From the NCBI RefSeq assembly GCF_012927305.1, contig NZ_JABBGH010000001.1:1054001-1118000 (forward strand): a stretch of 64,000 bases of DNA, in the 5' to 3' direction. The translations under genes were made by a program, and so were the position numbers. The notes beneath the pieces are model-generated. The model had not been told where the DNA came from and made no database searches. It was given only the letters and a program-made list of their open reading frames with translations. The DNA comes from Hymenobacter polaris (lineage in GTDB: Bacteria > Bacteroidota > Bacteroidia > Cytophagales > Hymenobacteraceae). Positions 1 to 64,000 of the stretch are shown one piece after another (position 1 is the stretch's first letter; the number at the start of each line of letters is the position of its first letter).

Positions 1-414
1 ATCCTCAATCATTTTGTGGAGCTGGACGATACCGATATCTGGTCGGCCATCAAAAGCTGGAAAAGCCACGCCGACCCAGTGCTGAGCTTCCTGGCCAAGA
101 GCCTCATCAACCGCCAGTTGTTCAAAATCGTCATCAGCCCCGACCCCTACGACGAGGAGTTCCAGCTCGGCATCGTAGAGCTGATTGCCGAGCGCTTCGG
201 GCTAGCCACCGACGACGCGCGCGAGCTGATGATAACCGGCCGCCTGAGCAACACCGCCTACGACGCCGGCAGCAACGACACAATTAACATTCTCACCAAA
301 GCCGGCAAAGTGGTGAACGTGACGGAAGCCTCGGACCTGCCCAACATCCAGGCCCTCAGCCAGAAAGTGCAGAAGTTTTACATTTGCTATCCCAAGGAAA
401 TTCTGCGGGATTAA
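1..414 (+). CDS. HD-domain phosphohydrolase, C-terminal part (5' end outside window)
   Basis: The frame is open from base 1 and ends at TAA 412-414, so only the last 137 codons are visible. The fragment (ILNHFVELDDTDIWSAIK at its start, CYPKEILRD at its end) resembles the C-terminal region of the Bacteroidota HD-superfamily phosphohydrolases related to dGTPase/COG1078. The HD metal-binding motif itself lies upstream and cannot be checked. A GTG at 16 is in frame, but starting there would discard residues that continue the same alignment. The gene converges on the next one with a 20-base gap. The family call rests on remembered similarity of the C-terminus only. Confidence 0.7.
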   Translation: MLNHFVELDDTDIWSAIKSWKSHADPVLSFLAKSLINRQLFKIVISPDPYDEEFQLGIVELIAERFGLATDDARELMITGRLSNTAYDAGSNDTINILTKAGKVVNVTEASDLPNIQALSQKVQKFYICYPKEILRD

Positions 415-434
415 GCGGTAAATCCAACCTGCCA

Positions 435-989
435 TCACCTTGCGAATGCAGCTCGAACCCTGGCTTCATCAGCTATAAGCAGCTGATAATCTTCATTTTT
501 TGTGGCGGCCGCTACCGGTTGTGGCTTTTTGGCAGAGTTGAGCCAGCGAATGAGCTTGCCGTTCTGAAAGTAATACCGGTTTTCCGTAAGCTCGGCTTTT
601 TTCAGGTCGAAAGCTTCAGGGTCGCCGTTGTTGCGAGCGGTTTTTTTATCGTAGTAAATCGGCCGATTATAGCGGTAGAGGGAGCTTAGGGCAAAAAACA
701 CCTGGCCGTTGTGGTAATAATAGTGGGCTTCCCGTTTGCCCATCTCCTCGTAGTGCACAACGGCCAGAAGTTTCATCTCTTTCCCCTCATAATAAGCCGT
801 CCCCTGCCCACCTTCCCCAGATTCTCCATCTAAACTAATCGAACGAGTTTTGTAGGTGGCCCGGTTGCTCGAGATGCGCTGGTATTGGGTCTGAATGGCA
901 GCAGTTGCTGCGGTAGTTGCCTGCCCGCAGCCAACCTCAGCCTTCACCGACCCTAGAAGCAGCAATAGTAGTACACGGTGGTTCAGCAT
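435..989 (-). CDS. hypothetical exported protein
   Basis: This protein of about 184 residues has no family I recognise. It begins with a hydrophobic segment (MLNHRVLLLLLLGSV), which suggests export; an in-frame ATG seven codons upstream (base 1010) is the alternative start. The rest is rich in Tyr, Asn and Lys, with YYY and YYHNG stretches and a mid-protein pattern of short beta-strand-like segments such as GTAYYEGKEMKLLAVVHYEE. That pattern resembles small secreted beta-rich proteins of Bacteroidota, but I cannot name a domain. It lies downstream of dnaA on the same strand and ends facing the HD hydrolase. Confidence 0.6.
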   Translation of the reverse strand: MLNHRVLLLLLLGSVKAEVGCGQATTAATAAIQTQYQRISSNRATYKTRSISLDGESGEGGQGTAYYEGKEMKLLAVVHYEEMGKREAHYYYHNGQVFFALSSLYRYNRPIYYDKKTARNNGDPEAFDLKKAELTENRYYFQNGKLIRWLNSAKKPQPVAAATKNEDYQLLIADEARVRAAFAR

Positions 990-1087
990 AGCGATAGCAA
1001 ATAGAAGCATCCGTCCATTCCTACGGCCGGCAGCAACTGTCTGCTTGGCGGTTTACACACTACGCCGCAGGGCATTGTTGCCAGGCA

Positions 1088-2629
1088 CTACCTAGGGGCG
1101 AACTTCTTGCGCAGCTCCATTATTTGGGCCTTGAACTTATGGTCCGAGTCAATCAGGTCCGATACCGTTTGCACCGAGTGGATGACCGTGGCGTGGTCGC
1201 GGCCACCGAAGTGGAAGCCGATGGTTTTGAGCGAGTGACTGGTAAACTCCTTGGTGAAGTACATGGCCACCTGCCGGGCCGTCACAATTTCCTTCTTGCG
1301 GGTTTTTTCCTTCAGTAAGCCCACCGCCACGCCGAAATAGTCGGCCACCGTTTTCTGAATAAAGTCAACGTTTACTTCAGCCTCCACCTCTTCAATGATG
1401 TGGCGCAGGGCCTGCTTGGCCATTTCCAGGTCGATGTCGCGGCGGTTGAGGCTGCTCTGGGCCATCAGCGACACCAGCACGCCTTCCAGCTCGCGCACGT
1501 TGGTGGGCACCGAATGCGCCAGGTACTCCACCACCTGCGGCGTGATTTCCATGCCGCTCTGCTCGGCCTTATTTTGGATGATGGCGATGCGCGTCTCGAA
1601 GTCGGGGCTTTGCACGTCGGCCGTCAAGCCCCACTTGAAGCGCGAGAGCAGGCGGTCTTCCAGGCCGCTGAGCTCGCGCGGGGGCCGGTCGCTAGTCATG
1701 ATAATCTGGCGGCCGCCCTGGTGCAAGTGGTTGAAGATGTGGAAGAACATCTCCTGCGTCTTACCCTTGTTGGCCAGAAACTGCACGTCGTCCAGAATCA
1801 GCACGTCCACCAGCAGGTAGAAGTTGGCGAAGTCCTGCACGGCGTTGCGCTGCAAGCTCTCGATGAACTGGTTGGTGAACTTCTCGGCCGACACATAGAG
1901 CACGAACTTCTCGGCGTTGGTGACCTTGATGTGGTTGCCGATGGCCTGCACGAGATGGGTTTTGCCCAAACCCACGCCGCCGTACACCATCAGCGGGTTG
2001 AAGGCCGTGGTGCCGGGCTTGTTGGCCACCGCGAGGCCCGCCGAGCGCGCCAGCCGGTTGCAGTCGCCCTCCACGTAGTTCTCAAACGTGTAGGAGTCGT
2101 TGAGCTGCGAGGGCACGATGTTGCGGTCCATCGTTTTGGCCGCATCGAAGGGGTTGCGCAGGGTGACGGCCGGGGCGGCCACGGCGGCCGCCGCCCCGCT
2201 GCCGGCCGCGCCCGCGTAGCCACGGGCGGGCGCGCCGCCGGCGCGCGGCGGCACGGCCGGCGCCCCGGTACCGGTGTAGCCGCGGGCAGGGCCCGGCGCG
2301 GCGGCGGGGGTACCGGGGGCTGCCTTGCGGGCGGGTGGCAGGTGCATGGCCCTAGGGGGTGCCTGGGCGTTGCCCTGGTCCACCACCACGCTGTACTCCA
2401 GGCGCCCCTCGGGGCCTAGTTCCTGGTAAATGGCTCGCTTTAACTCTTCTACGTACTGCTCCTCCAAGTATTCGTAGAAGTATACGCTCGGCACCTGGAT
2501 GGTGAGGACTTTGCCTTGCAGCTCGACCGGCACGATGGGCATGAACCAGGTGCGGAAACTTTGCTCGCCCACTTCGGCGCGAATCACGCGCAGGCAGTTA
2601 GCCCAAACGGAGCGAAAATCCTGCGACAT
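1088..2629 (-). CDS. dnaA: chromosomal replication initiator DnaA
   Basis: DnaA binds DnaA boxes at the origin and opens DNA for replication. The 513-residue product shows all four regions: an N-terminal helicase-interaction domain (1-85), a linker, an AAA+ domain with Walker A GGVGLGKTHL (about 217-226) and Walker B LILDDVQFL (about 276-284), and a C-terminal DNA-binding domain with the signature GGRDHATVIHSV. The linker (about 88-158) is unusually long and made almost only of Ala, Gly, Pro and Arg. ATG 2629 is the natural start because the family N-terminus begins there. No cluster of DnaA boxes is visible in the 145 bases upstream, so the origin is probably elsewhere. Confidence 0.97.
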   Translation of the reverse strand: MSQDFRSVWANCLRVIRAEVGEQSFRTWFMPIVPVELQGKVLTIQVPSVYFYEYLEEQYVEELKRAIYQELGPEGRLEYSVVVDQGNAQAPPRAMHLPPARKAAPGTPAAAPGPARGYTGTGAPAVPPRAGGAPARGYAGAAGSGAAAAVAAPAVTLRNPFDAAKTMDRNIVPSQLNDSYTFENYVEGDCNRLARSAGLAVANKPGTTAFNPLMVYGGVGLGKTHLVQAIGNHIKVTNAEKFVLYVSAEKFTNQFIESLQRNAVQDFANFYLLVDVLILDDVQFLANKGKTQEMFFHIFNHLHQGGRQIIMTSDRPPRELSGLEDRLLSRFKWGLTADVQSPDFETRIAIIQNKAEQSGMEITPQVVEYLAHSVPTNVRELEGVLVSLMAQSSLNRRDIDLEMAKQALRHIIEEVEAEVNVDFIQKTVADYFGVAVGLLKEKTRKKEIVTARQVAMYFTKEFTSHSLKTIGFHFGGRDHATVIHSVQTVSDLIDSDHKFKAQIMELRKKFAPR

Positions 2630-2682
2630 GTGAAGTGAAAAAATAGCGCTTCGGGCCCGCTGGCCCGCCCGGCGAAAAAGAA

Positions 2683-2710
2683 CCCCAAACCCGACCGGCC
2701 GGGCTTGGGG
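2683..2710 (-). terminator. intrinsic terminator after the metallophosphatase gene
   Basis: An 11-bp stem (CCCCAAACCCG with CGGGCTTGGGG, one mismatch) closes a six-base loop. On the minus strand it is followed by TTCTTTTTC. It sits between the stop at 2775 and the dnaA start at 2629, so it should separate the two genes. Confidence 0.65.
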
Positions 2711-2774
2711 GGAACAAATTTGCGCATAAACCAGCAGACAAAAAAGCCGGCAAATCCTTGCGTATATCGGCCGG

Positions 2775-3701
2775 CTAGCAGGTAGCGCCCACGGGCAGCA
2801 CCAGCGCCCCGGTGGCCCGCACCGGCTGGGCGCCGCGCCGCAGCTCGTAGTCGATACGGCCCAGGTTAATGCCCGACCAGCCCACCTGGTTGATGAGCGT
2901 GACGTGGCCGGCCGGCCCCGTAATGGGCTCGGGCGCCGGCATAAACGTGTGGGTGTGCCCCCCCAAAATCAGGTCGATGCCGCCGACCTGGGCGGCGAGC
3001 TTGCGGTCGTCTATTTTTTCACCTTCGTACTTGTAGCCGAGGTGCGAGAGGCAAATAACCATGTCGCAGCGCTCCTGCTGCCGTAGCTGCTGCACCTGGG
3101 CCTGGGCCACCGCCACGGGGTCGCGGTACTGGGTGGCGCCGAAGTTCTTGTCGGCCACCAGCCCCTTCAGTTCGATGCCCAGGCCAAACACGCCAATGCG
3201 CGCGCCCGCCTTCTCAAACACCTTGTACGGCGCGAAGCGGCCGGCCAGCGGCGTGCCGCCAAAGTCGTAGTTGGCGATGAGAAAGGGAAAGCCGGCGTTG
3301 GGCAGTTGCTTTTGCAGGCCCGCCAGGCCGTTGTCGAAGTCGTGGTTGCCGAAGGTGCTGGCGTCGTACTTCATGCGGCTCATGAGCTTGTACTCCAGCT
3401 CGCCTCCGAAGAAGTTGAAGTACGGCGTGCCCTGCCAGATGTCGCCCGAGTCGAGCAGCAGCACGTGCGGCTCCTGGGCCCGCACGCTGTTGATGAGGGC
3501 CTCGCGCCGGGCCATGCCCCCTAGGCCCGCCCACTGCGGCGCCGAGTCGGGAAAGGGCTCGATGCGCGAGTGCATGTCGTTGGTGTGCAGGATAACCAGG
3601 CGAGCCGGACCGCTAGCCGCTTCGGCTACCAAACTGGGCCCCAGCACCCCTAGGGCCGCTGTGCCCAGCAAAGACTGTTGAAGAAAATGACGACGCTTCA
3701 T
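2775..3701 (-). CDS. exported metallophosphatase, 5'-nucleotidase N-terminal domain
   Basis: This is a calcineurin-like phosphoesterase of the UshA/5'-nucleotidase family, acting outside the cytoplasm on nucleotides or related phosphoesters. Dinuclear-metal motifs are visible: HTNDMHSR, DSGDIWQG, FGNHDFD, LSHLGY and GGHTHT. The ATG at 3701 gives 308 residues beginning MKRRHFLQQSLLG, a signal peptide ending near LVAEAAS; the open frame runs further upstream but that part is not protein-like. The substrate-binding C-terminal domain is missing and is encoded separately at 3953-4720, so the two products probably work as one split enzyme. Confidence 0.9.
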   Translation of the reverse strand: MKRRHFLQQSLLGTAALGVLGPSLVAEAASGPARLVILHTNDMHSRIEPFPDSAPQWAGLGGMARREALINSVRAQEPHVLLLDSGDIWQGTPYFNFFGGELEYKLMSRMKYDASTFGNHDFDNGLAGLQKQLPNAGFPFLIANYDFGGTPLAGRFAPYKVFEKAGARIGVFGLGIELKGLVADKNFGATQYRDPVAVAQAQVQQLRQQERCDMVICLSHLGYKYEGEKIDDRKLAAQVGGIDLILGGHTHTFMPAPEPITGPAGHVTLINQVGWSGINLGRIDYELRRGAQPVRATGALVLPVGATC

Positions 3702-3742
3702 CGCAAGTTTAGCGGGTTTAATGGAGGCGCGGGCACCAAAAG

Positions 3743-3928
3743 TTAAGCAGTAGGCTTCGACCAAATTTTCCCTACTAGCGCGCCGACGCCAACAAGGCCA
3801 GCCAGCATCCCAGTCAGTTGCATCACGTCGGCAAACCGCCAGTGCATGATTTTGAATAAGGCGCCCACCACTACTAGGAGTAGGCTGACAAGAAATAGCA
3901 GCGGCAGAAGGTTTCTTTTTATAGTCAA
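3743..3928 (-). CDS. small two-helix membrane protein, GldL-like motif
   Basis: This 61-residue protein has two hydrophobic helices (about 8-27 and 33-53) joined by the loop KIMHWRFADVMQLTG. The segment GALFKIMHW resembles the motif in the first membrane region of gliding protein GldL, but the cytoplasmic part of GldL is absent, so this is a small relative at most. It lies between the two halves of the split nucleotidase on the same strand and may be co-transcribed with them. Function unknown. Confidence 0.6.
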   Translation of the reverse strand: MTIKRNLLPLLFLVSLLLVVVGALFKIMHWRFADVMQLTGMLAGLVGVGALVGKIWSKPTA

Positions 3929-3952
3929 TCAGGCAGGAAAACACTATGGCGG

Positions 3953-4720
3953 CTACTTTACCCGGCCTTCGACCTGGGCCGTAACGGGCTGGCCGGCGGC
4001 GGTGAGGGCCTTGATATGGTCGACGATAACGGTGCGCAGCAACAGGCCGGTGTGGCGCAGCGGGGCCGCTTTGAGAAACTCCATGTGGTCGCCGCCCCCG
4101 GCCAGGTAGTCGGAAAGGGCGATGGTGTAGGTGCGGACGGGGTCGAAGGGCTGGCCGCCGATGCGAATGTCCACGGGGCGCTTATCGGGGCCTACGGTAT
4201 AGGTGGCGCCCGACACGGCCATGCGCACGGGGGCCGCGTAGTCGAACAGCTGCTGCACCACCGGGCCGGGCGCGTCGAGCACGATTAACTCGTTCTCGAA
4301 GGGCATCAACTCGAACACGTTACCGAGGGTAATGGGGCCGGCGGGCAGCTCCGTGCGGATGCCGCCATTGGTCATCACGCCCAGGTCGATGGGCTGGCCG
4401 GTGGCTTTGGCGGCGGCGGTGCGCTGCAAGTCGGCCATGAAATTGCCCAGCGGGTTTTCGCCAGCATGTTTGGTGAGGGCCACCGGCGCCGTGCCCAGCA
4501 CGGTGCTCATCTGCTTTTCTACCTGCTCGTGGAAGGGCTGGATGTAGGCGGCCGCGCCGGCATCGGGAACGATGGCGCGGCCCACCGGCTGGCTAGTAGT
4601 GGGCGCCAGCCGGGCCGTGGCCTGCAGCGGGCCGCGCTGGCAGGCCACCGCCAGCACGCTCAACCCCACCGTGCTAACTAGCACCAACCAATACCTTGAA
4701 GCAGAAACAGTCATACGCAT
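3953..4720 (-). CDS. 5'-nucleotidase C-terminal domain lipoprotein
   Basis: The 255-residue product matches the substrate-binding C-terminal domain of UshA-type 5'-nucleotidases: GNFMADLQ, NGGIRTELPAG, ITLGNVFELMPFEN, and the late motif SDYLAGGGDHMEFL. It starts with a lipoprotein-type signal peptide (VLAVACQ), so it is probably membrane anchored in the periplasm. ATG 4720 (MRMTVSAS) is preferred; a nearby ATG at 4714 is possible, and the open frame extends to 4750. It is the first gene of a minus-strand group with the small membrane protein and the metallophosphatase, which supplies the catalytic half. Confidence 0.88.
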   Translation of the reverse strand: MRMTVSASRYWLVLVSTVGLSVLAVACQRGPLQATARLAPTTSQPVGRAIVPDAGAAAYIQPFHEQVEKQMSTVLGTAPVALTKHAGENPLGNFMADLQRTAAAKATGQPIDLGVMTNGGIRTELPAGPITLGNVFELMPFENELIVLDAPGPVVQQLFDYAAPVRMAVSGATYTVGPDKRPVDIRIGGQPFDPVRTYTIALSDYLAGGGDHMEFLKAAPLRHTGLLLRTVIVDHIKALTAAGQPVTAQVEGRVK

Positions 4721-4903
4721 AGCCGGGTGAAACGCCGTCCCCATTGCCACAAAGATACTGGCGGCCTGCCCCTGGGCCAGCGGGGAAGGCTGGGGCCGGC
4801 GGGCAGCCCCGGCGGCGGGCGGGTGGCCCTGGGGGCGCCGGGGGTATGCAGCGGCCGGGGTAACTTGCAGCCCCCGCTGCTGCGGGGCGCACCGCCGTTT
4901 CTC

Positions 4904-6709
4904 ATGCCCGATTCTCCTCCGACCCCACCCGTTTCGTTTCCCGAGTTTGCTCCCCTAGGGGCCGCCCAGTGGCAGGCGCAGCTAACCCGCGAGCTAAAAG
5001 GCGCCGACCCCGCCCGCCTGCGCTGGGAGCTGCCCGGCGGCGTGGTAGCCGAGCCCTACCACACCCGCGAGGCCTGGGCCGCCCTAGGGGGGCCGCCCGC
5101 CCCGCTGCCCCCGCGCCCCGCGCCCTGCCGCAACGTGGTGGAGCTGCCCGTGCCCGACGGCACCGATGGCCGCCTGCAAATAGCCCTGGGGGCCGATGCG
5201 CTAGCCCGCGGGGCGGGGGGGCTGCACTTCATCTTGCGGGGCGACCCCGCCACCTTCGCCTTTTCCGAGCTGGCCGAGCAGCTGCCGCTGGCCACCACCT
5301 GGCTGGGCTTCACGGTGCTGCAAGGGCCCGATGCCCTGCTCGAGCGCCTAGCCCAGGCGAGTGGCGGGCAGCCGCTGCAGGGGTTTTTGCGCTACCTGCC
5401 GCCGGCCGTGCCCGAGGGGGCCGAGCTGCAGCCCTACCGGGCCGCGCTGCGGCGCTGCGTGGCGCTGGCCCGCCCCTGGCCCGCCTTTTCGGCGCTCGCC
5501 ATCAACGGCATGTACTTTGGCAACCGCGGGGCTACCCTGCCCCAGCAAATCGGCTTTGCCCTGAGCATTGCGGCCACCCTGCTGGCCGAGCTGCCCAGCA
5601 CCGACGCTGGCCTCGACGTGGCCGATGTGGCGCGGGCCCTGCACCTCGACGTGGCCATCGGCACCAGCTTCTTCCCAGAAATAGCCCGGCTGCGCGCTAC
5701 CCGCCGGCTGTGGGCCACGCTGCTGCACAGCTTTGGGCTGCCGCCCGCGCTGGCCCTGGCGCTGCCCATTCACGCCACCACCAGCACCTGGCACCAAACT
5801 ACCCTCGACCCCCACACCAACCTGCTGCGCCACACCACCGAGGCCATGAGCGCCGTGCTGGGCGGCGCCGACTCGGTGCAGGTGGCGGCGTTCGACTGCC
5901 TCTACCAGGCGCCCAACGAGTTTAGCGCCCGCCTGGCCCGCAACGCCCCGATTATACTGCTCGACGAAAGCCACCTCGACTGGGTGGCCGACCCGGCGGC
6001 GGGCTCGTACTTCGTAGAAACGCTGACCGACGAGCTGGCCCGCGCCGGCTGGCTGGAGTTTCAGGCCCAGGAGGCCCTAGGCGGCATGCTGCAGGCGCGG
6101 GGCCGCGCCCTAGAGGCCGTGAGCCAGGCCGGGCTGGAGCAGTTTAAGCGCATTGCCACCGGGCAAGACGTGGTGGTGGGCACCAACCGCTTCCAAAATC
6201 CGCAGGAGAAATTCGATTTCAACCCCAAGCAACTGCTGCGCTCGCGCGAGTTTGACACCACCCGCGCCGCCTACCCCAGCGAGGTGCTGCGCCTGGCCAC
6301 CGCCCTGCACTTCGAGCGCCGCGCCAACCAGGACAAGGCCGCCGCGCTGGTGCTGCTGGGCGGCCGCTCGGTGAATGAGGACATTGCCGCCGCCTTCTGG
6401 CATCTGCTGCACCCCGGCGCTCGCCCCACCGACCCGGCCCCCACCCCCGAGGGCATCACGCCCGAGAGCTACTCGGTACTGTTTTCAACCCCCGAGGAGG
6501 CCATCCTCATGTACGCCACCCCCGCGCAGTTCGAGCACCTGGCGCGGGTGGTGCAGCAGGTGCCCGCCAGCCACGTGTTCGACATTCCGTCTATTGTCAA
6601 CTCCGACCTGGCTACGCTGCAGGAAGCCGTGCGCGTCTTTGGCCTCAAGGAGTTTGTGGTGGAAGGCCACCGCACCGAGGAGGTACTGGCCCGGCTGCAG
6701 GGAAGGTAG
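4904..6709 (+). CDS. mutA: methylmalonyl-CoA mutase small subunit
   Basis: This is the non-catalytic chain of the B12-dependent mutase that interconverts succinyl-CoA and methylmalonyl-CoA. The 601-residue protein has the TIM-barrel domain of the family (INGMYFGNRGATLPQQIGFA, TRRLWATLLHSFG, THTNLLRHTTEAMSAVLGGAD-like region) and a degenerate C-terminal B12-type fold without the DxHxxG cobalamin motif, as expected for the small subunit. ATG 4904 (MPDSPPTPPVSF) is chosen; the open frame extends upstream through low-complexity sequence. mutB follows 141 bases downstream, separated by a long hairpin. Confidence 0.94.
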   Translation: MPDSPPTPPVSFPEFAPLGAAQWQAQLTRELKGADPARLRWELPGGVVAEPYHTREAWAALGGPPAPLPPRPAPCRNVVELPVPDGTDGRLQIALGADALARGAGGLHFILRGDPATFAFSELAEQLPLATTWLGFTVLQGPDALLERLAQASGGQPLQGFLRYLPPAVPEGAELQPYRAALRRCVALARPWPAFSALAINGMYFGNRGATLPQQIGFALSIAATLLAELPSTDAGLDVADVARALHLDVAIGTSFFPEIARLRATRRLWATLLHSFGLPPALALALPIHATTSTWHQTTLDPHTNLLRHTTEAMSAVLGGADSVQVAAFDCLYQAPNEFSARLARNAPIILLDESHLDWVADPAAGSYFVETLTDELARAGWLEFQAQEALGGMLQARGRALEAVSQAGLEQFKRIATGQDVVVGTNRFQNPQEKFDFNPKQLLRSREFDTTRAAYPSEVLRLATALHFERRANQDKAAALVLLGGRSVNEDIAAAFWHLLHPGARPTDPAPTPEGITPESYSVLFSTPEEAILMYATPAQFEHLARVVQQVPASHVFDIPSIVNSDLATLQEAVRVFGLKEFVVEGHRTEEVLARLQGR

Positions 6710-6732
6710 CCGTATTTTATTTAGAACGCCAG

Positions 6733-6821
6733 GCTCATCTAGCGTCCGCTTGTCGAAGCAGCTCTCCCACGCCGTTCAACGATGCGGGAGAGCTGCTTCG
6801 ACAAGCGGACGCTAGATGAGC
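6733..6821. repeat. REP-like hairpin, family A, variant copy
   Basis: Perfect 36-bp arms at 6733-6768 and 6786-6821 surround a 17-base loop. The inner part contains CTTGTCGAAGCAGCTCTCCC, related to the GAAGCATCTCTACC core of the other copies. It lies between mutA and mutB. Confidence 0.85.
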
Positions 6822-6850
6822 ATGACAGATATTATTAAACTGAACTAGCT

Positions 6851-9022
6851 ATGCGCCCCGACTTTTCCTCTATCGCCTACGACGCGGCCCGGCTGCCAAG
6901 TCCCATTAAGCCGGCCGACTACCCTAGCAGCGGCCCGGCCGTGTACACCGCCGCCGATGCGGCCGGCCTGCCGCACCTGGGCTTCGGGGCGGGCGCGCCG
7001 CCCTACCTGCGCGGGCCGTATGCCAGCATGTACACCGTAAGCCCCTGGACCGTAAGGCAGTACGCGGGCTTCTCGACGGCCGAGGAAAGCAACGCCTTTT
7101 ACCGGCGCAACCTGGCCGGCGGGCAGAAAGGCCTGAGCGTGGCCTTCGACCTGGCTACCCACCGCGGCTACGACTCGGACCACCCTAGGGTGGTGGGCGA
7201 CGTGGGCAAGGCCGGCGTGGCCATCGACTCGGTGGAGGACATGAAGATTCTCTTCGACCAGATACCCCTCGGGGAGATGTCGGTGAGCATGACCATGAAC
7301 GGGGCGGTGCTGCCGGTGCTGGCCTTCTACATCGTGGCGGCCGAGGAGCAGGGCGTGCCGCCGGAGAAGCTGTCGGGCACCATTCAGAATGATATTCTGA
7401 AGGAGTTCATGGTGCGCAACACCTACATCTACCCGCCCGCGCCCAGCATGCGGCTCATTGCCGACATCTTCAGCTACACGGCCGAGCACATGCCCAAGTT
7501 TAACAGCATCAGCATCTCGGGCTACCACATGCACGAGGCCGGCGCCACCGCCGAGCTGGAGCTGGCCTACACCCTGGCCGACGGCTTGCAGTATGTGCGG
7601 GCCGGCCTGGCGGCGGGCCTCCAGATTGACGACTTCGCGCCGCGCCTGTCGTTTTTCTGGGGCATCGGCATGAATTTCTTTTTGGAAATTGCCAAGCTGC
7701 GCGCCGGCCGCCTGCTGTGGGCCAAGCTCATCAAACAGTTTAACCCCACCAACCCTAAGAGCCTGGCGCTCCGCACCCATTGCCAAACATCGGGCTACTC
7801 GCTCACGGCCCAGGACCCGTTTAACAATGTAACGCGCACCACGGTGGAAGCGCTGGCCGCCGCCCTGGGGGGCACCCAGAGCCTGCACACCAACGCCCTC
7901 GACGAGGCCCTGGCGCTGCCCACCGACTTCTCGGCCCGCATTGCGCGCAATACCCAATTGTATTTGCAGCACGAAACCGACATTACAAAAGTAGTGGACC
8001 CCTGGGGCGGCTCGTACTACGTGGAAAGCCTCACGGCCGACCTCGCCAACCAGGCCTGGGCCCTTATCGAGGAGGTGGAGGCCCTAGGGGGCATGGCCGC
8101 CGCCATCGAAACCGGCTTGCCTAAGCTGCGCATTGAGGAAGCCGCCGCCCGCAAGCAGTCGCGCATCGACACCGGCCAGGAGGTAATCGTGGGCGTCAAT
8201 AAGTACCCCGCCCCCGAGAACGAGGAGCCGCTGGAAGTACTGCAGATTGACAACGATGCCGTGCGCGAAAGCCAGGTGGCGCGCTTGCAGAAAATCAGGG
8301 CCGAGCGCGACAACGCCGCCGTACAAGCGGCCCTAGGGGCGCTGCGGGAAGCGGCGGCGGGCAAGTCAAAAGTAAAGACTGATGCGTTAAAGGATGCACC
8401 GGCGGCCGCTGAAAACTCGCAGGAGTCAACTCAGAACCTCCTCGCCCTGGCCGTGACCGCCGCCCGCGCCCGCGCCACCCTGGGCGAGATTTCGGATGCG
8501 CTGGAAGCAGCCTGGGGACGCCACCAGGCTACCACCCGCACCGTGCAGGGCGTGTATCAGCAAGGCATGCAAGACAACTCGGAGTTTGCCCAGGCCCGGC
8601 AGGCGGCCCAGGACTTTGCCGCCGCCCAGGGCCGCCGCCCGCGGATGCTGGTAGCCAAGATGGGCCAGGACGGCCACGACCGCGGCGCCAAAATCATCGC
8701 CACCAGCTTTGCCGACGTGGGCTTCGACGTAGACCTGGCTCCCCTCTTCCAAACGCCCGCCGAGGTGGCTCGCCAAGCCGTGGACAACGACGTGCACGTG
8801 GTGGGCGTGAGCAGCCTGGCCGCCGGCCACAACACGCTGCTGCCCCAGCTCATCGCGGAACTGCAGCAAGAAGGCCGCCCCGACATTCTGGTTATTGCCG
8901 GCGGCGTCATCCCGCCCCAGGACTACCAGCGCCTGCGCGACGCGGGCGTGGCCGGCATCTACGGCCCGGGCACCGTCATCGCCAAGGCCGCGCTGGAGAT
9001 ACTGGAGAAGTTAGAAGATTAG
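6851..9022 (+). CDS. mutB: methylmalonyl-CoA mutase large (catalytic) subunit
   Basis: This catalytic chain has 723 residues, the usual length. The N-terminal TIM barrel contains the substrate region [20 protein letters not shown] and the radical-chemistry segment around [18 protein letters not shown]. The C-terminal cobalamin domain carries [14 protein letters not shown], in which DGHDRG is the DxHxxG motif with the cobalt-ligating histidine. Between the domains (about 497-535) is a loose linker rich in Ala, Lys and Ser that looks longer and less conserved than the rest. ATG 6851 follows the family. With mutA it feeds propionyl-CoA carbon into, or from, succinyl-CoA. Confidence 0.97.
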
Positions 9023-9077
9023 TCTATATAATTACATGCGAGGTTCGCTCAAAAGCGATTATAACCACAACCATACC

Positions 9078-9974
9078 ATGAATCTAATTGAAGCAAGAGA
9101 AATCATTGATAATAATTCCGATAAAATAAACTACCAGTCAAGGTATGTTTCCAGTGGCGCCGGCTCAAGTTATTATGAAGCCACAAATCTTAATCAATTA
9201 AGAAGAGGGCTATTGAATATTGAACAATTACCATATTTTCAAGATGAAATTAATTCTCTTAAAGAGTCATGGTTATTCAAATCTAAAGATGACACAGAAC
9301 AAGTAGAATCATCCCTAGATACCAAAGTCTCAAATCTTGTTTACAGAATAAAAATTGGAATCCATTTCTTACAAAAAGCTATAAACGATAATCGCTACTC
9401 AACCATTAATGATATTATTTATATAAAGCTTCCAGAAATTAAAAGTTTTGAAACACTATCAAGGTATTCAAACGACCTGAAGAAGGCCATCGAAATACCG
9501 GTAGTAGAATCGAATAAGGGAGAAGTTGATATATTAACTGCTGAAAGCGGGTCTATCTGGTTAGTAGTATCTCTGGGAACAGCTTCTGCAGTAAATCTTG
9601 TAGCTGGTATCTGTTGGGCTGCTGCTGTCATAAGAAAAAAGCAGGCTGAAGCCAATATTTTCGAGCAACATGCAAAAACTTTAGAATTAAAAAATAACGC
9701 TTTAGATATTTTAGTAGAAGCTCAGAAGATACAGATAAACAATATTCTATCTAACGAAGCAGAAGCAATTGCCAACAAGCATTTTGATAGAAAAGAGCCC
9801 GAAACTATTGAAAGGCTAAAGCTATCTATCAATACTATATCTGACTTAATTGAGAAAGGGGCTAAAATAATTCCTTCTTCATCAGACTCTGAAGCAAATA
9901 AATTATTTCCTGACTATAATAGCCTAAGCTTAATTGAATCTAGTATCAAACAGATTATGAGTAATAATAGATAA
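9078..9974 (+). CDS. AT-rich orphan protein with one or two membrane segments
   Basis: I do not recognise this 298-residue protein. The start chosen is ATG 9078 (MNLIEAREIID); an upstream ATG at 9036 adds 14 unconvincing residues. It is mostly helical, with a hydrophobic stretch near the middle (SIWLVVSLGTASAVNLVAG, then ICWAAAVIRKK). Coiled-coil-like helices rich in Asn, Ile, Glu and Lys lie on both sides. Base composition and codon use (AAT, ATA, AAA, TTA) contrast sharply with every neighbour, a clear sign of transfer. It has no visible partner gene, and immediately downstream lies a truncated DUF1304 gene that its arrival may have damaged. Confidence 0.75.
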   Translation: MNLIEAREIIDNNSDKINYQSRYVSSGAGSSYYEATNLNQLRRGLLNIEQLPYFQDEINSLKESWLFKSKDDTEQVESSLDTKVSNLVYRIKIGIHFLQKAINDNRYSTINDIIYIKLPEIKSFETLSRYSNDLKKAIEIPVVESNKGEVDILTAESGSIWLVVSLGTASAVNLVAGICWAAAVIRKKQAEANIFEQHAKTLELKNNALDILVEAQKIQINNILSNEAEAIANKHFDRKEPETIERLKLSINTISDLIEKGAKIIPSSSDSEANKLFPDYNSLSLIESSIKQIMSNNR

Positions 9975-10000
9975 GTGTTATTATATTACTCCTGTTCCAA

Positions 10001-10294
10001 TGCCTCACCAGCATAGTAGCCCTCATTTACTGCTACATCGTGTGGCTAAAGATACCGGCCAAGCTGTGTCCGCCGACCAAGACGCTGGCCGGCAACCAAG
10101 AATTGTACAACGGATTTCTGGTGGCGGGGCTGGCGTGGGCGCTGCTCATCACCGACCCGCAGTAGCACCGCAATGTGGGCACATTCTTTTTGGGCTGCGT
10201 GACGGTGGCGGGGTTCTACGGCGCGGCCACGGCGGGCGTACGCATCCTGCTGGTGCAAACCATGCTGGCCCTAGGGGCACTCTGGCTGGCCTAG
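10001..10294 (+). pseudogene. DUF1304 membrane protein, degraded
   Basis: Reading from 10001 gives LTSIVALIYCYIVWLK, then TLAGNQELYNGFLVAGLAW, an in-frame TAG at 10163, and TFFLGCVTVAGFYGAAT followed by RILLVQTMLALGALWLA and a TAG at 10292. The order NQ-LYNGFL-AGL followed by FFLGCV-VAG-YGA is characteristic of DUF1304, a small four-helix membrane family. The first helix is shortened, the region usually containing the LEMFLW motif is missing, and no start codon survives. The gene was probably broken when the AT-rich segment just upstream arrived. Confidence 0.75.
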
Positions 10295-10353
10295 GGCCGC
10301 ACGCAAATCAAAACGGCCGGGTAAGGGTTTAGAGAAGAACTATTCCTTTGCTC

Positions 10354-11142
10354 ATGGACCTCCAACTCACCAATAAAACGGCCCTCGTCACGGGCTCTAC
10401 GGCCGGCATCGGCCTGGCCATTGCCCAGCGCTTGGCGGCCGAGGGTGCTCGCGTTATCATCACCGGGCGCACCGAAGCGCGCCTCAACGAAGCCAAAGCG
10501 GCTATTTTGCAGCAGACACCCCAGGCCGACGTGCGCGGCGTGGCCGTCGATTTTGGCAAGGTGGACGAGGTGAACCGGCTGCTGCAAGCGGTGCCTAGGG
10601 TTGATATCCTGGTCAACAACGTGGGCATCTTCGACCCCAAGCCCTTTGCCGAGATACCCGACGCGGAGTGGCTCCACTTCTTCGAGGTGAACGTGCTGAG
10701 CGGGGTGCGCCTCGCCCGCCAGTACTTCCCCCTGATGCTGGCAGCTAACTGGGGCCGCATCCTCTTCATCAGCTCCGAGTCGGCGCTGCAGATTCCGGCC
10801 GAGATGATACAGTACGGCACGACTAAAACCGCCCAACTGGCCGTGGCCCGCGGCCTGGCCGAGCTAACCAAGGGCACGGGTGTGACGGTGAACTCGGTGC
10901 TGCCCGGCCCCACGGCCTCGGAGGGGGTCGAGGGGTTTCTGGAGAAGATGAGCGGCGGCAAATCCCGCGAAGCAGCCGAGAAAGAGTTTTTCGAGCAGGC
11001 GCGGCCGTCGTCACTGCTGCAGCGCTTTGCCACCCCGGCCGAAGTGGCTAATATGGTGGCTTACCTATGCAGCCCGCTGGCCTCGGCCACCAACGGCGCC
11101 TCGGTGCGCGTGGATGGCGGCGTGGTCAGGAGCATTGGGTAA
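10354..11142 (+). CDS. SDR-family NAD(P)-dependent oxidoreductase
   Basis: A classical short-chain dehydrogenase/reductase of 262 residues. The cofactor motif TGSTAGIG sits at the N-terminus, NNVG in the middle, and the catalytic Ser-Tyr-Lys set in SSESALQIPAEMIQYGTTK (YxxxK present). The end (NGASVRVDGGVVRSIG) is the usual SDR C-terminus. ATG 10354 (MDLQLTNKTALVTGS) fits the family start; another ATG two codons upstream (10348) is equally readable. The arginine in TGRTEARL after the second strand suggests NADP preference, an inference. Substrate unknown. No operon partner is evident. Confidence 0.92.
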   Translation: MDLQLTNKTALVTGSTAGIGLAIAQRLAAEGARVIITGRTEARLNEAKAAILQQTPQADVRGVAVDFGKVDEVNRLLQAVPRVDILVNNVGIFDPKPFAEIPDAEWLHFFEVNVLSGVRLARQYFPLMLAANWGRILFISSESALQIPAEMIQYGTTKTAQLAVARGLAELTKGTGVTVNSVLPGPTASEGVEGFLEKMSGGKSREAAEKEFFEQARPSSLLQRFATPAEVANMVAYLCSPLASATNGASVRVDGGVVRSIG

Positions 11143-11165
11143 GTTTATGGGGCGCGGTAAAAGCG

Positions 11166-11173
11166 CATCTTTG
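11166..11173 (+). promoter_or_regulatory. candidate -7 box for the HigA/Imm53 gene
   Basis: CATCTTTG, one base from the Bacteroidota -7 consensus TAnnTTTG, ends 17 bases before the start at 11191. The same octamer recurs upstream of the helicase gene. No -33 element is clear. Confidence 0.4.
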
Positions 11174-11190
11174 CGGTACTACCGCGCCCT

Positions 11191-11664
11191 ATGTACATCA
11201 TTAAACCCATCCGCACCGAGGCTGATTACCAAGCTGCGCTGACTCGCGCCAAAGCAATTTCTCAGCCCCAATCCGGCGAGCCGGAGTTTGACGAGTTGGA
11301 TGTACTTACCACGCTGATTGAGGCTTACGAGGCACGGTATTATCCGACTCTGAAGCCTAATGAAGAACTTGGCGGCTTGCTGCACTGGCTACAAACCTGG
11401 TATGTCAGCATGTGTGATGGTGATTGGGAACACAGTTACGGCATTAAACTATTATCCATTGATAATCCCGGTTGGAGCGTAGAGATAAATGTAGAAGCTA
11501 CGTTGGCTGAAGAAGTTTCCATTGCTTACCAGCTAGTTGAGAAGGCGAAAGATGACTGGTATGGAGTTTCCGTTGAGAAAGCGGTATTTCTGGGCATCGG
11601 TGACCCTTCGAAACTAGCGTTTCTGCTAGCTCGCTTTAAACAGCTTATTGAAACTGGTTCGTAA
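11191..11664 (+). CDS. fusion of HigA-antitoxin-like N-terminus with Imm53-like immunity domain
   Basis: The first ~65 residues (MYIIKPIRTEADYQAAL, GEPEFDELDVLTTLIEAYEA) match the N-terminal segment of the COG5499 HigA-type antitoxins, but the Xre helix-turn-helix that normally follows is absent. From about residue 66 the protein instead reads as an Imm53-type immunity protein: WLQTWYVSMCDGDWEHSYG, KLLSIDNPGWSVEINVE, and the C-terminal GIGDPSKLAFLLARFKQLI. The 157-residue gene is less GC-rich than its neighbours, suggesting acquisition. No toxin gene lies next to it. The fusion is seen in one uninterrupted frame; its role in neutralising a toxin is inference. Confidence 0.7.
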   Translation: MYIIKPIRTEADYQAALTRAKAISQPQSGEPEFDELDVLTTLIEAYEARYYPTLKPNEELGGLLHWLQTWYVSMCDGDWEHSYGIKLLSIDNPGWSVEINVEATLAEEVSIAYQLVEKAKDDWYGVSVEKAVFLGIGDPSKLAFLLARFKQLIETGS

Positions 11665-11667
11665 CCC

Positions 11668-11675
11668 CATCTTTG
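11668..11675 (+). promoter_or_regulatory. candidate -7 box for the helicase gene
   Basis: CATCTTTG followed by CC, just after the upstream stop codon. It favours the downstream TTG (11730) over the TTG at 11673, because a transcript starting here could not include 11673. Confidence 0.35.
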
Positions 11676-11729
11676 CCACCTATTCGCCTTTTTCGTTGTT
11701 ACCCATTCAACGAACCCAACGACCGACTT

Positions 11730-13724
11730 TTGACAACCGACACTACCCCTAGCCTGCCCCACGCCGAGCCCTATGCCATTGAGAAAGAGCTGCGCCGGGT
11801 GCAGGCCCTGCTCAAGCTAGAGCAGGAAGAAGACGCCGAGCAGTTCAAGCTCAAGAACGCGAAAGCCAGCATCCAGGAGCGCCAGCAGCGCGGGCTGACC
11901 TGGTACCCCGTCACCATTGCCAGCGAGGAAATCGGCTTTGGCGGCAAGGTGGTACTGGAGCTGGAGCGCCCCGCCGGGCAGCAAGGGCTGCACCTGTTTC
12001 AGGTGGGTAAGAACGCCAGCTTGTTTGGCAACCTGCCCGGCCGCTCGGCCACCGACCGGCCCACGCTCAGCGGCGTGATTACCAGCGTGCGGCGCAACAA
12101 GCTGACGCTGAGCACCAGCAAGGAAGACCTGCCCGACTGGGTGCTGGAAGGCGGCAAGCTGGGCATCGACCTCACCTTTGACGAGGTGAGCTACCGCGAG
12201 ATGGACTACGCGCTGGGCAAGGTGATGGGCGCCTACGGCGACCGCCTGGCCGACCTGCGCGACATCCTGCTGGGCGCCAAGCCCGCCCGCTTCCGCGCCG
12301 AGCGGCCCGACGACGTATTCTACCCTAGCCCCCTCAACAACTCGCAGCAGGCGGCCGTGCGCCACGTGCTGGCGGCCCAGGACGTGGCCATCATCCACGG
12401 CCCGCCCGGCACCGGCAAAACCACCACACTGGTGCAGGCCATCCTGGAAACCATCCGGCGCGAGCGGCGGGTGCTGGTGTGCGCCCCCAGCAACACGGCC
12501 GTGGATTTACTGACCGAGAAGCTGGCCGAGCGCGGCGTCAATGTCATTCGCATGGGCAACCCCAGCCGGGTGAACGACCTGCTGCTCGACCACACGCTCG
12601 ACGCCCAGGTGATGGCCCACAAGAGCTACGGCCAACTGCGCTCGATGCGCCAAACCGCCGAGCAGTACCGCGAGCAGGCCGGCAAGTACGTGCGCAGCTT
12701 TGGCTGGGAAGAGCGCGAGCAGCGCCGCCTGCTGAAGGAGGAGGCCCGCGCCCTGCACCAGGAGGCCGACGGCCTGGAGCGCCACATCACGGAGGACTTG
12801 CTGGAGCAGGTGCAGGTGATAACGTGCACGCTGGTGGGCGCCAGCAACCGCAATATCCGCCACCTCACCTACGAAACCGTGTTTATCGACGAGGCGGCCC
12901 AGGCCCTGGAGCCGGGCTGCTGGATACCCATTGCCAAGGCCCAGCGCGTGGTGCTGGCCGGCGACCACCAGCAGCTGCCGCCCACCGTGAAGAGCGACAA
13001 GGCCGGCGCCCTGCGCGAAACGCTGTTTGAGAAGTGCATCCGCCGCCAGCCCGCCGTGAGCCGGATGCTCACGGTGCAGTACCGCATGCACGAGCAGATT
13101 ATGGAGTTTTCGTCGGAGCAGTTCTACGACGGGCGCCTGGTGGCCGACCCCAGCGTGGCCCACGCCGGCCTCGATGCCTACGACCTGGCCTTCGCGCCCG
13201 ACCTGCCAGTGGAGTTTCTGGACACGGCCGGCTTTGGCATGCAGGAAATCACCATCCCCGAAAGCCGCTCCACGGCCAACCCCGAGGAGGCCGACCTGCT
13301 GCTGCGTCGCCTGGCCCAGCTGCTGGAGCCCTACGACCAGGCCGAGCACGAAGCCGACCCGCTCAGCATCGGCGTCATCGCCCCCTACCGCGCCCAGATT
13401 AACTACCTCAAGGACGCGGTGGAGGAAAACGACGAGCTGGCCGGCCTGCTGCTGCACCGCCAGCTCAGCGTGGGCACCGTCGATGCCTTCCAGGGCCAGG
13501 AGCGCGACATCATCGCCATCAGCCTCACCCGCAGCAACCAAAGCGGTGAAATCGGCTTCCTGAGCGACATCCGCCGCATGAATGTGGCCATGACACGCGC
13601 CCGCAAGAAGCTGCTGCTCGTGGGCGACAGCAGTACCCTAGGGGCCCACCCCTTCTACAAGGCCTTCCTCGACTACGTGGAGCGCGTGGGCGGCTACCGC
13701 ACCGCCTGGGAGCTGCAGGAGTAA
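11730..13724 (+). CDS. UPF1/SMUBP2-like superfamily 1B DNA/RNA helicase
   Basis: This AAA helicase of the DNA2/NAM7/UPF1 type has about 664 residues. Visible motifs in order: a beta-barrel N-terminal region, Walker A IHGPPGTGKTTTLV, motif Ia CAPSNTAVDLL, Walker B VFIDEAAQA, motif III LAGDHQQLPPT, motif IV QYRMHEQIM, and the final GTVDAFQGQERDII and MNVAMTRARKKL. The family unwinds nucleic acids 5' to 3' using ATP; the cellular role in bacteria is not settled. No ATG is available near the N-terminus: TTG 11730 is preferred and TTG 11673 is the other choice. The gene ends before a long hairpin facing the next gene. Confidence 0.92.
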   Translation: MTTDTTPSLPHAEPYAIEKELRRVQALLKLEQEEDAEQFKLKNAKASIQERQQRGLTWYPVTIASEEIGFGGKVVLELERPAGQQGLHLFQVGKNASLFGNLPGRSATDRPTLSGVITSVRRNKLTLSTSKEDLPDWVLEGGKLGIDLTFDEVSYREMDYALGKVMGAYGDRLADLRDILLGAKPARFRAERPDDVFYPSPLNNSQQAAVRHVLAAQDVAIIHGPPGTGKTTTLVQAILETIRRERRVLVCAPSNTAVDLLTEKLAERGVNVIRMGNPSRVNDLLLDHTLDAQVMAHKSYGQLRSMRQTAEQYREQAGKYVRSFGWEEREQRRLLKEEARALHQEADGLERHITEDLLEQVQVITCTLVGASNRNIRHLTYETVFIDEAAQALEPGCWIPIAKAQRVVLAGDHQQLPPTVKSDKAGALRETLFEKCIRRQPAVSRMLTVQYRMHEQIMEFSSEQFYDGRLVADPSVAHAGLDAYDLAFAPDLPVEFLDTAGFGMQEITIPESRSTANPEEADLLLRRLAQLLEPYDQAEHEADPLSIGVIAPYRAQINYLKDAVEENDELAGLLLHRQLSVGTVDAFQGQERDIIAISLTRSNQSGEIGFLSDIRRMNVAMTRARKKLLLVGDSSTLGAHPFYKAFLDYVERVGGYRTAWELQE

Positions 13725-13726
13725 AC

Positions 13727-13826
13727 AAACAGAACGTCATGCTGAGCCTGTCGAAGCATCTCTACCGCGTCGTCCAAATGACGTTCGGGAGAGATGCTTC
13801 GACAGGCTCAGCATGACGTTCTGTTT
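13727..13826. repeat. REP-like hairpin, family A
   Basis: Perfect 37-bp arms (13727-13763 and 13790-13826) around a 26-base loop. The arms contain GTCATGCTGAGCCTGTCGAA and GCATCTCT. It lies between convergent genes and could terminate transcription from both sides. Confidence 0.88.
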
Positions 13827-13850
13827 GGCGTTTGCTGCTATTTGGTCAAC

Positions 13851-14981
13851 TTATGGCAAGTCCAGCACCGATTCGGTGTGCGGCGCGTCCGATTTCGTAT
13901 TCACGAAGTGCTTTACCGGGTCGTCGTAGTCGGTCACGATGAGCTGCTTGCCCTTCAGGAGCACTTCCGAGGGCTGGTCGAGGCGGCCACCGCGGCCGTC
14001 GGTGTCGCCGTTGCGGGCCAGGATGGTGTGGGCGTTGGTTTTAAGGTCGATGACATCCACCGAGTTGAGGCGGGCGCTCGTCACGTAGGCCTTGTCGGTT
14101 TTGCGGTCGATGATGATGCCGTCGATGCAGGGGATTTTGGGGGCAGCCACGGGCAGCACCTCCTGCTTCAGCAGGCGGCCGTCGGGCCCTAGGGTCAGCT
14201 TGTGGAAGGTACCGTCGCCGAAGAAGCCGGTGTAGAGGTTACCCTGGCTGTCGTAGTCGAGGCCATCGGCGCCGTTGTCCACGCCGGTTTCGTTGACGGT
14301 GGTCGTGAACTGGGCCAGCACGTGCGGGTCCTTGGTTTTGGGCACCAGGTGCAGGGTAGTGCCGGGCTTTAACTCGCTGAGCTGGAACTGCATGATGGCG
14401 CTGCCCTTGTCATTGTCGGGCATGTCCCACTGGCTGTCGGTCACGTAGAGCGTATTGCCCTTCCAGACGGTGCCGTTGGCCAGGCCGAACTTATCGACGG
14501 CGGTTTCAATCTTCACCGGCTTGCCGCCCCGCATAATCACCCGCATCAGGCGCGACTTGTAGTCCTTGCTATTCTCGTACTGGTTTTCAGCGTAGTATAG
14601 GTTACCGTCGGGCCCGAAAGCCAGGTCCATGGGTGCGGCGTGCTTGGTGCTGGGCTCCACGGGTAGGCGGCTCAGGAAGGGCTCGTAGCCGTGGTCGGTG
14701 AGCACCACGATGCTGCACGGGTACTTGTTGTCGGCCAGGTTCGGGAACGAGAGCAGCACCCGCCCGTCGGGGGCCAGCGTGAGGCCGTCGGGGGTGTTGA
14801 GCGAGTCGGGGAAGGTGGTGATGAGCCGGGGCGTGAGGCCGCGCGTGGCCGTGTCGGCGGTTTCGGCGGCCTGGTCGGTGGCTTGGGCCACTTCTTGTTT
14901 CTGCTCGGACTGCTGGGGCCCGCAGGCGGCCAGCAGCCCGGTGCCGGCCAGCAGCGCGGCGGCGTAATACTTGATTTTCAT
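13851..14981 (-). CDS. lipoprotein with SMP-30/NHL-like beta-propeller
   Basis: A 376-residue exported protein. The signal peptide ends in the lipobox LLAAC (Cys about residue 20), followed by a Gln/Ala/Thr spacer to about residue 47. Repeated blade-like motifs follow: DGLTLAPDGRVLLSF, MDLAFGPDGNLYYAE, NGTVWKGNTLYVTDS, DGLDYDSQGNLYTGF and DGIIIDRKTDKAYVTS. These are typical of SMP-30/gluconolactonase-like and NHL propellers, with several aspartates and glutamates that could hold a metal. The substrate cannot be read from sequence. It stands alone, convergent with the helicase gene. Confidence 0.85.
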   Translation of the reverse strand: MKIKYYAAALLAGTGLLAACGPQQSEQKQEVAQATDQAAETADTATRGLTPRLITTFPDSLNTPDGLTLAPDGRVLLSFPNLADNKYPCSIVVLTDHGYEPFLSRLPVEPSTKHAAPMDLAFGPDGNLYYAENQYENSKDYKSRLMRVIMRGGKPVKIETAVDKFGLANGTVWKGNTLYVTDSQWDMPDNDKGSAIMQFQLSELKPGTTLHLVPKTKDPHVLAQFTTTVNETGVDNGADGLDYDSQGNLYTGFFGDGTFHKLTLGPDGRLLKQEVLPVAAPKIPCIDGIIIDRKTDKAYVTSARLNSVDVIDLKTNAHTILARNGDTDGRGGRLDQPSEVLLKGKQLIVTDYDDPVKHFVNTKSDAPHTESVLDLP

Positions 14982-15069
14982 GAGGAAAAGGGAGAAGGGA
15001 GTGTCCGGGGCACTACGGCCGGGGCCGCGCCAGAGTTGGCCGCCCGTGCGGGTGGCTGCGTAAAGCCCC

Positions 15070-15077
15070 TACCTTTG
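15070..15077 (+). promoter_or_regulatory. Bacteroidota -7 promoter box upstream of the SlyD-like gene
   Basis: TACCTTTG matches TAnnTTTG exactly and ends 26 bases before ATG 15104. A -33 element is not obvious. Confidence 0.55.
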
Positions 15078-15103
15078 CCGCAAACCACACCCCGTCCCAC
15101 CAC

Positions 15104-15619
15104 ATGGCTGCTATTGCCCAAAACTCGGTCGTAACCATTACCTACAACTTATCCGTCACCGACGACGAGCAGCAGAAAGTGCTGGTCGAAACCGCCGATG
15201 CCGAAGCGCCCATGGTGTTTCTGTTCGGCCACAGCGGCTTACCCGAAGAGTTTGAGAAACAGCTCGATGGCAAAAACCCCGGCGACTCGTTCAGCTTCTC
15301 GCTCACGCCCGAGCAGGGCTACGGCGACTACGACGAGCAGGCCGTGGTGCAGATTCCGAAAGACGTATTTCTGGTGGACGGCAAGCTCGACGACGAGATG
15401 CTGCAGCCCGGCAACTACCTGCCCATGGCCGACAACGAAGGCCACCACATGCAAGCCAAAGTGATAGAGGTGGGCGACGAGCAGGTAACCATGGACTTCA
15501 ACCACCCGCTGGCCGGTATGGTCATGCACTTCGATGGCCAAGTGGCCGACGTGCGCCCCGCCACCGCCGAGGAGCTGGCCCACGGCCACGTGCACGGCGA
15601 AGGCGGCCACCATCATTAA
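15104..15619 (+). CDS. SlyD-like FKBP-type peptidyl-prolyl isomerase
   Basis: A 171-residue cytoplasmic FKBP with an insert-in-flap domain, as in SlyD. Visible segments are the FKBP strand MVFLFGHSGLPEEFEKQL, the flap GDSFSFSLTPEQGYGDYDE, the inserted domain (about 75-125), and the return strand FNHPLAGMVMHFDGQVADV. The C-terminus is histidine-rich (HGHVHGEGGHHH), resembling the SlyD metal-binding tail, so nickel or zinc binding is likely. The family catalyses proline cis-trans isomerisation and acts as a chaperone. It appears monocistronic, with a -7 box upstream and a hairpin terminator downstream. Confidence 0.93.
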   Translation: MAAIAQNSVVTITYNLSVTDDEQQKVLVETADAEAPMVFLFGHSGLPEEFEKQLDGKNPGDSFSFSLTPEQGYGDYDEQAVVQIPKDVFLVDGKLDDEMLQPGNYLPMADNEGHHMQAKVIEVGDEQVTMDFNHPLAGMVMHFDGQVADVRPATAEELAHGHVHGEGGHHH

Positions 15620-15669
15620 GGAGTGGTGCGTGGCAGGCAATAACTGCCCATCACTTACCACATTTCGCC

Positions 15670-15707
15670 GGGAGCGGCCACCCAGGTGGGGCGGCCGCTC
15701 CCGTTTT
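15670..15707 (+). terminator. intrinsic terminator after the SlyD-like gene
   Basis: A 10-bp perfect stem (GGGAGCGGCC at 15670-15679, GGCCGCTCCC at 15693-15702) is followed by GTTTTA. Confidence 0.7.
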
Positions 15708-15752
15708 AGCTGGCCGGCTACCCTAGGGACCGGCTTTTAGTTACCGACCCCT

Positions 15753-16049
15753 ATGGATGTGACCACCTTACTGGGTACGTCGGCCGCCGTTATTACCACG
15801 GCGGGCTACGTGCCGCAGGCCTACCAGACTATTCGCACGCGCTCCACGGCCAGCCTCTCGCTCTCAGCCTATTTGCTGCTCACGGCCGGCACTGCCCTCT
15901 GGACGACCTACGGGATAGTGGCGGGCAACTGGCCCATTATTGTTTCCAACGGCATCACGGCCGCGTTGGCGGCCATTATCCTGGTGCTCAAGCTCACGGC
16001 CAAGCCCAGCGAAGAGCCGGTAGCCGACGGCGGGCACCCTACCAAGTAG
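15753..16049 (+). CDS. SemiSWEET-type sugar transporter
   Basis: At 98 residues this is one three-helix SWEET repeat. Helices span about 6-25, 37-56 and 62-82. The signature PQ motif is present (GYVPQAYQTIRTRSTASLSL), and the second helix carries the expected small and aromatic residues (GTALWTTYGIV). Bacterial SemiSWEETs work as dimers, moving small sugars across the inner membrane by facilitated diffusion. ATG 15753 gives a complete first helix. The tail after about residue 85 is polar and probably cytoplasmic. The sugar cannot be inferred. Confidence 0.9.
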   Translation: MDVTTLLGTSAAVITTAGYVPQAYQTIRTRSTASLSLSAYLLLTAGTALWTTYGIVAGNWPIIVSNGITAALAAIILVLKLTAKPSEEPVADGGHPTK

Positions 16050-16060
16050 GCGGCCAGGCC

Positions 16061-16666
16061 CTAGGGCTGCTGCGCCAGCTCGGCCGCCCAGGCTTGCAGC
16101 GCGGGGAAGAAGGCGGCAAAATCAGCTTGGTAGGCGGCATCGTGGCGGGCTAGCTCGTCGCCCGCGGTGGCCATGGCGCCGCCCGCGGTGGCGCGGCGGC
16201 TCAGGCCGCGCAGGGCCTGGGCTAGGCCCTCGGGGCGGGCGTAGCCCAGCAGCCAGTTGTGCTGCACCAAGTGCGGAAAAAACCGCTGCACGGCGGCCGG
16301 AAACAGGTTTTCGTGCGCCCCCAGCACTCCGTACACCCGCTGCGTGAAAGGCCCTAGGGCCTCGGCGGGCGAGTAGGCCTCAAAATCGCGGGCCAGCAGG
16401 TGGTCGTAGAACATGTCGGCCACCACGCCCGCGTACTTGCCCAGGCCGGCCGCGCGCAGGCGGGCGGTGGTGCGGCGCACCAGCGGGTGCTGGTCGGTAA
16501 AGGCATCGATGGCGCGGTGCGCCCGAATGCCTGCCTGCACGGCCGCCGGGTAGGCCAGCAGCTGGCGGCCGGGCACCGAGTCGGCAATAAACTGGCCCAC
16601 CAGGCGGCCCGCGTAGTCGGGCGCCGCCGCGGGGCCGGCCAGCAAGAGGTGAGCCAGGAAATTCAT
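16061..16666 (-). CDS. acpH: acyl carrier protein phosphodiesterase
   Basis: AcpH (DUF479) removes the 4'-phosphopantetheine arm from holo-ACP. The 201-residue protein begins MNFLAHLLLAG, the family's N-terminus, so ATG 16666 is preferred to the upstream ATG at 16678. Conserved metal-site residues are visible in FIADSV, IRAHRAIDAFTDQHP and VVADMFYDHLLA. The helical tail (HDAAYQADFAAFFPALQ) is also usual. It is encoded alone, convergent with the SemiSWEET gene 11 bases away. Confidence 0.88.
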   Translation of the reverse strand: MNFLAHLLLAGPAAAPDYAGRLVGQFIADSVPGRQLLAYPAAVQAGIRAHRAIDAFTDQHPLVRRTTARLRAAGLGKYAGVVADMFYDHLLARDFEAYSPAEALGPFTQRVYGVLGAHENLFPAAVQRFFPHLVQHNWLLGYARPEGLAQALRGLSRRATAGGAMATAGDELARHDAAYQADFAAFFPALQAWAAELAQQP

Positions 16667-16777
16667 GCGCGGCGGCAAGGTACGCCGCCAACCCCGGCCG
16701 CGGCCCGGCCGTAAGCACTAGCAGGGGCCGCGCGCCGCGGCGGCGCCCCTATTTCGTTTGTTTAAATTTTTGCTATC

Positions 16778-17287
16778 ATGTCCGACCACACGCCCGTCAC
16801 CCACGACCTCGATAAGCTGTTCGAGAAAATCAAGGATGTGCGCATTGCCATGCTCACCACCTTCAACGAGCAGCACCAGCTGCACAGCCGCCCCATGGGC
16901 ACCATCAAGCCCGAGGCCGACGGCTCGCTGCTGTTTCTGACCGACAAGGAGTCGGCCAAAGTATTTGAAGTGAAGAAGGACAGCCAGGTAAACCTGAGCT
17001 ACGGCGACCCCGGCAGCAACACCTACGCCTCGGTAACGGGCCGCGCCAGCACCTACCGCGACCAGGCCAAGATTGATGAGCTGTGGAACGAGTCGTTCAA
17101 GGCCTGGTTTCCCAAGGGCAAAGACGACCCCAGCATCACGATTTTGAAAGTAACCATCGACCAGGCCGAGTACTGGGACACGCCCAGCAGCCTGCTGTCG
17201 GTGGCCTACGGCTACGTGCGCTCGGTGCTGACGGGCAAGAAGAGCGAGGACAACGACGTGAACGAGCACGCCCAGGTGCAGCGCTAA
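16778..17287 (+). CDS. pyridoxamine 5'-phosphate oxidase-like flavoprotein
   Basis: A 169-residue split-barrel FMN-binding protein of the COG3871 general-stress-protein-26 type. Typical segments are RIAMLTTFNEQHQLHSRPMG, LLFLTDKESAKVFEV, VNLSYGDPGSNTYASVTGRA and WNESFKAWFPKGKDDPSITIL, in the family order. Such proteins bind FMN or a deazaflavin; they are usually not true PdxH enzymes, which have a longer C-terminal domain. The ATG at 16778 follows an AT-rich leader containing TTTGTTTAAATTTTTG. A strong terminator follows at 17361. Confidence 0.9.
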   Translation: MSDHTPVTHDLDKLFEKIKDVRIAMLTTFNEQHQLHSRPMGTIKPEADGSLLFLTDKESAKVFEVKKDSQVNLSYGDPGSNTYASVTGRASTYRDQAKIDELWNESFKAWFPKGKDDPSITILKVTIDQAEYWDTPSSLLSVAYGYVRSVLTGKKSEDNDVNEHAQVQR

Positions 17288-17360
17288 GCCCGCCCCCGCC
17301 GGCCAGGGGCGGGGCCCCGGCCACACCGCGCTGGCCCCGCCCCTAGCCCCTTCCAACAGT

Positions 17361-17387
17361 AAAAAGGCCGCGCGGCGGCCTTTTTTT
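17361..17387 (+). terminator. intrinsic terminator
   Basis: A GGCCGC/GCGGCC stem flanked by A5 and T7 (AAAAAGGCCGC, loop, GCGGCCTTTTTTT). A second GC-rich hairpin precedes it at about 17306-17343. Confidence 0.85.
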
Positions 17388-17409
17388 GTGCCTGCTTTGT
17401 TTTCCCGCC

Positions 17410-18126
17410 GTGCTCACTACGCTTTCTATCTTTACCCTGCGTCCCGGCTTTGGGCCCGCCCGCTGGGCGCTGGCCCAAATGGCCACGGCGCCCGCCCAGT
17501 TGCGCACCGTGCCGGGCCTGCACTTCAGCCAGCTGCTGGGCAGCGGGGCAGCTAACGGCTTTGGCTTCTGGCCCAACTGGCGGCGCTACGGCCTGGTAGC
17601 CACCTGGGCGGACGCGGCGGCGGCCGAGCATTTTTTTGCCACCAACGCCTGGTGGGCCGCCTACCAGGCCCGCAGCACCGAGGCGTGGACGGCCTTTTTG
17701 GCTCCCTTGCAGGGCCACGGCGCCTGGGATGGCCGCAACCCCTTTGCCGAAGGCGAAGCCCCTAGGGCCGCTAGTGACGGCCTCGCCACCGGGCCCGTGG
17801 CGGTGCTCACGCGGGCCAGCATCCGGCTGGGGCGGGCGGCGCGCTTCTGGCGCTACGTTGAGCCCACGAGCCGGGCCGTGGCGGGCGCGCCGGGCTTGCG
17901 CCTGGCCATTGGCCTGGGCGAGCTGCCGCTGGTGCGCCAGGCCACGTTCAGCATCTGGGACTCGGCGGCGGCCATGCAGGCGTATGCCTACCGCCACGCC
18001 GCCCACCGCGAGGTAGTGCAGCTTACGCGCCGCGAGGGCTGGTACTCGGAGGAGCTATTCGAGCGCTTTGCCGTACTCAGCAGCCGCGGCACGGTCGATG
18101 GGCGGGAGATAGTGACTAATGACTAA
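17410..18126 (+). CDS. CrtA-like (spheroidene monooxygenase family) protein
   Basis: The 238-residue protein matches CrtA along its length: PARWALAQMATAPAQLRTVPG, LHFSQLLGSGAANGFGF, YGLVATWADAAAAEHFF, GAWDGRNPF, VLTRASIRLGRAARFWRYV, GLGELPLVRQATFSIWD and EGWYSEELFERF. In purple bacteria CrtA adds a keto group at carotenoid C-2; relatives in pigmented Bacteroidota may hydroxylate or ketolate other carotenoids. The open frame begins inside the upstream terminator, so GTG 17410 (MLTTLSIFTLRPGFG) is chosen. The last codons and stop lie inside a TGACTAAT-type repeat. No other carotenoid biosynthesis gene is adjacent. Confidence 0.85.
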   Translation: MLTTLSIFTLRPGFGPARWALAQMATAPAQLRTVPGLHFSQLLGSGAANGFGFWPNWRRYGLVATWADAAAAEHFFATNAWWAAYQARSTEAWTAFLAPLQGHGAWDGRNPFAEGEAPRAASDGLATGPVAVLTRASIRLGRAARFWRYVEPTSRAVAGAPGLRLAIGLGELPLVRQATFSIWDSAAAMQAYAYRHAAHREVVQLTRREGWYSEELFERFAVLSSRGTVDGREIVTND

Positions 18127-18297
18127 TGAATAATGACTAATGCGCCGGTTCTTTTGGCGAGCCTGCGAAGCAACCGCCACGCGGACGCTCCTCGGCGGAT
18201 TGTGCTGGTGCGGTTGCCGCGTCCCTGGCTTGATGCGCCACCTGCTCGCAATGACAGACGACATTAGACTAGTCACTAGTCACTAGTCACTATTTCC
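18113..18297. repeat. TGACTAAT-type tandem repeats flanking a GTCATTGCGAGC-type element
   Basis: The 3' ends of two convergent genes run into short tandem repeats: GTGACTAATGACTAATG at 18113-18129 and CTAGTCACTAGTCACTAGTC near 18270-18289. Between them, about 18155-18262, is a repeat-like segment whose minus strand begins TCATTGCGAGCAGGTGG, with internal short inversions (GCGAAGCAACCG and CGGTTGC). The repeats supply the stop codon of the CrtA-like gene and abut that of the lipoprotein at 18290. Confidence 0.6.
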
Positions 18298-19903
18298 CTT
18301 GGCGAAGGCGGTAGTAGCGGGCCAGCCAGGTGGGCGTAGCGGTTTCGGCGGAGCTAGATAGCACGCGCACGCCGGGGCCGAGGTGCAGCAAGTCGGCGGG
18401 CGTGGCGTGCACGGTGAGGCCGGGGCCGGTGGGCTGGGTGGCGGGCTGCTGCCAGAACTGGTTGCGGCCCGCCCCGCCGTAAAGGTGCACGCCAAAACCC
18501 GGCGCCAGGCGGCCGCGCAGCTCAAACACGTCGTTGCCCCCTAGGCCGTAGATGCTCAGGCGCGTAGTGCGGCGCACGGCGTAGGCTTGCTCGCCCAGCA
18601 GGCTGTCGGGGCGCGGGGGGCGGCGGGCCCACACCCGCAGCTGCAGCCGGCCGGGCCCTAGGGCCCGCAGCTCGAAGCGCTCGGCGGCGGCGGTGCCCAG
18701 CAGCACGGGTTCAGCTTGCAGCACTTCGTAGTAGCGGCGGGCCACGGCGGGCAGGGCGTCGCGGCGCGCGCGCAGGGCGGGCAGCAGCGCCGCCGTGAAG
18801 CTGGCCCGCACCTCGGGGGGCGCGGCGGCCAGGGCGCGCCCCAGCACGGCATCGGGCAGGCGGCGCACGAGCGAATCGGCCTCGGCCACGAATACGGCTT
18901 CGGGCACCAGTGCCAGCAGGGTGTGGTCGAGGGGGCGGGCCGTGACGGTGAGGGCGCGCACGTCGGCCGCCACCAGGTGGGGATTAAAGGTTTGGTAGCG
19001 CGGGCGCAGCCATGAAATCACCCGCGTCAGCCAGCCATCGTCAAACCGAAAAAACGCCTGGTCCCGGTCGCGCGGAATGGGTTGAAACACGGTTTGGCGG
19101 CCGTCGGCCACGGCCGCCCAGCGCCACTGGTCGGCTCGGCGGCTCCAGTCGCCCACCAGCAGGTCGAGCAGGCGGGCGCGCAGGTAGGCGCGCGGCGCGG
19201 CGCGGGCGCCGGGCTGGGTCAGCACCGCGCCCAGCATGTCGCCCGAGCCTACCACCCGGCTAGCCGCCCCGAAGGAGGAGGCGGGCAGTTGGCGGCCCTC
19301 AGGCCGCTCTTCCAGCAAGTATAGGCCCGCCCGAAACCGCGGGCGCAGGGGCCCTAGGGCTGCCTCGGGCTGCCAATACACCAGGCGCGGATTGGTGTGG
19401 CGCACGCCCGCCGCGTGGGCCAGCTCGGCCGCCACGTAGGCGCCGTAGGGCGGGGCGGCGCAGGTTTGGTCGCGCAGCACCGGCGCCACCAGGCGGTCGA
19501 GCCAGTTATTGCCCAGGGTGCGGCTCAGGTCCTTATCCACCGAGCGCAGCACCAGCCAACGCCCGTCGGCCGCGCGCAGGCGCAGCACATTGGTTTGGAA
19601 GCTGCCGCCCACCCGCTCGGGCGTGAGGCCGGCCGCGCCCAGGCGCAGCACCGGAGCCGCCACGGGCGCGGCCCACAGCGTGCGGTAGTGCTGCCCCCAC
19701 AAGCGCCGCCACCACCATCCGCGCCGGGCATAAGCGGCGCTGGGCGCCACCCGCACCACGCTGGAGTCAGCACTAAAAACGGGCGCCGCCGCCGGGGGCG
19801 CGGGCTGGCCGCAGCCCCCAGCCAGCATTCCCAGCGCCACCAGGCCCGCAACCACACCGAGCGGCCAGCGGCGACACAGCGCACGAAATCTTATTGGTGA
19901 CAC
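18290..19903 (-). CDS. lipoprotein with kinase-like motifs, degenerate paralogue
   Basis: This 537-residue exported protein starts at GTG 19903 (MSPIRFRALCRRWPL), with a signal peptide ending LAGGC. It is a clear paralogue of the divergent gene at 20364: GGSFQTNVLRLR, LVLRSVDKDLSR, LARARLLDLLVGDW-like region, IPRDRDQAFFRFDDGW, RRDALPAVARRYYE and GGNDVFELRG. The region resembles an atypical kinase core. Here the expected GDWDRH is GDWSRR, so the putative catalytic Asp and His are lost, while DRDQAFF is kept. Related sequences in Bacteroidota are often fused to an outer-membrane barrel; none is present here. Function unknown. Confidence 0.75.
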   Translation of the reverse strand: MSPIRFRALCRRWPLGVVAGLVALGMLAGGCGQPAPPAAAPVFSADSSVVRVAPSAAYARRGWWWRRLWGQHYRTLWAAPVAAPVLRLGAAGLTPERVGGSFQTNVLRLRAADGRWLVLRSVDKDLSRTLGNNWLDRLVAPVLRDQTCAAPPYGAYVAAELAHAAGVRHTNPRLVYWQPEAALGPLRPRFRAGLYLLEERPEGRQLPASSFGAASRVVGSGDMLGAVLTQPGARAAPRAYLRARLLDLLVGDWSRRADQWRWAAVADGRQTVFQPIPRDRDQAFFRFDDGWLTRVISWLRPRYQTFNPHLVAADVRALTVTARPLDHTLLALVPEAVFVAEADSLVRRLPDAVLGRALAAAPPEVRASFTAALLPALRARRDALPAVARRYYEVLQAEPVLLGTAAAERFELRALGPGRLQLRVWARRPPRPDSLLGEQAYAVRRTTRLSIYGLGGNDVFELRGRLAPGFGVHLYGGAGRNQFWQQPATQPTGPGLTVHATPADLLHLGPGVRVLSSSAETATPTWLARYYRLRQGK

Positions 19904-20363
19904 GCGGAAAAAGCAGCCCGTTCTAAGCCACGGCGGCCCAAAATGACAAATCGAATTCTACCAAAAATTGGCAGATTAGTGCAAGATAGGCGCCGAGCAA
20001 CCGCCTACGAGCAGCCGGGACCCCTAGGCCCCCGCGCCGCGCAGTACCTTGCTGCCGCTTTATAGCGCAGCTTACGCCGTTGCGGTTACCCTGCCGCAAA
20101 TGCGTAGGTCGGGTACCGTAAAGTAGGGGCTGGCCTGGCCGCCACCCGTCGCCTGCGCTGCTAAAGTAATTTCAGCACAATCGCTACAACGACGAGCGGC
20201 AGCCAACCCCGCTCCTACTTTACCCGGACCCTGAAACGGCTCGGGGCCAGCCGCCGGCCACCGGGGCGGGAAAGCCTGTTAAGCTTATCTTTTTTAAAAT
20301 AGGCTACGTTAATACGCCACCTGCCCCGCGGGGCGGTTTCTACCAGCCTAACTTTCGCCTGCT
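19904..20363. other. divergent intergenic region between the kinase-like paralogues
   Basis: 460 bases with no convincing gene. It holds an imperfect inverted repeat with GTAAAGTAGG at 20118-20127 and CCTACTTTAC at 20214-20223, and an AT-rich stretch near 20285-20312 that could hold promoters. TAACTTTC, close to a -7 box, lies at about 20349-20356. Confidence 0.45.
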
Positions 20364-21941
20364 TTGCGTACTGTTACGTTCTTGTTATCAATTGCTGGCT
20401 CGCTGGGGCTGGCCGGTTGCGCCAAGCGGCACTACTTTCAGCGCGATGCCGTGGTGCCCGCCCCCAGCGCCGCCCGCCCCAACACCGCCGACAGCGTATG
20501 GGCCACCGCCGGCCGCCAGTACGCCCAGCACGGCTTTGTCAACACCGTGCTGGTGGGCCGCCACCACCGGGCCGCCTGGGCAGCGCCGGTGCGGGTGCCG
20601 GTGCTTCATCTGGCAACGGCCTGGCCCACTGCCGGGCCCCTCACGCCCACCAAGCTGGGGGGCGGCTTCCAAACTACCAGCCTCACGCTCAAGGGGGCCG
20701 ACGGCCGCAGCTACGCCCTGCGCAGCATCGACAAAGACCCCTCACGCATTCTGCCCAAGTTTTGGCAGCGCACCTTCGTGGCCAACGCCCTGCGCGATGC
20801 CACCTCGGCCGGCCTAGGCTATGGGGCGCTGGTGGTGGCGCCCCTGGCCCAGGCCCTGGGCGTGCCCCATACCCACCCGCGGCTCGAGTACGTGCCGCCT
20901 GAGGAGCAGCAGTTGGGCTCGGCCGAGGCCAACCAGCGCCTGCGCGGCAAGCTGGCGCTGCTGGAGGAGAAGTATAGCAGCAAGCGGGCCTACTCGCCGC
21001 TGCTGCCCCAGGCCACCGATTTCCTTAGTGATGAGGATATGCGCAAGCTGCTCTACGAGGACCCCCACTACCGCCCCGACCAGCCCGCCCTGTTGCAGGC
21101 CCGCCTGCTCGACGTGCTGGTGGGCGACTGGGACCGCCACGCCGGGCAGTGGCAGTGGGCCCTGAGCCCCGACCCGGCCGCCCCGGCCACGCGCCACCTG
21201 TTTGCGCCGGTGCCCAAAGACCGCGACCAGGTGTTTTTTCGCCTGGCCGACGGAACAATTCCCTGGCTGCTGACGCGCCGGGTTCTGGTGCGCCACCTCG
21301 TTACGTTTCGCCACCGCTACCACGACCTGGTGGCCCTCACTGGGCAGGGCCGCTACGTAGACCAGCGCGGGCTGAACGAGCTAACGCAGCGCGACTTCGT
21401 GGCTGCCGCCGAGCGCACCCGCCAGCGCCTGCCCGACTCGGTACTGGCCCGCGCCGTGCGCCGGCTGCCGCCCGCCGTGTACGCCCTGGAAGGCCCTAGG
21501 CTGCTGCGCGACCTGCAAGCCCGCCGCGACGCGCTGCCCGCCGTGGCCGCCCGCTACTATCGCCTCAAGGCCGAGCGCCCGGTGGTGGCCGGCACCAACC
21601 AGCCCGACCACTTCGTGGTGCGCCGCGCGCCCGACTCCACCACCGTGCAGGTGTACAGCCGCACCCTAGGGCCCGATTCGCTCTACTATCAGCGCACCTT
21701 CTACACCCGCGAAACCAAGCGCCTAACCCTGGAAGGCCTCGAAAGCCGCGACCTGTTTGAGGTGAGCGGCGCGCGGGGCCTGCGGCTGGTCATTCACGCC
21801 GGGGCCGGGCCCGACGTGCTGCGCGCCCCCTCGCGCCGCCGCCTGCGCTACGAGGAGGAAGCCAACGGCCGCCTTAACCGCCCCGAGCCCAAGAACAAGC
21901 ACGAGCAGTTCTATCCGTATGACAGGCTGGAGGACGAGTGA
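20364..21941 (+). CDS. lipoprotein with kinase-like motifs
   Basis: This 525-residue protein starts at TTG 20364, the only start giving the full lipoprotein signal (RTVTFLLSIAGSLGLAGC). The central part contains GGGFQTTSLTLKGADG, ALRSIDKDPSR (possible phosphate-binding lysine), ARLLDVLVGDWDRHAGQWQW and VPKDRDQVFFRLADG. GDWDRH followed by a DxD resembles the catalytic loop and metal site of atypical kinases of the HipA, CotH or Fam20 kind; that is inference from motif order. The tail is basic and acidic (RPEPKNKHEQFYPYDRLEDE). It lies head to head with its degenerate paralogue. Confidence 0.78.
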   Translation: MRTVTFLLSIAGSLGLAGCAKRHYFQRDAVVPAPSAARPNTADSVWATAGRQYAQHGFVNTVLVGRHHRAAWAAPVRVPVLHLATAWPTAGPLTPTKLGGGFQTTSLTLKGADGRSYALRSIDKDPSRILPKFWQRTFVANALRDATSAGLGYGALVVAPLAQALGVPHTHPRLEYVPPEEQQLGSAEANQRLRGKLALLEEKYSSKRAYSPLLPQATDFLSDEDMRKLLYEDPHYRPDQPALLQARLLDVLVGDWDRHAGQWQWALSPDPAAPATRHLFAPVPKDRDQVFFRLADGTIPWLLTRRVLVRHLVTFRHRYHDLVALTGQGRYVDQRGLNELTQRDFVAAAERTRQRLPDSVLARAVRRLPPAVYALEGPRLLRDLQARRDALPAVAARYYRLKAERPVVAGTNQPDHFVVRRAPDSTTVQVYSRTLGPDSLYYQRTFYTRETKRLTLEGLESRDLFEVSGARGLRLVIHAGAGPDVLRAPSRRRLRYEEEANGRLNRPEPKNKHEQFYPYDRLEDE

Positions 21942-21962
21942 GTTATAGTTGACAGTAAGTGG

Positions 21963-22006
21963 AAGGCGGTCATGCTTCGCGGGGCTCAGCATGACCGCCT
22001 TTTTTG
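21963..22006 (+). terminator. intrinsic terminator (short family A hairpin)
   Basis: A 13-bp stem (AAGGCGGTCATGC at 21963, GCATGACCGCCTT at 21989) runs into a T tract. It shares GGTCATGC and GGGGCTCAGCATGACC with the family A repeats and lies between convergent genes. Confidence 0.75.
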
Positions 22007-22015
22007 CCCTATTCT

Positions 22016-23143
22016 TTAAACCTCCGCCAGCATTTCCAGCACCAGGTGCTCGGTGGGCGAAAGGGCGTCCTGGTCTTTGGGGTCGGCGTCGTGGCGGCGC
22101 AAGTACTCGATGAGGCGGCCCGACTTGAACAGCTCCACTACTTGGGGATGGATGTAGTATTTCGAGCACACGGTGGGCGTATTGCCCAGGCGCCCGGCCA
22201 CTTCCTTCACTGATTTGCGGATGGCTTTTTCGGGCGCTAAGTCGGGCTCCGCATTAAGCACTTGCTCTAGGCACTCTACCATTTTTACGGTGCCGCCCCA
22301 GGTGCGGAAGTCCTTGGCCGATAGCTGCATACCCGTGTGCTGATGCAAGTAGTCGTTCACGTGGCCCGACTCCAGGGAGTGGTGCTGGCCGTCGGGGGTA
22401 TAAAACTGAAACAGGTGCTGGCCGGGAATATCCTGGCACTTGCGCACCAGCTGGGCCAGCTTGCGGTCGTGCACCGTCACGTCGTGCGCCACGCCCTTCT
22501 TGCCCACAAACTTGAAGCGCACATCCTGGCCGTGAATCTCGGCGTGGTCGTCGAGCAGCGTGGTGAGGCCGTAGCTCTTATTTTTCTTGGCGTACTCCTC
22601 GTTGCCGACGCGGATAAACGACTGGTCCATGAGCGTGAGCACCAGGGCCACCACCTTGTCGCGGTCGAGGCCGGGGCGCTTGAGGTCCTTTTGCAGCTGC
22701 TGGCGCAGCTCGCCCAGCTTCTGGCCGAAGGCGAGCAGACGCGAGAACTTGGTGAGCGAGCGGGCCACGTCCCAGGCCGGGTGGTAGCGGTACTGCTTGC
22801 GGCCGGCCGCGTCGTGGCCCGTCACCTGCAAGTGAAACTTGGGGTTGGGCGCAATCCACACGTCGGTCCAGGCCGGCGGAATCACGAAGCTATGGATGCG
22901 GGCCAGCGTCTTTTCGTCTTCAATTTTATGGCCCTTAGCGTCGAAGTACGCAAACTCGCCCTTGCCCCCTAGGGCCTCGCGGCGCAGGCCGGGGCCGTGG
23001 TCGGTGGTGTAGCGCAGGCCCGCCAGCTCGGCCTGGTGGGCGGGGTCTTTGTATAGCTCGTGGGCCGCCAGGTCGTGCACGGGCGGCAGGTGTTTCTTGG
23101 GGGTTTTGGCCCTAGGGGCGGTGGGGGCGGCAGCGGTGGGCAT
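22016..23143 (-). CDS. DNA topoisomerase IB
   Basis: A poxvirus-like type IB topoisomerase of 375 residues that relaxes supercoils through a 3'-phosphotyrosyl link. Visible are the N-terminal domain (AGLRYTTDHGPGLRRE, IPPAWTDVWIAPNP), the catalytic pentad region (IRVGNEEYAKKNKSYGLTTL with Arg, KFVGKKG with Lys, AKDFRTWGGTV with Arg) and the active-site tyrosine in TPTVCSKYYIHP. The length is normal for the bacterial form. ATG 23143 starts a short basic N-terminal tail. It is encoded alone, convergent with the kinase-like gene. Confidence 0.94.
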   Translation of the reverse strand: MPTAAAPTAPRAKTPKKHLPPVHDLAAHELYKDPAHQAELAGLRYTTDHGPGLRREALGGKGEFAYFDAKGHKIEDEKTLARIHSFVIPPAWTDVWIAPNPKFHLQVTGHDAAGRKQYRYHPAWDVARSLTKFSRLLAFGQKLGELRQQLQKDLKRPGLDRDKVVALVLTLMDQSFIRVGNEEYAKKNKSYGLTTLLDDHAEIHGQDVRFKFVGKKGVAHDVTVHDRKLAQLVRKCQDIPGQHLFQFYTPDGQHHSLESGHVNDYLHQHTGMQLSAKDFRTWGGTVKMVECLEQVLNAEPDLAPEKAIRKSVKEVAGRLGNTPTVCSKYYIHPQVVELFKSGRLIEYLRRHDADPKDQDALSPTEHLVLEMLAEV

Positions 23144-23311
23144 TGCGGGTAGAACAGGCTAACGGATGGCAACGTGTACGTAAGCGGCGGCAACGGGTAG
23201 CAAAGCTTCGGGTGGGTGTCGCGGCCCCGGCCACTTCCGGCCGTAGCTGGGCCGTTGGTTGGCGGCCGTTACTTTAGCCGCTGCCGCTACCTTTTCGTTC
23301 TAGTTTTTGTC

Positions 23312-23806
23312 ATGGCTTCCGTCCGGTTTTCCGTTGAGATGCAGCGCGTTATTGCCGAGTCGCGCCAGGTGGCCCTGCACCTAGGCTGCGACTACGTGTC
23401 GACGCTGCACCTGCTGCTGGCCGACTGCCAGCTGTACCCTTTTTGGTCGCTGCGCGACGTGCTTTTTGGCAATGCCCGTGCCCTCACGGCTTTTACCGAG
23501 CAGCTGCGGGCAGGGCCGCCCCTTGCGGCGGCCGGCAGCTTGCCCCTGCTCAAAGAATGCGAGCGGGCGCTGCGCAAGACCAAGACGGTAGCGCGCCACT
23601 ACCGCGCGGCCGAGGTGCTGCCGTGCCACTTCCTGCTAGCCGCCGCCCAGGTGCCCAGTTCCTTACTGGCCACGTTGCTAGCTGAAAATCAAGTTTCTAT
23701 TAGCACCCTGATGCAGCATTTTGAGCGTACCGGCCAGTTGGGCGCGCCGGCTGCCGCTGGCCGCTCATTCTGGCTCGCTAAAGTGCGGCACTGGCTGGCA
23801 GGCTAG
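23312..23806 (+). CDS. stand-alone Clp N-terminal domain protein
   Basis: The 164-residue product consists of two tandem Clp_N repeats and no ATPase module. The first is MQRVIAESRQVALHLGCDYVSTLHLLLA, which has the ClpA/ClpC N-domain pattern. The second runs from CERALRKTKTVARHYRAAEVLPCHFLLA. In Clp ATPases this domain binds substrates or adaptors, so a free copy could be an adaptor or a modulator of ClpC; this is inference. The start is ATG 23312 (MASVRFSVEM); the open frame upstream is untranslated-looking GC-rich sequence. The App1-type gene follows 65 bases downstream. Confidence 0.85.
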   Translation: MASVRFSVEMQRVIAESRQVALHLGCDYVSTLHLLLADCQLYPFWSLRDVLFGNARALTAFTEQLRAGPPLAAAGSLPLLKECERALRKTKTVARHYRAAEVLPCHFLLAAAQVPSSLLATLLAENQVSISTLMQHFERTGQLGAPAAAGRSFWLAKVRHWLAG

Positions 23807-23859
23807 CCGGGGCGGGCTACCAGCTACTCTTCGCCGGGCTCGAATGGCCCCGCCGGCCG

Positions 23860-23867
23860 TAGGTTTG
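23860..23867 (+). promoter_or_regulatory. -7 box almost touching the App1-type start codon
   Basis: TAGGTTTG fits TAnnTTTG and ends only 4 bases before ATG 23872. If used, the transcript would begin at or next to the start codon and be leaderless. Confidence 0.35.
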
Positions 23868-23871
23868 CCGG

Positions 23872-25032
23872 ATGGATGTACGGCAATGGCTATCGGATGC
23901 CTTTGAATGGGCCGACGCGGCCATCACGCGCTGGGCGGCCCGCCTGGGGCGCCTGCGCCCGCTGCACCTCGACGTGTACCGCAGCTACGGCACGCCGCAC
24001 CGCCTCTACGTGAAGGGCCGCCTGCTGGCCGACCGCGGCCTGACGCCCCAAACCGAGGCCGACTCGCCCTGGCGCAACTTCCAGGCCATGTACCGGCGCT
24101 TCAACAGCCGCGAAATTCCGGGGGCGCGGGTGCTGCTATGCTTGCCCGGCGGCCACGATTACTACGTCACCACCGATTCGGAAGGGTATTTTACGCTGGT
24201 CATCGACCCGCCGAGCATGCCGCCGGCCCACGACTACCTCTGGCACCCGGTGCCGGCGCAGCTCAGCCGGCTGCCCTACCGCTTTCGGGGGCTGCACGGC
24301 ACGGTGCGCGCTACGGCCGAGGTGCTCATTCCGCCGCCCACGGCCGAGTTTGGGGTTATTTCTGACCTCGACGACACCGTGATTGTGACCCGCGCCACCC
24401 ACATGTGGCGAATGCTGCGCACGGTGCTGCTGCGCAATGCCTACTCGCACGAGCCTCTGGCGGGCGTAGCGGCCTTCTACCAGGCGCTGCTGCGCGGCCT
24501 TAGCGAGCGGCCCGATAACCCGTTTTTCTACGTCAGCTCCTCGCCCTGGAACCTGTACGACGTGCTGATTGACTTTTTACGGCTGCGCGGCATTCCGCCA
24601 GGGCCCCTGCTGCTGCGCGACACCCTCATCGGCCGCCCGGTGCTAGCCGAGGGCGAGGCGGCCCCGGCCTCCAGCCACCACCACCATAAGCTCAAGGAAA
24701 TCAACCAGGTACTCGATACTTATCCGCACCTGAGCTTCGTGCTGCTCGGCGATAATGGCCAGCAAGACCCCGTTATCTACGCCGAGGTGGTGCGCCGCCA
24801 CCCCGGCCGGGTGCGGGTGGTGTATATCCGCGACGTGGGCGTGCCCAAGCGCAGCACGCCGGTGGCGCCCATTGCCGCCGCCCTGCGCCGCGACACCGGC
24901 GTGGAGATGCTGCTGGTAACCGACTACCTGGCCGCCGCCACCCACGCCGCCCAGTGCGGGCTGATAACGGCTGCCGGCCTGGCGCAGGTGCGGGTAGCTA
25001 CCACCAAAGATGACGAAAAAAGCCAGTCCTAG
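23872..25032 (+). CDS. App1-type (DUF2183) phosphatidate phosphatase-like protein
   Basis: A 386-residue protein with the App1 phosphatase catalytic domain. The HAD-like motif ISDLDDTVIVTRATHMW (DxDxT) lies at about 161-177, followed by the SSSPWNLYDVLIDFL and LLGDNGQQDPVIYAEV segments typical of the family. In yeast App1 dephosphorylates phosphatidate; bacterial substrates are not established. The N-terminal ~150 residues form a beta-rich domain (LHLDVYRSYGTPHRLYVKGR, GYFTLVID). There is no signal peptide. A histidine run (SHHHHK) in the middle is unusual but not obviously functional. The MtgA gene follows on the same strand. Confidence 0.88.
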   Translation: MDVRQWLSDAFEWADAAITRWAARLGRLRPLHLDVYRSYGTPHRLYVKGRLLADRGLTPQTEADSPWRNFQAMYRRFNSREIPGARVLLCLPGGHDYYVTTDSEGYFTLVIDPPSMPPAHDYLWHPVPAQLSRLPYRFRGLHGTVRATAEVLIPPPTAEFGVISDLDDTVIVTRATHMWRMLRTVLLRNAYSHEPLAGVAAFYQALLRGLSERPDNPFFYVSSSPWNLYDVLIDFLRLRGIPPGPLLLRDTLIGRPVLAEGEAAPASSHHHHKLKEINQVLDTYPHLSFVLLGDNGQQDPVIYAEVVRRHPGRVRVVYIRDVGVPKRSTPVAPIAAALRRDTGVEMLLVTDYLAAATHAAQCGLITAAGLAQVRVATTKDDEKSQS

Positions 25033-25072
25033 CCGCCTCGCGCACCCTAGGGCCCGTGTTAAGTACTAAGCT

Positions 25073-25831
25073 GTGCGTAAACCCCTTACCTCTCTTTTGC
25101 CTACCTGGCGCACGGCAGCGCGCGTGGGCCTGCAAAGCCTGGCGGCGCTGTTTCTGGTGTCGGTGGCCTGGGTGCTGCTCTACCGCTGGGTGCCGCCGCC
25201 CGCCACCTGGCTCATGCTCGACCGCCGCGCCCACGCCCCGGTGGGCCTGGGCTACATCGGCGTGCAGCCCGACCCGCGCCACGCCCACTACCGGTTCAGC
25301 ACCCTCGACGAGGTGGCCCCTAGCCTGCCGCTGGCCGTGGTAGCCTCAGAGGACCAGCGCTTTCTGCTGCACCACGGCTTCGACGTGGACGGCATGTGGC
25401 GCGCGGCCAAGTACAACTGGAACCGCGCCGCCGGCAAGCCCGTGCGCGGCGGCTCCACCATCTCGCAGCAGGTGGCCAAAAACGTGTTTTTGTGGCAGGG
25501 CCGCTCCTACGTGCGCAAGGCCGCCGAGGCCTACTTCACGGTGCTCATCGAGCTGCTTTGGAGCAAGCGCCGCATCATGGAAATGTATTTGAGCGTGGCC
25601 GAGCTGGGCGACTGCACCTTTGGGGTAGAAGCGGCCAGCCAGCGCTACTTCCACAAGTCGGCCCGCGCCCTGAGCGCCCCCGAAGCGGCCCTGCTGGCCG
25701 GCGTGCTGCCCAACCCGCTGCGCTTCCGGGCCGGCGAGCCCGGCCCCCAGGCCCGCGCCAAGCAGCGCCGCGTGTTGCAGCGTATGCGGGCCCTAGGGGG
25801 CACAGCCTACGTAAGCGAGCTGCTGAAGTAG
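25073..25831 (+). CDS. mtgA: monofunctional peptidoglycan glycosyltransferase
   Basis: MtgA polymerises lipid II into glycan strands. The 252-residue protein has one N-terminal membrane helix (about 18-36) and a GT51 domain with the catalytic glutamate in AVVASEDQRFLLHHGFD, then RGGSTISQQVAKNVFL, KRRIMEMYLSVAELG and EAALLAGVLPNP. There is no transpeptidase domain, as expected. GTG 25073 gives the complete membrane anchor. The App1-type gene ends 40 bases upstream, so co-transcription is possible. A family A hairpin follows. Confidence 0.95.
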   Translation: MRKPLTSLLPTWRTAARVGLQSLAALFLVSVAWVLLYRWVPPPATWLMLDRRAHAPVGLGYIGVQPDPRHAHYRFSTLDEVAPSLPLAVVASEDQRFLLHHGFDVDGMWRAAKYNWNRAAGKPVRGGSTISQQVAKNVFLWQGRSYVRKAAEAYFTVLIELLWSKRRIMEMYLSVAELGDCTFGVEAASQRYFHKSARALSAPEAALLAGVLPNPLRFRAGEPGPQARAKQRRVLQRMRALGGTAYVSELLK

Positions 25832-25867
25832 CCCTAGGGGCGGCGAGTGGTTAAAGCGAGCAATGAA

Positions 25868-25978
25868 AAAGAACGTCATGCTGAGCCTGTCGAAGCATCT
25901 CTACCGCGTAAGTAATCCTAACGGCCGGAATTAGTTACGCGGGAGAGATGCTTCGCGAGGCTCAGCATGACGTTCTTT
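25868..25978. repeat. REP-like hairpin, family A
   Basis: Arms begin near 25868 and end near 25978, sharing GAACGTCATGCTGAGCC and GAAGCATCTCT, with two mismatches in the middle (CTGTCG against CTCGCG) and a further inner pairing GCGTAA/TTACGC. It lies between mtgA and the next gene. Confidence 0.8.
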
Positions 25979-25988
25979 AGGGCCGCTA

Positions 25989-26450
25989 GTGTACCGCTGG
26001 CTTACTCCTGTCCTTATGCTCAACGCCTTTGCCCTCAGTTTACTATTAGCCCCTAGGCCCCTGCCGGCCGCACCGCCCACGCCGCGCCAGGCCATTGCCC
26101 AGGTGCTCACCACCCAAACGGCGGCCTGGAACCGGGGCGACATTCCGGGCTTTATGGCCGGCTACTGGCACTCCGACTCGCTGGTGTTCATCGGCAAAAG
26201 CGGGCTGACCTACGGCTGGCAAACCACCCTGGCCAACTACCAGCACCGCTATCCCACGCCCGCCGAAATGGGGAAGCTCGACTTTAGCGGGCTGCGCATT
26301 ACGCTGCTGGCGCCCGGCGCGGCGCAGGTGGTGGGCCACTGGCACCTGGCCCGGCCCGGCGTGGCCGCCGGCGACCTGGGCGGATATTTCCTACTAGTTT
26401 TCAAGCTCGTAAGTGGGCAGTGGGTGATTGTGGCCGACCACACCAGCTAG
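25989..26450 (+). CDS. exported SnoaL/DUF4440-like protein
   Basis: The 153-residue protein begins at GTG 25989 with a signal peptide (LTPVLMLNAFALSLLLA). The mature part fits an NTF2-like fold of the DUF4440 type: AIAQVLTTQTAAWNRGDIPG, FMAGYWHSDSLVFIG, a GWQTTLANYQHRYPT segment, and the closing strands GYFLLVFKLVSGQWVIVADH. Members bind small ligands or act as isomerases or periplasmic accessory proteins, and no specific function can be assigned. The DinB-like gene begins 20 bases after its stop. Confidence 0.8.
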   Translation: MYRWLTPVLMLNAFALSLLLAPRPLPAAPPTPRQAIAQVLTTQTAAWNRGDIPGFMAGYWHSDSLVFIGKSGLTYGWQTTLANYQHRYPTPAEMGKLDFSGLRITLLAPGAAQVVGHWHLARPGVAAGDLGGYFLLVFKLVSGQWVIVADHTS

Positions 26451-26470
26451 CCGCGCTGCATAGTAATTAT

Positions 26471-27052
26471 ATGGATATCCATCATCAGCTGGCCGACCTG
26501 CGCGCGTTTATGCAAGCAACTTTTGCGGCGCTGGCTACCTGGTTCGACCAACCGCCTGCGCTGCTGGACTACGTGCCGGCCGACCAGGGCTGGAGCGGCC
26601 GGGAAATCCTAACCCACGTCGGCCTTACCAACCACTATTTGCTAATCCTCATCGAAAAAGGCACTGCCAAGGCGCTCCACAACAGCCGGGGCCTGGAGTT
26701 GGCTGCCGAGCTGGCGGCCCAGCCCCTCAACCCATCGCGCCTAGCCCCCATTGGTTTGCTGCACGCCTTTCCCTGGCTGCGGCCGGCGCACATGGAGCCC
26801 CGCGATTTTCCCACCCCCTTGCCGCAGGTGCGCCAGCAGCTACGCAACCAGCTGGTGCAGGCCCTGGCTTGCCTCGACCGGCTGCCCGATGGGCAGGGCG
26901 TACTGTACCAAACCACCATGACAGTAAATGGCCTGGGCAAGCTGAACGTTTATGAGTATCTGTACTTTCTGGCGCAACATGCCCAGCGCCATTTGCTACA
27001 GCTAGCGGAGAATGCAACCGAATTTGCCGCCTTGGCTGCCTCGGAGAAGTAG
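26471..27052 (+). CDS. DinB-like four-helix bundle protein
   Basis: The 193-residue protein has the DinB/YfiT arrangement: a first helix with LADLRAFMQATFAALATWFD, the histidine-bearing segment GWSGREILTHVGLTNHYLL, and a late histidine pair in YLYFLAQHAQRHLLQL. The three histidines are the likely metal triad of the fold. Family members include thiol-S-transferases that use bacillithiol or mycothiol; since bshB1 is present at 56523, a bacillithiol-dependent role is possible but unproven. ATG 26471 is chosen because the frame upstream overlaps the preceding gene. Confidence 0.8.
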   Translation: MDIHHQLADLRAFMQATFAALATWFDQPPALLDYVPADQGWSGREILTHVGLTNHYLLILIEKGTAKALHNSRGLELAAELAAQPLNPSRLAPIGLLHAFPWLRPAHMEPRDFPTPLPQVRQQLRNQLVQALACLDRLPDGQGVLYQTTMTVNGLGKLNVYEYLYFLAQHAQRHLLQLAENATEFAALAASEK

Positions 27053-27107
27053 GCTTGGCTGACTACCAACTACTCGGCACGCCTACTAAATTTACGCCCT
27101 CGTGGCG

Positions 27108-27115
27108 TATCTTTG
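27108..27115 (+). promoter_or_regulatory. -7 promoter box for the 44-residue ORF
   Basis: TATCTTTG, an exact TAnnTTTG match, ends 25 bases before ATG 27141. This spacing is like that of several other genes in the window. Confidence 0.5.
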
Positions 27116-27140
27116 CGGATACATCAACCCCCTTAACCCG

Positions 27141-27275
27141 ATGAAAAAGACTACCGCTTTGTCGTCGCTGCTGCTGCTCGGCGGCCTGGGCTCACTCCGC
27201 TTGCTGAGCCTGCAGCTAGCTAAACTCGACCTGACCTTTCACCTGCACGGCGAACAGGATTATCACTACCTGTAA
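27141..27275 (+). CDS. small exported or membrane peptide, 44 residues
   Basis: A short ORF with its own -7 box and terminator. It starts MKKTTALSSLLLLGGLGSL, a signal-like or membrane segment, and ends with a polar tail (LHGEQDYHYL). Its lysines followed by a leucine-rich stretch and its placement between control signals suggest a real gene. No homologue comes to mind. Confidence 0.5.
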   Translation: MKKTTALSSLLLLGGLGSLRLLSLQLAKLDLTFHLHGEQDYHYL

Positions 27276-27303
27276 GCCGGGGCGGTCTCCCACCCTTGCG
27301 TGA

Positions 27304-27329
27304 GCCTCGCCTACCCGGCGGGGCTTTTT
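27304..27329 (+). terminator. intrinsic terminator
   Basis: GCCTCGCC pairs with GGCGGGGC (one G-T pair) and is followed by TTTTTG, just after the small ORF. Confidence 0.65.
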
Positions 27330-27419
27330 GCGTAAGAACGGGTCGTAGTGCCGACCTTCGCGGCCCTAATCTTCCACGCAGCCGTTCTTATTGAAGTCGG
27401 TTGCCTTAACGTTTTTCTT

Positions 27420-28058
27420 GTGACACTTGACACCAATCAGCAGCAGGTCAGCTACATAATTGGCCGTGACCTGGCCCGCAACTTCTCCCAGCAAGGCCTC
27501 GACCTGGATATTGACATCCTGACCGCCGCCCTCAAGGAAGGCCTGGCCGGCCAGCCCGTACGCCTCAGTCCCGACCAAATGCAGGCCGCCATGCAGCAGC
27601 TGCAAGAGCAGCTGGGCGGCGCCGAAGAAGATGATGACGACGATTCCTCAGACCAAAACTCCATGAACAATAACAAAGCGGAGGGCGAAGCCTTCCTGGC
27701 TGAAAACGCCAACAAGCCCGGCGTAGTGACCCTGCCCAGCGGCCTGCAATACGAAGTGCTGACCGAGGGCAGCGGTCCCAAACCCGGCCCGCGCGCGTCG
27801 GTAACCACCCACTACCACGGCACCCTCATCAACGGCAAGGTGTTCGACAGCAGCTACCAGCGCGGCCAGCCGGCTACCTTCGGCGTAAACCAGGTGATTG
27901 GGGGCTGGACGGAAGCCCTGCAGCTGATGCCCGAAGGCTCGAAGTGGCGCCTCTATATCCCCTCGGACCTGGCCTACGGCAAGCGCGGCGCCGGCCGCGA
28001 CATCGGCCCCGATTCGGCGCTGATTTTTGACGTGGAGCTGCTGAAAGTGAACAACTGA
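27420..28058 (+). CDS. Mip/FkpA-like FKBP-type peptidyl-prolyl isomerase
   Basis: The 212-residue protein has the two-part layout of Mip-type FKBPs: an N-terminal helical dimerisation domain (QQQVSYIIGRDLARNFSQQG) and a C-terminal FKBP domain (LPSGLQYEVLTEGSGPKP, THYHGTLINGKVFDSSYQRG, VIGGWTEALQLMPEGSKW, IPSDLAYG, LIFDVELLKV). An unusual acidic patch (EEDDDDDSSDQ) separates them. GTG 27420 (MTLDTNQQQVS) matches the family start and is preferred to GTG 27348. There is no clear signal peptide from that start, so the location is uncertain. Confidence 0.9.
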   Translation: MTLDTNQQQVSYIIGRDLARNFSQQGLDLDIDILTAALKEGLAGQPVRLSPDQMQAAMQQLQEQLGGAEEDDDDDSSDQNSMNNNKAEGEAFLAENANKPGVVTLPSGLQYEVLTEGSGPKPGPRASVTTHYHGTLINGKVFDSSYQRGQPATFGVNQVIGGWTEALQLMPEGSKWRLYIPSDLAYGKRGAGRDIGPDSALIFDVELLKVNN

Positions 28059-28070
28059 GGGCCTGGTTGG

Positions 28071-28739
28071 GTGGCCGCGCCCACGCCTACTGCTGCTGCC
28101 CCCACCTGGGCTAGCAGCAGTACGGCGGGGCGGCTGCCCGCTAGCCCTAGCCCGGCGGCCGGCGGCCTGGCCACTAGCGACAACGCGCCGGCCCCCAGCA
28201 ATGCTTCAACTACCAGTAGCCAAGCTATTAGCTCTGAACAACCTGTACTCGCGCAAGCTACCGAACCCTGGCCTGCCCCACCACCGCATGAACCGCTACC
28301 CCCAGTACGCAGCCCCGACGGGCGTTTCGTGCTAACCGATACGCAGCTTACGGTGCTGGGCCAGGCCTACAGCCTGCGCGAGCTAGAGCGAGCCGATGTG
28401 CAGCACGTGCGCTGGGTGCTGTGGGTGCTGCTGGGGGGCCTAGGGCTGTCCATGGTGCTAATTGCTTTTTTGCAGAACTGGCTGCGCACGCTGCCCGCCG
28501 CCGCGGGCCTGGTGGCCACGGCGCTGCTGCTGGCCTACGGGCAGCGCGGCACCAATCGCCTACGCCTGTGGCGCCTAGGGCAGCCCGCGGCCCACGCCGC
28601 CCTGCCGGGCGAGCTCGCAGGTTGGCAGCGCCTGATAGCCGAGCTAAATCGCCGCATTGCCCGCGCCCACGACTACGCCGCTGCCGAAGCGGCGCGGCTG
28701 CTGGCCGCTACTTCTCCTTCCCCACCCCCTTCCGATTGA
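28071..28739 (+). CDS. membrane protein with PH-like segment, DUF6232-like
   Basis: The 222-residue ORF starts at GTG 28071, 12 bases after the FKBP stop. The first 80 residues are low complexity (Ala, Pro, Ser, Thr). Then DGRFVLTDTQLTVLGQAYSLREL resembles the short beta segment of DUF6232-type proteins, followed by two membrane helices (about 114-134 and 140-157) and a helical tail. The family link is a tentative judgement from layout. Function unknown. The true start may lie later, since the low-complexity segment is poorly constrained. Confidence 0.55.
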   Translation: MAAPTPTAAAPTWASSSTAGRLPASPSPAAGGLATSDNAPAPSNASTTSSQAISSEQPVLAQATEPWPAPPPHEPLPPVRSPDGRFVLTDTQLTVLGQAYSLRELERADVQHVRWVLWVLLGGLGLSMVLIAFLQNWLRTLPAAAGLVATALLLAYGQRGTNRLRLWRLGQPAAHAALPGELAGWQRLIAELNRRIARAHDYAAAEAARLLAATSPSPPPSD

Positions 28740-28829
28740 GCACTTGGCTCGCGCGCCGTTTCCTGGTTTAGCTTAGGCGGCGCGCGGCGGTACCGGCTGG
28801 CCGCCTGGGTCGCCAAGCCGCGCTATTTT

Positions 28830-28837
28830 TACTTTTG
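28830..28837 (+). promoter_or_regulatory. -7 promoter box upstream of kup
   Basis: TACTTTTG fits TAnnTTTG and lies 57 bases before ATG 28895 in the AT-rich part of the gap. Confidence 0.45.
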
Positions 28838-28894
28838 GGTGCCCCGCGCCGGGCGGCGGTGGGGTCAGCTTTCTAGCGCTTATTTTTCCTTCGT

Positions 28895-30892
28895 ATGAGT
28901 TCTTCTACCATTTCCCCCGAGCTAGCCACGGCCCACAAGGCGCACGACCACACCGCCGTATCGGGGGCGGGCCTGCTCATCGCGCTGGGCATCATCTACG
29001 GCGACATTGGCACCTCGCCGCTGTACGTGATGTCGTCCATCCTCAAGAGCGGGCAAACACCGGGCCTGATTGACCCGCTGCTGGTGCTCGGGGGCATCTC
29101 GTGCGTTATCTGGACGCTGACGCTGCAAACCACCATCAAGTACGTCCTCATTACCCTCAACGCCGACAACAACGGCGAGGGAGGCATTTTCTCGCTCTAC
29201 GCCCTGGTGCGGCGGCGCGGGGCCTGGCTGTCGGTGGTGGCCATTGTCGGCGGGGCGTCGCTGCTGGCCGATGGCGTTATCACCCCACCCATCTCGGTTA
29301 CCTCGGCCATCGAAGGACTCAAGGCGGTGTATCCGAGCCTGACGCAGAACTACATCGTCTACATTGTTATTGGCATTATTGCGGGGCTGTTTCTGCTGCA
29401 AAGCTTTGGTACCCAGATAGTGGGCAAGGCGTTTGGGCCAATTATGTTTTTGTGGTTTACCATGCTCGGGGTGCTGGGCACCATCTGGATTGGCCATAAT
29501 CCGGTCATCCTCAAGGCTATCAACCCCTACTATGCCTACCAGTTGCTTACCCAGTATCCGAGCGGCTTCTGGCTCCTAGGGTCGGTTTTTCTGTGCACCA
29601 CCGGGGCCGAGGCACTATACTCCGACCTGGGGCACTGCGGCAAAGGTAACATTCGCATTAGCTGGACTTTCGTCAAGGTTACGCTGCTGCTTAACTACCT
29701 GGGCCAAGGCGCGTGGCTACTTACGGAACAAGGCAAGCAGCTCGGCGACCGCAACCCGTTTTATGAGTTGATGCCCGGCTGGTTTCTACTCTTCGGCATC
29801 GGGCTGGCTACGGTGGCGGCCATCATTGCCTCGCAGGCGCTTATCACGGGTTCCTTCACCCTGGTGGCCGAAGCTATTCGGCTGAATATGTGGCCGAAGG
29901 TGCGCCTCAATTACCCCACCGACGTGAAGGGCCAGCTGTACGTGCCCAGCATGAACCGGCTGCTGCTCATTGGCTGCATCGGGGTGGTGCTGCACTTTCG
30001 CGAGTCGTCGAACATGGAGGCGGCCTACGGGCTGGCCATTACGCTTACTATGCTCATGACCACGATATTGCTCACTGTGTGGCTGCGCAAGGTCAAGCAC
30101 GTGGCTACGCCGCTGGTAATGCTGTTCGTGCTGGTGTACGGCGTTATCGAAGGCTCGTTTCTGGTGGCCAACCTGCTCAAATTTCCCAAGGGCGGCTACG
30201 TGTCGCTGCTCATTGGCCTGGCCCTGATGGCCGTGATGTACGTGTGGCTGAAGTCGTACTACATCAAGCGCCGCCTCACCGACTTCGTGAAGATGGAGCC
30301 CTACATCGAACCCCTCAAGCAGCTCAGCAATGACGAGTCGATTGGCAAGTACGCCACCCACCTGGTGTTCCTGACGTCGGCCGAGCGAGCCAGCGAGATT
30401 GAGCAGAAAATCATTTACTCCATCTTCCAGAAGCGCCCCAAGCGGGCCGACATCTACTGGTTTATCCACGTCGATACCACCGACGAGCCCTATACCATGG
30501 AGTATAAGGTGACGGAGCTGGCCCAAGACGACGTGTTCCGCATCAACTTCCGGCTGGGCTTCCGGGTGCAGCAGCGCATCAACCTGTTCTTCCGCAAGGT
30601 GGTGGAGGACTTGGTGCGCAACAAGGAGGTGGACATCACCTCGCGCTACGCCTCGCTCAGCCAGCGGCACGTGGTGGGCGACTTCCGCTTCGTGGTACTG
30701 GAGAAGTACCTCTCGGTGGAAAACGAGTTCCCGACCCTCGAGAAGCTGGTGATGCAGGCCTATTTCTACCTCAAGCAGTTCATCTCGGGCGAGGCCCAGT
30801 ACTTCGGCCTCGATACCTCGTCGGTGAAGGTGGAGAAGGTGCCGCTCGTTATTTCACCGGTGCGCCAAGTGGCTCTCACGCGGGTGCAATAG
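28895..30892 (+). CDS. kup: Kup-family potassium uptake transporter
   Basis: A 665-residue KUP/HAK/KT proton-coupled potassium importer. The hallmark N-terminal motif IIYGDIGTSPLYVM is present, then NNNGEGGIFSLYALVRRR, GGASLLADGVITPPISVTSAIEG and GTTGAEALYSDLGHCGK-like segments, with about twelve membrane helices to residue ~450. The cytoplasmic C-terminal region (~200 residues) follows. The length is typical. ATG 28895 follows a promoter-like AT-rich leader, and a strong hairpin lies downstream, so it is probably monocistronic. Confidence 0.96.
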   Translation: MSSSTISPELATAHKAHDHTAVSGAGLLIALGIIYGDIGTSPLYVMSSILKSGQTPGLIDPLLVLGGISCVIWTLTLQTTIKYVLITLNADNNGEGGIFSLYALVRRRGAWLSVVAIVGGASLLADGVITPPISVTSAIEGLKAVYPSLTQNYIVYIVIGIIAGLFLLQSFGTQIVGKAFGPIMFLWFTMLGVLGTIWIGHNPVILKAINPYYAYQLLTQYPSGFWLLGSVFLCTTGAEALYSDLGHCGKGNIRISWTFVKVTLLLNYLGQGAWLLTEQGKQLGDRNPFYELMPGWFLLFGIGLATVAAIIASQALITGSFTLVAEAIRLNMWPKVRLNYPTDVKGQLYVPSMNRLLLIGCIGVVLHFRESSNMEAAYGLAITLTMLMTTILLTVWLRKVKHVATPLVMLFVLVYGVIEGSFLVANLLKFPKGGYVSLLIGLALMAVMYVWLKSYYIKRRLTDFVKMEPYIEPLKQLSNDESIGKYATHLVFLTSAERASEIEQKIIYSIFQKRPKRADIYWFIHVDTTDEPYTMEYKVTELAQDDVFRINFRLGFRVQQRINLFFRKVVEDLVRNKEVDITSRYASLSQRHVVGDFRFVVLEKYLSVENEFPTLEKLVMQAYFYLKQFISGEAQYFGLDTSSVKVEKVPLVISPVRQVALTRVQ

Positions 30893-30901
30893 CTTTTTAG
30901 T

Positions 30902-30969
30902 GCCCGCTAAACACGTTCGCCCGCCGGGTGCCCCTAGGGGTAGCCGGCGGGCGAACGTGTTTAGCGGGG
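30902..30969 (+). terminator. long hairpin downstream of kup
   Basis: Arms of about 25 bp (GCCCGCTAAACACGTTCGCC and its complement) close on a centre containing CCCCTAGGGG. It has no long T tract, so it may terminate transcription or protect the 3' end. Confidence 0.65.
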
Positions 30970-31000
30970 CTTAACTGATACTTTTCAAGCTATTGCGCCT

Positions 31001-31333
31001 ATGCCTCTTCGCTTTAGTATGCCCCCGTTTTTTCGCCCCGCTTTATTAACTATTGCGGGCCTAGGGGCGATAGGGACGTTCGCACTGGGCTATCTGCTGT
31101 GGTTTGGCCCAGAAGCCCGCGCTGGCCGGCGAAATTGGCAAAACTCCTACCGCGTCCGGCCGGGCATGGGCGTGGCGCAGGCCCGGCGCGTTATGGGCCC
31201 ACCCAGCAGGCGCTCAATTGCTTTTAATGGGGACGTTATCTACGAATATTCTTACGGGCCAGTGGCTGCTTCAAACATCTATTTCGGCCTGAACTCGGAT
31301 GGCATCGTGGTGCGCGTCGGCCACGGCGAGTAG
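31001..31333 (+). CDS. small membrane-anchored BamE/SmpA-like protein
   Basis: A 110-residue protein with one N-terminal membrane helix (about 13-35) and a short domain resembling SmpA/OmlA: YRVRPGMGVAQARRVMGPPS, followed by NGDVIYEYSYG and a final strand SDGIVVRVGHG. The GM-x-x-x-xA-R-VMG-P pattern is the basis for the comparison. It is not a lipoprotein here (no lipobox), unlike true BamE, so a role in outer-membrane assembly is not implied. Confidence 0.65.
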   Translation: MPLRFSMPPFFRPALLTIAGLGAIGTFALGYLLWFGPEARAGRRNWQNSYRVRPGMGVAQARRVMGPPSRRSIAFNGDVIYEYSYGPVAASNIYFGLNSDGIVVRVGHGE

Positions 31334-31413
31334 GTGCCCTTAGCGAGTGAAAATCCGCTAGCCTGCTTTTAACTATTCTTGCGCGGCGGCCGTTAGCCCC
31401 CAAAACTGCCGCT

Positions 31414-32874
31414 ATGCCTATTCAGCACTACCCCACCCTAGGGGCTTACCTCGCCGCCAACCGCTGCGTAAGCACCGAGTACGACAACGAGCCGCTGGAG
31501 CTGCTGGAAGGCACCCCGCCGCCCGACCTAGTGGGCACGCTGCTGCGCAATGGCAACGGGCGCTTTGAGCACCAAGGTGTGGTGTATGAGCACTTGTTTG
31601 ACGGCGACGGCATGGTGGCGCGCTTCGTGTTCGACGGGCAGGGCGGCGTGCGCTACCGCAACCGCTACGTGCGCACCCGCGAGTTTGTGGCCGAGGAAGC
31701 TGCTGGGCGGATGCTTTACCGCAGCTTCGGCACCAACCTGCCGGGGGGGCTGCGCGCCAATTTTGGCAAGATGCAGTTCAAAAACACCGCCAATACCAGC
31801 CTGGTGCAGCACGGCGGCCACCTGCTGGCCCTCTGGGAGGGCGGCCTGCCCCACGCCCTCGACCCAGCCACGCTAGCCACCCTAGGGCGCTTCGACTACG
31901 GCGGGGTGCTGCGCAATAAGTTTTCGTGGCTCGACCGGCGCATTACGCCCGAAATGCCGTTTTCGGCCCACCCCAAGGTGCACCCCACCACCGGCGTGCT
32001 GCACAACTTCGGCACCGTGGCGGGCACCACGCACCGGCTGGTGCTCTACGAGGTGAGCCCTGGCGGCCAGGCCCGGGTGGCCCACGCGCTGCCCATGCCC
32101 GCCGCCACCTTCGCCCACGACTTCCTGCTGACGCAGAGCGGGCACCAGATTTTCTTTCTCACGCCGGTGGCGTTCGACGTACTGCGAGCCTTCTCGGGCC
32201 TCACCTCGCCGGCCGCCTCCATCCGGGTCGACCGCACGCAGGGCACGCAAGTAGTGGTAGTGGCGCCCGATGGTACCGTACACCGCTTAACCACCGATTT
32301 CTGCTTTGTCTTCCACTTCGTAAATGGTTACCAGGACGCCGATGGCACGCTGGTGGCCGACGCGCTGCTGCTGGACGACTACCCCGACTCGCTCAGCATT
32401 CGGGCCTACCTCAAGGGCAACCTGCCCAACGATGCCATCCAGGCCCGCTTCACTCGCTTCCGGCTCGACCTGGCCGCCGGCACCGTGGCGCGCCAGCCGC
32501 TGAGCGATTACGAAGGCGAGCTGCCTGAAATAAACCCCACCCGCACCGGCCAGCCCTACCGCTACGCCTGGAGCATCGGCCGCCCGCCCAGCCACCCCCT
32601 GCCCCTGCTCGACCACCTGGTGAAGCTCGACGTACACACCGGCGAGGCCCGCACCTCCTACCAGCCCGCCACGCTGTGCAGCGAGCCCGTCATCATTCCA
32701 CGCCCCGGGGCCACCGCCGAGGACGATGCCTACCTCGCCTACCTGCGCTTCGACGCCGCCACCCACACCACCGACCTACTAGTGGCCGACGCCGCCAGCC
32801 TGACCACGTTGGCCCGTTGGCGCCTGCCCCACAACATCCCCCTAGGCTTCCACGGCCTGTGGATTAATGATTAA
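31414..32874 (+). CDS. carotenoid oxygenase (RPE65/CCD family)
   Basis: This 486-residue seven-bladed propeller enzyme cleaves a carotenoid or related polyene using Fe(II) and O2. The four iron-binding histidines can be placed: H186 (SAHPKVHP), H235 (FAHDFLLT), H301 (VFHFVNGY) and H480 (GFHGLW). Second-shell acidic residues are present as well. The N-terminal region (GTLLRNGNGRFEHQG, LFDGDGMVARF) is also characteristic. The substrate cannot be told. It may degrade or convert the pigments that the CrtA-like enzyme modifies. The last codons and stop run into TGACTAAT-type repeats. Confidence 0.94.
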   Translation: MPIQHYPTLGAYLAANRCVSTEYDNEPLELLEGTPPPDLVGTLLRNGNGRFEHQGVVYEHLFDGDGMVARFVFDGQGGVRYRNRYVRTREFVAEEAAGRMLYRSFGTNLPGGLRANFGKMQFKNTANTSLVQHGGHLLALWEGGLPHALDPATLATLGRFDYGGVLRNKFSWLDRRITPEMPFSAHPKVHPTTGVLHNFGTVAGTTHRLVLYEVSPGGQARVAHALPMPAATFAHDFLLTQSGHQIFFLTPVAFDVLRAFSGLTSPAASIRVDRTQGTQVVVVAPDGTVHRLTTDFCFVFHFVNGYQDADGTLVADALLLDDYPDSLSIRAYLKGNLPNDAIQARFTRFRLDLAAGTVARQPLSDYEGELPEINPTRTGQPYRYAWSIGRPPSHPLPLLDHLVKLDVHTGEARTSYQPATLCSEPVIIPRPGATAEDDAYLAYLRFDAATHTTDLLVADAASLTTLARWRLPHNIPLGFHGLWIND

Positions 32875-32975
32875 TGACTAACTACTAGTGACTAATGACT
32901 AGGGCCGATTTTTAGCACTTCCTAGTCATTAGTCACTAGTAGTTAGTCACTAGTAATTAGTCATTAGTTACTATT
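32862..32975. repeat. TGACTAAT-type inverted and tandem repeats
   Basis: Perfect 29-bp arms (32875-32903 and 32921-32949), made of TGACTAAC, TAGTGACTAATGACTAGG and their complements, surround a 17-base loop. Further copies extend to both flanking stop codons. It lies between convergent genes. Confidence 0.75.
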
Positions 32976-34878
32976 TCCCCAGCCACTTGGCCAGCAGGCG
33001 CTGCTGCTCGGGCGTGGCCTGGGGGTTGGGTTGAATTTGGTAGGTGCGCAGGGGGTCGGCGGTCAGCGTGAGGGTGAGGTCGTGGGTTTCGGCGCCGTGC
33101 TTGACTTGCATTTTCACTACCGTGCCCACCGGGCTGCCGTTCACCACCTGCTTCACGGCCTCGTCGGTGGGGGCGGCGCCGTTGAGCTGCAGTATTTCGT
33201 CGCCCGCGTTGAGGCCACCCGTCCAGGCCGCCCCGTCGCGCCGCACGGGAGTGCCGCCGGGGCGAGCCGTGGCCACCAGGTAGTGCCCGCCGCGGTTCAC
33301 GATGCTGGCCCCTAGGGCCCCGTTCGGGCTGCTGGGGGCGCTGGTTAGCGTCAGGCCTACGTAGCCTAGGGCCGTGGCGTAGTCGGGCGTGCGGGTGCCG
33401 TACACGCAGTTCTGGAAGAAGTCGTCGAAGCGCCGGCCCGCCACCTGGGCCACGGCATCCTGGTACTCCTGGTCGGTGAAGCCGCGCTTCAGGCCCTTGT
33501 AGTACTTCTCGTAGAGCAGCCGGAATACGTCGTCCAAGTGCTTCTCGCCCTTGGTAGCCTGCACTATCAGCAGGTCCTGCATCAGGCCCACCAGTTCGCC
33601 CTTGTCGTAGTAGCTGATGCCCGAGTTGGCCGAGTTCTCATCGGGCCGGTAGTAGTTTATCCAGGCGTCGAAGCTCGACTCGCTTACCGCCTGCAGCTTG
33701 TTGCCGGGCGTGTTTTCTACGGCCGTCAGGGTCGTGGCCAGGTGGTCGAAGTATTGCTGCGGAGTGTAGAAGCCGGCGCGCTCGGTTATCTGGTTGGCCA
33801 TGTACTCGGTCTGGCCCTCGCTCACCCACAGCATGTGGGTGTAGTTCTCCTTGTCGTAGTCGAAGGGCCCTAGGGCGATGGGCCGGATGCGCTTCACGTT
33901 CCAGAGGTGGAAGTACTCGTGGGCCACCAGGCGCAGAAAGTTCTTGTAGCCCACCTCGCTGGCGTAGGTGCCCGGCCGCGCCCCTAGGGTGGTCGAGAAC
34001 AAGTGCTCCAGGCCCCCGCCGCCGGCCTCCGTGTGGTGCACGATGAACACGTAGTGGTCCAAGGGGTTCTGACCCACCACGCGCTGGGCCTCCTCGGTCA
34101 CGCGCTTCATATCGGCCAGAAATTTGCCCTCGTCGGGCAGGGTGTAGGGCCCGTACATGGCCATCTGGTGCGGCGTGCCCTGGGTGGTGAAGCTCAGCAC
34201 CTTCTGGTTGCCAATTTCAATGGGCGAGTCGGCCAGCTCGTCGAAGTTAGCGGCCTGGTAGGTGAACTTCTGCATGCCCGCCACCGGGCGCAGCGGGGTG
34301 CTCACGGTAGCCCAGCCGGCGGCGGGCTGCACCGTCACCTGGCTGGGCAGCTCCTTGGCGCCCGCCGGGTACATCAACACGCTGCTGGGCAACGCAAAGC
34401 CGTGGTCGGCGTCGATGTAGCTGGTGCGCACGCTCAGCTCGTTGGCATACACGCCGTAGCTGACGCGGAAGCTGCCCCGGCGCGGGTTGTACACGCGCCA
34501 GGTGTTCTTGTCGAGCTTCTCCACGCGCAGGGGCTGGCCGTCGGCCGAGGCCTGCAGGCGCTCCACGTGGCGCTCAAATTCCCGAATGAGGTACGAGCCG
34601 GGCGCCCACACCGCCATTTTCAGGTCAGTGTACTCCCTGGTGAAGCCCCGCAAGTCCAGTTGCACTTCGAAATAGTGCGTTTGGGGGGCGGGCATGGCCA
34701 GGGTGTAGTGCAGGCTGGCATTGCCTGGGGGGGCCGCCGGCGTATCCAGCGCGGCGGCGGGAGCGCCACCTTTGGTTTTAGTTTTGGTTTTAACGGTTTG
34801 GGCGGCAGCGGGTTGAAGGGCCGCCAGCAGGCCGGCCGCCAAGGCGGCGCGGCTCCAGGCAGAAGCAGTTGCAAACAT
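32971..34878 (-). CDS. exported M61-family metallopeptidase with PDZ domain
   Basis: A 635-residue glycyl-aminopeptidase-type protease. The signal peptide (SRAALAAGLLAALQPAAAQ) follows ATG 34878; the frame continues upstream without sense. The zinc site HEYFHLWNVKRIRP (HExxH) lies in the central catalytic domain, with an upstream glycine-rich segment (HHTEAGGGGLEHLFSTTLG) and a downstream WVSEGQTEYMA motif carrying the third ligand. A PDZ-like domain occupies about 520-610 (VATARPGGTPVRRDGAAW, GDEILQLNGA). A basic Lys/Thr run follows the signal peptide. Substrates are unknown. A CATCTTTG box sits 4 bases upstream of the start. Confidence 0.93.
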   Translation of the reverse strand: MFATASAWSRAALAAGLLAALQPAAAQTVKTKTKTKGGAPAAALDTPAAPPGNASLHYTLAMPAPQTHYFEVQLDLRGFTREYTDLKMAVWAPGSYLIREFERHVERLQASADGQPLRVEKLDKNTWRVYNPRRGSFRVSYGVYANELSVRTSYIDADHGFALPSSVLMYPAGAKELPSQVTVQPAAGWATVSTPLRPVAGMQKFTYQAANFDELADSPIEIGNQKVLSFTTQGTPHQMAMYGPYTLPDEGKFLADMKRVTEEAQRVVGQNPLDHYVFIVHHTEAGGGGLEHLFSTTLGARPGTYASEVGYKNFLRLVAHEYFHLWNVKRIRPIALGPFDYDKENYTHMLWVSEGQTEYMANQITERAGFYTPQQYFDHLATTLTAVENTPGNKLQAVSESSFDAWINYYRPDENSANSGISYYDKGELVGLMQDLLIVQATKGEKHLDDVFRLLYEKYYKGLKRGFTDQEYQDAVAQVAGRRFDDFFQNCVYGTRTPDYATALGYVGLTLTSAPSSPNGALGASIVNRGGHYLVATARPGGTPVRRDGAAWTGGLNAGDEILQLNGAAPTDEAVKQVVNGSPVGTVVKMQVKHGAETHDLTLTLTADPLRTYQIQPNPQATPEQQRLLAKWLGK

Positions 34879-34882
34879 CCTG

Positions 34883-34890
34883 CAAAGATG
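34883..34890 (-). promoter_or_regulatory. -7-like box next to the M61 start codon
   Basis: CATCTTTG on the minus strand ends 4 bases before ATG 34878. If functional, the transcript would start at or within the start codon. Confidence 0.3.
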
Positions 34891-34934
34891 CACCCCGCGC
34901 CCGGCCGTTGCACACCCCGCGGCCGGGCGGCCCC

Positions 34935-34942
34935 GAACTTTG
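34935..34942 (+). promoter_or_regulatory. -7-like box upstream of the NlpC/P60 gene
   Basis: GAACTTTG, differing from TAnnTTTG at the first base, ends 26 bases before ATG 34969. Confidence 0.3.
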
Positions 34943-34968
34943 CCGCCCGCGCCGCGTTTTACCTTTTC

Positions 34969-35529
34969 ATGCGCAGTATTTGGCTTGTATTTACTGGGTT
35001 GCTGGGAGCGCTGGGCCTGGGCTACCACCTCAGCCAGCCGCCAGCACCGGCCGCCCTAACCCAGCGGGCTGCGGCGGGTGCGGCCGGCCCATCGGCGCCC
35101 ACTGCCCCTAGGCCCGGCCCCGCTCCTACCCGCGCCGATAGCCTCGTGCGCTTCGCCCTCGCTCAGCAGGGCACCGCCTACTGCTACGCTGGCACCAGCC
35201 CCCGCACCGGCTTCGACTGCTCGGGCTTCGTGCAATACGTGTTCGGGCACTTTGGCGTGGCTACGCCCCACTCCACGGCCCTGCTCATCGGCGTGGGCCG
35301 CCCGGTGGCGCGCGCCCAGGCCCAGCCCGGCGACTTGGTTGTGTTTGCCGGCACGGCGCCGGGCAGCACCACGCCCGGCCACGCGGGCATCGTTATTTCG
35401 GCCCTAGGCGAGGTGCCCCTGCGCTTCGTGCACGCCTCCTCGGCCCGGCGCGCGTCGGGCGTGAAGGTGAGCGCGGTAGAAGGTAGCGGCTACGAGACTC
35501 GCTTCCTAGGGGTGCGCCGGGTATTATAA
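34969..35529 (+). CDS. NlpC/P60 cysteine peptidase
   Basis: This 186-residue cell-wall hydrolase begins MRSIWLVFTGLLGALG, a membrane anchor or signal peptide, then a Pro/Ala-rich spacer to about residue 53. The NlpC/P60 domain has the catalytic cysteine in TGFDCSGFVQYVFG, the histidine in PGHAGIVIS, and FVHASS as the usual late segment. The family cuts gamma-D-Glu to diamino-acid bonds in peptidoglycan peptides. ATG 34969 is chosen; the open frame upstream is antisense to the divergent M61 gene. Confidence 0.92.
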   Translation: MRSIWLVFTGLLGALGLGYHLSQPPAPAALTQRAAAGAAGPSAPTAPRPGPAPTRADSLVRFALAQQGTAYCYAGTSPRTGFDCSGFVQYVFGHFGVATPHSTALLIGVGRPVARAQAQPGDLVVFAGTAPGSTTPGHAGIVISALGEVPLRFVHASSARRASGVKVSAVEGSGYETRFLGVRRVL

Positions 35530-35537
35530 GGTAGGTA

Positions 35538-36680
35538 TTACTCGGCCAGCGCAGCCTTCACTGCGGCGGCTAGCTCTTCCAAGTTGCCACCGCCAGCATG
35601 AGTGGCTGCCACGCGCCCGTCTTTGCCAATAACGTAGTAGCGCGGAAAGCTGTCAACGCGGTAGGTGCGGGCAATGGCGGCAGTACCCACGAGATTAATA
35701 TACCGGGCGTGCTGGCGCTGCAAAATTCCTTTCGCCCGCTCGGTATCGGCGGCATCGGTATCCAGCAAAATACCCAGCACCACCAGCTTGCCCAGGTGCT
35801 CATCTTGCAGGCGCTGCACGTGCGGCATCGAGCCGATGCAGGGAGCGCAGCTGGTTTCCCAAAAGTCCAGCAATACTACCTTGCCCCGGTAGCTGCTCAG
35901 CTTTACGAGGGCCTGGGCAAAGCTGCGCAGTTCGAACGCGGGGGCGGGCTGCGCCACCAGCGTGGGAGTGGGCGCGGGCGGCGGAGCTGGCAGCTCGGCG
36001 GCGTAAGTAGTTAGAAAATCGGGCTGCTGCAAATAAGCTGCGTCGGCGGGCGCATTCAAGCGTAGGTCCGTCAGCAGCTTGGTGGTCGTCCAGCGGCGCC
36101 CCGAGCGCACCATGGTAGTGCGGACCGTGCGCGGCAGGCCGGTGGCAGCGTCGAGCACCAGGTAAGTATGCTGGTTTAGCACATCTGCCTGGGGCTTGTC
36201 GGGGTAGCGCAAATGCAGGGTGCCGCCACCACCTGGCACGGGCTGGTACGTTACGCTTTGGTAAGTAGAGTCGATGGCGAGCAGCTCCTCCACCAGCATT
36301 TGGCCGGCGGGGCTTCCTAGCACGCTCGGTGCGTAGGGCGCGGCAGCCAGCTCAAACGTCTTGGCTTTGTCATCCAGTTCGAAGCCCACGTTGCCGTTGT
36401 AGTAATAGGTAGCCGCATTATCTACTTGGCTAACTCGAAACGCGGCCCCAAGCAGTTTGCTGCCCGCGCGGCGCTGCAACACCGCCCGGCCGCGATGGTT
36501 CCAGCTATCCCCATTGCCAAAGGTATCAATGCGCTGCACGGTGTAGCCAATGAGCGGGGCAGCTTGCAGACGCGCCTGGTACTTGGCTAGCACCTCGCGA
36601 GCGGTTTGGCCGGCGGCCGGCCGGCTTAAATTTCCCATGCCAAGCAGCAGCGACAGCGCAAGCAAACGAACATTTCTCAT
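35538..36680 (-). CDS. exported TlpA-like thioredoxin-fold protein
   Basis: A 380-residue protein with a signal peptide (NVRLLALSLLLGMGNL). An N-terminal domain (about 25-220) resembles lipoprotein-localisation-type beta folds, with strings such as DKAKTFELAAAPYAPS and HLRYPDKPQADVLNQHTYLV. The C-terminal TlpA/AhpC-type domain carries the CxxC motif WETSCAPCIGSMPHV, then SFPRYYVIGKDGRV with the cis-proline. This fusion is common in Bacteroidota and suggests a periplasmic thiol-disulfide oxidoreductase. Upstream, on the same strand, is the small transcript with a strong terminator, so this gene probably has its own promoter or is reached by read-through. Confidence 0.88.
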   Translation of the reverse strand: MRNVRLLALSLLLGMGNLSRPAAGQTAREVLAKYQARLQAAPLIGYTVQRIDTFGNGDSWNHRGRAVLQRRAGSKLLGAAFRVSQVDNAATYYYNGNVGFELDDKAKTFELAAAPYAPSVLGSPAGQMLVEELLAIDSTYQSVTYQPVPGGGGTLHLRYPDKPQADVLNQHTYLVLDAATGLPRTVRTTMVRSGRRWTTTKLLTDLRLNAPADAAYLQQPDFLTTYAAELPAPPPAPTPTLVAQPAPAFELRSFAQALVKLSSYRGKVVLLDFWETSCAPCIGSMPHVQRLQDEHLGKLVVLGILLDTDAADTERAKGILQRQHARYINLVGTAAIARTYRVDSFPRYYVIGKDGRVAATHAGGGNLEELAAAVKAALAE

Positions 36681-36764
36681 GCGGCAGGGTAAGTAGCGTA
36701 GGCAGCGCTAAGGTAGGCAGCAAACTTCCCGCACCGCCAGCAACGCTGGTGCCTCGGCTAACCT

Positions 36765-36829
36765 AAAAAAACGATGCCCGGTCGGCCTTAGCGAACCGCT
36801 CACGCGTGTCGCCGGGCCAACCGGGCATC
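36765..36829 (-). terminator. strong intrinsic terminator
   Basis: A 15-bp stem with one mismatch (GATGCCCGGT/ACCGGGCATC plus CGGCC/GGCCA inner pairs) is followed on the minus strand by CG and seven T residues. It closes the small transcript. Confidence 0.85.
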
Positions 36830-36945
36830 TAATCCTTCAAATCTTACCGAGCGGCAACGCTGGGGTACAGCGCCGGCGTCTCACAGTAAGACCTGTCCAA
36901 CGAAAGGGAGCCGCGATACCGCAGTGCCCTCCGCCGAGCTGTGTG

Positions 36946-37017
36946 TTAGGCGAGTACGGCGGTGACGCGTACTACATTGGACAGGCTCGGCAGGATTTGG
37001 TTGGGACTACTAGACAT
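36946..37017 (-). CDS. 23-residue ORF with near-perfect Shine-Dalgarno sequence
   Basis: ATG 37017 to TAA 36946. The peptide begins MSSSPNQILPSL and ends VVRVTAVLA; it has no obvious signal or repeat. The bases upstream read AAGAAAGGAGGTACAAAATG, a long match to the anti-Shine-Dalgarno end of 16S rRNA with 5-base spacing. Such a site is exceptional in Bacteroidota, where most genes lack one. It could be a leader peptide, a functional micropeptide, or a sensor of free anti-SD. No homologue is recognised. Confidence 0.5.
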   Translation of the reverse strand: MSSSPNQILPSLSNVVRVTAVLA

Positions 37018-37115
37018 TTTGTACCTCCTTTCTTTAAAGTTCCACATAACCTCGTTCGCGCTTCCCAGCAACTTAGGGCGGCTTGAGCGGGGCCGTAGCA
37101 CTCGCTACTGAGTGG

Positions 37116-37146
37116 TAAAGTTAGCAGCGCGCGCTTAGGTTCAAAA
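37116..37146 (-). promoter_or_regulatory. Bacteroidota-type promoter for the small transcript
   Basis: On the minus strand TTTTG (37142-37146) is followed 18 bases later by TAACTTTA (37116-37123), close to the TTTG and TAnnTTTG consensus. Confidence 0.5.
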
Positions 37147-37382
37147 TATTTTAGCTTTTCCTAGGCCCCGGCCTGGCCCTAGGGCGCCACCGTCCTCAGT
37201 ATCAGTCCAATTATTTTAGCCAGGCGGCCGCCGCCAAAAGCGGCCCAGTGGCGGGGCTCTAGGGGGCAGCCGAAACGGCCACGTGCATTCTGGCCGTATA
37301 ATTGCCTGGCTAAAACCGAGCAGGTTTTGGCACTACTCTTGTCCAACCTTTGTATCCTCATTTATTCTTCACCTTCTACCCC

Positions 37383-37823
37383 ATGTATAAATCGCTGTTT
37401 TTCGTGCTGGCCCTGTGGCTTAGCGCGGCTTGCGGGGCCGCCGCCCAAACCCTCTCCCCCCTGGGCGTGTGGACGAACGCGGACAAAAAAGCCACCTTCG
37501 AGATTTACAAGTGCGGCGACAAGCTGTGCGGCAAAATCGTGAGCCTGACCGTGCCCAACGACCCGGCCACCGGCAAGCCTAAGCTCGATACCCAAAACCC
37601 CGACCCCAAGCTGCGCAACCGCCCGCGCCTAGGCCTGCCCTTCATGCAAGGCTTTAGCTACGAAGACGATAACAAGTGGGACAACGGCAAGATATACGAC
37701 CCGGAGAGTGGCAAAACCTACTCGTGCTACATGAAGATGGAAAGCGCCAACTCGATGGAAGTAAAAGGCTACATCGGCTTCTCGCTCATTGGCAAGTCGC
37801 AAACCTGGACGCGGGTGAAGTAA
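37383..37823 (+). CDS. exported DUF2147 protein
   Basis: A 146-residue secreted protein with signal peptide YKSLFFVLALWLSAACGAAAQ after ATG 37383. The mature domain matches DUF2147: LGVWTNADKKATFEIYKCGDKLCGKIVSL, then a DPKLRNRPRLGLPFMQGF segment, WDNGKIYDPESGKTYSC and the end GYIGFSLIGKSQTWTRV. The family forms a small beta-barrel, widespread and of unknown function. The two cysteines near CGDKLCG probably form a disulfide. Confidence 0.9.
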   Translation: MYKSLFFVLALWLSAACGAAAQTLSPLGVWTNADKKATFEIYKCGDKLCGKIVSLTVPNDPATGKPKLDTQNPDPKLRNRPRLGLPFMQGFSYEDDNKWDNGKIYDPESGKTYSCYMKMESANSMEVKGYIGFSLIGKSQTWTRVK

Positions 37824-37976
37824 GCTGCTGCCTCCTATCAGTCCCCACTATAGCCAGCGCCCTGCTCTTCACTGAGCGGGGCGCTGTTTTTGGTTGGTGC
37901 GGGCCTAGGGCCAGAAACTATTTGCCCAAGCCAGTGTTTTTTGTCCTACCACCCCTGCCCAGCTAAAACGGTTTTC

Positions 37977-38609
37977 GTGCTCGACTTTCTGCAACAGCTT
38001 TTTGCGCGCCGCCGGGCGCCGGCCGCTGGCTGGCAGCCCGCCGCCGAGCCCACGCCGGCCCAGGCCCAGCGCCACGCGGCCTGGCTGGCGGGGCGCGTGT
38101 ATCGCAACTGGCTGGGCCCCTACTACAAGGCGTACCACTTGCTGAAGGGCGGCATAGCGAGCCGGCGCGGACCGCGCGTAGAGCTGCTGCGCGAGGAGCA
38201 CCGGCAGGGCGCGCTTTTTTTTTACGAGCCCAGCATGGGTACTGGCAATTTTGAGCACCTGTTTCAGCTGCTGGGCACGCGCGTGGTGCAGTTGGGCTAC
38301 TACCGCGCCTGCCACGACCACCGCCAGCGCGAGCAAGCCAACCTGCGCGAGCTGACGGTGAAGCAGCTCTTTAAGCCCCAGCCCACCGACTGCACCCACA
38401 GCGGCCGCTGCAACCAGCGCTTCGGTCTGGTGCACCTCGATTTGGTGCTCGTCAATGGCGAACCGCTCTTCATCCGCTTCAGCACCAACCCCGTGCACGA
38501 GGCGCACTTCACCCCCGCCCAGTCGTTCGAGGGCCTGCTGCAAGCCGTGTTCGACGAGCCCGCCGCCACCCCCGCCGAGCGGGCGCAGATTAAGGCCTTC
38601 GCGGCGTAG
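37977..38609 (+). CDS. hypothetical cytoplasmic protein
   Basis: I do not recognise this 210-residue protein. GTG 37977 (MLDFLQQLFARR) is the most reasonable start, as the open frame further upstream is not protein-like. It has conserved-looking aromatic and charged segments (NWLGPYYKAYHLLKGG, FFYEPSMGTGNFEHLFQLLG, YYRACHDHRQREQ) and a pair of cysteines in TDCTHSGRCNQRFG that could bind a metal. No membrane segments. It ends 33 bases before the left end of the proposed transposon. Confidence 0.65.
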   Translation: MLDFLQQLFARRRAPAAGWQPAAEPTPAQAQRHAAWLAGRVYRNWLGPYYKAYHLLKGGIASRRGPRVELLREEHRQGALFFYEPSMGTGNFEHLFQLLGTRVVQLGYYRACHDHRQREQANLRELTVKQLFKPQPTDCTHSGRCNQRFGLVHLDLVLVNGEPLFIRFSTNPVHEAHFTPAQSFEGLLQAVFDEPAATPAERAQIKAFAA

Positions 38610-38642
38610 GCAGTAGCGCGAAGCAGGAACTTCACGCTACTA

Positions 38643-38680
38643 GAGGTAGCACTAGAAGAGGAACAGAAAATATCGGTAGG
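38643..38680 (+). repeat. left terminal inverted repeat of a Tn3-family element
   Basis: The 38 bases begin GAGGTAGC and contain GGAACAGAAAATA, then CGGTAGG. They match the complement of 47347-47384 at about 30 of 38 positions, and they follow the Tn3 layout: GGAAC about 17 bases from the outer edge, an A run, then CGnTAnG. Confidence 0.75.
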
Positions 38681-38833
38681 AAAAGACAACGTGGGCAACT
38701 GTCTCAAAAAACGGACGTTTTAGCGGCCCATTTACCTCTATTTCTCTAACTACGGATTAGGTATCGGAAATTGTCTCCTATTCTGTTCTCACCAAGCCAC
38801 GTGTCGTTGACTTCTTGAGAATTTCGCCTAGTT

Positions 38834-39243
38834 TTTAGTTACGCCCGCGTCAGCACCGCTGATTACGAGTTGCACCTCCAGACCGATGCCTTGCAAGCTT
38901 ATGGTTGTGCTGAAGTGGCGCAGGAAAAAGCATCGTTGGTATAAAGGGCGGCCGGCGCTACAGCACCTCTTGACCCGCCTGCGGCCGGGCAACGCGCTTG
39001 TGGTGTGGAAGCTCGACCGAGGCTGAATCTAAGCGCAACCTTATTAGCAAACGTACCAAAGCCGGCCTAACGACGGGGCGGACCCTAGGGCGCCAGGGAA
39101 GGCGGACCAGGCAGTCAAGACGCTCTATTTACAGCAGGACAAGACAGTAGCTGAAATCGGACATCGGCATCGGCCGGGCCACCATCTACCGTTGCTTAGC
39201 GCATTTCTATCTTTATGAGTGGAAATACATGAGCAACTCCTAA
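38834..39243 (+). pseudogene. serine recombinase (resolvase/invertase), degraded
   Basis: The frame at 38837 reads SYARVSTADYELHLQTDALQ and AYGCAEVAQEKASLV to a stop; SYARVST contains the catalytic serine context. After a frameshift near 38940 comes GRPALQHLLTRLRPGNALVV and WKLDRG. The middle of the protein is then missing. ESKRNLISKRTKAGLTTGRT and the terminal helix-turn-helix (LYLQQDKTVAEI, IGIGRATIYRC) follow in shifted frames, ending at TAA 39241. Its type and position fit the resolvase of a Tn3-family transposon. Confidence 0.82.
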
Positions 39244-39271
39244 GTAGATAACGTAGGATATGCCCATACCC

Positions 39272-40627
39272 CTAGAAGGTAACTGAGCCGGGAAACCACA
39301 GCTGAAACGCACTGCCCGCCCCGGCCACGGAATGCACCTGAATGCTGCCCTGGTGCAACTGCATGATTTGCTTGGCCAGGCTCAGTCCAATGCCGGAACC
39401 GTTGGGGCGGGTGGTGAAAAAAGGAATAAAGATGCTGTCCAGCACATCGGCCGGTATGCCGCTCCCGTTGTCTTTTACCTCAATAATTACCCGCTCCTGC
39501 TCATCGGCCCAGGCCAGCAGGCTAAGGCGGGGGGTGGGGATTTGCGCGAGCGCCTGCGCCGCATTGAGCACCAGATTGATAAGCACTTGCTCCAGCAGGT
39601 GGCCGTCGGCGTGCAGGGTGAGGTGCGCGGGCCGTACGCTAAGAGTAACCTCGATGCCTTGTGCGGCTAGCTGCTCCGCCAGGAGCTGCCGGGTAGTCTG
39701 GAACAGTTCCTGCACGTAGAGGGTCGTGCGCTGTGGCGAGGCTATGGTGCTAAAGTCTCGGTACACCTGGGCGAAGCGCAGCAGCCCTTCGCTACGCTGC
39801 TGGATGATGCGGATGCCGGTGCCCACGTCGTCGAGCAGTTCGGTGGCAGCCTCTTGTTGCCGGGCGTGCTGCACGTGGCGGCCCAACGAATCCGCCAGCG
39901 AGGCAATGGGGGCGACTGAGTTCATGATTTCGTGCGTCATCACCCGGAGCAGCTGCTGCCAGGCGGCCGTTTCAGTATCAGCTAAGGTCTGGCTCACGTT
40001 CTTGCAGGCCAGGAGCGTAAACGCTTCGCCGCGCAGCTTAAACTGCGTGGCCGATACGAGCAGCTGCACCGTTTGAGGACCCACCGTCAGCTTCACCACC
40101 ACGGGTTGGCCGGGCACCACCCGGCAGATGGCTTCGTAGAAAACCGGCTGGCGGGCTTGCAGCGCCCGGATGTTTTTCAGGTACGGCAGGTGCAGCGTCT
40201 GCTTAAACGCTTCGTTCACCCACGCCACAGCACCGGCCGCGTCGTAAGACACGATGCCCGTATCAAGCAGGGCCAGGATAGTTTGCAGGTACTGAAACTG
40301 CCCTTCCCGCTCGGCCCGCAGCTCCCGAAAGGTGGCGTTAACTTGATTAAAGGCCGCGTACAGGGGCCGCAGCGATGCCGGGACGGACTGCGCTGGGTAC
40401 TGCCGCGAAAAATCCCGGTACTGGAGGGCCAGCGTAAAGTCGGCCAGCGCCTGCTGGCCGCGCGTCAAATAGCGGGTTAGCTCCAGAACTAGCCCTACCA
40501 GCAGCAGCAAGGACCCTAGGGCTAGCCCGTGGGCGTGGTGCAGCGCAGTGTACCCGCCCCCGCCTAGCGCGGCTACCAGCAGCACCAACCGTCCCAAAAG
40601 GCGGATATCCAGGCCATTAAATATCAT
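39272..40627 (-). CDS. membrane-bound sensor histidine kinase
   Basis: A 451-residue kinase with two N-terminal membrane helices (about 10-28 and 37-55), a PAS-like domain (about 105-215, LALLDTGIVSYDAAGAVAWVNEA), an H box MTHEIMNSVAPI (His about 232), and an ATPase domain with N box LINLVLNAAQAL, G1 VIIEVKDNGSGIP and G2 NGSGIGLSLAKQI. ATG 40627 overlaps the end of the regulator gene by 11 bases, so the pair is translationally coupled. It probably phosphorylates that NtrC-type regulator. The tiny extracytoplasmic loop suggests sensing at or inside the membrane. Confidence 0.94.
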   Translation of the reverse strand: MIFNGLDIRLLGRLVLLVAALGGGGYTALHHAHGLALGSLLLLVGLVLELTRYLTRGQQALADFTLALQYRDFSRQYPAQSVPASLRPLYAAFNQVNATFRELRAEREGQFQYLQTILALLDTGIVSYDAAGAVAWVNEAFKQTLHLPYLKNIRALQARQPVFYEAICRVVPGQPVVVKLTVGPQTVQLLVSATQFKLRGEAFTLLACKNVSQTLADTETAAWQQLLRVMTHEIMNSVAPIASLADSLGRHVQHARQQEAATELLDDVGTGIRIIQQRSEGLLRFAQVYRDFSTIASPQRTTLYVQELFQTTRQLLAEQLAAQGIEVTLSVRPAHLTLHADGHLLEQVLINLVLNAAQALAQIPTPRLSLLAWADEQERVIIEVKDNGSGIPADVLDSIFIPFFTTRPNGSGIGLSLAKQIMQLHQGSIQVHSVAGAGSAFQLWFPGSVTF

Positions 40628-41990
40628 GCTTATCGAGCCGACGGTAGAGGGCGGTGCGGGTGAGGCCCAATTCTTTGGCCGCTTTGGTGAGGTTGCCCTG
40701 GTGACGCGCAATGGCCTGCTGAATGGTGTTTTTCTCTACTTCCAGCAGCGGCAACGCAGGCTCAGCCTCAGTCGCCGCGGGCGTAGAAGCAGCCACCGAC
40801 TCGGGGGGCCGCAACGAGAAATCGGTCGGCAGCAGCACGGGGCCGGCCCCTAGGATGACGGCCCGCTCCACGGCGTGTTGCAGCTCGCGCACGTTGCCGG
40901 GCCAGGGGTGTTCCCGAAGCTTGCGCAGGGCCGCGGCGCTGAATTCCGGCACGGGTTGTCGGTTGCGAGCGGCGTACATCTGCGCGAAGTGCTGGGCCAG
41001 CAGTGGCACGTCGTCGGCCCGCTCGCGCAGGGGCGGCAGCGTAATTTCGACCGTGTTGAGGCGGTACATCAAGTCCTGGCGGAAAGCACCGCGGGCTACC
41101 AGGGCGTGCAGCGGGGCGTTGGTGGCCGACACCAGCCGGATGTCCACCGGCACGGGGGTGTTGCTGCCCACGGGCACCACCTGGCGGTTTTGCAGGGCCG
41201 TGAGCAGCTTGGCTTGCTGCGGCAGGCCGATGTTGCCAATCTCGTCCAGAAACAAGGTGCCGCCGGTGGCCGCCTCGAACCGGCCCACGCGGCTAGCCTG
41301 GGCATCCGTGAACGCACCCTTGAGGTGCCCAAACAGCTCGCTTTCAAATAGCCCCTCGCTGAGCGCGGCCACGTCGGCGGCCACGAAGGGCCGGGCGGCG
41401 CGGCGCGACTGCTCGTGCAGGGACCTGGCCGCCAGCTCCTTGCCCGTGCCGTTCTCGCCGAGCAGCAGCACGTTGGCTTCGGTCGGAGCAACCTTTTCAA
41501 TGATGGCGCGCACTTCCTGCATGGCGGCCGACTCGCCGAGTAGCGCAGTAGCGGCGGCCGGCGCAGCTGCTTTCTTCGGGCTACTCCCTCTTTTGCTGCT
41601 AGGTGTGGGTTGGAGGGCGGCGGCCAGCGTTTGCAGCAGCTGGTCGTTGTGCCAGGGCTTGAGCAGGAAGTCGGTAGCACCGGCCTTGAGGGCGCGCACG
41701 GCCGTGCGCACGTCGCCGTAGGCCGTAAGGAGGAGTACGGCCGTGGTGGGGGCGTGCTCCCGGATGCGGCCTAGCCAGTAGAAGCCCTCGTTGCCCGTCG
41801 CCTGGCCGCTGCGGTAGTTCATGTCGAGCAGCACGGCATCGAAGGGCTGCTGGCGGAGCAGGGAGAGCAGCAGCTCGGGGTTGCGCTCCGTCACGACTTC
41901 CCGCACCTCACTTTTGAGCAGCAACTGGAGGGCGAACAGCACGTCGCGCTCGTCGTCTACCACCAGGATGCGGGCGTGTTTAAGGTTCAT
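40617..41990 (-). CDS. NtrC-family sigma-54-dependent response regulator
   Basis: The 457-residue activator has a receiver domain (DDE at 12-14, phospho-acceptor D56 in DAVLLDMNYR), a sigma-54 AAA+ domain with Walker A LLLGENGTGKEL (about 176-187) and Walker B GGTLFLDEIGNI, and a Fis-type helix-turn-helix (GNLTKAAKELGLTRTALYRRL region). The sigma-54 contact loop reads GAFTDA instead of GAFTGA. ATG 41990 begins the receiver; the upstream extension is spurious. It lies divergent to the efflux operon, whose promoter region has paired repeats, and so is its likely activator. Confidence 0.94.
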   Translation of the reverse strand: MNLKHARILVVDDERDVLFALQLLLKSEVREVVTERNPELLLSLLRQQPFDAVLLDMNYRSGQATGNEGFYWLGRIREHAPTTAVLLLTAYGDVRTAVRALKAGATDFLLKPWHNDQLLQTLAAALQPTPSSKRGSSPKKAAAPAAATALLGESAAMQEVRAIIEKVAPTEANVLLLGENGTGKELAARSLHEQSRRAARPFVAADVAALSEGLFESELFGHLKGAFTDAQASRVGRFEAATGGTLFLDEIGNIGLPQQAKLLTALQNRQVVPVGSNTPVPVDIRLVSATNAPLHALVARGAFRQDLMYRLNTVEITLPPLRERADDVPLLAQHFAQMYAARNRQPVPEFSAAALRKLREHPWPGNVRELQHAVERAVILGAGPVLLPTDFSLRPPESVAASTPAATEAEPALPLLEVEKNTIQQAIARHQGNLTKAAKELGLTRTALYRRLDKHDI

Positions 41991-42127
41991 GAAGCAGCGG
42001 CTTGGTAAAACGTAAAAGTCGGGGCTGGCAGTTACCCGCCCAAGGCAGGCCACATAAACCGTGCAGGCCTCGGAAAATATTGGGTTTCAGTCGGCCAGGC
42101 TGTTTTTGGTCTGGCAATGAATTCGGA

Positions 42128-42167
42128 CTGTATCAGAACCGAACGGTCAACTGTGTCAGAACCGGAC
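42128..42167. promoter_or_regulatory. paired direct repeats, candidate activator-binding sites
   Basis: CTGTATCAGAACCGAAC (42128-42144) and CTGTGTCAGAACCGGAC (42151-42167) differ at two positions and start 23 bases apart, about two helical turns. They lie in the gap between the regulator and the membrane-fusion gene. TTGGCAC at 42244-42250 resembles a sigma-54 -24 element, but no good -12 follows. Confidence 0.5.
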
Positions 42168-42294
42168 GCTTGGCGGAAGCTGGCAACCAGAGCTTAAAAT
42201 TTAGACTTTTGATTAGCAATACTTTGCGAGTAAGGCATCATTCTTGGCACCTGCGGCCGATAGCTTTTTGCGGCTAGTGCCTGCGCCGAACCAA

Positions 42295-43554
42295 ATGGAT
42301 GTCCTGATACCAAAGAAAAAGTGGTCGTTTATCACCCGCTGGTGGTGGCTGGGGGCCCTGGTGCTGGCCGGCACGGGCGCGGCCGTGCGCTACTGGCCTA
42401 GGCCGGGGCAGCGGCTGCACGTGGCGGCTAGCCGACTGACTATCAGTTCCGTTACGCGGGGCAATTTTCAGGAGTTTACGGCTATCGACGGGGTGGTGCA
42501 GCCCCTGCACACCGTGTACCTGGATGCGCCGGAAGCCGGCACCGTGCAGCAAGTACTGGTGGAGGAAGGCGCGACCCTCACGGCGGGCCAGCCCCTGCTC
42601 CGGCTAGCCAACCCCGACCTGCAGCTGGAAATGGTAAACCGCGAAACGGCCGTGTACGACCTGATGAACAACCTGCGCAACACCCGCACCCAGCTGCTGC
42701 AAAACCGCATCCTGCGCCAAAACCAGCTGGCCGACATCGACTTCCAGCTGGCCGAGGCCCGGCGGGTGTTCGACACCAACCAGGTGCTCTACGACCAGAA
42801 GGTGATTGCGCGGCAAGACTACCTGCAAAGCCAGAACGCCTACCGCTACCAGCTGCGCCGGCGGCAGCTCACGCAGCAGACCCTGCGCCAGGATTCTATC
42901 GCCATGCAGCAGCAGCTGGGCACCATGCAGGAGTCGGTGCAGCGCATGACCAGCAACCTGGCCCTGATGCGGCGCCAGCTGGACGACCTGCTGCTGCGCG
43001 CCCCAATCGGCGGGCGCCTCAGCTCGCTGGCCGCCGAAGTGGGCGAGGCCAAAACCCGGGGCCAGCGCCTGGGGCAGATTGACGCGCCGGCGGGCGTGAA
43101 ACTGCACGCCGCAGTGGACGAGTTTTACATTGCCCGTATCGCGGCCGGTCAAGTGGGCGAAGTGGTGGTGGAGGGCCAGGCGTATGCCTTGCGCGTGACT
43201 AAAATCTTTGCCCAAGTGGCCAAAGGCCTGCAAATTGACCTGGCCTTTACCGGCCCCCCGCCACCGGGCCTGCGGCGGGGCCAGACTTTGCCCATCCGGC
43301 TGGCGCTGAGCGCGAAGGCCCCGGCGGTGCTGCTGCCAAAAGGCGGCTTTTATCAGCAAACCGTGGGCAACTGGGCGTTCAAGCTAGGGGCCGACGGCAC
43401 CCGCGCCCAGCGGGTGGCCATCCGGCTGGGTCGGCAGAACCCCGACTACTACGAAGTGCTGGCCGGCCTGCAACCCGGCGACCAGGTGGTAACGTCCAGC
43501 TACGAAGGCTACACCGACCAGCAGGAACTGGTGCTGGATAATGGCCGGCCCTAG
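42295..43554 (+). CDS. HlyD/RND-type membrane fusion protein
   Basis: A 419-residue periplasmic adaptor anchored by one N-terminal helix (about 10-29, TRWWWLGALVLAGTGAAV). A biotinyl-lipoyl-like half-motif (GVVQPLHTVYLDAPEAGTVQ, VEEGATLTAGQPLLRLANPD) precedes a coiled-coil hairpin of about 120 residues rich in Gln, Arg and Leu. The second lipoyl half (LRAPIGGRLSS) and barrel domains follow, ending with GLQPGDQVVTSSYEGY. It presumably links the ABC permease encoded downstream to an outer-membrane channel encoded elsewhere. ATG 42295 is chosen over an upstream in-frame start. Confidence 0.92.
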   Translation: MDVLIPKKKWSFITRWWWLGALVLAGTGAAVRYWPRPGQRLHVAASRLTISSVTRGNFQEFTAIDGVVQPLHTVYLDAPEAGTVQQVLVEEGATLTAGQPLLRLANPDLQLEMVNRETAVYDLMNNLRNTRTQLLQNRILRQNQLADIDFQLAEARRVFDTNQVLYDQKVIARQDYLQSQNAYRYQLRRRQLTQQTLRQDSIAMQQQLGTMQESVQRMTSNLALMRRQLDDLLLRAPIGGRLSSLAAEVGEAKTRGQRLGQIDAPAGVKLHAAVDEFYIARIAAGQVGEVVVEGQAYALRVTKIFAQVAKGLQIDLAFTGPPPPGLRRGQTLPIRLALSAKAPAVLLPKGGFYQQTVGNWAFKLGADGTRAQRVAIRLGRQNPDYYEVLAGLQPGDQVVTSSYEGYTDQQELVLDNGRP

Positions 43555-43579
43555 GGTTTACTAAAGATTCAAATAGGTC

Positions 43580-43691
43580 GTCATGCTGAGCGCAGCGCAG
43601 TCGAAGCATCTCTACCGGTGAACTAACTCTTTACTACTAGCAACGAAGCGGTAGAGATGCTTCGACTGCGCTGCGCTCCGCTCAGCATGAC
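43580..43691. repeat. REP-like hairpin, family A
   Basis: Arms at 43580-43617 and 43649-43691 share GTCATGCTGAGCG, GCAGTCGAAGCATCTCTACC and their complements; the right arm has a short insertion (CTCCG). It lies between the membrane-fusion and ATPase genes, inside the proposed transposon. Confidence 0.82.
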
Positions 43692-43707
43692 AGCTTACCC
43701 TAAAAAC

Positions 43708-44400
43708 ATGAACCCCATGATTAAGACCGAAAACCTGGAAAAGGTGTACCGCACCGAGGAGGTGCAAACCAAGGCGCTGAACCACGTCTCGCTGACGGTG
43801 GAGCAGGGGGAGTTTGTGGCCATCATGGGCCCCTCGGGCTGCGGCAAATCGACGCTGCTCAACCTGCTGGGTTTGCTCGACGAGCCCGACGGCGGCAGCC
43901 TGCAACTGCTGGGCACCGAAACCAGCCGCTACTCCGAGCGCCAGCGGGCCGAGCTACGCAAGCGCAGCCTGGGCTTTGTGTTTCAGAGCTTCAATTTGAT
44001 TGACGAACTGACAGTGTTCGAAAACGTGGAGTTGCCCCTGCGCTACCTCGGCGTGGGGGCCGCCGAGCGGCGGCAGCGGGTGGAACAGGTGCTGGAGAAG
44101 ATGCAGCTGCTGCACCGGCGCAACCACTTTCCGTTGCAGCTCTCGGGTGGGCAGCAGCAGCGCGCGGCCGTGGCCCGCGCTGTGGTGAACGCCCCGCCGC
44201 TGCTGCTGGCCGACGAGCCCACCGGCAACCTCGACTCGGCCAGCGGCCACGACGTGCTGGGCCTGCTGACCGAGCTGAACGAGGCGGGTACCACCGTGCT
44301 CATGGTCACGCACTCCGAGCACGACGCCCGGTACGCCCGGCGCGTCGTCCGCCTGCTCGACGGGCAGGTGGTGCTGGAACACAGCCGCAGCCAATTCTAA
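43708..44400 (+). CDS. ABC transporter ATPase, LolD/MacB type
   Basis: The 230-residue ATPase has Walker A GPSGCGKST, the Q-loop FVFQSFNLIDELTVFENV, the signature LSGGQQQRAAVARAVV, Walker B LLLADEPTGNLD and the H-loop MVTHSEHDA. The wording of the Q-loop and D-loop is that of the LolD/MacB/FtsE group, which pairs with FtsX-like permeases. ATG 43708 (MNPMIKTENLEKVY) is used; ATG 43717 is possible. It provides energy for the permease 150 bases downstream. Confidence 0.95.
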   Translation: MNPMIKTENLEKVYRTEEVQTKALNHVSLTVEQGEFVAIMGPSGCGKSTLLNLLGLLDEPDGGSLQLLGTETSRYSERQRAELRKRSLGFVFQSFNLIDELTVFENVELPLRYLGVGAAERRQRVEQVLEKMQLLHRRNHFPLQLSGGQQQRAAVARAVVNAPPLLLADEPTGNLDSASGHDVLGLLTELNEAGTTVLMVTHSEHDARYARRVVRLLDGQVVLEHSRSQF

Positions 44401-44427
44401 AGCAGTTCTCAAGTCGCTATACATAGT

Positions 44428-44510
44428 CGCCCACCCCGGCAGACCCCACCCCCGGCCCCTCCCCTCTCCCGGAGGGGAGGGGCCGGGGGTGGGGTCTGCC
44501 GGGGTGGGCG
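44428..44510. repeat. 39-bp perfect GC-rich palindrome, family D
   Basis: Arms 44428-44466 and 44472-44510 are exact complements around a five-base loop. The right arm contains GAGGGGAGGGGCCGGGGGTG. Short flanking pairs (TACAT and ATGTA) extend it. It lies between the ATPase and permease genes. Confidence 0.85.
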
Positions 44511-44550
44511 ATGTACACGAACCTGAGAACCGCAATAATTATCCCTCCCC

Positions 44551-46914
44551 ATGCTGCCCTACCCCCTGCTGCTCCTCTACCGCAACTTCAAGCGGTTCAA
44601 AGGCACGTTCTTCATCAACCTGGTTGGCCTCTCAACCGGCCTGGCCTGCGCGCTGCTCATCTACCTGTGGGTAAGCGACGAGCGCAGCTTCGACCGCTAC
44701 CACGTCCTGGACAGCCGTCTCTACCAAGTGCTGGAAAACCGCCGCACGGCCGCCGGCATCGAAACCCAAACCGGTACCAACCCGCTGCTGGCCGAGGCCC
44801 TGCGGCGGGAAATGCCGGAGCTTGACTTGGTAGCCACTACCACGCCGGTCCCCTTTTTCCCCGGCTTCACGCTGGCGGCGGGCGGCCAGCACCTGAATGC
44901 CGTCCCTAAATACGCGGACCCGGCCTTCTTCCAGCTATTTTCCTACCCCCTGCTGGTGGGCACCCCCGCCACGGTGCTGCGGAACAAAGACGCCATTGTG
45001 CTCTCCGAAGCCCTGGCTACTAAGCTATTTCGGTCGCCGCAGAACAGCCTGGGCAAAGCCGTGGAATGGCAAATGGCCGACCGCAAGCAGACCTGCCTGG
45101 TGGCCGGGGTGTTTGCCGACGTGCCCCGCAACTCGTCCGAGCAATTCGACTGCGTGCTGCCGTTTGCCGCGTTCAAAAACATGATGCATCTGGGCGAAGT
45201 CATCAAGTGGGACGACGACGGCCCCTTCACTACTTACCTGGCCTTGAAGCAGGGGGCCGACCTCGCGCAGTTTCAAGCTAAGCTGGCGGGCTTGCTGAAA
45301 ACCAAAAGCGCGCAGGCGCAGGCCCAGGCCCAGGGGCGCACGCTGTTCGTGCGGCCGTTCTCGGCGGGGTACCTGCACGGCACCTACGAAAACGGCGTCG
45401 CTACCGGGGGGCGCATTGTCTATGTGCGGCTGTTTGCCCTGATTGCAGGGCTCATTCTGGTGATTGCCAGCATCAATTTCATGAACCTGTTCACCGCCAA
45501 GGCCTCGCGGCGGGTCAAGGAAGTGGGCATTCGCAAGGCCTTGGGGGCGAGCCGCGCCGCGCTGGTAATACAGTACCTGACCGAGTCGGTGGTAATGGCT
45601 TTGCTGGCCCTGGTCGTGGCCGTGGGGCTGGTGCAGCTCGTGCTGCCGCAGTTCAGCGCGCTGACGGGCAAGCCGCTGACCTTGCGCTGGGAGTGGCCGC
45701 TGGTGGCGGCCGGCCTGGCCCTGGCGCTGGGTACGGGGCTGCTGGCGGGCAGCTACCCCGCGTTCTACCTGTCGGGTTTCCAGCCGGCGACCGTGCTCAA
45801 AGGCAAGGTGCCGACCCGGGCCGGCGATGTGTGGACGCGGCAGGGCCTGGTCGTGCTGCAATTCACGCTCTCGGTGCTGTTCATCGTGGCCGTGGTGGTC
45901 GTCAACGCGCAGCTGGCCTTTGTGCAGCGCCAGCCGCTGGGCTACGACAAGGCCCACGTGCTCCGCTTCGATACGGGCGGCCGGGCGGCGCGCCAGCAGG
46001 CAGCGTTTCTGGCCGAGGTGCGGAAGTTGCCCGGCGTCGTGCAGGCGTCCAGTGTGTTGGGCGGCTTCCTAGGGGGGCGCCACGTGGAGGAGATGCGCTG
46101 GCGGGGCAGGCGCCTGCCCGTCGCGACGATGCTGGTCAATTACGACCTGGTGGAAACGATGGGCATACACCTGGTAGCCGGCCGCAGCTTTGCGCCGCAG
46201 TTCCGCGCCGACAGCGCCGCCATCCTCGTCAACCAGACCCTGGTGGCCAGCCTAGGCATGCCCGACCCCGTGGGCCAGCAGCTCGACGGGGGCCGCATCG
46301 TGGGCGTGGTCCGCGACTTCCACTACGAGTCGCTGCACGAAAAAATCAAGCCCCTGCTGCTCCAGCTCGACCCCTCGATAAATACGGTGCTGGTCAAGCT
46401 CCAGCCAGGCGCGGAGCAGCCCACGATTGCGCAGCTGCAGCAGCTGTACGCCGCCTACAACCCCGGCTTCACGCTCGACTACTCGTTTCTAGATGTCGAC
46501 TACCAGGCGCAGTACGTGGCCGAGCGGCGGGTGGCGGTGCTCGCCCGCTACTTCGCCGGGCTGGCCATTCTCATCTCGGCCCTAGGCCTGTTGGGGCTGG
46601 CGGCATTCACGGCCGAGCGGCGGCGCAAGGAAATCGGCATCCGCAAGGCCTTAGGCGCGAGCGAGCTGGGCATCGTGTGGCTATTGACCAGCAGCCTGAC
46701 CTGGCTGGTGGTCGCGGCCATCGCGCTGGCGCTGCCCCTGAGCTACCTGCTGCTGCAACGGTGGCTGGAGGGCTTCGCCTACCGCGTGGCGTGGCAGTGG
46801 TGGTACTTCGCGGCGGCCGGCCTAGGGGCCCTACTCATTGCCTGGCTCACCGTGAGCGTGCAGGCCTGGCGAGCCGCCCGCCGCCACCCCGTGCTGAGTT
46901 TGCGGGCCGAGTGA
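44551..46914 (+). CDS. FtsX/MacB-type ABC transporter permease
   Basis: A 787-residue permease with duplicated MacB-PCD and FtsX units. The first half has an N-terminal helix (TFFINLVGLSTGLACALLIY), a large periplasmic domain and a three-helix block (about 285-420) with FTAKASRRVKEVGIRKALGA. The second half repeats the plan, including FTAERRRKEIGIRKALGASE and the final helices. Such permeases couple ATP hydrolysis to export or to mechanical signalling in the envelope, without themselves forming a classical substrate channel. The substrate is not apparent; peptide, antibiotic or lipoprotein traffic are all possible. Confidence 0.94.
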   Translation: MLPYPLLLLYRNFKRFKGTFFINLVGLSTGLACALLIYLWVSDERSFDRYHVLDSRLYQVLENRRTAAGIETQTGTNPLLAEALRREMPELDLVATTTPVPFFPGFTLAAGGQHLNAVPKYADPAFFQLFSYPLLVGTPATVLRNKDAIVLSEALATKLFRSPQNSLGKAVEWQMADRKQTCLVAGVFADVPRNSSEQFDCVLPFAAFKNMMHLGEVIKWDDDGPFTTYLALKQGADLAQFQAKLAGLLKTKSAQAQAQAQGRTLFVRPFSAGYLHGTYENGVATGGRIVYVRLFALIAGLILVIASINFMNLFTAKASRRVKEVGIRKALGASRAALVIQYLTESVVMALLALVVAVGLVQLVLPQFSALTGKPLTLRWEWPLVAAGLALALGTGLLAGSYPAFYLSGFQPATVLKGKVPTRAGDVWTRQGLVVLQFTLSVLFIVAVVVVNAQLAFVQRQPLGYDKAHVLRFDTGGRAARQQAAFLAEVRKLPGVVQASSVLGGFLGGRHVEEMRWRGRRLPVATMLVNYDLVETMGIHLVAGRSFAPQFRADSAAILVNQTLVASLGMPDPVGQQLDGGRIVGVVRDFHYESLHEKIKPLLLQLDPSINTVLVKLQPGAEQPTIAQLQQLYAAYNPGFTLDYSFLDVDYQAQYVAERRVAVLARYFAGLAILISALGLLGLAAFTAERRRKEIGIRKALGASELGIVWLLTSSLTWLVVAAIALALPLSYLLLQRWLEGFAYRVAWQWWYFAAAGLGALLIAWLTVSVQAWRAARRHPVLSLRAE

Positions 46915-46945
46915 GAGGAAGTTAGGCTGTCTGCTCAGAATCGCC

Positions 46946-47310
46946 AATGGATAGGTGACTAACCCGATGAGACCTGCCAGCGGCGCATCTCAGTGCAGCT
47001 CAACCACGGCGATGGTCGCCACGCGCCGGCCCGTGCCGCCTTCTATGGCGAGAAAGGGGAACTGCGCCAGCACTACTGCGAGGGAAGGGGAACTAGTTAG
47101 GGGCGTTAGAACTAGCTGTGAACGCTTTGGTGCTGTGGAACATCCGCTATAGCAGCAGGCGCTGGAGTAGCGGCAAGCAACCGAAAAGTCCTGAACCCGG
47201 ACGAGGTGGCGCGCCTCTCGCCATTGCTGCCTGAATACGTCAATAGGCTAGGCCGCTACGACTTTACCCTATCCGAAGCCTTTGCAGCGGGGCAACTTCG
47301 CACCTTGCGC
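46946..47310 (+). pseudogene. Tn3-family transposase, C-terminal remnant
   Basis: Translation in shifting frames gives CQRRISVQLNHGDGRHAPAR, AAFYGEKGELRQHYCEG, then LELAVNALVLWNIRY, and finally LNPDEVARLSPLLPEYVNRL followed by GRYDFTLSEAFAAGQLRTLR. This order (RHALAR, FYG-GEL, VNA-VLWN, LSPL, INxxGRYxF) is the C-terminus of Tn3 transposases. At least two frameshifts and several stops are present, and the N-terminal ~85 percent is gone. The fragment ends 36 bases before the right inverted repeat, as in intact Tn3 elements. Confidence 0.82.
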
Positions 47311-47346
47311 GCCTTCTCTAATTGGGAGCGTCATTCAACGAATTGG

Positions 47347-47384
47347 CCTAGGGCTATTTTCTGTTCCCACTCTAGGGCTACCCC
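47347..47384 (-). repeat. right terminal inverted repeat of the Tn3-family element
   Basis: Read on the minus strand it starts GGGGTAGCCC, contains GGGAACAGAAAATA and ends CCCTAGG. It mirrors 38643-38680. The M1 peptidase stop codon is 12 bases beyond it. Confidence 0.75.
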
Positions 47385-47396
47385 CACTACTGCCAC

Positions 47397-49454
47397 CTAC
47401 TCGGCGCGGGCGAAGCGTAGGCGGCCTAGCTCGGCGCCGTCGGCACTCAACAGGCGCAGCACGTAGAGGCCGGGGGCCAGGGAAGCCGTAACCAGCACGG
47501 GCGGCGCGGCCCCTAGGGGCTGGCGCAGCACCAAGCGCCCCAGGGCATCATACACCTCAGCGGCGACGATACTAGCTGGCAAATCGCTGATTTTCAACTG
47601 TTCGCGGCAAGGATTGGGGTAGGCGCCGAGCGTGGTGACCTGGGCCGGGCGGGTGGCCAGCACCAGGGTAGCATCGTGTTGCACGGGGCCGGGCAGGTCG
47701 GGCAGCCATCCGCTAGGGTCTACCACAATGCTTTGCACGGCACCGCCCACGGGCACGGTATAGGTTTGGGTGGCCTGGGTTTGGGGCAGGCGCAGCAGCT
47801 GCTGGCTGCCGTCCGCAAAGGTGAGCTGATACTCCACGTCGGTGCGGAAAAAGGGGGTGGCGGCGGGCGTAGTCACGGTTTCGGTAACTTGCAGGGCTAG
47901 GGTGCTGCCGGCCTGGTTCCAGCGCACGGCCAAGCTGGGGTAGCCCTGGCCGCGGTACCACTGAGCAAAGAAATAGTCGAGCGGGGTGCCCAGCTCGGCC
48001 TCAAACAGGCGCTGCAAATCGGCGGTGCGGGCCGTGCTGCCGCTGTACTGCTGCTGATACGTGCGCAGCACCCGGAAAAAGCGGGCGTCGTCCTGGCAGA
48101 GGTAGCGCAGCAGGTGCACCACGGCGGCGCCTTTTTTATAGGTCAGGTTGTAGTTGAAAATGCGGTCTGCGCTGGTGGTGTCGGGCACGAGCACGGTGCC
48201 GGTATTGTCGAGGTGGGCGCGGGCCTGGGCGTCGTCCATCCAGGCGCGGGCGGCGGCGGGCGTGTCGAAGGCCTGCAGCGACAAGTACTCGCCGTAGGAG
48301 GCAAAGGCTTCGTTGAGCCAGATATCCTGCCACGAGGCGCAAGTCACGTTGTCGCCAAACCACTGGTGGAACAGCTCGTGCGCGTTCAGCGTGAAGGTGA
48401 AGCCGTCCTGGGTGGTCATGGTTTGGTGCTCCATGCCGCCGCCAATGGGGGCTAGGGCGTGGCCGTATTTCTCGTCGGCGAAGAAATAGGTGCCCACCAG
48501 CCGCGAGTAGTTTTCGATAAAGCCCGGCGTGAGCGCGAGTTGGCTCTGGTAGTAGTCCAGGGTGCGCTGGTCGTAGAGGTAGTCGAGGACGGGCACCCTA
48601 GGGCCACCCGCGGGATTGGCGTAGCTCAGGGCCTCGACGTAGGGCGCCACGGCCACCGAAATGAGGTAGTAGTCAATGGGATGGCGGGTGCTCCACTCGT
48701 AGCGCACCTGGCCGCCGGGCAGCGCCACCGTGCGCCGCAGCAGCCCGTTGGAGCCCACCTTATTGGTGGCGGCCGTCGTCACGGACACGGCCGCCGAGTC
48801 GGCCTTGTCGGTGAGCACCTGCTTGCAGGGAAACCACTCGTGGGCAAAAAACGGCTCGGTCAGGCTGGCCGTCACCTGGTAGGGGTAGCTGGTGCCGCCT
48901 AGGCCGTAGGCGTTGTAGTGGCGCAGGCCGTTGCCGGCGCCCGGCGCGGCGGGCCCGGCGTAGGGCGCCGTGCCGTGGTAATACACCCGCACGTCGAGCA
49001 CCGCGCCGGCGGGTGCGGGCTGGGCCAGGGCGGCCGTCACGGCCTGGCCCTGGCGCAAAATACCCGGCGAGCGCCGCCCACCGGCCACCACCGAGTCGAT
49101 GAGCAGCGTGGGGGCCCCGGCCGCGGCCCCGGCCGGCGCCTGGTACAGCTCGAAGGCCACCGAGTCGAGGGCCTGCCGCACCCGCACCCGCAGCAGCCCC
49201 GAGCCCGCCACGCCGAGCGAGGTATTGGCGAGCGTCAGGTCGAGCTTGTACCACTGCACGTCGTAGCGGTCCATTTTTTGGCGGTGGCGCAGCGGCACCG
49301 TCGCGGCTGCGGCGAGGCGCTGGGCGCCGGCCACGCGGGCCTGGTAGCAGCCTAGGGCGTCGGCGCCCGCCGGGTCGAAGCCCACTCGCTGCGCGCCAGC
49401 CGGGGCGGCCAGCCAGCCGAGCAGCCCTAGGATAAAAAAGGTAAATTTTTGCAT
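47397..49454 (-). CDS. M1-family aminopeptidase with type IX sorting domain
   Basis: A 685-residue secreted peptidase. The signal peptide (FTFFILGLLGWLAAPAGAQ) is followed by the M1 N-terminal beta domain and the catalytic domain, with GGGMEHQTMTT (exopeptidase GxMEN-like motif), zinc site NAHELFHQWFGD and third ligand in LNEAFASYGEY. The last ~80 residues (LGAYPNPCREQLKISDL to LYVLRLLSADGAELGRL) are a T9SS type A sorting domain, so the enzyme is exported through the type IX system and anchored or released at the surface. In the GAMEN-like motif the asparagine position is His, which is unusual. Confidence 0.94.
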   Translation of the reverse strand: MQKFTFFILGLLGWLAAPAGAQRVGFDPAGADALGCYQARVAGAQRLAAAATVPLRHRQKMDRYDVQWYKLDLTLANTSLGVAGSGLLRVRVRQALDSVAFELYQAPAGAAAGAPTLLIDSVVAGGRRSPGILRQGQAVTAALAQPAPAGAVLDVRVYYHGTAPYAGPAAPGAGNGLRHYNAYGLGGTSYPYQVTASLTEPFFAHEWFPCKQVLTDKADSAAVSVTTAATNKVGSNGLLRRTVALPGGQVRYEWSTRHPIDYYLISVAVAPYVEALSYANPAGGPRVPVLDYLYDQRTLDYYQSQLALTPGFIENYSRLVGTYFFADEKYGHALAPIGGGMEHQTMTTQDGFTFTLNAHELFHQWFGDNVTCASWQDIWLNEAFASYGEYLSLQAFDTPAAARAWMDDAQARAHLDNTGTVLVPDTTSADRIFNYNLTYKKGAAVVHLLRYLCQDDARFFRVLRTYQQQYSGSTARTADLQRLFEAELGTPLDYFFAQWYRGQGYPSLAVRWNQAGSTLALQVTETVTTPAATPFFRTDVEYQLTFADGSQQLLRLPQTQATQTYTVPVGGAVQSIVVDPSGWLPDLPGPVQHDATLVLATRPAQVTTLGAYPNPCREQLKISDLPASIVAAEVYDALGRLVLRQPLGAAPPVLVTASLAPGLYVLRLLSADGAELGRLRFARAE

Positions 49455-49723
49455 GGTGGGGGTAGCACTAAAAGGCGGACGGGCGGCGTTAGCGCAACGG
49501 GGCCTAGCTCAAGCTCCTGGTGCTTGCTAGCGCGGGGTTTAGCCGGGCCAAGTACCTAGGGCCAGCCGGCGCATTGGGCGCGGCCCAGCGCCTGGCCGTC
49601 GATTTTCAGGTTGCCGCATGTAATTTCTGACGGAAATTCTAACAATTTTACTGAACCGCGCGTGAGCGCCCAGCGCTGCCACGGCGCTGATGGCCCGCGC
49701 TAGCTTTCTCCTCTCGCTTCGCT

Positions 49724-52012
49724 ATGCTACATCGCTACTTTAGGTGGATGACGAATTCCTGGCCGGGCGGGGGTAACTGGCGGCTGGGGTGGCTGCTGGC
49801 CCTGCTGCTGGGGGCCGCCCTGCGCGCCCAGGCCACCCACATCGTGGGCGGCGAAATGGACTTGCAGTACATCAGCGGCGACACTTACCAGCTGACGCTG
49901 AACCTGTACTTCGACGCCGTGAACGGCAGCCCCGGCGCGCTCGACGACGAGCTGACGGCCGGCATCTACGACAAGGCTACCAACCGGCAGCTGGCCACGC
50001 TGGTGCTGCCGCTCATCAGCAACACCTACGTGGCCTACACCAACCCGGCCTGCACGGTGGGCTCGCTGAGCACCAAGCAGCTGATTTACCGCAGCCGCCT
50101 AAGCCTGCCGGCCGGCATCTACAACGGCGCGCAGGGCTACTACGCGGCCGTGGAGCGCTGCTGCCGCAACGTGACCATCGGCAACATCGTGAATCCCGGC
50201 GCGGCGGCCCAAACGTTTTACCTGGAGTTTCCAGCCGTGGTGCGCGGTGGGCAACCCTTCCGCGACTCGACGCCGCGCATCTTTCCACCGCTGGCCGACT
50301 ACGCCTGCCTGGGCGAGGTGTTTACGTATGATTTTGGGGGCCAGGACCCCGACGGCGACTCGCTGGTGTACGACCTGGTGACGCCCCTCAACGGCCACGC
50401 CACGGCCACCACGCCCAAGCCCGACCCGCAGGCCGCCCCCTACACGCTGGTGAACTGGAACCCCGGCCTGAGCACACTCAACCAGATTCCGGGCAGCCCG
50501 GCCCTTACTATTGGGGCGCGCACGGGGCGGCTGCAGGTGCGCCCCAGCCGCACGGGGCTGTTCGTGTTTGGGGTGCGCTGCCAGGAGTTTCGGCGGGGCA
50601 CCAAGATTGGCGAAACGCGGCGCGACTTCCAGCTCCAGGTGCTGGTCTGCCCCGTCAACCACGCCCCTAGCCTGGCGCTGCTGCCCAGCCCCACCGGCAA
50701 CGTGCTGTACCGCCCCGGCCGCGACACGCTGCACCTCACGCCGGGCAGTGCACGCTGCGTGCGCCTGCGCTTCACCGACCCCGACGCCAGCTCGCGGCTG
50801 ACCCTCAGCCTGCTAAGCCGCGACTATACCGGGCCCATGCCCACCTTCACTACCGCCACCACGGGTACGGTGCACGTAGCCGGCCAGCCCGATACGCTGG
50901 TGGCCAGCCTCTGCTTTCCGGACTGCGCTGATACCCGCGGCCTGGTGCGGCACTTCGACGTGCTGGTGGCCGACAACGGCTGCTCGCTGCCTAAACACGA
51001 CACGGTGCACGTGGCCTTCACGGCCGTGCTGCCGCCCAACGCGCCGCCTACCTTGGTGAGCACCGCCGCGGCCCAGCCCCTACACCTGCGCGTGGGCCAA
51101 ACCCTGGCCTTCGACCTAACGGCCACTGACCCCGACGCCGACCCGCTCAGCCTGACCATGAGCGGGGGTGCGGGCGGCACCCTGGCCCTGGAAGCCCAGG
51201 CGGGCACCCGGCGGGTGGGGCACTTCAGCTGGCTGGTGGGCTGCTCGGCCGTGACCACGCCGCCGGGCCAGGTGCAAACCCTCACGTTTGGGGCCAGCTC
51301 GACTTCGGCCTGCAACACCACGCAAACAGCCGCCAGCCTCCGCGTGGCCTACGTGGTAGACTACGCCAACGCGCCCCCGGTACTCACGTCCACCTTTGCG
51401 GGCGCCGCTGCCAGCGGCAGCCCTAGCCCCCCGCCGCTCATTAAGGTAGCCCTAGGGCAAACCTACACGGCCACCCTGGCCGGCCTCGACGCCGACCGCG
51501 ACGTGCTGGCGCTGAGCGCCGCCGGCGACAACTTCGACCTGGCGGCGGCCGGCATGCGCTTGGCTACCACCCCTAGCCCGGCCGGCCAGGCGGCGGGCAC
51601 CTTTACCTGGCAGCCCACCTGCGACGCCAGCACCGTGTTGAGCGGGCAGGCGCAAATCCTCACTGTCACGTTCCAATTGCAGGAGACTACCTGCCGCCCG
51701 CAGCCCCAAACCCAAACGGTGCGCTTTCAGGTCATCAACCCCGACACGTCGCAGTTCAACCCGCCCAACCTTATTCTGCCCACCGGCGCCAACCTGGCCA
51801 ACCGCCTTTTTACGATGCGCAGCCTGCCAGCTGATTTCTGCGACTCGCGCTTTTCCGAAATCCGCATCTTTACGCGCTGGGGCCGCCAGGTGTACCAGTC
51901 CGCCGACCGCAACTTCACCTGGGGCGGCGAGGGCACCGCGGGCATCTACTACTACCTCCTAATATACAGCACCGGCCGCCGCTACAAAGGCTGGGTGGAG
52001 GTTATCCAATAA
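49724..52012 (+). CDS. large secreted repeat protein with type IX (gliding-type) sorting domain
   Basis: The 762-residue protein starts with a long N-terminus whose hydrophobic part is LGWLLALLLGAALRAQA, followed at once by THIVGGEMDLQYISGDTYQL. This opening is typical of Bacteroidota adhesin-like surface proteins. Ig/cadherin-like beta repeats follow, including segments such as DPDGDSLVYDLVTPLNG and DPDADPLSLTMSGGAGG with calcium-type Asp patterns. The final ~85 residues (SEIRIFTRWGRQVYQS, GTAGIYYYLLIYSTG, YKGWVEV) are the gliding-motility-associated C-terminal domain (T9SS type B). The stop codon TAA overlaps the first base of a family B repeat arm. Confidence 0.9.
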   Translation: MLHRYFRWMTNSWPGGGNWRLGWLLALLLGAALRAQATHIVGGEMDLQYISGDTYQLTLNLYFDAVNGSPGALDDELTAGIYDKATNRQLATLVLPLISNTYVAYTNPACTVGSLSTKQLIYRSRLSLPAGIYNGAQGYYAAVERCCRNVTIGNIVNPGAAAQTFYLEFPAVVRGGQPFRDSTPRIFPPLADYACLGEVFTYDFGGQDPDGDSLVYDLVTPLNGHATATTPKPDPQAAPYTLVNWNPGLSTLNQIPGSPALTIGARTGRLQVRPSRTGLFVFGVRCQEFRRGTKIGETRRDFQLQVLVCPVNHAPSLALLPSPTGNVLYRPGRDTLHLTPGSARCVRLRFTDPDASSRLTLSLLSRDYTGPMPTFTTATTGTVHVAGQPDTLVASLCFPDCADTRGLVRHFDVLVADNGCSLPKHDTVHVAFTAVLPPNAPPTLVSTAAAQPLHLRVGQTLAFDLTATDPDADPLSLTMSGGAGGTLALEAQAGTRRVGHFSWLVGCSAVTTPPGQVQTLTFGASSTSACNTTQTAASLRVAYVVDYANAPPVLTSTFAGAAASGSPSPPPLIKVALGQTYTATLAGLDADRDVLALSAAGDNFDLAAAGMRLATTPSPAGQAAGTFTWQPTCDASTVLSGQAQILTVTFQLQETTCRPQPQTQTVRFQVINPDTSQFNPPNLILPTGANLANRLFTMRSLPADFCDSRFSEIRIFTRWGRQVYQSADRNFTWGGEGTAGIYYYLLIYSTGRRYKGWVEVIQ

Positions 52013-52214
52013 ATCACGGATTACGCGGATTTTAGCGGATTTCACGGATTTTGTGGACGGCGCTAGGGTTCGTACTTAGTTATTACTAAAGTAGGTCAAA
52101 TTAGAAAAGACAGGAAAGACCGCTCCTTGGAGCGGCCTTTTTCATGCAGCGGGGGCCTAGGCGAATCATCCACAAAATCCGTGAAATCCGCTAAAATCCG
52201 CGTAATCCGTGATT
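52012..52214. repeat. family B repeat: 46-bp inverted arms with phased GGATT
   Basis: Arms 52012-52057 and 52169-52214 are exact reverse complements. Each arm is a run of GGATT pentamers about 9-11 bases apart (CACGGATTACGCGGATTTTA and onward). Outer ends read TAATCACGG on both strands and overlap the stop codons of the two flanking convergent genes. A terminator lies in the centre. Confidence 0.88.
52118..52142 (+). terminator. intrinsic terminator inside the family B repeat
   Basis: CCGCTCC and GGAGCGG (52120-52126, 52129-52135) form a stem with a two-base centre, followed by CCTTTTT. Confidence 0.75.
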
Positions 52215-52872
52215 AGTAGAGGAACAGAAACACGCTGAACAGCACGACCCACAGCGCGTCGATGAAGTGCCAGTAAATGCCGAGCAGCCGCAGCCGGCGG
52301 CGGTAGTAGGGGTTGCGAATGAACACTAGCGTCCGCACGCCGTCGCGGGCGGCGTAGGCGGTGCGCAGCAGCTGGGCCAGCAGCGCCAGCAGGCCCACCA
52401 GCACGTGCGCCACATGCAGGCCCGAAATAACGTACACGAACGTGCCGCTGCGCTCACCAGTGAAGAAAACGCCCTGCTGTATCAGCTCGCGCCAGCCCTG
52501 TACCTGCAGGCCGCTAAAAATGCAGCCCAGCAGCAGCGTAGCCGCCAGGCAGCGCACCAGATTGGGCAAGTCGTCGGCCTTGTACAGGCGCGGGGCCTGC
52601 GCCAGGGTGTACGACGAGACCAGCAGCACCACCGTGCTCAGCGAAAAGTAGCGCGGAAAGGGGTGCGTGCCGATGGGCAGCGAGCTGTAGCCCCGCGAGG
52701 CCGCGTACAGCGCCACCAGCACCCCAAATAGTATCGTAATGCCCAGCAGGGCCAGGTACAGCATTAACTGCAGCGGCGGCAGGCGCTCGATGCGGCTAAA
52801 GGCCGACTCGCGGGCGGGGTGGCGGCCGGCCCCTATGGGTTTATTAGGCTCATTATCAGGCGCGTTCCGCAT
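52213..52872 (-). CDS. heme-copper oxidase subunit III-like protein
   Basis: The 219-residue membrane protein has five helices, about 35-57, 75-94, 103-125, 143-168 and 195-216. The last contains GIYWHFIDALWVVLF, the subunit III signature, and SGLHVAHVLVGLLALL sits in the fourth. Subunit III stabilises the oxidase core and has no redox centres. No subunit I or II gene is next to it, so it is an isolated copy or serves an oxidase encoded elsewhere. The TAA stop comes from the outer end of the adjacent repeat arm. Confidence 0.88.
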   Translation of the reverse strand: MRNAPDNEPNKPIGAGRHPARESAFSRIERLPPLQLMLYLALLGITILFGVLVALYAASRGYSSLPIGTHPFPRYFSLSTVVLLVSSYTLAQAPRLYKADDLPNLVRCLAATLLLGCIFSGLQVQGWRELIQQGVFFTGERSGTFVYVISGLHVAHVLVGLLALLAQLLRTAYAARDGVRTLVFIRNPYYRRRLRLLGIYWHFIDALWVVLFSVFLFLY

Positions 52873-53047
52873 AGCTGTACGTGGGAGCTAACTGCCGAAA
52901 ATGGCAGCTCTAAAGCTAGTATATTTCCTATATCCTAAAGCTGCCCGGCCCCCAATAAGTTGCGGCGCAGCAGCCTTTTGCCCGGATTTTTTACCTAGGC
53001 CCCTACCCGCCCCCAGGGCCACGCTGCCACCCAGCCCGCCACCCGGC

Positions 53048-53395
53048 CTAGCTGAAGAACGAGCCGATTTTGCCCAGCACCGCGCTCAGCGTGATTTTGG
53101 GGCTGCGGCGGTCGGGCAGGCCAAACACGACGTAGGTTTTGCCGCCCACCCGCAAGTCGAGCACCAGCCCTAGGGCGCGGGCTAGCTCGTGCACCACCTG
53201 CAGCGGGTCGGGCCGGGGCGCCTTGGCTGGCTTGGCGGCCCTAGGGGCGCCCGGCGGGCCCGCCGTTATGAGGTCGAGCACCTGCTGGCTGGGCACGTTG
53301 AGAATGAGATACGAACCCGCCGCCGCCAGCTGCAGTTCGTGCCCGCCCGGCCAGGTTAGCACCAGGCTGGCTTCGATGTCGAGGCCACTAGCCAC
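53048..53395 (-). CDS. hypothetical protein, second of an overlapping pair
   Basis: A 115-residue protein starting at GTG 53395, which overlaps the 3' end of the preceding gene by 8 bases. It begins ASGLDIEASLVLTWPGGHEL and has a Pro/Ala/Lys spacer near the middle (GAPRAAKPAKAPRPDP). The rest is short beta-like and helical segments such as LQVVHELARALGLVLDLRVG and GKTYVVFGL. I do not recognise the family. There is no signal peptide or membrane segment. The longer open frame upstream is a shadow of the preceding gene. Confidence 0.55.
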   Translation of the reverse strand: MASGLDIEASLVLTWPGGHELQLAAAGSYLILNVPSQQVLDLITAGPPGAPRAAKPAKAPRPDPLQVVHELARALGLVLDLRVGGKTYVVFGLPDRRSPKITLSAVLGKIGSFFS

Positions 53396-53687
53396 GCGGC
53401 AGCGCGTCGGAAGTGTTGGCGCCGAAGCTGGGCTGCGGCCGGCCGCTAGGCGCGGGCGGGTCGACGCGCACAGTAGGCGCAGCGGGGGCGGCTGGCGCGG
53501 GCTCGCTCTTGGTGCGGATGCGCAAGGCGCCGTTGAGCTTCCAGGTGGCAGCGGGGCCACCGGGCGTCTGCTGGTTGGGCACCTGCAGTTCTACCTGGTC
53601 AAACGACAAGTTCAGCTCGACCCCGCCCGAGAGCTTGGCGAGCAGGTTAAGGGCCGTTTCGGCCAGTGAGGTGGGTTGGTCGGGCAT
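53388..53687 (-). CDS. hypothetical protein, first of an overlapping pair
   Basis: A 99-residue protein from ATG 53687 (MPDQPTSLAETALNLL). The first 65 residues look beta-rich (GGVELNLSFDQVELQVPNQ, ATWKLNGALRIRTK); the last third is a Pro/Ala-rich tail. No family recognised. Its overlap with the next gene implies coupled translation and a shared role, perhaps as two parts of one complex, which is inference. Confidence 0.5.
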   Translation of the reverse strand: MPDQPTSLAETALNLLAKLSGGVELNLSFDQVELQVPNQQTPGGPAATWKLNGALRIRTKSEPAPAAPAAPTVRVDPPAPSGRPQPSFGANTSDALPRG

Positions 53688-53852
53688 GGGAAGGAGTGGG
53701 TGGCTAGGTGAAAAATAGGGCTGGAAATTCCTGCCAGGTACGCAAAACAACGCCCTGGCGGCCAATCAGCCGGCTTGCTACCTACCCGCGACGCGTTTTG
53801 CCGTTAAACTACCCCTAGCCCTTTAAGTAGCCTACCATCCCGGCGGCGGCCG

Positions 53853-53860
53853 TAAGTTTG
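53853..53860 (+). promoter_or_regulatory. -7 promoter box
   Basis: TAAGTTTG, an exact TAnnTTTG match, ends 28 bases before ATG 53889. Confidence 0.5.
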
Positions 53861-53888
53861 CCGCGTCACGTTGTTTAGTTTTTGCGTT

Positions 53889-54134
53889 ATGAAGTTCTTC
53901 CTCTGGTTTGTCGCCGCCACCATCGCCTTTTTGCTCATCGCCCGCTTCAAGCCCCAGTCGCCGGCTGAGCCCATCATTCCGACCGAAGTCAAGGAGGCCC
54001 AGGGCCAGCCGGGCGCCGATGACAACGCGCCGCCCGCCCGCACCGAGGAGCAGGGTAAGAAAGCCGCCGAGCAAGGCGGCAGCAGCACCTACGTGCACCC
54101 CGCCTACGCGCAGCTGGTAGCCGTTAGCTGCTAG
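53889..54134 (+). CDS. small membrane-anchored hypothetical protein
   Basis: An 81-residue protein with one N-terminal membrane helix (KFFLWFVAATIAFLLIARF) and a polar tail rich in Pro, Glu, Gln and Ala (PPARTEEQGKKAAEQGG), ending in a single cysteine. It has its own promoter box and a family A hairpin follows. No family recognised. Confidence 0.6.
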   Translation: MKFFLWFVAATIAFLLIARFKPQSPAEPIIPTEVKEAQGQPGADDNAPPARTEEQGKKAAEQGGSSTYVHPAYAQLVAVSC

Positions 54135-54155
54135 TTACCAGCGAATTTCTGAAAC

Positions 54156-54247
54156 AAAAGAACGTCATGCTGAGCTTGCCGAAGCATCTCTACCACGCCA
54201 TACGATGCGGTAGAGATGCTTCGGCAAGCTCAGCATGACGTTCTTTT
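54156..54247. repeat. REP-like hairpin, family A
   Basis: Perfect 39-bp arms (54156-54194 and 54209-54247) around a 14-base loop, with the GTCATGCTGAGC and GAAGCATCTCTACC cores. It lies between the small membrane gene and ligA. Confidence 0.9.
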
Positions 54248-54313
54248 GTTGTAGTCCCCTAGCCTATTCAGCCGCACCCCACCCAAAGCTAACGGCCAAC
54301 TGCTACCAGCTAA

Positions 54314-56395
<2,082 letters not shown>

Positions 56396-56411
56396 GCTAG
56401 GGCGAAAAGCC

Positions 56412-56508
56412 AAGCGGTCATGCTGATCCCCGCGAAGCATCTCTACCAAACGTCACCTAGACGATGCGGTAGAGATGCTTCGCGGGGCTCAGCATGACCG
56501 CCTTTTTA
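56412..56508. repeat. REP-like hairpin, family A, with T tract
   Basis: Arms near 56414-56448 and 56468-56503 share GCGGTCATGCTGA and GCGAAGCATCTCTACC; the right arm runs into CCTTTTT. It lies between convergent ligA and bshB1 and probably terminates ligA. Confidence 0.82.
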
Positions 56509-56522
56509 AAATACTTAATACT

Positions 56523-57251
56523 TTAAACCAAGTCACCCAACTCCTTTATCCCCAGAGTTCTCTCCACGGTAAATCCTTCGCCAAACTCCACCCCTATCAG
56601 GTGGCCAAACTCACGCGCCCGCGCTTCCATAAAGCGGTGAAAAGTATCACCAGACAAGTAAGTTTGCGGCGCAGCAGGGTCGGCATTAGGGTTAAAAAAC
56701 TGGGTGCCGTAGGCGTTGATGCTGGCCCATTTGCCGGCCCAGTGCGGGGTAATATCCACCACAAAGTCGGCCACCAGCTGCCGGTCCTGGATGTAGTGGT
56801 ACACGTGCTTGGGGCGCCAGGCGGCCTGGGGCTGCCCATCGGCCCCTAGGGTCTCAATCATGCGCAAGCCGCTCAGGAAGCAGGCGTCGGTGGCTAGTTG
56901 GGCGCCGCGCCCGTGGTCGGGGTGCCGGTCGCTGATGGCATTGCAGAGCACGACCTCGGGCTGGTAGCGCCGCAGCGCGGCAATGAGGGGCAGCTGGTGC
57001 GCCCGGTCATTTTGGAAAAAGCCATCGGGCAAGCCCAGGTTTTCGCGAACACTTAGCCGCAGGATTTTGCTGGCAGCGTCGGCTTCGGCTGCCCGGGTCT
57101 GGGGGGTGCCGCGGGTGCCCAGCTCGCCCCGCGTAAAATCGACGATGCCTACCTTTTTGCCCGCCGCTACGGCTGCCAGCAGCGTGCCCGAGCACGACAT
57201 CTCCACATCATCGGGGTGGGCCCCAAGGGCCAGAATATCTAATTTAATCAC
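56523..57251 (-). CDS. bshB1: bacillithiol biosynthesis deacetylase
   Basis: The 242-residue zinc enzyme removes the acetyl group from GlcNAc-malate in bacillithiol synthesis. Motifs are the N-terminal zinc site LALGAHPDDVEMSCSG, FTRGELGTRGT, DRHPDHGRGAQLATDACFLSG with the later histidines, and the C-terminal SGDTFHRFMEARAREFGHLIGVEFGE segment (in two parts). The start is GTG 57251, and this codon lies inside the arm of a family B repeat, so the repeat supplies the leader. BshA and BshC are not in the window. Confidence 0.93.
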   Translation of the reverse strand: MIKLDILALGAHPDDVEMSCSGTLLAAVAAGKKVGIVDFTRGELGTRGTPQTRAAEADAASKILRLSVRENLGLPDGFFQNDRAHQLPLIAALRRYQPEVVLCNAISDRHPDHGRGAQLATDACFLSGLRMIETLGADGQPQAAWRPKHVYHYIQDRQLVADFVVDITPHWAGKWASINAYGTQFFNPNADPAAPQTYLSGDTFHRFMEARAREFGHLIGVEFGEGFTVERTLGIKELGDLV

Positions 57252-57526
57252 GGATTACGCGGATTTTAACGGATTTCACGGATTTTGTGGATGGCCTTAT
57301 ACGCTGCTGTCATTCAGCAGTTTTGCTACGCGGCTAGCTAGTAGCCGGCACCTATAAGTAGCAGTTGCAGTAGCCGCTGTAATTAGTAACCATTGCCTTA
57401 TTTGGCCAGGAACCACTGGCCGGCTAACAAATGGCTACTTTAAACCCATTTTCCGCTACTGGCGCTAGAAAAAGCAGAGCGTCCACAAAATCCGTGGAAT
57501 TCGCTAAAATCCGCGCTAATCAGTGG
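57246..57526. repeat. family B repeat, second copy
   Basis: Arms at about 57246-57291 and 57482-57526 are near-complementary and nearly identical to those at 52012 and 52169, with a few changes (for example TTTTAAC for TTTTAGC). They enclose about 190 bases with no gene. The left arm overlaps the bshB1 start codon; the right arm ends just before the stop of the next gene. Confidence 0.82.
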
Positions 57527-57527
57527 T

Positions 57528-58664
57528 CTATTTAACCCGCAGCTTTTGGCCGGGCTGGAGCTTACCGCGCAGCTTCGGATTGAGCTTTTGAAGGGTACTG
57601 ACGCGCACGCCGTAGCGGTCCGCAATTTCGGAGAGTGTATCCCCTGAGCGCACCCGGTGCAGGGCCACTTGGCGGGCGGCAGCGGGCTCGCGGCTCCGAC
57701 TTCGGCTACGGCCCCGTCCGCCGCCTAGGGCCCGGTTGTAGTAATTGAACAGCGAAGAAGTGATGCGAAACGTCTCGCTCTTCAGCTTGTATTCGGGAAA
57801 GCTGTAGACGTAGGTCGGGTTGATGGGATTGCCCTCGTAGCGCACCTCGAAGTGCAGGTGCGAGCCCGTACTGCGCCCCGTGCTGCCGCCTAGGCCGATC
57901 ACCTGGCCGGCCTTCACGAAGGTGCCCACCGGCACCAGCGGCTTACTCAAGTGCCCATAGAGGGTTTCAAGGCCATTATAATGGCGCACAAGCAGATAGT
58001 TTCCGTAACCGCCCCCATCCCACTTGCTGATGCGCATCACGCCATCAAATACCGCCCGCACCGAATCGCCGGTATTCAAATCCAAATCGACCCCAAAGTG
58101 CCAGCGCCCCCAGCGAAACGTAAAGCCTGAGGTAATGGGCGTGGTGGCCAGGGGCATTTTGGCAAAGCGCTGCCGCTCGTCATCGGTCAGGTGCAGCACC
58201 AGCGTATCGCGGATGCGGCGCCCATCCACCCGATAGGGATTAATATTATGCGTGTCCCAGATGGAATAGTAGCCCGCCACGCGCACCCACGAGGTATCAA
58301 TCAGCACCTCGTCAGACATTTCCACTATCTCCTGCCCGCCCTCGTTGAGCGTGGTGGTGTCCTCGCTCACGATGCTGAGCTTGCGAGCGGGGTTAAAAAT
58401 CGACTTGGCAGCGTCCGACTTTTCATCGGGCAGTTGCTCAGTTTCGATGATGGTAGTCGTGTCGGGGCGCACGTAGCGCATGGTGGGAGCCTTGGCCCGG
58501 AAAAAGTCGCCGCGGGCGCGCGGCGTACCAGCTCGCGCCCGCGGCTTGCGGTGCTGCGCCCAGGCCGACGGCCCCACCAGCAAGCAGGCCAACAGCAGAA
58601 GCAGGCCGGTAATGTGCTTTAATGAAGTCAAATCAAGCTCGCTAAACCGGCCGGGAGCGCTCAT
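57528..58664 (-). CDS. M23-family peptidoglycan endopeptidase with LysM domain
   Basis: A 378-residue exported protein. After an N-terminal signal region (ITGLLLLLACLLVGPSAWA), a basic stretch and a middle domain lead to the M23 peptidase with zinc ligands in WHFGVDLDLNTG and SHLHFEVRYEGN, and GHLSKPLVPVG between. A C-terminal LysM (HRVRSGDTLSEIADRYGVRV, LNPKLRGKLQPGQKLRV) binds glycan. The order catalytic then LysM is the reverse of many M23 proteins. A very basic Arg/Ser spacer (RGRSRSRSREPAAARQ) joins them. ATG 58664 is chosen, although a later start near the hydrophobic segment is possible. Confidence 0.9.
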   Translation of the reverse strand: MSAPGRFSELDLTSLKHITGLLLLLACLLVGPSAWAQHRKPRARAGTPRARGDFFRAKAPTMRYVRPDTTTIIETEQLPDEKSDAAKSIFNPARKLSIVSEDTTTLNEGGQEIVEMSDEVLIDTSWVRVAGYYSIWDTHNINPYRVDGRRIRDTLVLHLTDDERQRFAKMPLATTPITSGFTFRWGRWHFGVDLDLNTGDSVRAVFDGVMRISKWDGGGYGNYLLVRHYNGLETLYGHLSKPLVPVGTFVKAGQVIGLGGSTGRSTGSHLHFEVRYEGNPINPTYVYSFPEYKLKSETFRITSSLFNYYNRALGGGRGRSRSRSREPAAARQVALHRVRSGDTLSEIADRYGVRVSTLQKLNPKLRGKLQPGQKLRVK

Positions 58665-58749
58665 CAGGCAGTTCCCGGCCGGCAGTCTAGGGGGTAGTTA
58701 ACGCGCAAAGGTCGCCGGCCGGTATGCGTCGGCTGCACCAGCTCAGCCT

Positions 58750-59679
58750 TTAGCTCTTCAGCCCAGCCAGGTAGCGCTCGGCGTCGAGGGCAGCCATGCA
58801 GCCGGTACCCGCGGCCGTTACGGCCTGCCGGTAGGTAAAGTCCTGCACGTCGCCGCAGGCAAATACGCCGTCCACGTTGGTCTTGGCGGTGCCGGGCAGG
58901 GTCTTCAAGTAGCCCTGCTCGTCGTGGTGCAGGTATTCCTGAAAAATCTTGGAGTTAGGCTCGTGCCCAATAGCTACGAAAAAGCCGTGCACGGGAATCT
59001 CCTTCTCCTCACCGCTCATCAGGTTCTTCACCCGCACAGCCTCCACCGCATGCTCCCCCAAAATTTCCTCCGTCACGGTATCGAACAGCACTTCAATCTT
59101 GGGGTTTTCCAGCACCCGCTTCTGCATAATCTTGGAAGCACGCATGGCATCCTTACGCACCAGCATATACACTTTCGAGCACAGATTAGCCAGGTACGAA
59201 GCCTCCTCGGCCGCCGTGTCGCCGGCGCCCACAATCGCCACGTCTTTACCGCGGTAGAAAAAGCCATCGCACACCGCGCAGGCCGACACGCCCGCCCCGT
59301 TGAGGCGCGCCTCCGAGGGCAGCCCCAGCCACTTGGCCGAGGCCCCGGTAGCAATAATTACCGCGTCGGCCGTTAGCTCCGTGGTTTCGTCAATGGTGAT
59401 TTTGTGCGGGCAAGCCGAAAAGTCCACCTTGGTAGCAATGCCGTAGCGAATGTCGGTGCCGAAGCGCTCGGCCTGCTTTTTCAAGTCTTCCATCATCTCC
59501 GGGCCCATCACCCCATCCGGATAGCCCGGAAAGTTCTCCACATCGTTGGTGATGGTTAGCTGCCCGCCGGGCTGCAGGCCCATATACATAACGGGTTTCA
59601 GGCCGGCGCGCGCAGCATATATAGCGGCCGTGTAGCCCGCCGGGCCCGACCCAATTATCAAGCAATGAATATGTTCCAT
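58750..59679 (-). CDS. trxB: thioredoxin-disulfide reductase
   Basis: TrxB reduces thioredoxin with NADPH through FAD. The 309-residue protein has the FAD motif IIGSGPAGYTAAIYAARAG, the redox pair in SACAVCDGFFY (CxxC), the NADPH motif VAIVGAGDTAAEEASYL, and the closing FAD segment VFACGDVQDFTYRQAVTAAG. ATG 59679 (MEHIHCLIIG) is the family start; the frame extends upstream. It lies 98 bases downstream of rpoD, beyond a terminator. Confidence 0.97.
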   Translation of the reverse strand: MEHIHCLIIGSGPAGYTAAIYAARAGLKPVMYMGLQPGGQLTITNDVENFPGYPDGVMGPEMMEDLKKQAERFGTDIRYGIATKVDFSACPHKITIDETTELTADAVIIATGASAKWLGLPSEARLNGAGVSACAVCDGFFYRGKDVAIVGAGDTAAEEASYLANLCSKVYMLVRKDAMRASKIMQKRVLENPKIEVLFDTVTEEILGEHAVEAVRVKNLMSGEEKEIPVHGFFVAIGHEPNSKIFQEYLHHDEQGYLKTLPGTAKTNVDGVFACGDVQDFTYRQAVTAAGTGCMAALDAERYLAGLKS

Positions 59680-59722
59680 GAAAAAGTCAATAAAGTGGGC
59701 GTAAACCAAGCGGACGCCCTAC

Positions 59723-59752
59723 AAAAAACCCCAACCTCACGGTCGGGGTTTT
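59723..59752 (-). terminator. intrinsic terminator of rpoD
   Basis: On the minus strand AACCCCGACC pairs with GGTTGGGGTT around GTGA, and is followed by TTTTGT. Confidence 0.82.
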
Positions 59753-59777
59753 CAATTGCAAAAATAACGCGGAAGTC

Positions 59778-60641
59778 TTAGCCTAAGTACGGCTTCAGCG
59801 CCTTCGAACGCGAGGTGTGGCGCAGACGGCGGATAGCCTTTTCTTTTATCTGGCGCACCCGCTCGCGGGTTAGATTAAATTTCTCGCCAATCTCTTCCAG
59901 CGTCAGGGCAGCCTCGCCGTTCAGCCCGAAGTAGAGCGTAATTACGTCGGCCTCGCGCTTGGTCAGGGTCGAGAGGGCGCGCTGTACTTCCTTGCGCAGC
60001 GAGTCGTTCATCAGCCCCGAGTCGGGCGTTTCTTCGTCCTCGTTTTCGAGCACATCGAGCAAGCGGTTTTCCTCGCCCTGCACAAACGGTGCGTCTACCG
60101 ACACGTGACGACCCGAAATTTTCAGCGTGTCCACCACTTCCGAAGTCGTCAACTCTAGCACCTCAGCAATTTCTTCGGGCGAGGGCTCGCGCTCGAATTT
60201 CTGCTCCAGCTCCGAGAATGACTTGCTGATTTTATTCAGCGAGCCCACTCGATTCAGGGGCAGGCGCACGATGCGGCTTTGCTCGGCCAAAGCCTGCAGA
60301 ATGCTTTGGCGAATCCACCACACGGCGTAGGAGATGAACTTAAAGCCCCGAGTCTCATCAAAGCGTTTGGCGGCTTTAATGAGGCCTAGGTTGCCCTCGT
60401 TAATGAGGTCGCCAAGGCTAAGGCCCTGGTTTTGGTACTGCTTGGCTACCGACACCACAAAGCGCAGGTTAGCTTTAGTAAGCTTTTCGAGCGCTTTCTG
60501 GTCGCCGTCGCGAATGCGTTGGGCGAGCGTTACCTCTTCGTCGGGCGTCAGCAGGTCCACTTTACCAATCTCCTGGAGGTACTTATCTAGCGACTGGCTC
60601 TCGCGGTTGGTAATCTGCTTGCTGATTTTTAGCTGTCTCAT
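59778..60641 (-). CDS. rpoD: principal RNA polymerase sigma factor
   Basis: The 287-residue sigma-70 factor lacks region 1.1, as the main sigma factor of Bacteroidota does. Visible are region 1.2 ([20 protein letters not shown]), 2.1-2.4 ([40 protein letters not shown]), region 3, and region 4.2 ([20 protein letters not shown]). It directs RNA polymerase to TAnnTTTG-type promoters such as those seen in this window. ATG 60641 matches the usual N-terminus ([15 protein letters not shown]). Confidence 0.96.
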
Positions 60642-60825
60642 CGGTAACGGCGCTAATTAACTAGTTTTCAAAGGGTAAGTGAGAACGCATAAATTCTCCA
60701 GCTTTCCGCCGGTTTAATAGTAAGCAACGAGCTTACGCGGCCGAAAGTTCTATTTTATATAGGAAGTCGTAAAGAGGCTTGGAAGTTACTCCATAGCCCT
60801 CGTTTTTGCTTGGAAAGTCGGCCTA

Positions 60826-60858
60826 GGGTGGGAAACTTTGTTAAAGCGTTTCCCACCC
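60826..60858 (-). terminator. hairpin downstream of pnp
   Basis: An 11-bp perfect stem (GGGTGGGAAAC, GTTTCCCACCC) with an 11-base loop lies 35 bases beyond the pnp stop. It has no clear T tract, so it may mark a 3' end rather than terminate strongly. Confidence 0.5.
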
Positions 60859-60892
60859 GCCGTATTTACTACTTCAGGCTCTGCGCCAAGCC

Positions 60893-63031
60893 CTAGGCGG
60901 GCTTGGCCAGCAGCACCTTGCGCGACAAACGGTACTTGCCGGTTTTCTTATCGATATCCACCAGCTTCACGTCGATGTCCTGCCCTACTTCGAGCACGCC
61001 CTCCAGCGAGGCAATGCGCTCGTGGGTGACTTCCGAGATGTGCAGCAGGCCGTCCTTGCCGGGCATAATTTCCACGAAGGCACCGTAAGGCTGGATGCTG
61101 CGCACCTTGCCTTTGTAGACCTCGCCCACCTCGGGCTGGGCCGCAATGGCGCGGATGCGGTCGATGGCACCTTGCATATCGGCTTGGTTGGCGGCATAGA
61201 TGCTCACGTGGCCCTTCTCGTCCTTCTCCTCGATGATAACCGTGGCGTTGGTATCCTTCTGAATCTGCTGGATGACCTTGCCGCCCGGCCCGATTACGGC
61301 GCCGATAAACTCTTTGTCAATCAGCATCTTGTGTGAGCGCGGCGTATGGGCCTTCAGCTCGGGCGCCGGGGCGGCGATGGTCTTAGCCATCTCGCGCAGG
61401 ATGTGCAGGCGGCCTTCGCGGGCCTGGTGCAGCGCGGCGGTCAGAATCTCGTTGCTCAGGCCCTGGATTTTGATGTCCATCTGGCAGGCGCAAATGCCTT
61501 TCTCGGTGCCCGTTACTTTGAAGTCCATGTCACCGAGGTGGTCCTCGTCGCCTAGGATGTCGCTCAGCACGGCGTACTCGCCGGTTTCCTTGTCTTGTAC
61601 GAGGCCCATGGCGATGCCCGCCACGGCGGCGCGCACTTTCACGCCCGCGTCCATCAGCGCCAGCGAGCCGGCGCACACGGTGGCCATCGAGCTAGAGCCG
61701 TTCGACTCCAGAATGTCCGACACGATGCGGATGGTGTAGGGGTTTTCGTCGTCGGGCGGCAGCACTTGCTTGAGCGAGCGCATGGCCAGGTTGCCGTGGC
61801 CAATTTCGCGGCGGCCGGCGCCGCGGTTGGGCTTCACCTCGCCGGTCGAGTAACCAGGGAAGTTGTAGTGCAGCATGAAGCGGTTGTAACCCTTGGTCAG
61901 CGGCTGGTCGATGATTTGCTCATCGAGCTTGGTGCCGAGGGTGGCCGTGGTCAGGCTCTGGGTTTCGCCGCGGGTGAAGATGGCCGAGCCGTGGGCGCCG
62001 GGCAGGTAGTTGATTTCCGACCAGATGGGGCGAATTTCGGTAAGCTGGCGGCCGTCGAGGCGCACGCGCTCTTTTACCATCATGTCGCGGATGGCTTTCT
62101 TCTCGGCCGAGCCGTAGTAGCGGCTAAACATTTTCATGTCCAGCTCGGGCTGCTCAGCCACTAGCTTATCTAGGAACGCCTTTTTAACGCCCGAGAAACC
62201 TTCCTTGCGGCCGCTCTTGCTAGTGTTGCCCGAGCGGGCCACGTCGTAGGCACCCTGGTAGATACCCTCGTGAATGAGGGCCTTGAGCGCGTCATTTTCC
62301 TCGTACTTAGGATATTCGCGGGGCTGGGCGTCGGGCGTGCGGCCCACGGCCTCGGCCAAGTCTTTCTGCAGCTGCACCTGGGCCTTGATGGCCTCATGAG
62401 CGAAGGCGATAGCGGCTACCATCTCTTCCTCGCTCACCTCGTGCATCTCGCCCTCTACCATGGCTACTGAGTCGCCGGTGGCACCCACGATGAGGTCCAT
62501 GTCGGCGCGCTGCAAGTCGCTGGTTTTGGGGTTAATCTGGAACTGGCCGTCGATGCGGGCCACCCGCACTTCCGAGATGGGACCGGCAAAGGGAATATCC
62601 GAAATCGAGAGCGCGGCCGAAGCGGCCAGGGCGGCCAGCGCGTCGGGCTGCACTTCTTTGTCGGCCGAGATGAGGTTAATCATCACCTGCACCTCGTAGT
62701 GATAGTCTTTGGGGAACATGGGCCGCAGGATGCGGTCCACGAGGCGGCAAATCAGGATTTCGTAGTCGGAGAGGCGGCCTTCGCGGCGCTGAAAGGAGCC
62801 AGGGATTTTGCCGGCCGAGCCGAATTTTTCCTGGTAGTCAACCGACAAAGGCAGAAAGTCAACACCTTCGCGCTGGCTGGGGGCCGATACGACGGTGGCC
62901 AGCAGCATGGTATCGCCGAGGCGCACTACGACGGCGCCATCGGCAAATTTGGCGAGCTTGCCGGTTTCAATGGAAAGCTGGCGGCCATCGGGCAGCGCCA
63001 GCGTTTTGGTAATCGCGTGGGGAGCGGGCAT
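60893..63031 (-). CDS. pnp: polynucleotide phosphorylase
   Basis: PNPase degrades RNA 3' to 5' by phosphorolysis and can add tails. The 712-residue protein has two RNase PH-like domains ([20 protein letters not shown] region; [15 protein letters not shown] and [18 protein letters not shown]), a KH domain ([19 protein letters not shown]) and an S1 domain ([20 protein letters not shown]). The start [13 protein letters not shown] at 63031 fits the family; the ATG at 63070 would add 13 residues. It follows rpsO, separated by a terminator, the common rpsO-pnp order. Confidence 0.97.
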
Positions 63032-63145
63032 CAGTGGGGAATTAGACAAGAGACGTTTTAGACTAGACATGAGCGGGTGCGGTCTGGTTCGGCCAGGGCC
63101 CTAGGCCCGGCTTCCACGTCTCATGTCCGGGGCAGCACTACGGGG

Positions 63146-63187
63146 TAAAAAAAGAGCAGGGAACCTTCGGTGTGAAGGCTCCCTGCT
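63146..63187 (-). terminator. terminator between rpsO and pnp
   Basis: A stem of AGCAGGGA with a CCTTC/GAAGG inner part, paired around a short loop, is followed on the minus strand by seven T residues. Read-through would be needed for joint transcription of pnp. Confidence 0.82.
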
Positions 63188-63201
63188 GATTGGCGAAGGG
63201 C

Positions 63202-63477
63202 TTACTTACGGATGCCCAGCTCCTTAATGATGGCGCGGTAGCGGTTAATCTCGCGGTGCTGGAGGTAATCGAGCATCCGGCGGCGCTTACCAACCAGTTT
63301 CAGCAAACCCAGGCGGGTGCTGTGGTCCTTCTTGTTCACCTTGAGGTGCTCGGTCAGGTGCTGAATGCGGTGCGTAAACAGCGCAATTTGCGACTCGGCC
63401 GACCCGGTATCGGTGCTTGATTTCTGAAGGCTGTTTTTTTCGAAGATGGCCTGCTTGGCCTCGGTCGAGAGAATCAT
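63202..63477 (-). CDS. rpsO: 30S ribosomal protein S15
   Basis: The 91-residue protein is the normal S15 length. It has the helix-rich pattern [40 protein letters not shown] and [20 protein letters not shown], which binds the 16S rRNA central domain. ATG 63477 ([12 protein letters not shown]) is the correct start; the open frame upstream covers the promoter and leader. Confidence 0.98.
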
Positions 63478-63550
63478 CGGCAGATAGGTTTGACCCCGTC
63501 TTAGATTGTGAAATAATAAGAAAAGCTCACCCCGCACCGCGAGGCGGGCG

Positions 63551-63581
63551 CAAAGGTACGTGAAAACTTTCACGATTCCAA
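63551..63581 (-). promoter_or_regulatory. rpsO promoter
   Basis: On the minus strand TTGG (near 63578-63581) is followed about 20 bases later by TACCTTTG (63551-63558), an exact -7 match. The leader to ATG 63477 is about 70 bases and AT-rich near its end. Confidence 0.65.
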
Positions 63582-63621
63582 GGCGCCCTAGCCCCCTGGC
63601 AAGCATTGGCCCGCGGTGTTG

Positions 63622-64000
63622 CTAACCCTGCGCGGGCTGCGGCAGCACCAACTGGCGCAGCTTGGGGAAGCGCGGCAGGCGCTGGGCCAGCCGCCGCCAG
63701 AAGTCGGTTTCAAGCAGGCCCGAGTCGTGATAGGCTTGGTAAAGAAAGAATAAGCCAAACGGCAGCAGCGCCGCAATGGGCAGGAAGGTACCGGTCCAAA
63801 CGGGCAAAATAAAGTCCTTGGCGTACTTCTCGCCCATGGTCGTGAACACGTAGAACACGATGAAAAACACGATGGACACTAGAATGGGCACTCCAATGCC
63901 GCCTTTCTTGATAATGGCCCCTAGGGGTGCGCCAATCAGAAACATGAGCACGATGGCCAGCGACTGGGTAAACTTCTTATAAATCTCGATGCGGTGCTCG
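63622..64000 (-). CDS. LptF/LptG-type permease, C-terminal part (5' end outside window)
   Basis: The frame is open to the window edge on the minus strand and ends at 63622, giving about 125 visible residues. IEIYKKFTQSLAIVLMFLIG and APLGAIIKKGGIGVP match the conserved helix region of the YjgP/YjgQ lipopolysaccharide-export permeases, followed by further helices (ILVSIVFFIVFYVFTTMG, LPIAALLPFGLFFLYQA). The C-terminal tail is basic and short. LptF and LptG form the membrane part of the LptB2FG exporter. Which of the two this is cannot be decided from the fragment. Confidence 0.85.
   Translation of the reverse strand, partial: EHRIEIYKKFTQSLAIVLMFLIGAPLGAIIKKGGIGVPILVSIVFFIVFYVFTTMGEKYAKDFILPVWTGTFLPIAALLPFGLFFLYQAYHDSGLLETDFWRRLAQRLPRFPKLRQLVLPQPAQG

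Follow-up and report, generated by a model that had tools for sequence, protein, structure and literature searches.

The minus strand of the window, the 64,000 nt stretch of Hymenobacter polaris DNA that we have analyzed, contains a small structured mRNA with a full-length Shine-Dalgarno (SD) sequence, widely conserved and apparently undescribed. We call it the micro-mRNA. Judging from sequence comparison it is encoded by an independent gene, separate and unannotated, whose strongest invariant is a full complementarity to the hidden 16S tail. This comparison establishes the gene, its conservation, a coding-type selection, its structure and its SD complementarity. The mechanism which we propose for it is plausible.

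The locus in Hymenobacter polaris

An earlier note on this DNA had placed a promoter, a leader, a reading frame, a long-range stem and a terminator, in this order, on the minus strand at 36765-37146, and direct reading finds all of them. The motifs TTTTGAACC (37146-37138) and TAACTTTA (37123-37116) are presumably Bacteroidota-type promoter motifs; the loose expression TTGAAC...ACTTTA is found in 61 of the 61 genus-type loci. From these letters, transcription would start at about 37112-37108, which gives an RNA from about 37112 to 36765 (348 nt as folded). A 5' hairpin, GUAGC-GAGU-GCUAC (37095..37108), lies at the presumed transcript start. It forms part of the minimum free energy (MFE) structure of a 325 nt piece and is absent from that of the 348 nt transcript; many, not all, other loci have a hairpin of different sequence about as far upstream of their SD. 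Between this 5' domain and the long-range helix lie the extended SD AAGAAAGGAGGT (37034-37023) and the start codon ATG (37017-37015). The 23-codon frame MSSSPNQILPSLSNVVRVTAVLA occupies, with its stop, 36946..37017, the TAA being at 36948-36946.

The long-range helix, P1, begins inside the frame. Its first part, P1a, is formed by UAGUCC (codons 3-5, 37004..37009) and GGAUUA (36835-36830); in P1b and P1c the 5' strand CAAAUC-C-UGCCGAGC (36985..36999) pairs with 36852-36838. The P1 3' strand, GCUCGGUAAGAUUUGAAGGAUUA (36830..36852), directly abuts the stem of a terminator-like hairpin, which with its T run covers 36765..36829 in the transcript fold; the run has seven T and ends at 36765. A simple terminator scan of the window listed none at 36765..36829. 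A further hairpin, GUACGC / G.CGUAC (36954..36972), lies within the frame and has compensatory changes. Outside the transcript, a perfect 12 bp inverted repeat, TTTTAGCCAGGC / GCCTGGCTAAAA (37214-37225 and 37304-37315), is found between the promoter and a divergent DUF2147 gene.

The earlier note saw in AAGAAAGGAGGT a long complement of the 16S 3' end. This is correct: the 16S of the same genome reads GGATCACCTCCTTTCT and forms with it an 11 bp helix of -17.7 kcal/mol. The pattern AAGGAGGTN3-9ATG occurs 12 times in the whole window genome, versus 9 for a reversed control, which indicates no general use of SDs there. The longer AAGAAAGGAGGTN2-8ATG has a single occurrence in this genome; across the class, the reversed control of this loose pattern is often matched too, so by itself it is a weak pattern. 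A chance SD is ruled out by conservation.

No Rfam family reaches its gathering cut-off for the element in the window. A lax search of 36600-37400 gives isrG on the terminator hairpin, with 20.2 bits versus a cut-off of 100, and two weaker matches. Among ten relatives, only a cobalamin riboswitch reached the cut-off; it is found at 1191-1417 (+) of locus L119, just downstream of an RNA of the f23 type in genome G631. The matches listed from the open-access literature include no description of the element in the text they present.

Conservation of the frame, the SD and the fold

The absence of the frame, the SD and the stem from close relatives would have spoken against the earlier note; all three are conserved. 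A DNA search matched 64 of 99 genomes, including 61 of the 61 of the window's genus, with one copy each, 75–92% identical to the window's (the window itself aside). Three of 38 genomes from other families matched, aligned at the SD and start only. The expression GAAAGGAGGTN2-8ATGTCNAG matched 42 of 291 genomes of the order: 31 of the 32 of the genus, nine loci of the same RNA in other genera and two long transposase-like frames; its reversed control gave none among the matches listed. The sole genus genome missed, G023, reads ATGTCTGATAGT. A stricter expression, AAAGAAAGGAGGTN2-7ATGWCTAGTN0-1CC, which excludes the window's genus by design, was run on a collection of 84,980 species. It found 38 stretches, and all 38 are the micro-mRNA element, with an open frame of 18–22 codons, mostly MSSP..ILS...TGV. 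By record title they are all Cytophagales or other Bacteroidota: Chryseolinea, Ohtaekwangia, Adhaeribacter, Cesiribacter, Nafulsella, Xanthocytophaga, Anditalea and many MAGs.

In the order, a covariance model, R1, matched 35 of the 291 genomes, among them all four of genus g36 and all five of g34. Strict filters, together with distance, made R1 overlook the copy in the window and 17 of the 32 genomes of the genus, so that these tallies are lower bounds. In the class it matched 8 of 395 genomes: three belong to family f23, two to the genus, and the others hold the loci L233, L236 and L238. The first of these loci is a convincing new one, from family f51 of a further order, with 22 codons, MSNSDKTLSVKQISNLSVVKMN, behind AGAAAGGAGGG. 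The other two have neither SD nor frame and were judged chance matches. In the order of f23, the SD pattern occurs in 5 of 22 genomes, all five with 19-codon frames such as MTSSSCYSINFITCKPTHR. The element thus occurs in the window's genus, in other Cytophagales and in two orders besides.

Some matches to the SD pattern were dropped: L111, L121 and L097, each lying against a larger gene on the opposite strand (by eye); L095, a long frame; L108 and L110, which are bS21; and L087 and L088, long transposase-like frames. The last two (genomes G285 and G264, family f11) lie behind GAAAGGAGGTCTTTTTATG and have an inverted copy, AACCTCCTTTC, upstream, so that their SD could sit in a hairpin: This may be another use of an SD in the SD-poor Bacteroidota. 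An expression combining SD and start found 121 distinct places, which became 118 loci after removal of three long unrelated frames. Many of these loci are closely related, so the counts that follow are not independent, and their denominator includes L112, an unrelated locus with a 3-codon frame.

The SD is nearly invariant. We find AGAAAGGAGG in 114 of the 118 loci, and the variants pair at -16.8 to -20.2 kcal/mol, all scored against the 16S tail of the window genome, with one exception. This is L212 (G138, a 75% complete genome), which keeps ATGTCTAGTCCCAAG and a 20-codon frame and reads GAAAGGTGCTATG without GGAGG, which may reflect an assembly error or a real loss.

An open frame of 18–23 codons follows the SD in 117 of the 118 loci. 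Read in the +1 frame, the first stop falls within 18–23 codons in only two of the 118, and in the +2 frame in none. The 117 start codons are ATG (111) or GTG (6); the GTG loci, from two genera, retain both SD and frame. For the 26 distinct frames of the genus, dN/dS is 0.27 in frame (0.15 for codons 2-15), whereas the two other frames give 1.98 and 1.48. Codon 13 is TCC, TCG or AGT, Ser each time. RNA structure may add to this dN/dS pattern; the exchange of AUG and GUG and the length of the frame are not consequences of RNA structure. The micropeptide gene suggested in the earlier note is thus strongly supported as selection for an open frame (dN/dS, 117 of 118 frames), a support that does not extend to detection of a peptide. 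Two peptides of the family gave no Pfam match at E <= 0.01, and such short peptides are hard to match.

The covariance analysis proposed in the earlier note reveals a covarying long-range helix which holds the frame from codon 3 on. The 348 nt transcript (37112-36765) folds at -153.2 kcal/mol, with z = -5.26, and none of 100 shuffles equals it. Mean fold z is -4.0 in a genus subset (15 of 44) and -3.3 in Chryseolinea-type loci. RNAalifold was run on alignment A3 of the genus, 44 rows with two of genus g37. It gives UAGUCC/GGAUUA, CAAAUC/GAUUUG, UGCC.GC/GC.GGUA, the hairpin within the frame and 3' hairpins: 46 pairs, 8 of them with compensatory changes. A mini-hairpin at the start, GGAGGU/AUGUCU, is nearly invariant and is broken in f23 loci which start with AUGACU. 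If it is left out, 41 pairs remain, with 97.8% of cells paired; two-sided cells number 73, versus 20.4 ± 4.6 when shuffled and at most 14 when slid. P1a is paired and invariant in all 44 rows, and present in 61 of 61 genus-type MFE folds. As it never varies within the genus, it is uninformative on covariation there; in g34 and g36 AGUCC becomes AAUCC opposite GGAUU. In P1b/P1c, two-sided changes are found at 2 of 13 pairs in the 44-row genus alignment, and in g37 CAAAUC/GAUUUG is replaced by CCAUC/GAUGG (by eye). One pair of the hairpin within the frame is A-U, C-G or U-A, with 20 two-sided cells of 44.

Outside the genus, 22 single-sequence folds of 23 Chryseolinea-type loci share a hairpin which holds the frame from codon 3; L156 differs. 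The structure model used for these loci was taken from one member's own fold. In the 49-locus model alignment, 29 of 34 pairs have two-sided changes, with 141 cells, versus 43 ± 5.6 when shuffled and no more than 48 when slid. This alignment is fitted to the model, and a fitted alignment (A4) is biased towards it. The unfitted MAFFT alignment A2 retains 13 of 35 pairs with two-sided changes (32 cells versus 11.4 ± 2.6 shuffled). Automatic RNAalifold on A2 gave a different structure, without the hairpin and with a covariation term of +0.05; we think that misaligned arms are the cause. Counting further pair types is a weaker measure than the others, equalled by 24 of 500 shuffles on A2 and 39 of 500 on A3.

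The long-range stem of the earlier note consists of CCTGTCCAA (RNA CCUGUCCAA, 36985-36977, the first position also belonging to the P1c strand) and TTGGACAGG (RNA UUGGACAGG, 36900-36892, by direct reading). It is real but variable in its letters. A helix is present there in 60 of 61 MFE folds and its duplex energy is better than the shuffled mean in all 61 genus-type loci, and the exact letters are found in only 15 of the 61. UAGUCC/GGAUUA and CAAAUC/GAUUUG are the more telling pairing. The terminator, clear in the window fold, is not uniform: A stem that ends in front of four or more T is found in 27 of 61 genus-type loci, and termination in the genus may be less uniform than the window implies.

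Genomic context and possible functions

One option in the earlier note was a leader controlling the TlpA-like gene. In the window this gene, with a Redoxin domain, lies downstream of the RNA and also on the minus strand (35538-36680), which is what a cis-acting leader or attenuator of this or another downstream gene would call for. Against it, a terminator-like hairpin intervenes, and TlpA is downstream in one of 30 genus loci, the window only. There it sits between the RNA and an NlpC/P60 gene, from either a local insertion or a loss elsewhere. The NlpC/P60 gene region matches 28 of the other 29 genus loci, among the matches listed; all 30 have the divergent DUF2147 gene upstream. Flanking genes are common to the genus and Adhaeribacter. 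The neighbours vary between genera: 44 loci of other genera give 76 neighbour proteins, 38 of them singletons, and these loci have a DUF2147-like protein upstream in four cases and an NlpC/P60-like one downstream in five, both at L144 and L214. The RNA is therefore a gene of its own. A cis-acting leader is contradicted for the family; it could only be a recent local use, and we give it hardly any credence.

Among the three options of the earlier note (leader, micropeptide gene, sensor of ribosome state), the last appears to fit best with the anatomy and with the bS21/rpsU precedent. According to McNutt et al. 2023 (PMC9976891), the anti-SD of Bacteroidia ribosomes is hidden in a pocket of bS21, bS18 and bS6, and ribosomes lacking bS21 translate an rpsU mRNA with an extended SD, whose pairing has 9–13 bp and -14 to -21 kcal/mol. 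The paper also indicates that extensive pairing marks rpsU, that SD control in Flavobacteriales seems limited to it, that the rpsU criteria are satisfied by about 20% of Cytophagales, and that the retention of an intact yet hidden anti-SD has so far been linked chiefly with rpsU and rpsR. For SD-less starts, PMC8710568 describes reduced secondary structure.

Neither in the window genome nor in ten further carriers among the Cytophagales does GGAGG precede the start of rpsU (by eye; G418 and G720, whose true rpsU start was not located, are left out of this comparison). The RNA is not simply exchanged with an SD on rpsU: Two f23 genomes, G651 and G688, have both (L197 and L198, with rpsU SDs GGGAGGT and AAAGGAGGT), and G631 carries the RNA without an rpsU SD.

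We propose the following mechanism. Ordinary Bacteroidota ribosomes, with their anti-SD under bS21/bS18/bS6, would start on unstructured, SD-less sites. They would seldom enter the closed frame of the micro-mRNA, because it is too structured for the usual SD-less initiation. A 30S subunit with a free 3' tail, lacking bS21 or immature, would anneal over the whole SD, melt P1 and translate the peptide, and translation would unzip the hairpin. When ribosomes with an exposed anti-SD are present, the RNA would thus give rise to a micropeptide, an opened RNA or both. That the RNA is transcribed and translated, depends on an exposed anti-SD and has such an output is what we infer. Anti-SD-exposed 30S subunits as the intended readers would be the simplest reading, because rpsU has no GGAGG here, the SD of the RNA is as strong as the published extended SD of rpsU and the frame is closed by structure. 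By analogy with rpsU in Flavobacterium johnsoniae, a frame opened mainly by such subunits is the most likely mechanism, to which we give slightly less than an even chance. Arguments against it are the two f23 genomes that combine the RNA with an rpsU SD, the copy L212 without GGAGG, the automatic fold of A2 without the hairpin and the part which RNA constraint may have in the dN/dS values.

A more elaborate version is doubtful: a sensor of ribosome state which resets itself, opened only by anti-SD-exposed 30S and closed again by its own anti-SD mimic. Many loci have in the 3' arm an ACCUC complementary to GAGGU of the same RNA; translation would release this mimic, which could close the SD again. 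CCTY is found within 75 nt 3' of the stop in 67 of 118 loci. The internal pairing with the SD is modest: 71 of 118 loci are below the shuffled mean, and 41 of the 58 outside the MSSSP type. As the SD is nearly invariant, covariation is uninformative on this pairing, and an internal anti-SD closing the SD is speculation. If true, this sensor would be a gene other than a ribosomal protein gene controlled through an SD in an SD-blind phylum. The conservation of the SD might also weigh against any reading as an anti-SD sensor: The letters themselves, beyond pairing, could matter.

The simplest alternative, which we consider rather unlikely, is a micropeptide gene in which the peptide is the product, the fold only tunes or delays translation and the state of the ribosome is irrelevant; the role of the strong SD would simply be to open a structured start. 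The length of the frame, its start codon and the purifying selection in frame agree with this alternative, as does the MSS(S)P..IL N-terminus common across Cytophagales genera. Nevertheless, most of the conserved N-terminal codons double as P1 strands, and the peptide changes much between orders. The apical AGGU/ACCU is read in different frames (T-G-V in Cytophagales, R-stop in f23, by eye), so it is an RNA element. A normal SD is also not expected to be read by Bacteroidota ribosomes (PMC8710568). The same coding-type selection and the AUG/GUG exchange argue against a 30S sponge or scavenger, which would bind and hold anti-SD-exposed or immature 30S with translation incidental. A complement of the whole free 16S tail and a stable fold directly after the start are what such a sponge would have; we find it improbable. 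A trans-acting sRNA, whose 3' arm would be freed by translation of the frame and pair with other mRNAs, is very unlikely. In its favour is the strong conservation of the 3' arm, which lies next to the terminator-like hairpin; P1 pairing largely explains this conservation.

As for its use, the micro-mRNA would serve as a native single-copy reporter of anti-SD exposure in Cytophagales, also in genera without an rpsU SD, and as a compact RNA for toeprinting and structural studies. A structured RNA family (no Rfam match) and a micropeptide family (no Pfam match for the two peptides tried) come with it.

Comparison with known systems

The closest known system is the autoregulation of rpsU (bS21) in F. 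johnsoniae, as presented in the cited passages of McNutt et al. (2023, PMC9976891). Both have an exceptionally long SD in an SD-poor phylum and a short transcript, and the 11 bp and -17.7 kcal/mol of the micro-mRNA lie within the ranges of rpsU. Unlike rpsU mRNA, the micro-mRNA encodes no ribosomal protein, with only 18–23 codons (rpsU is elsewhere in the genome, on G000:C3), its frame is folded into a covarying helix, and it occurs in Cytophagales whose rpsU has no SD.

In leader-peptide attenuators, such as trp leaders, a short frame overlaps RNA helices and is followed by a terminator. The micro-mRNA also has a short frame which overlaps helices, followed in the window by a terminator-like hairpin (with a T run after the stem in 27 of 61 genus-type loci); unlike them, it has no conserved downstream gene and stands as a separate gene. 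Dual-function bacterial RNAs combine an RNA with a small protein, and a structured RNA of about 350 nt with a small selected frame resembles them. The micro-mRNA differs from these RNAs in having no Rfam match and in that its frame itself forms the conserved helix.
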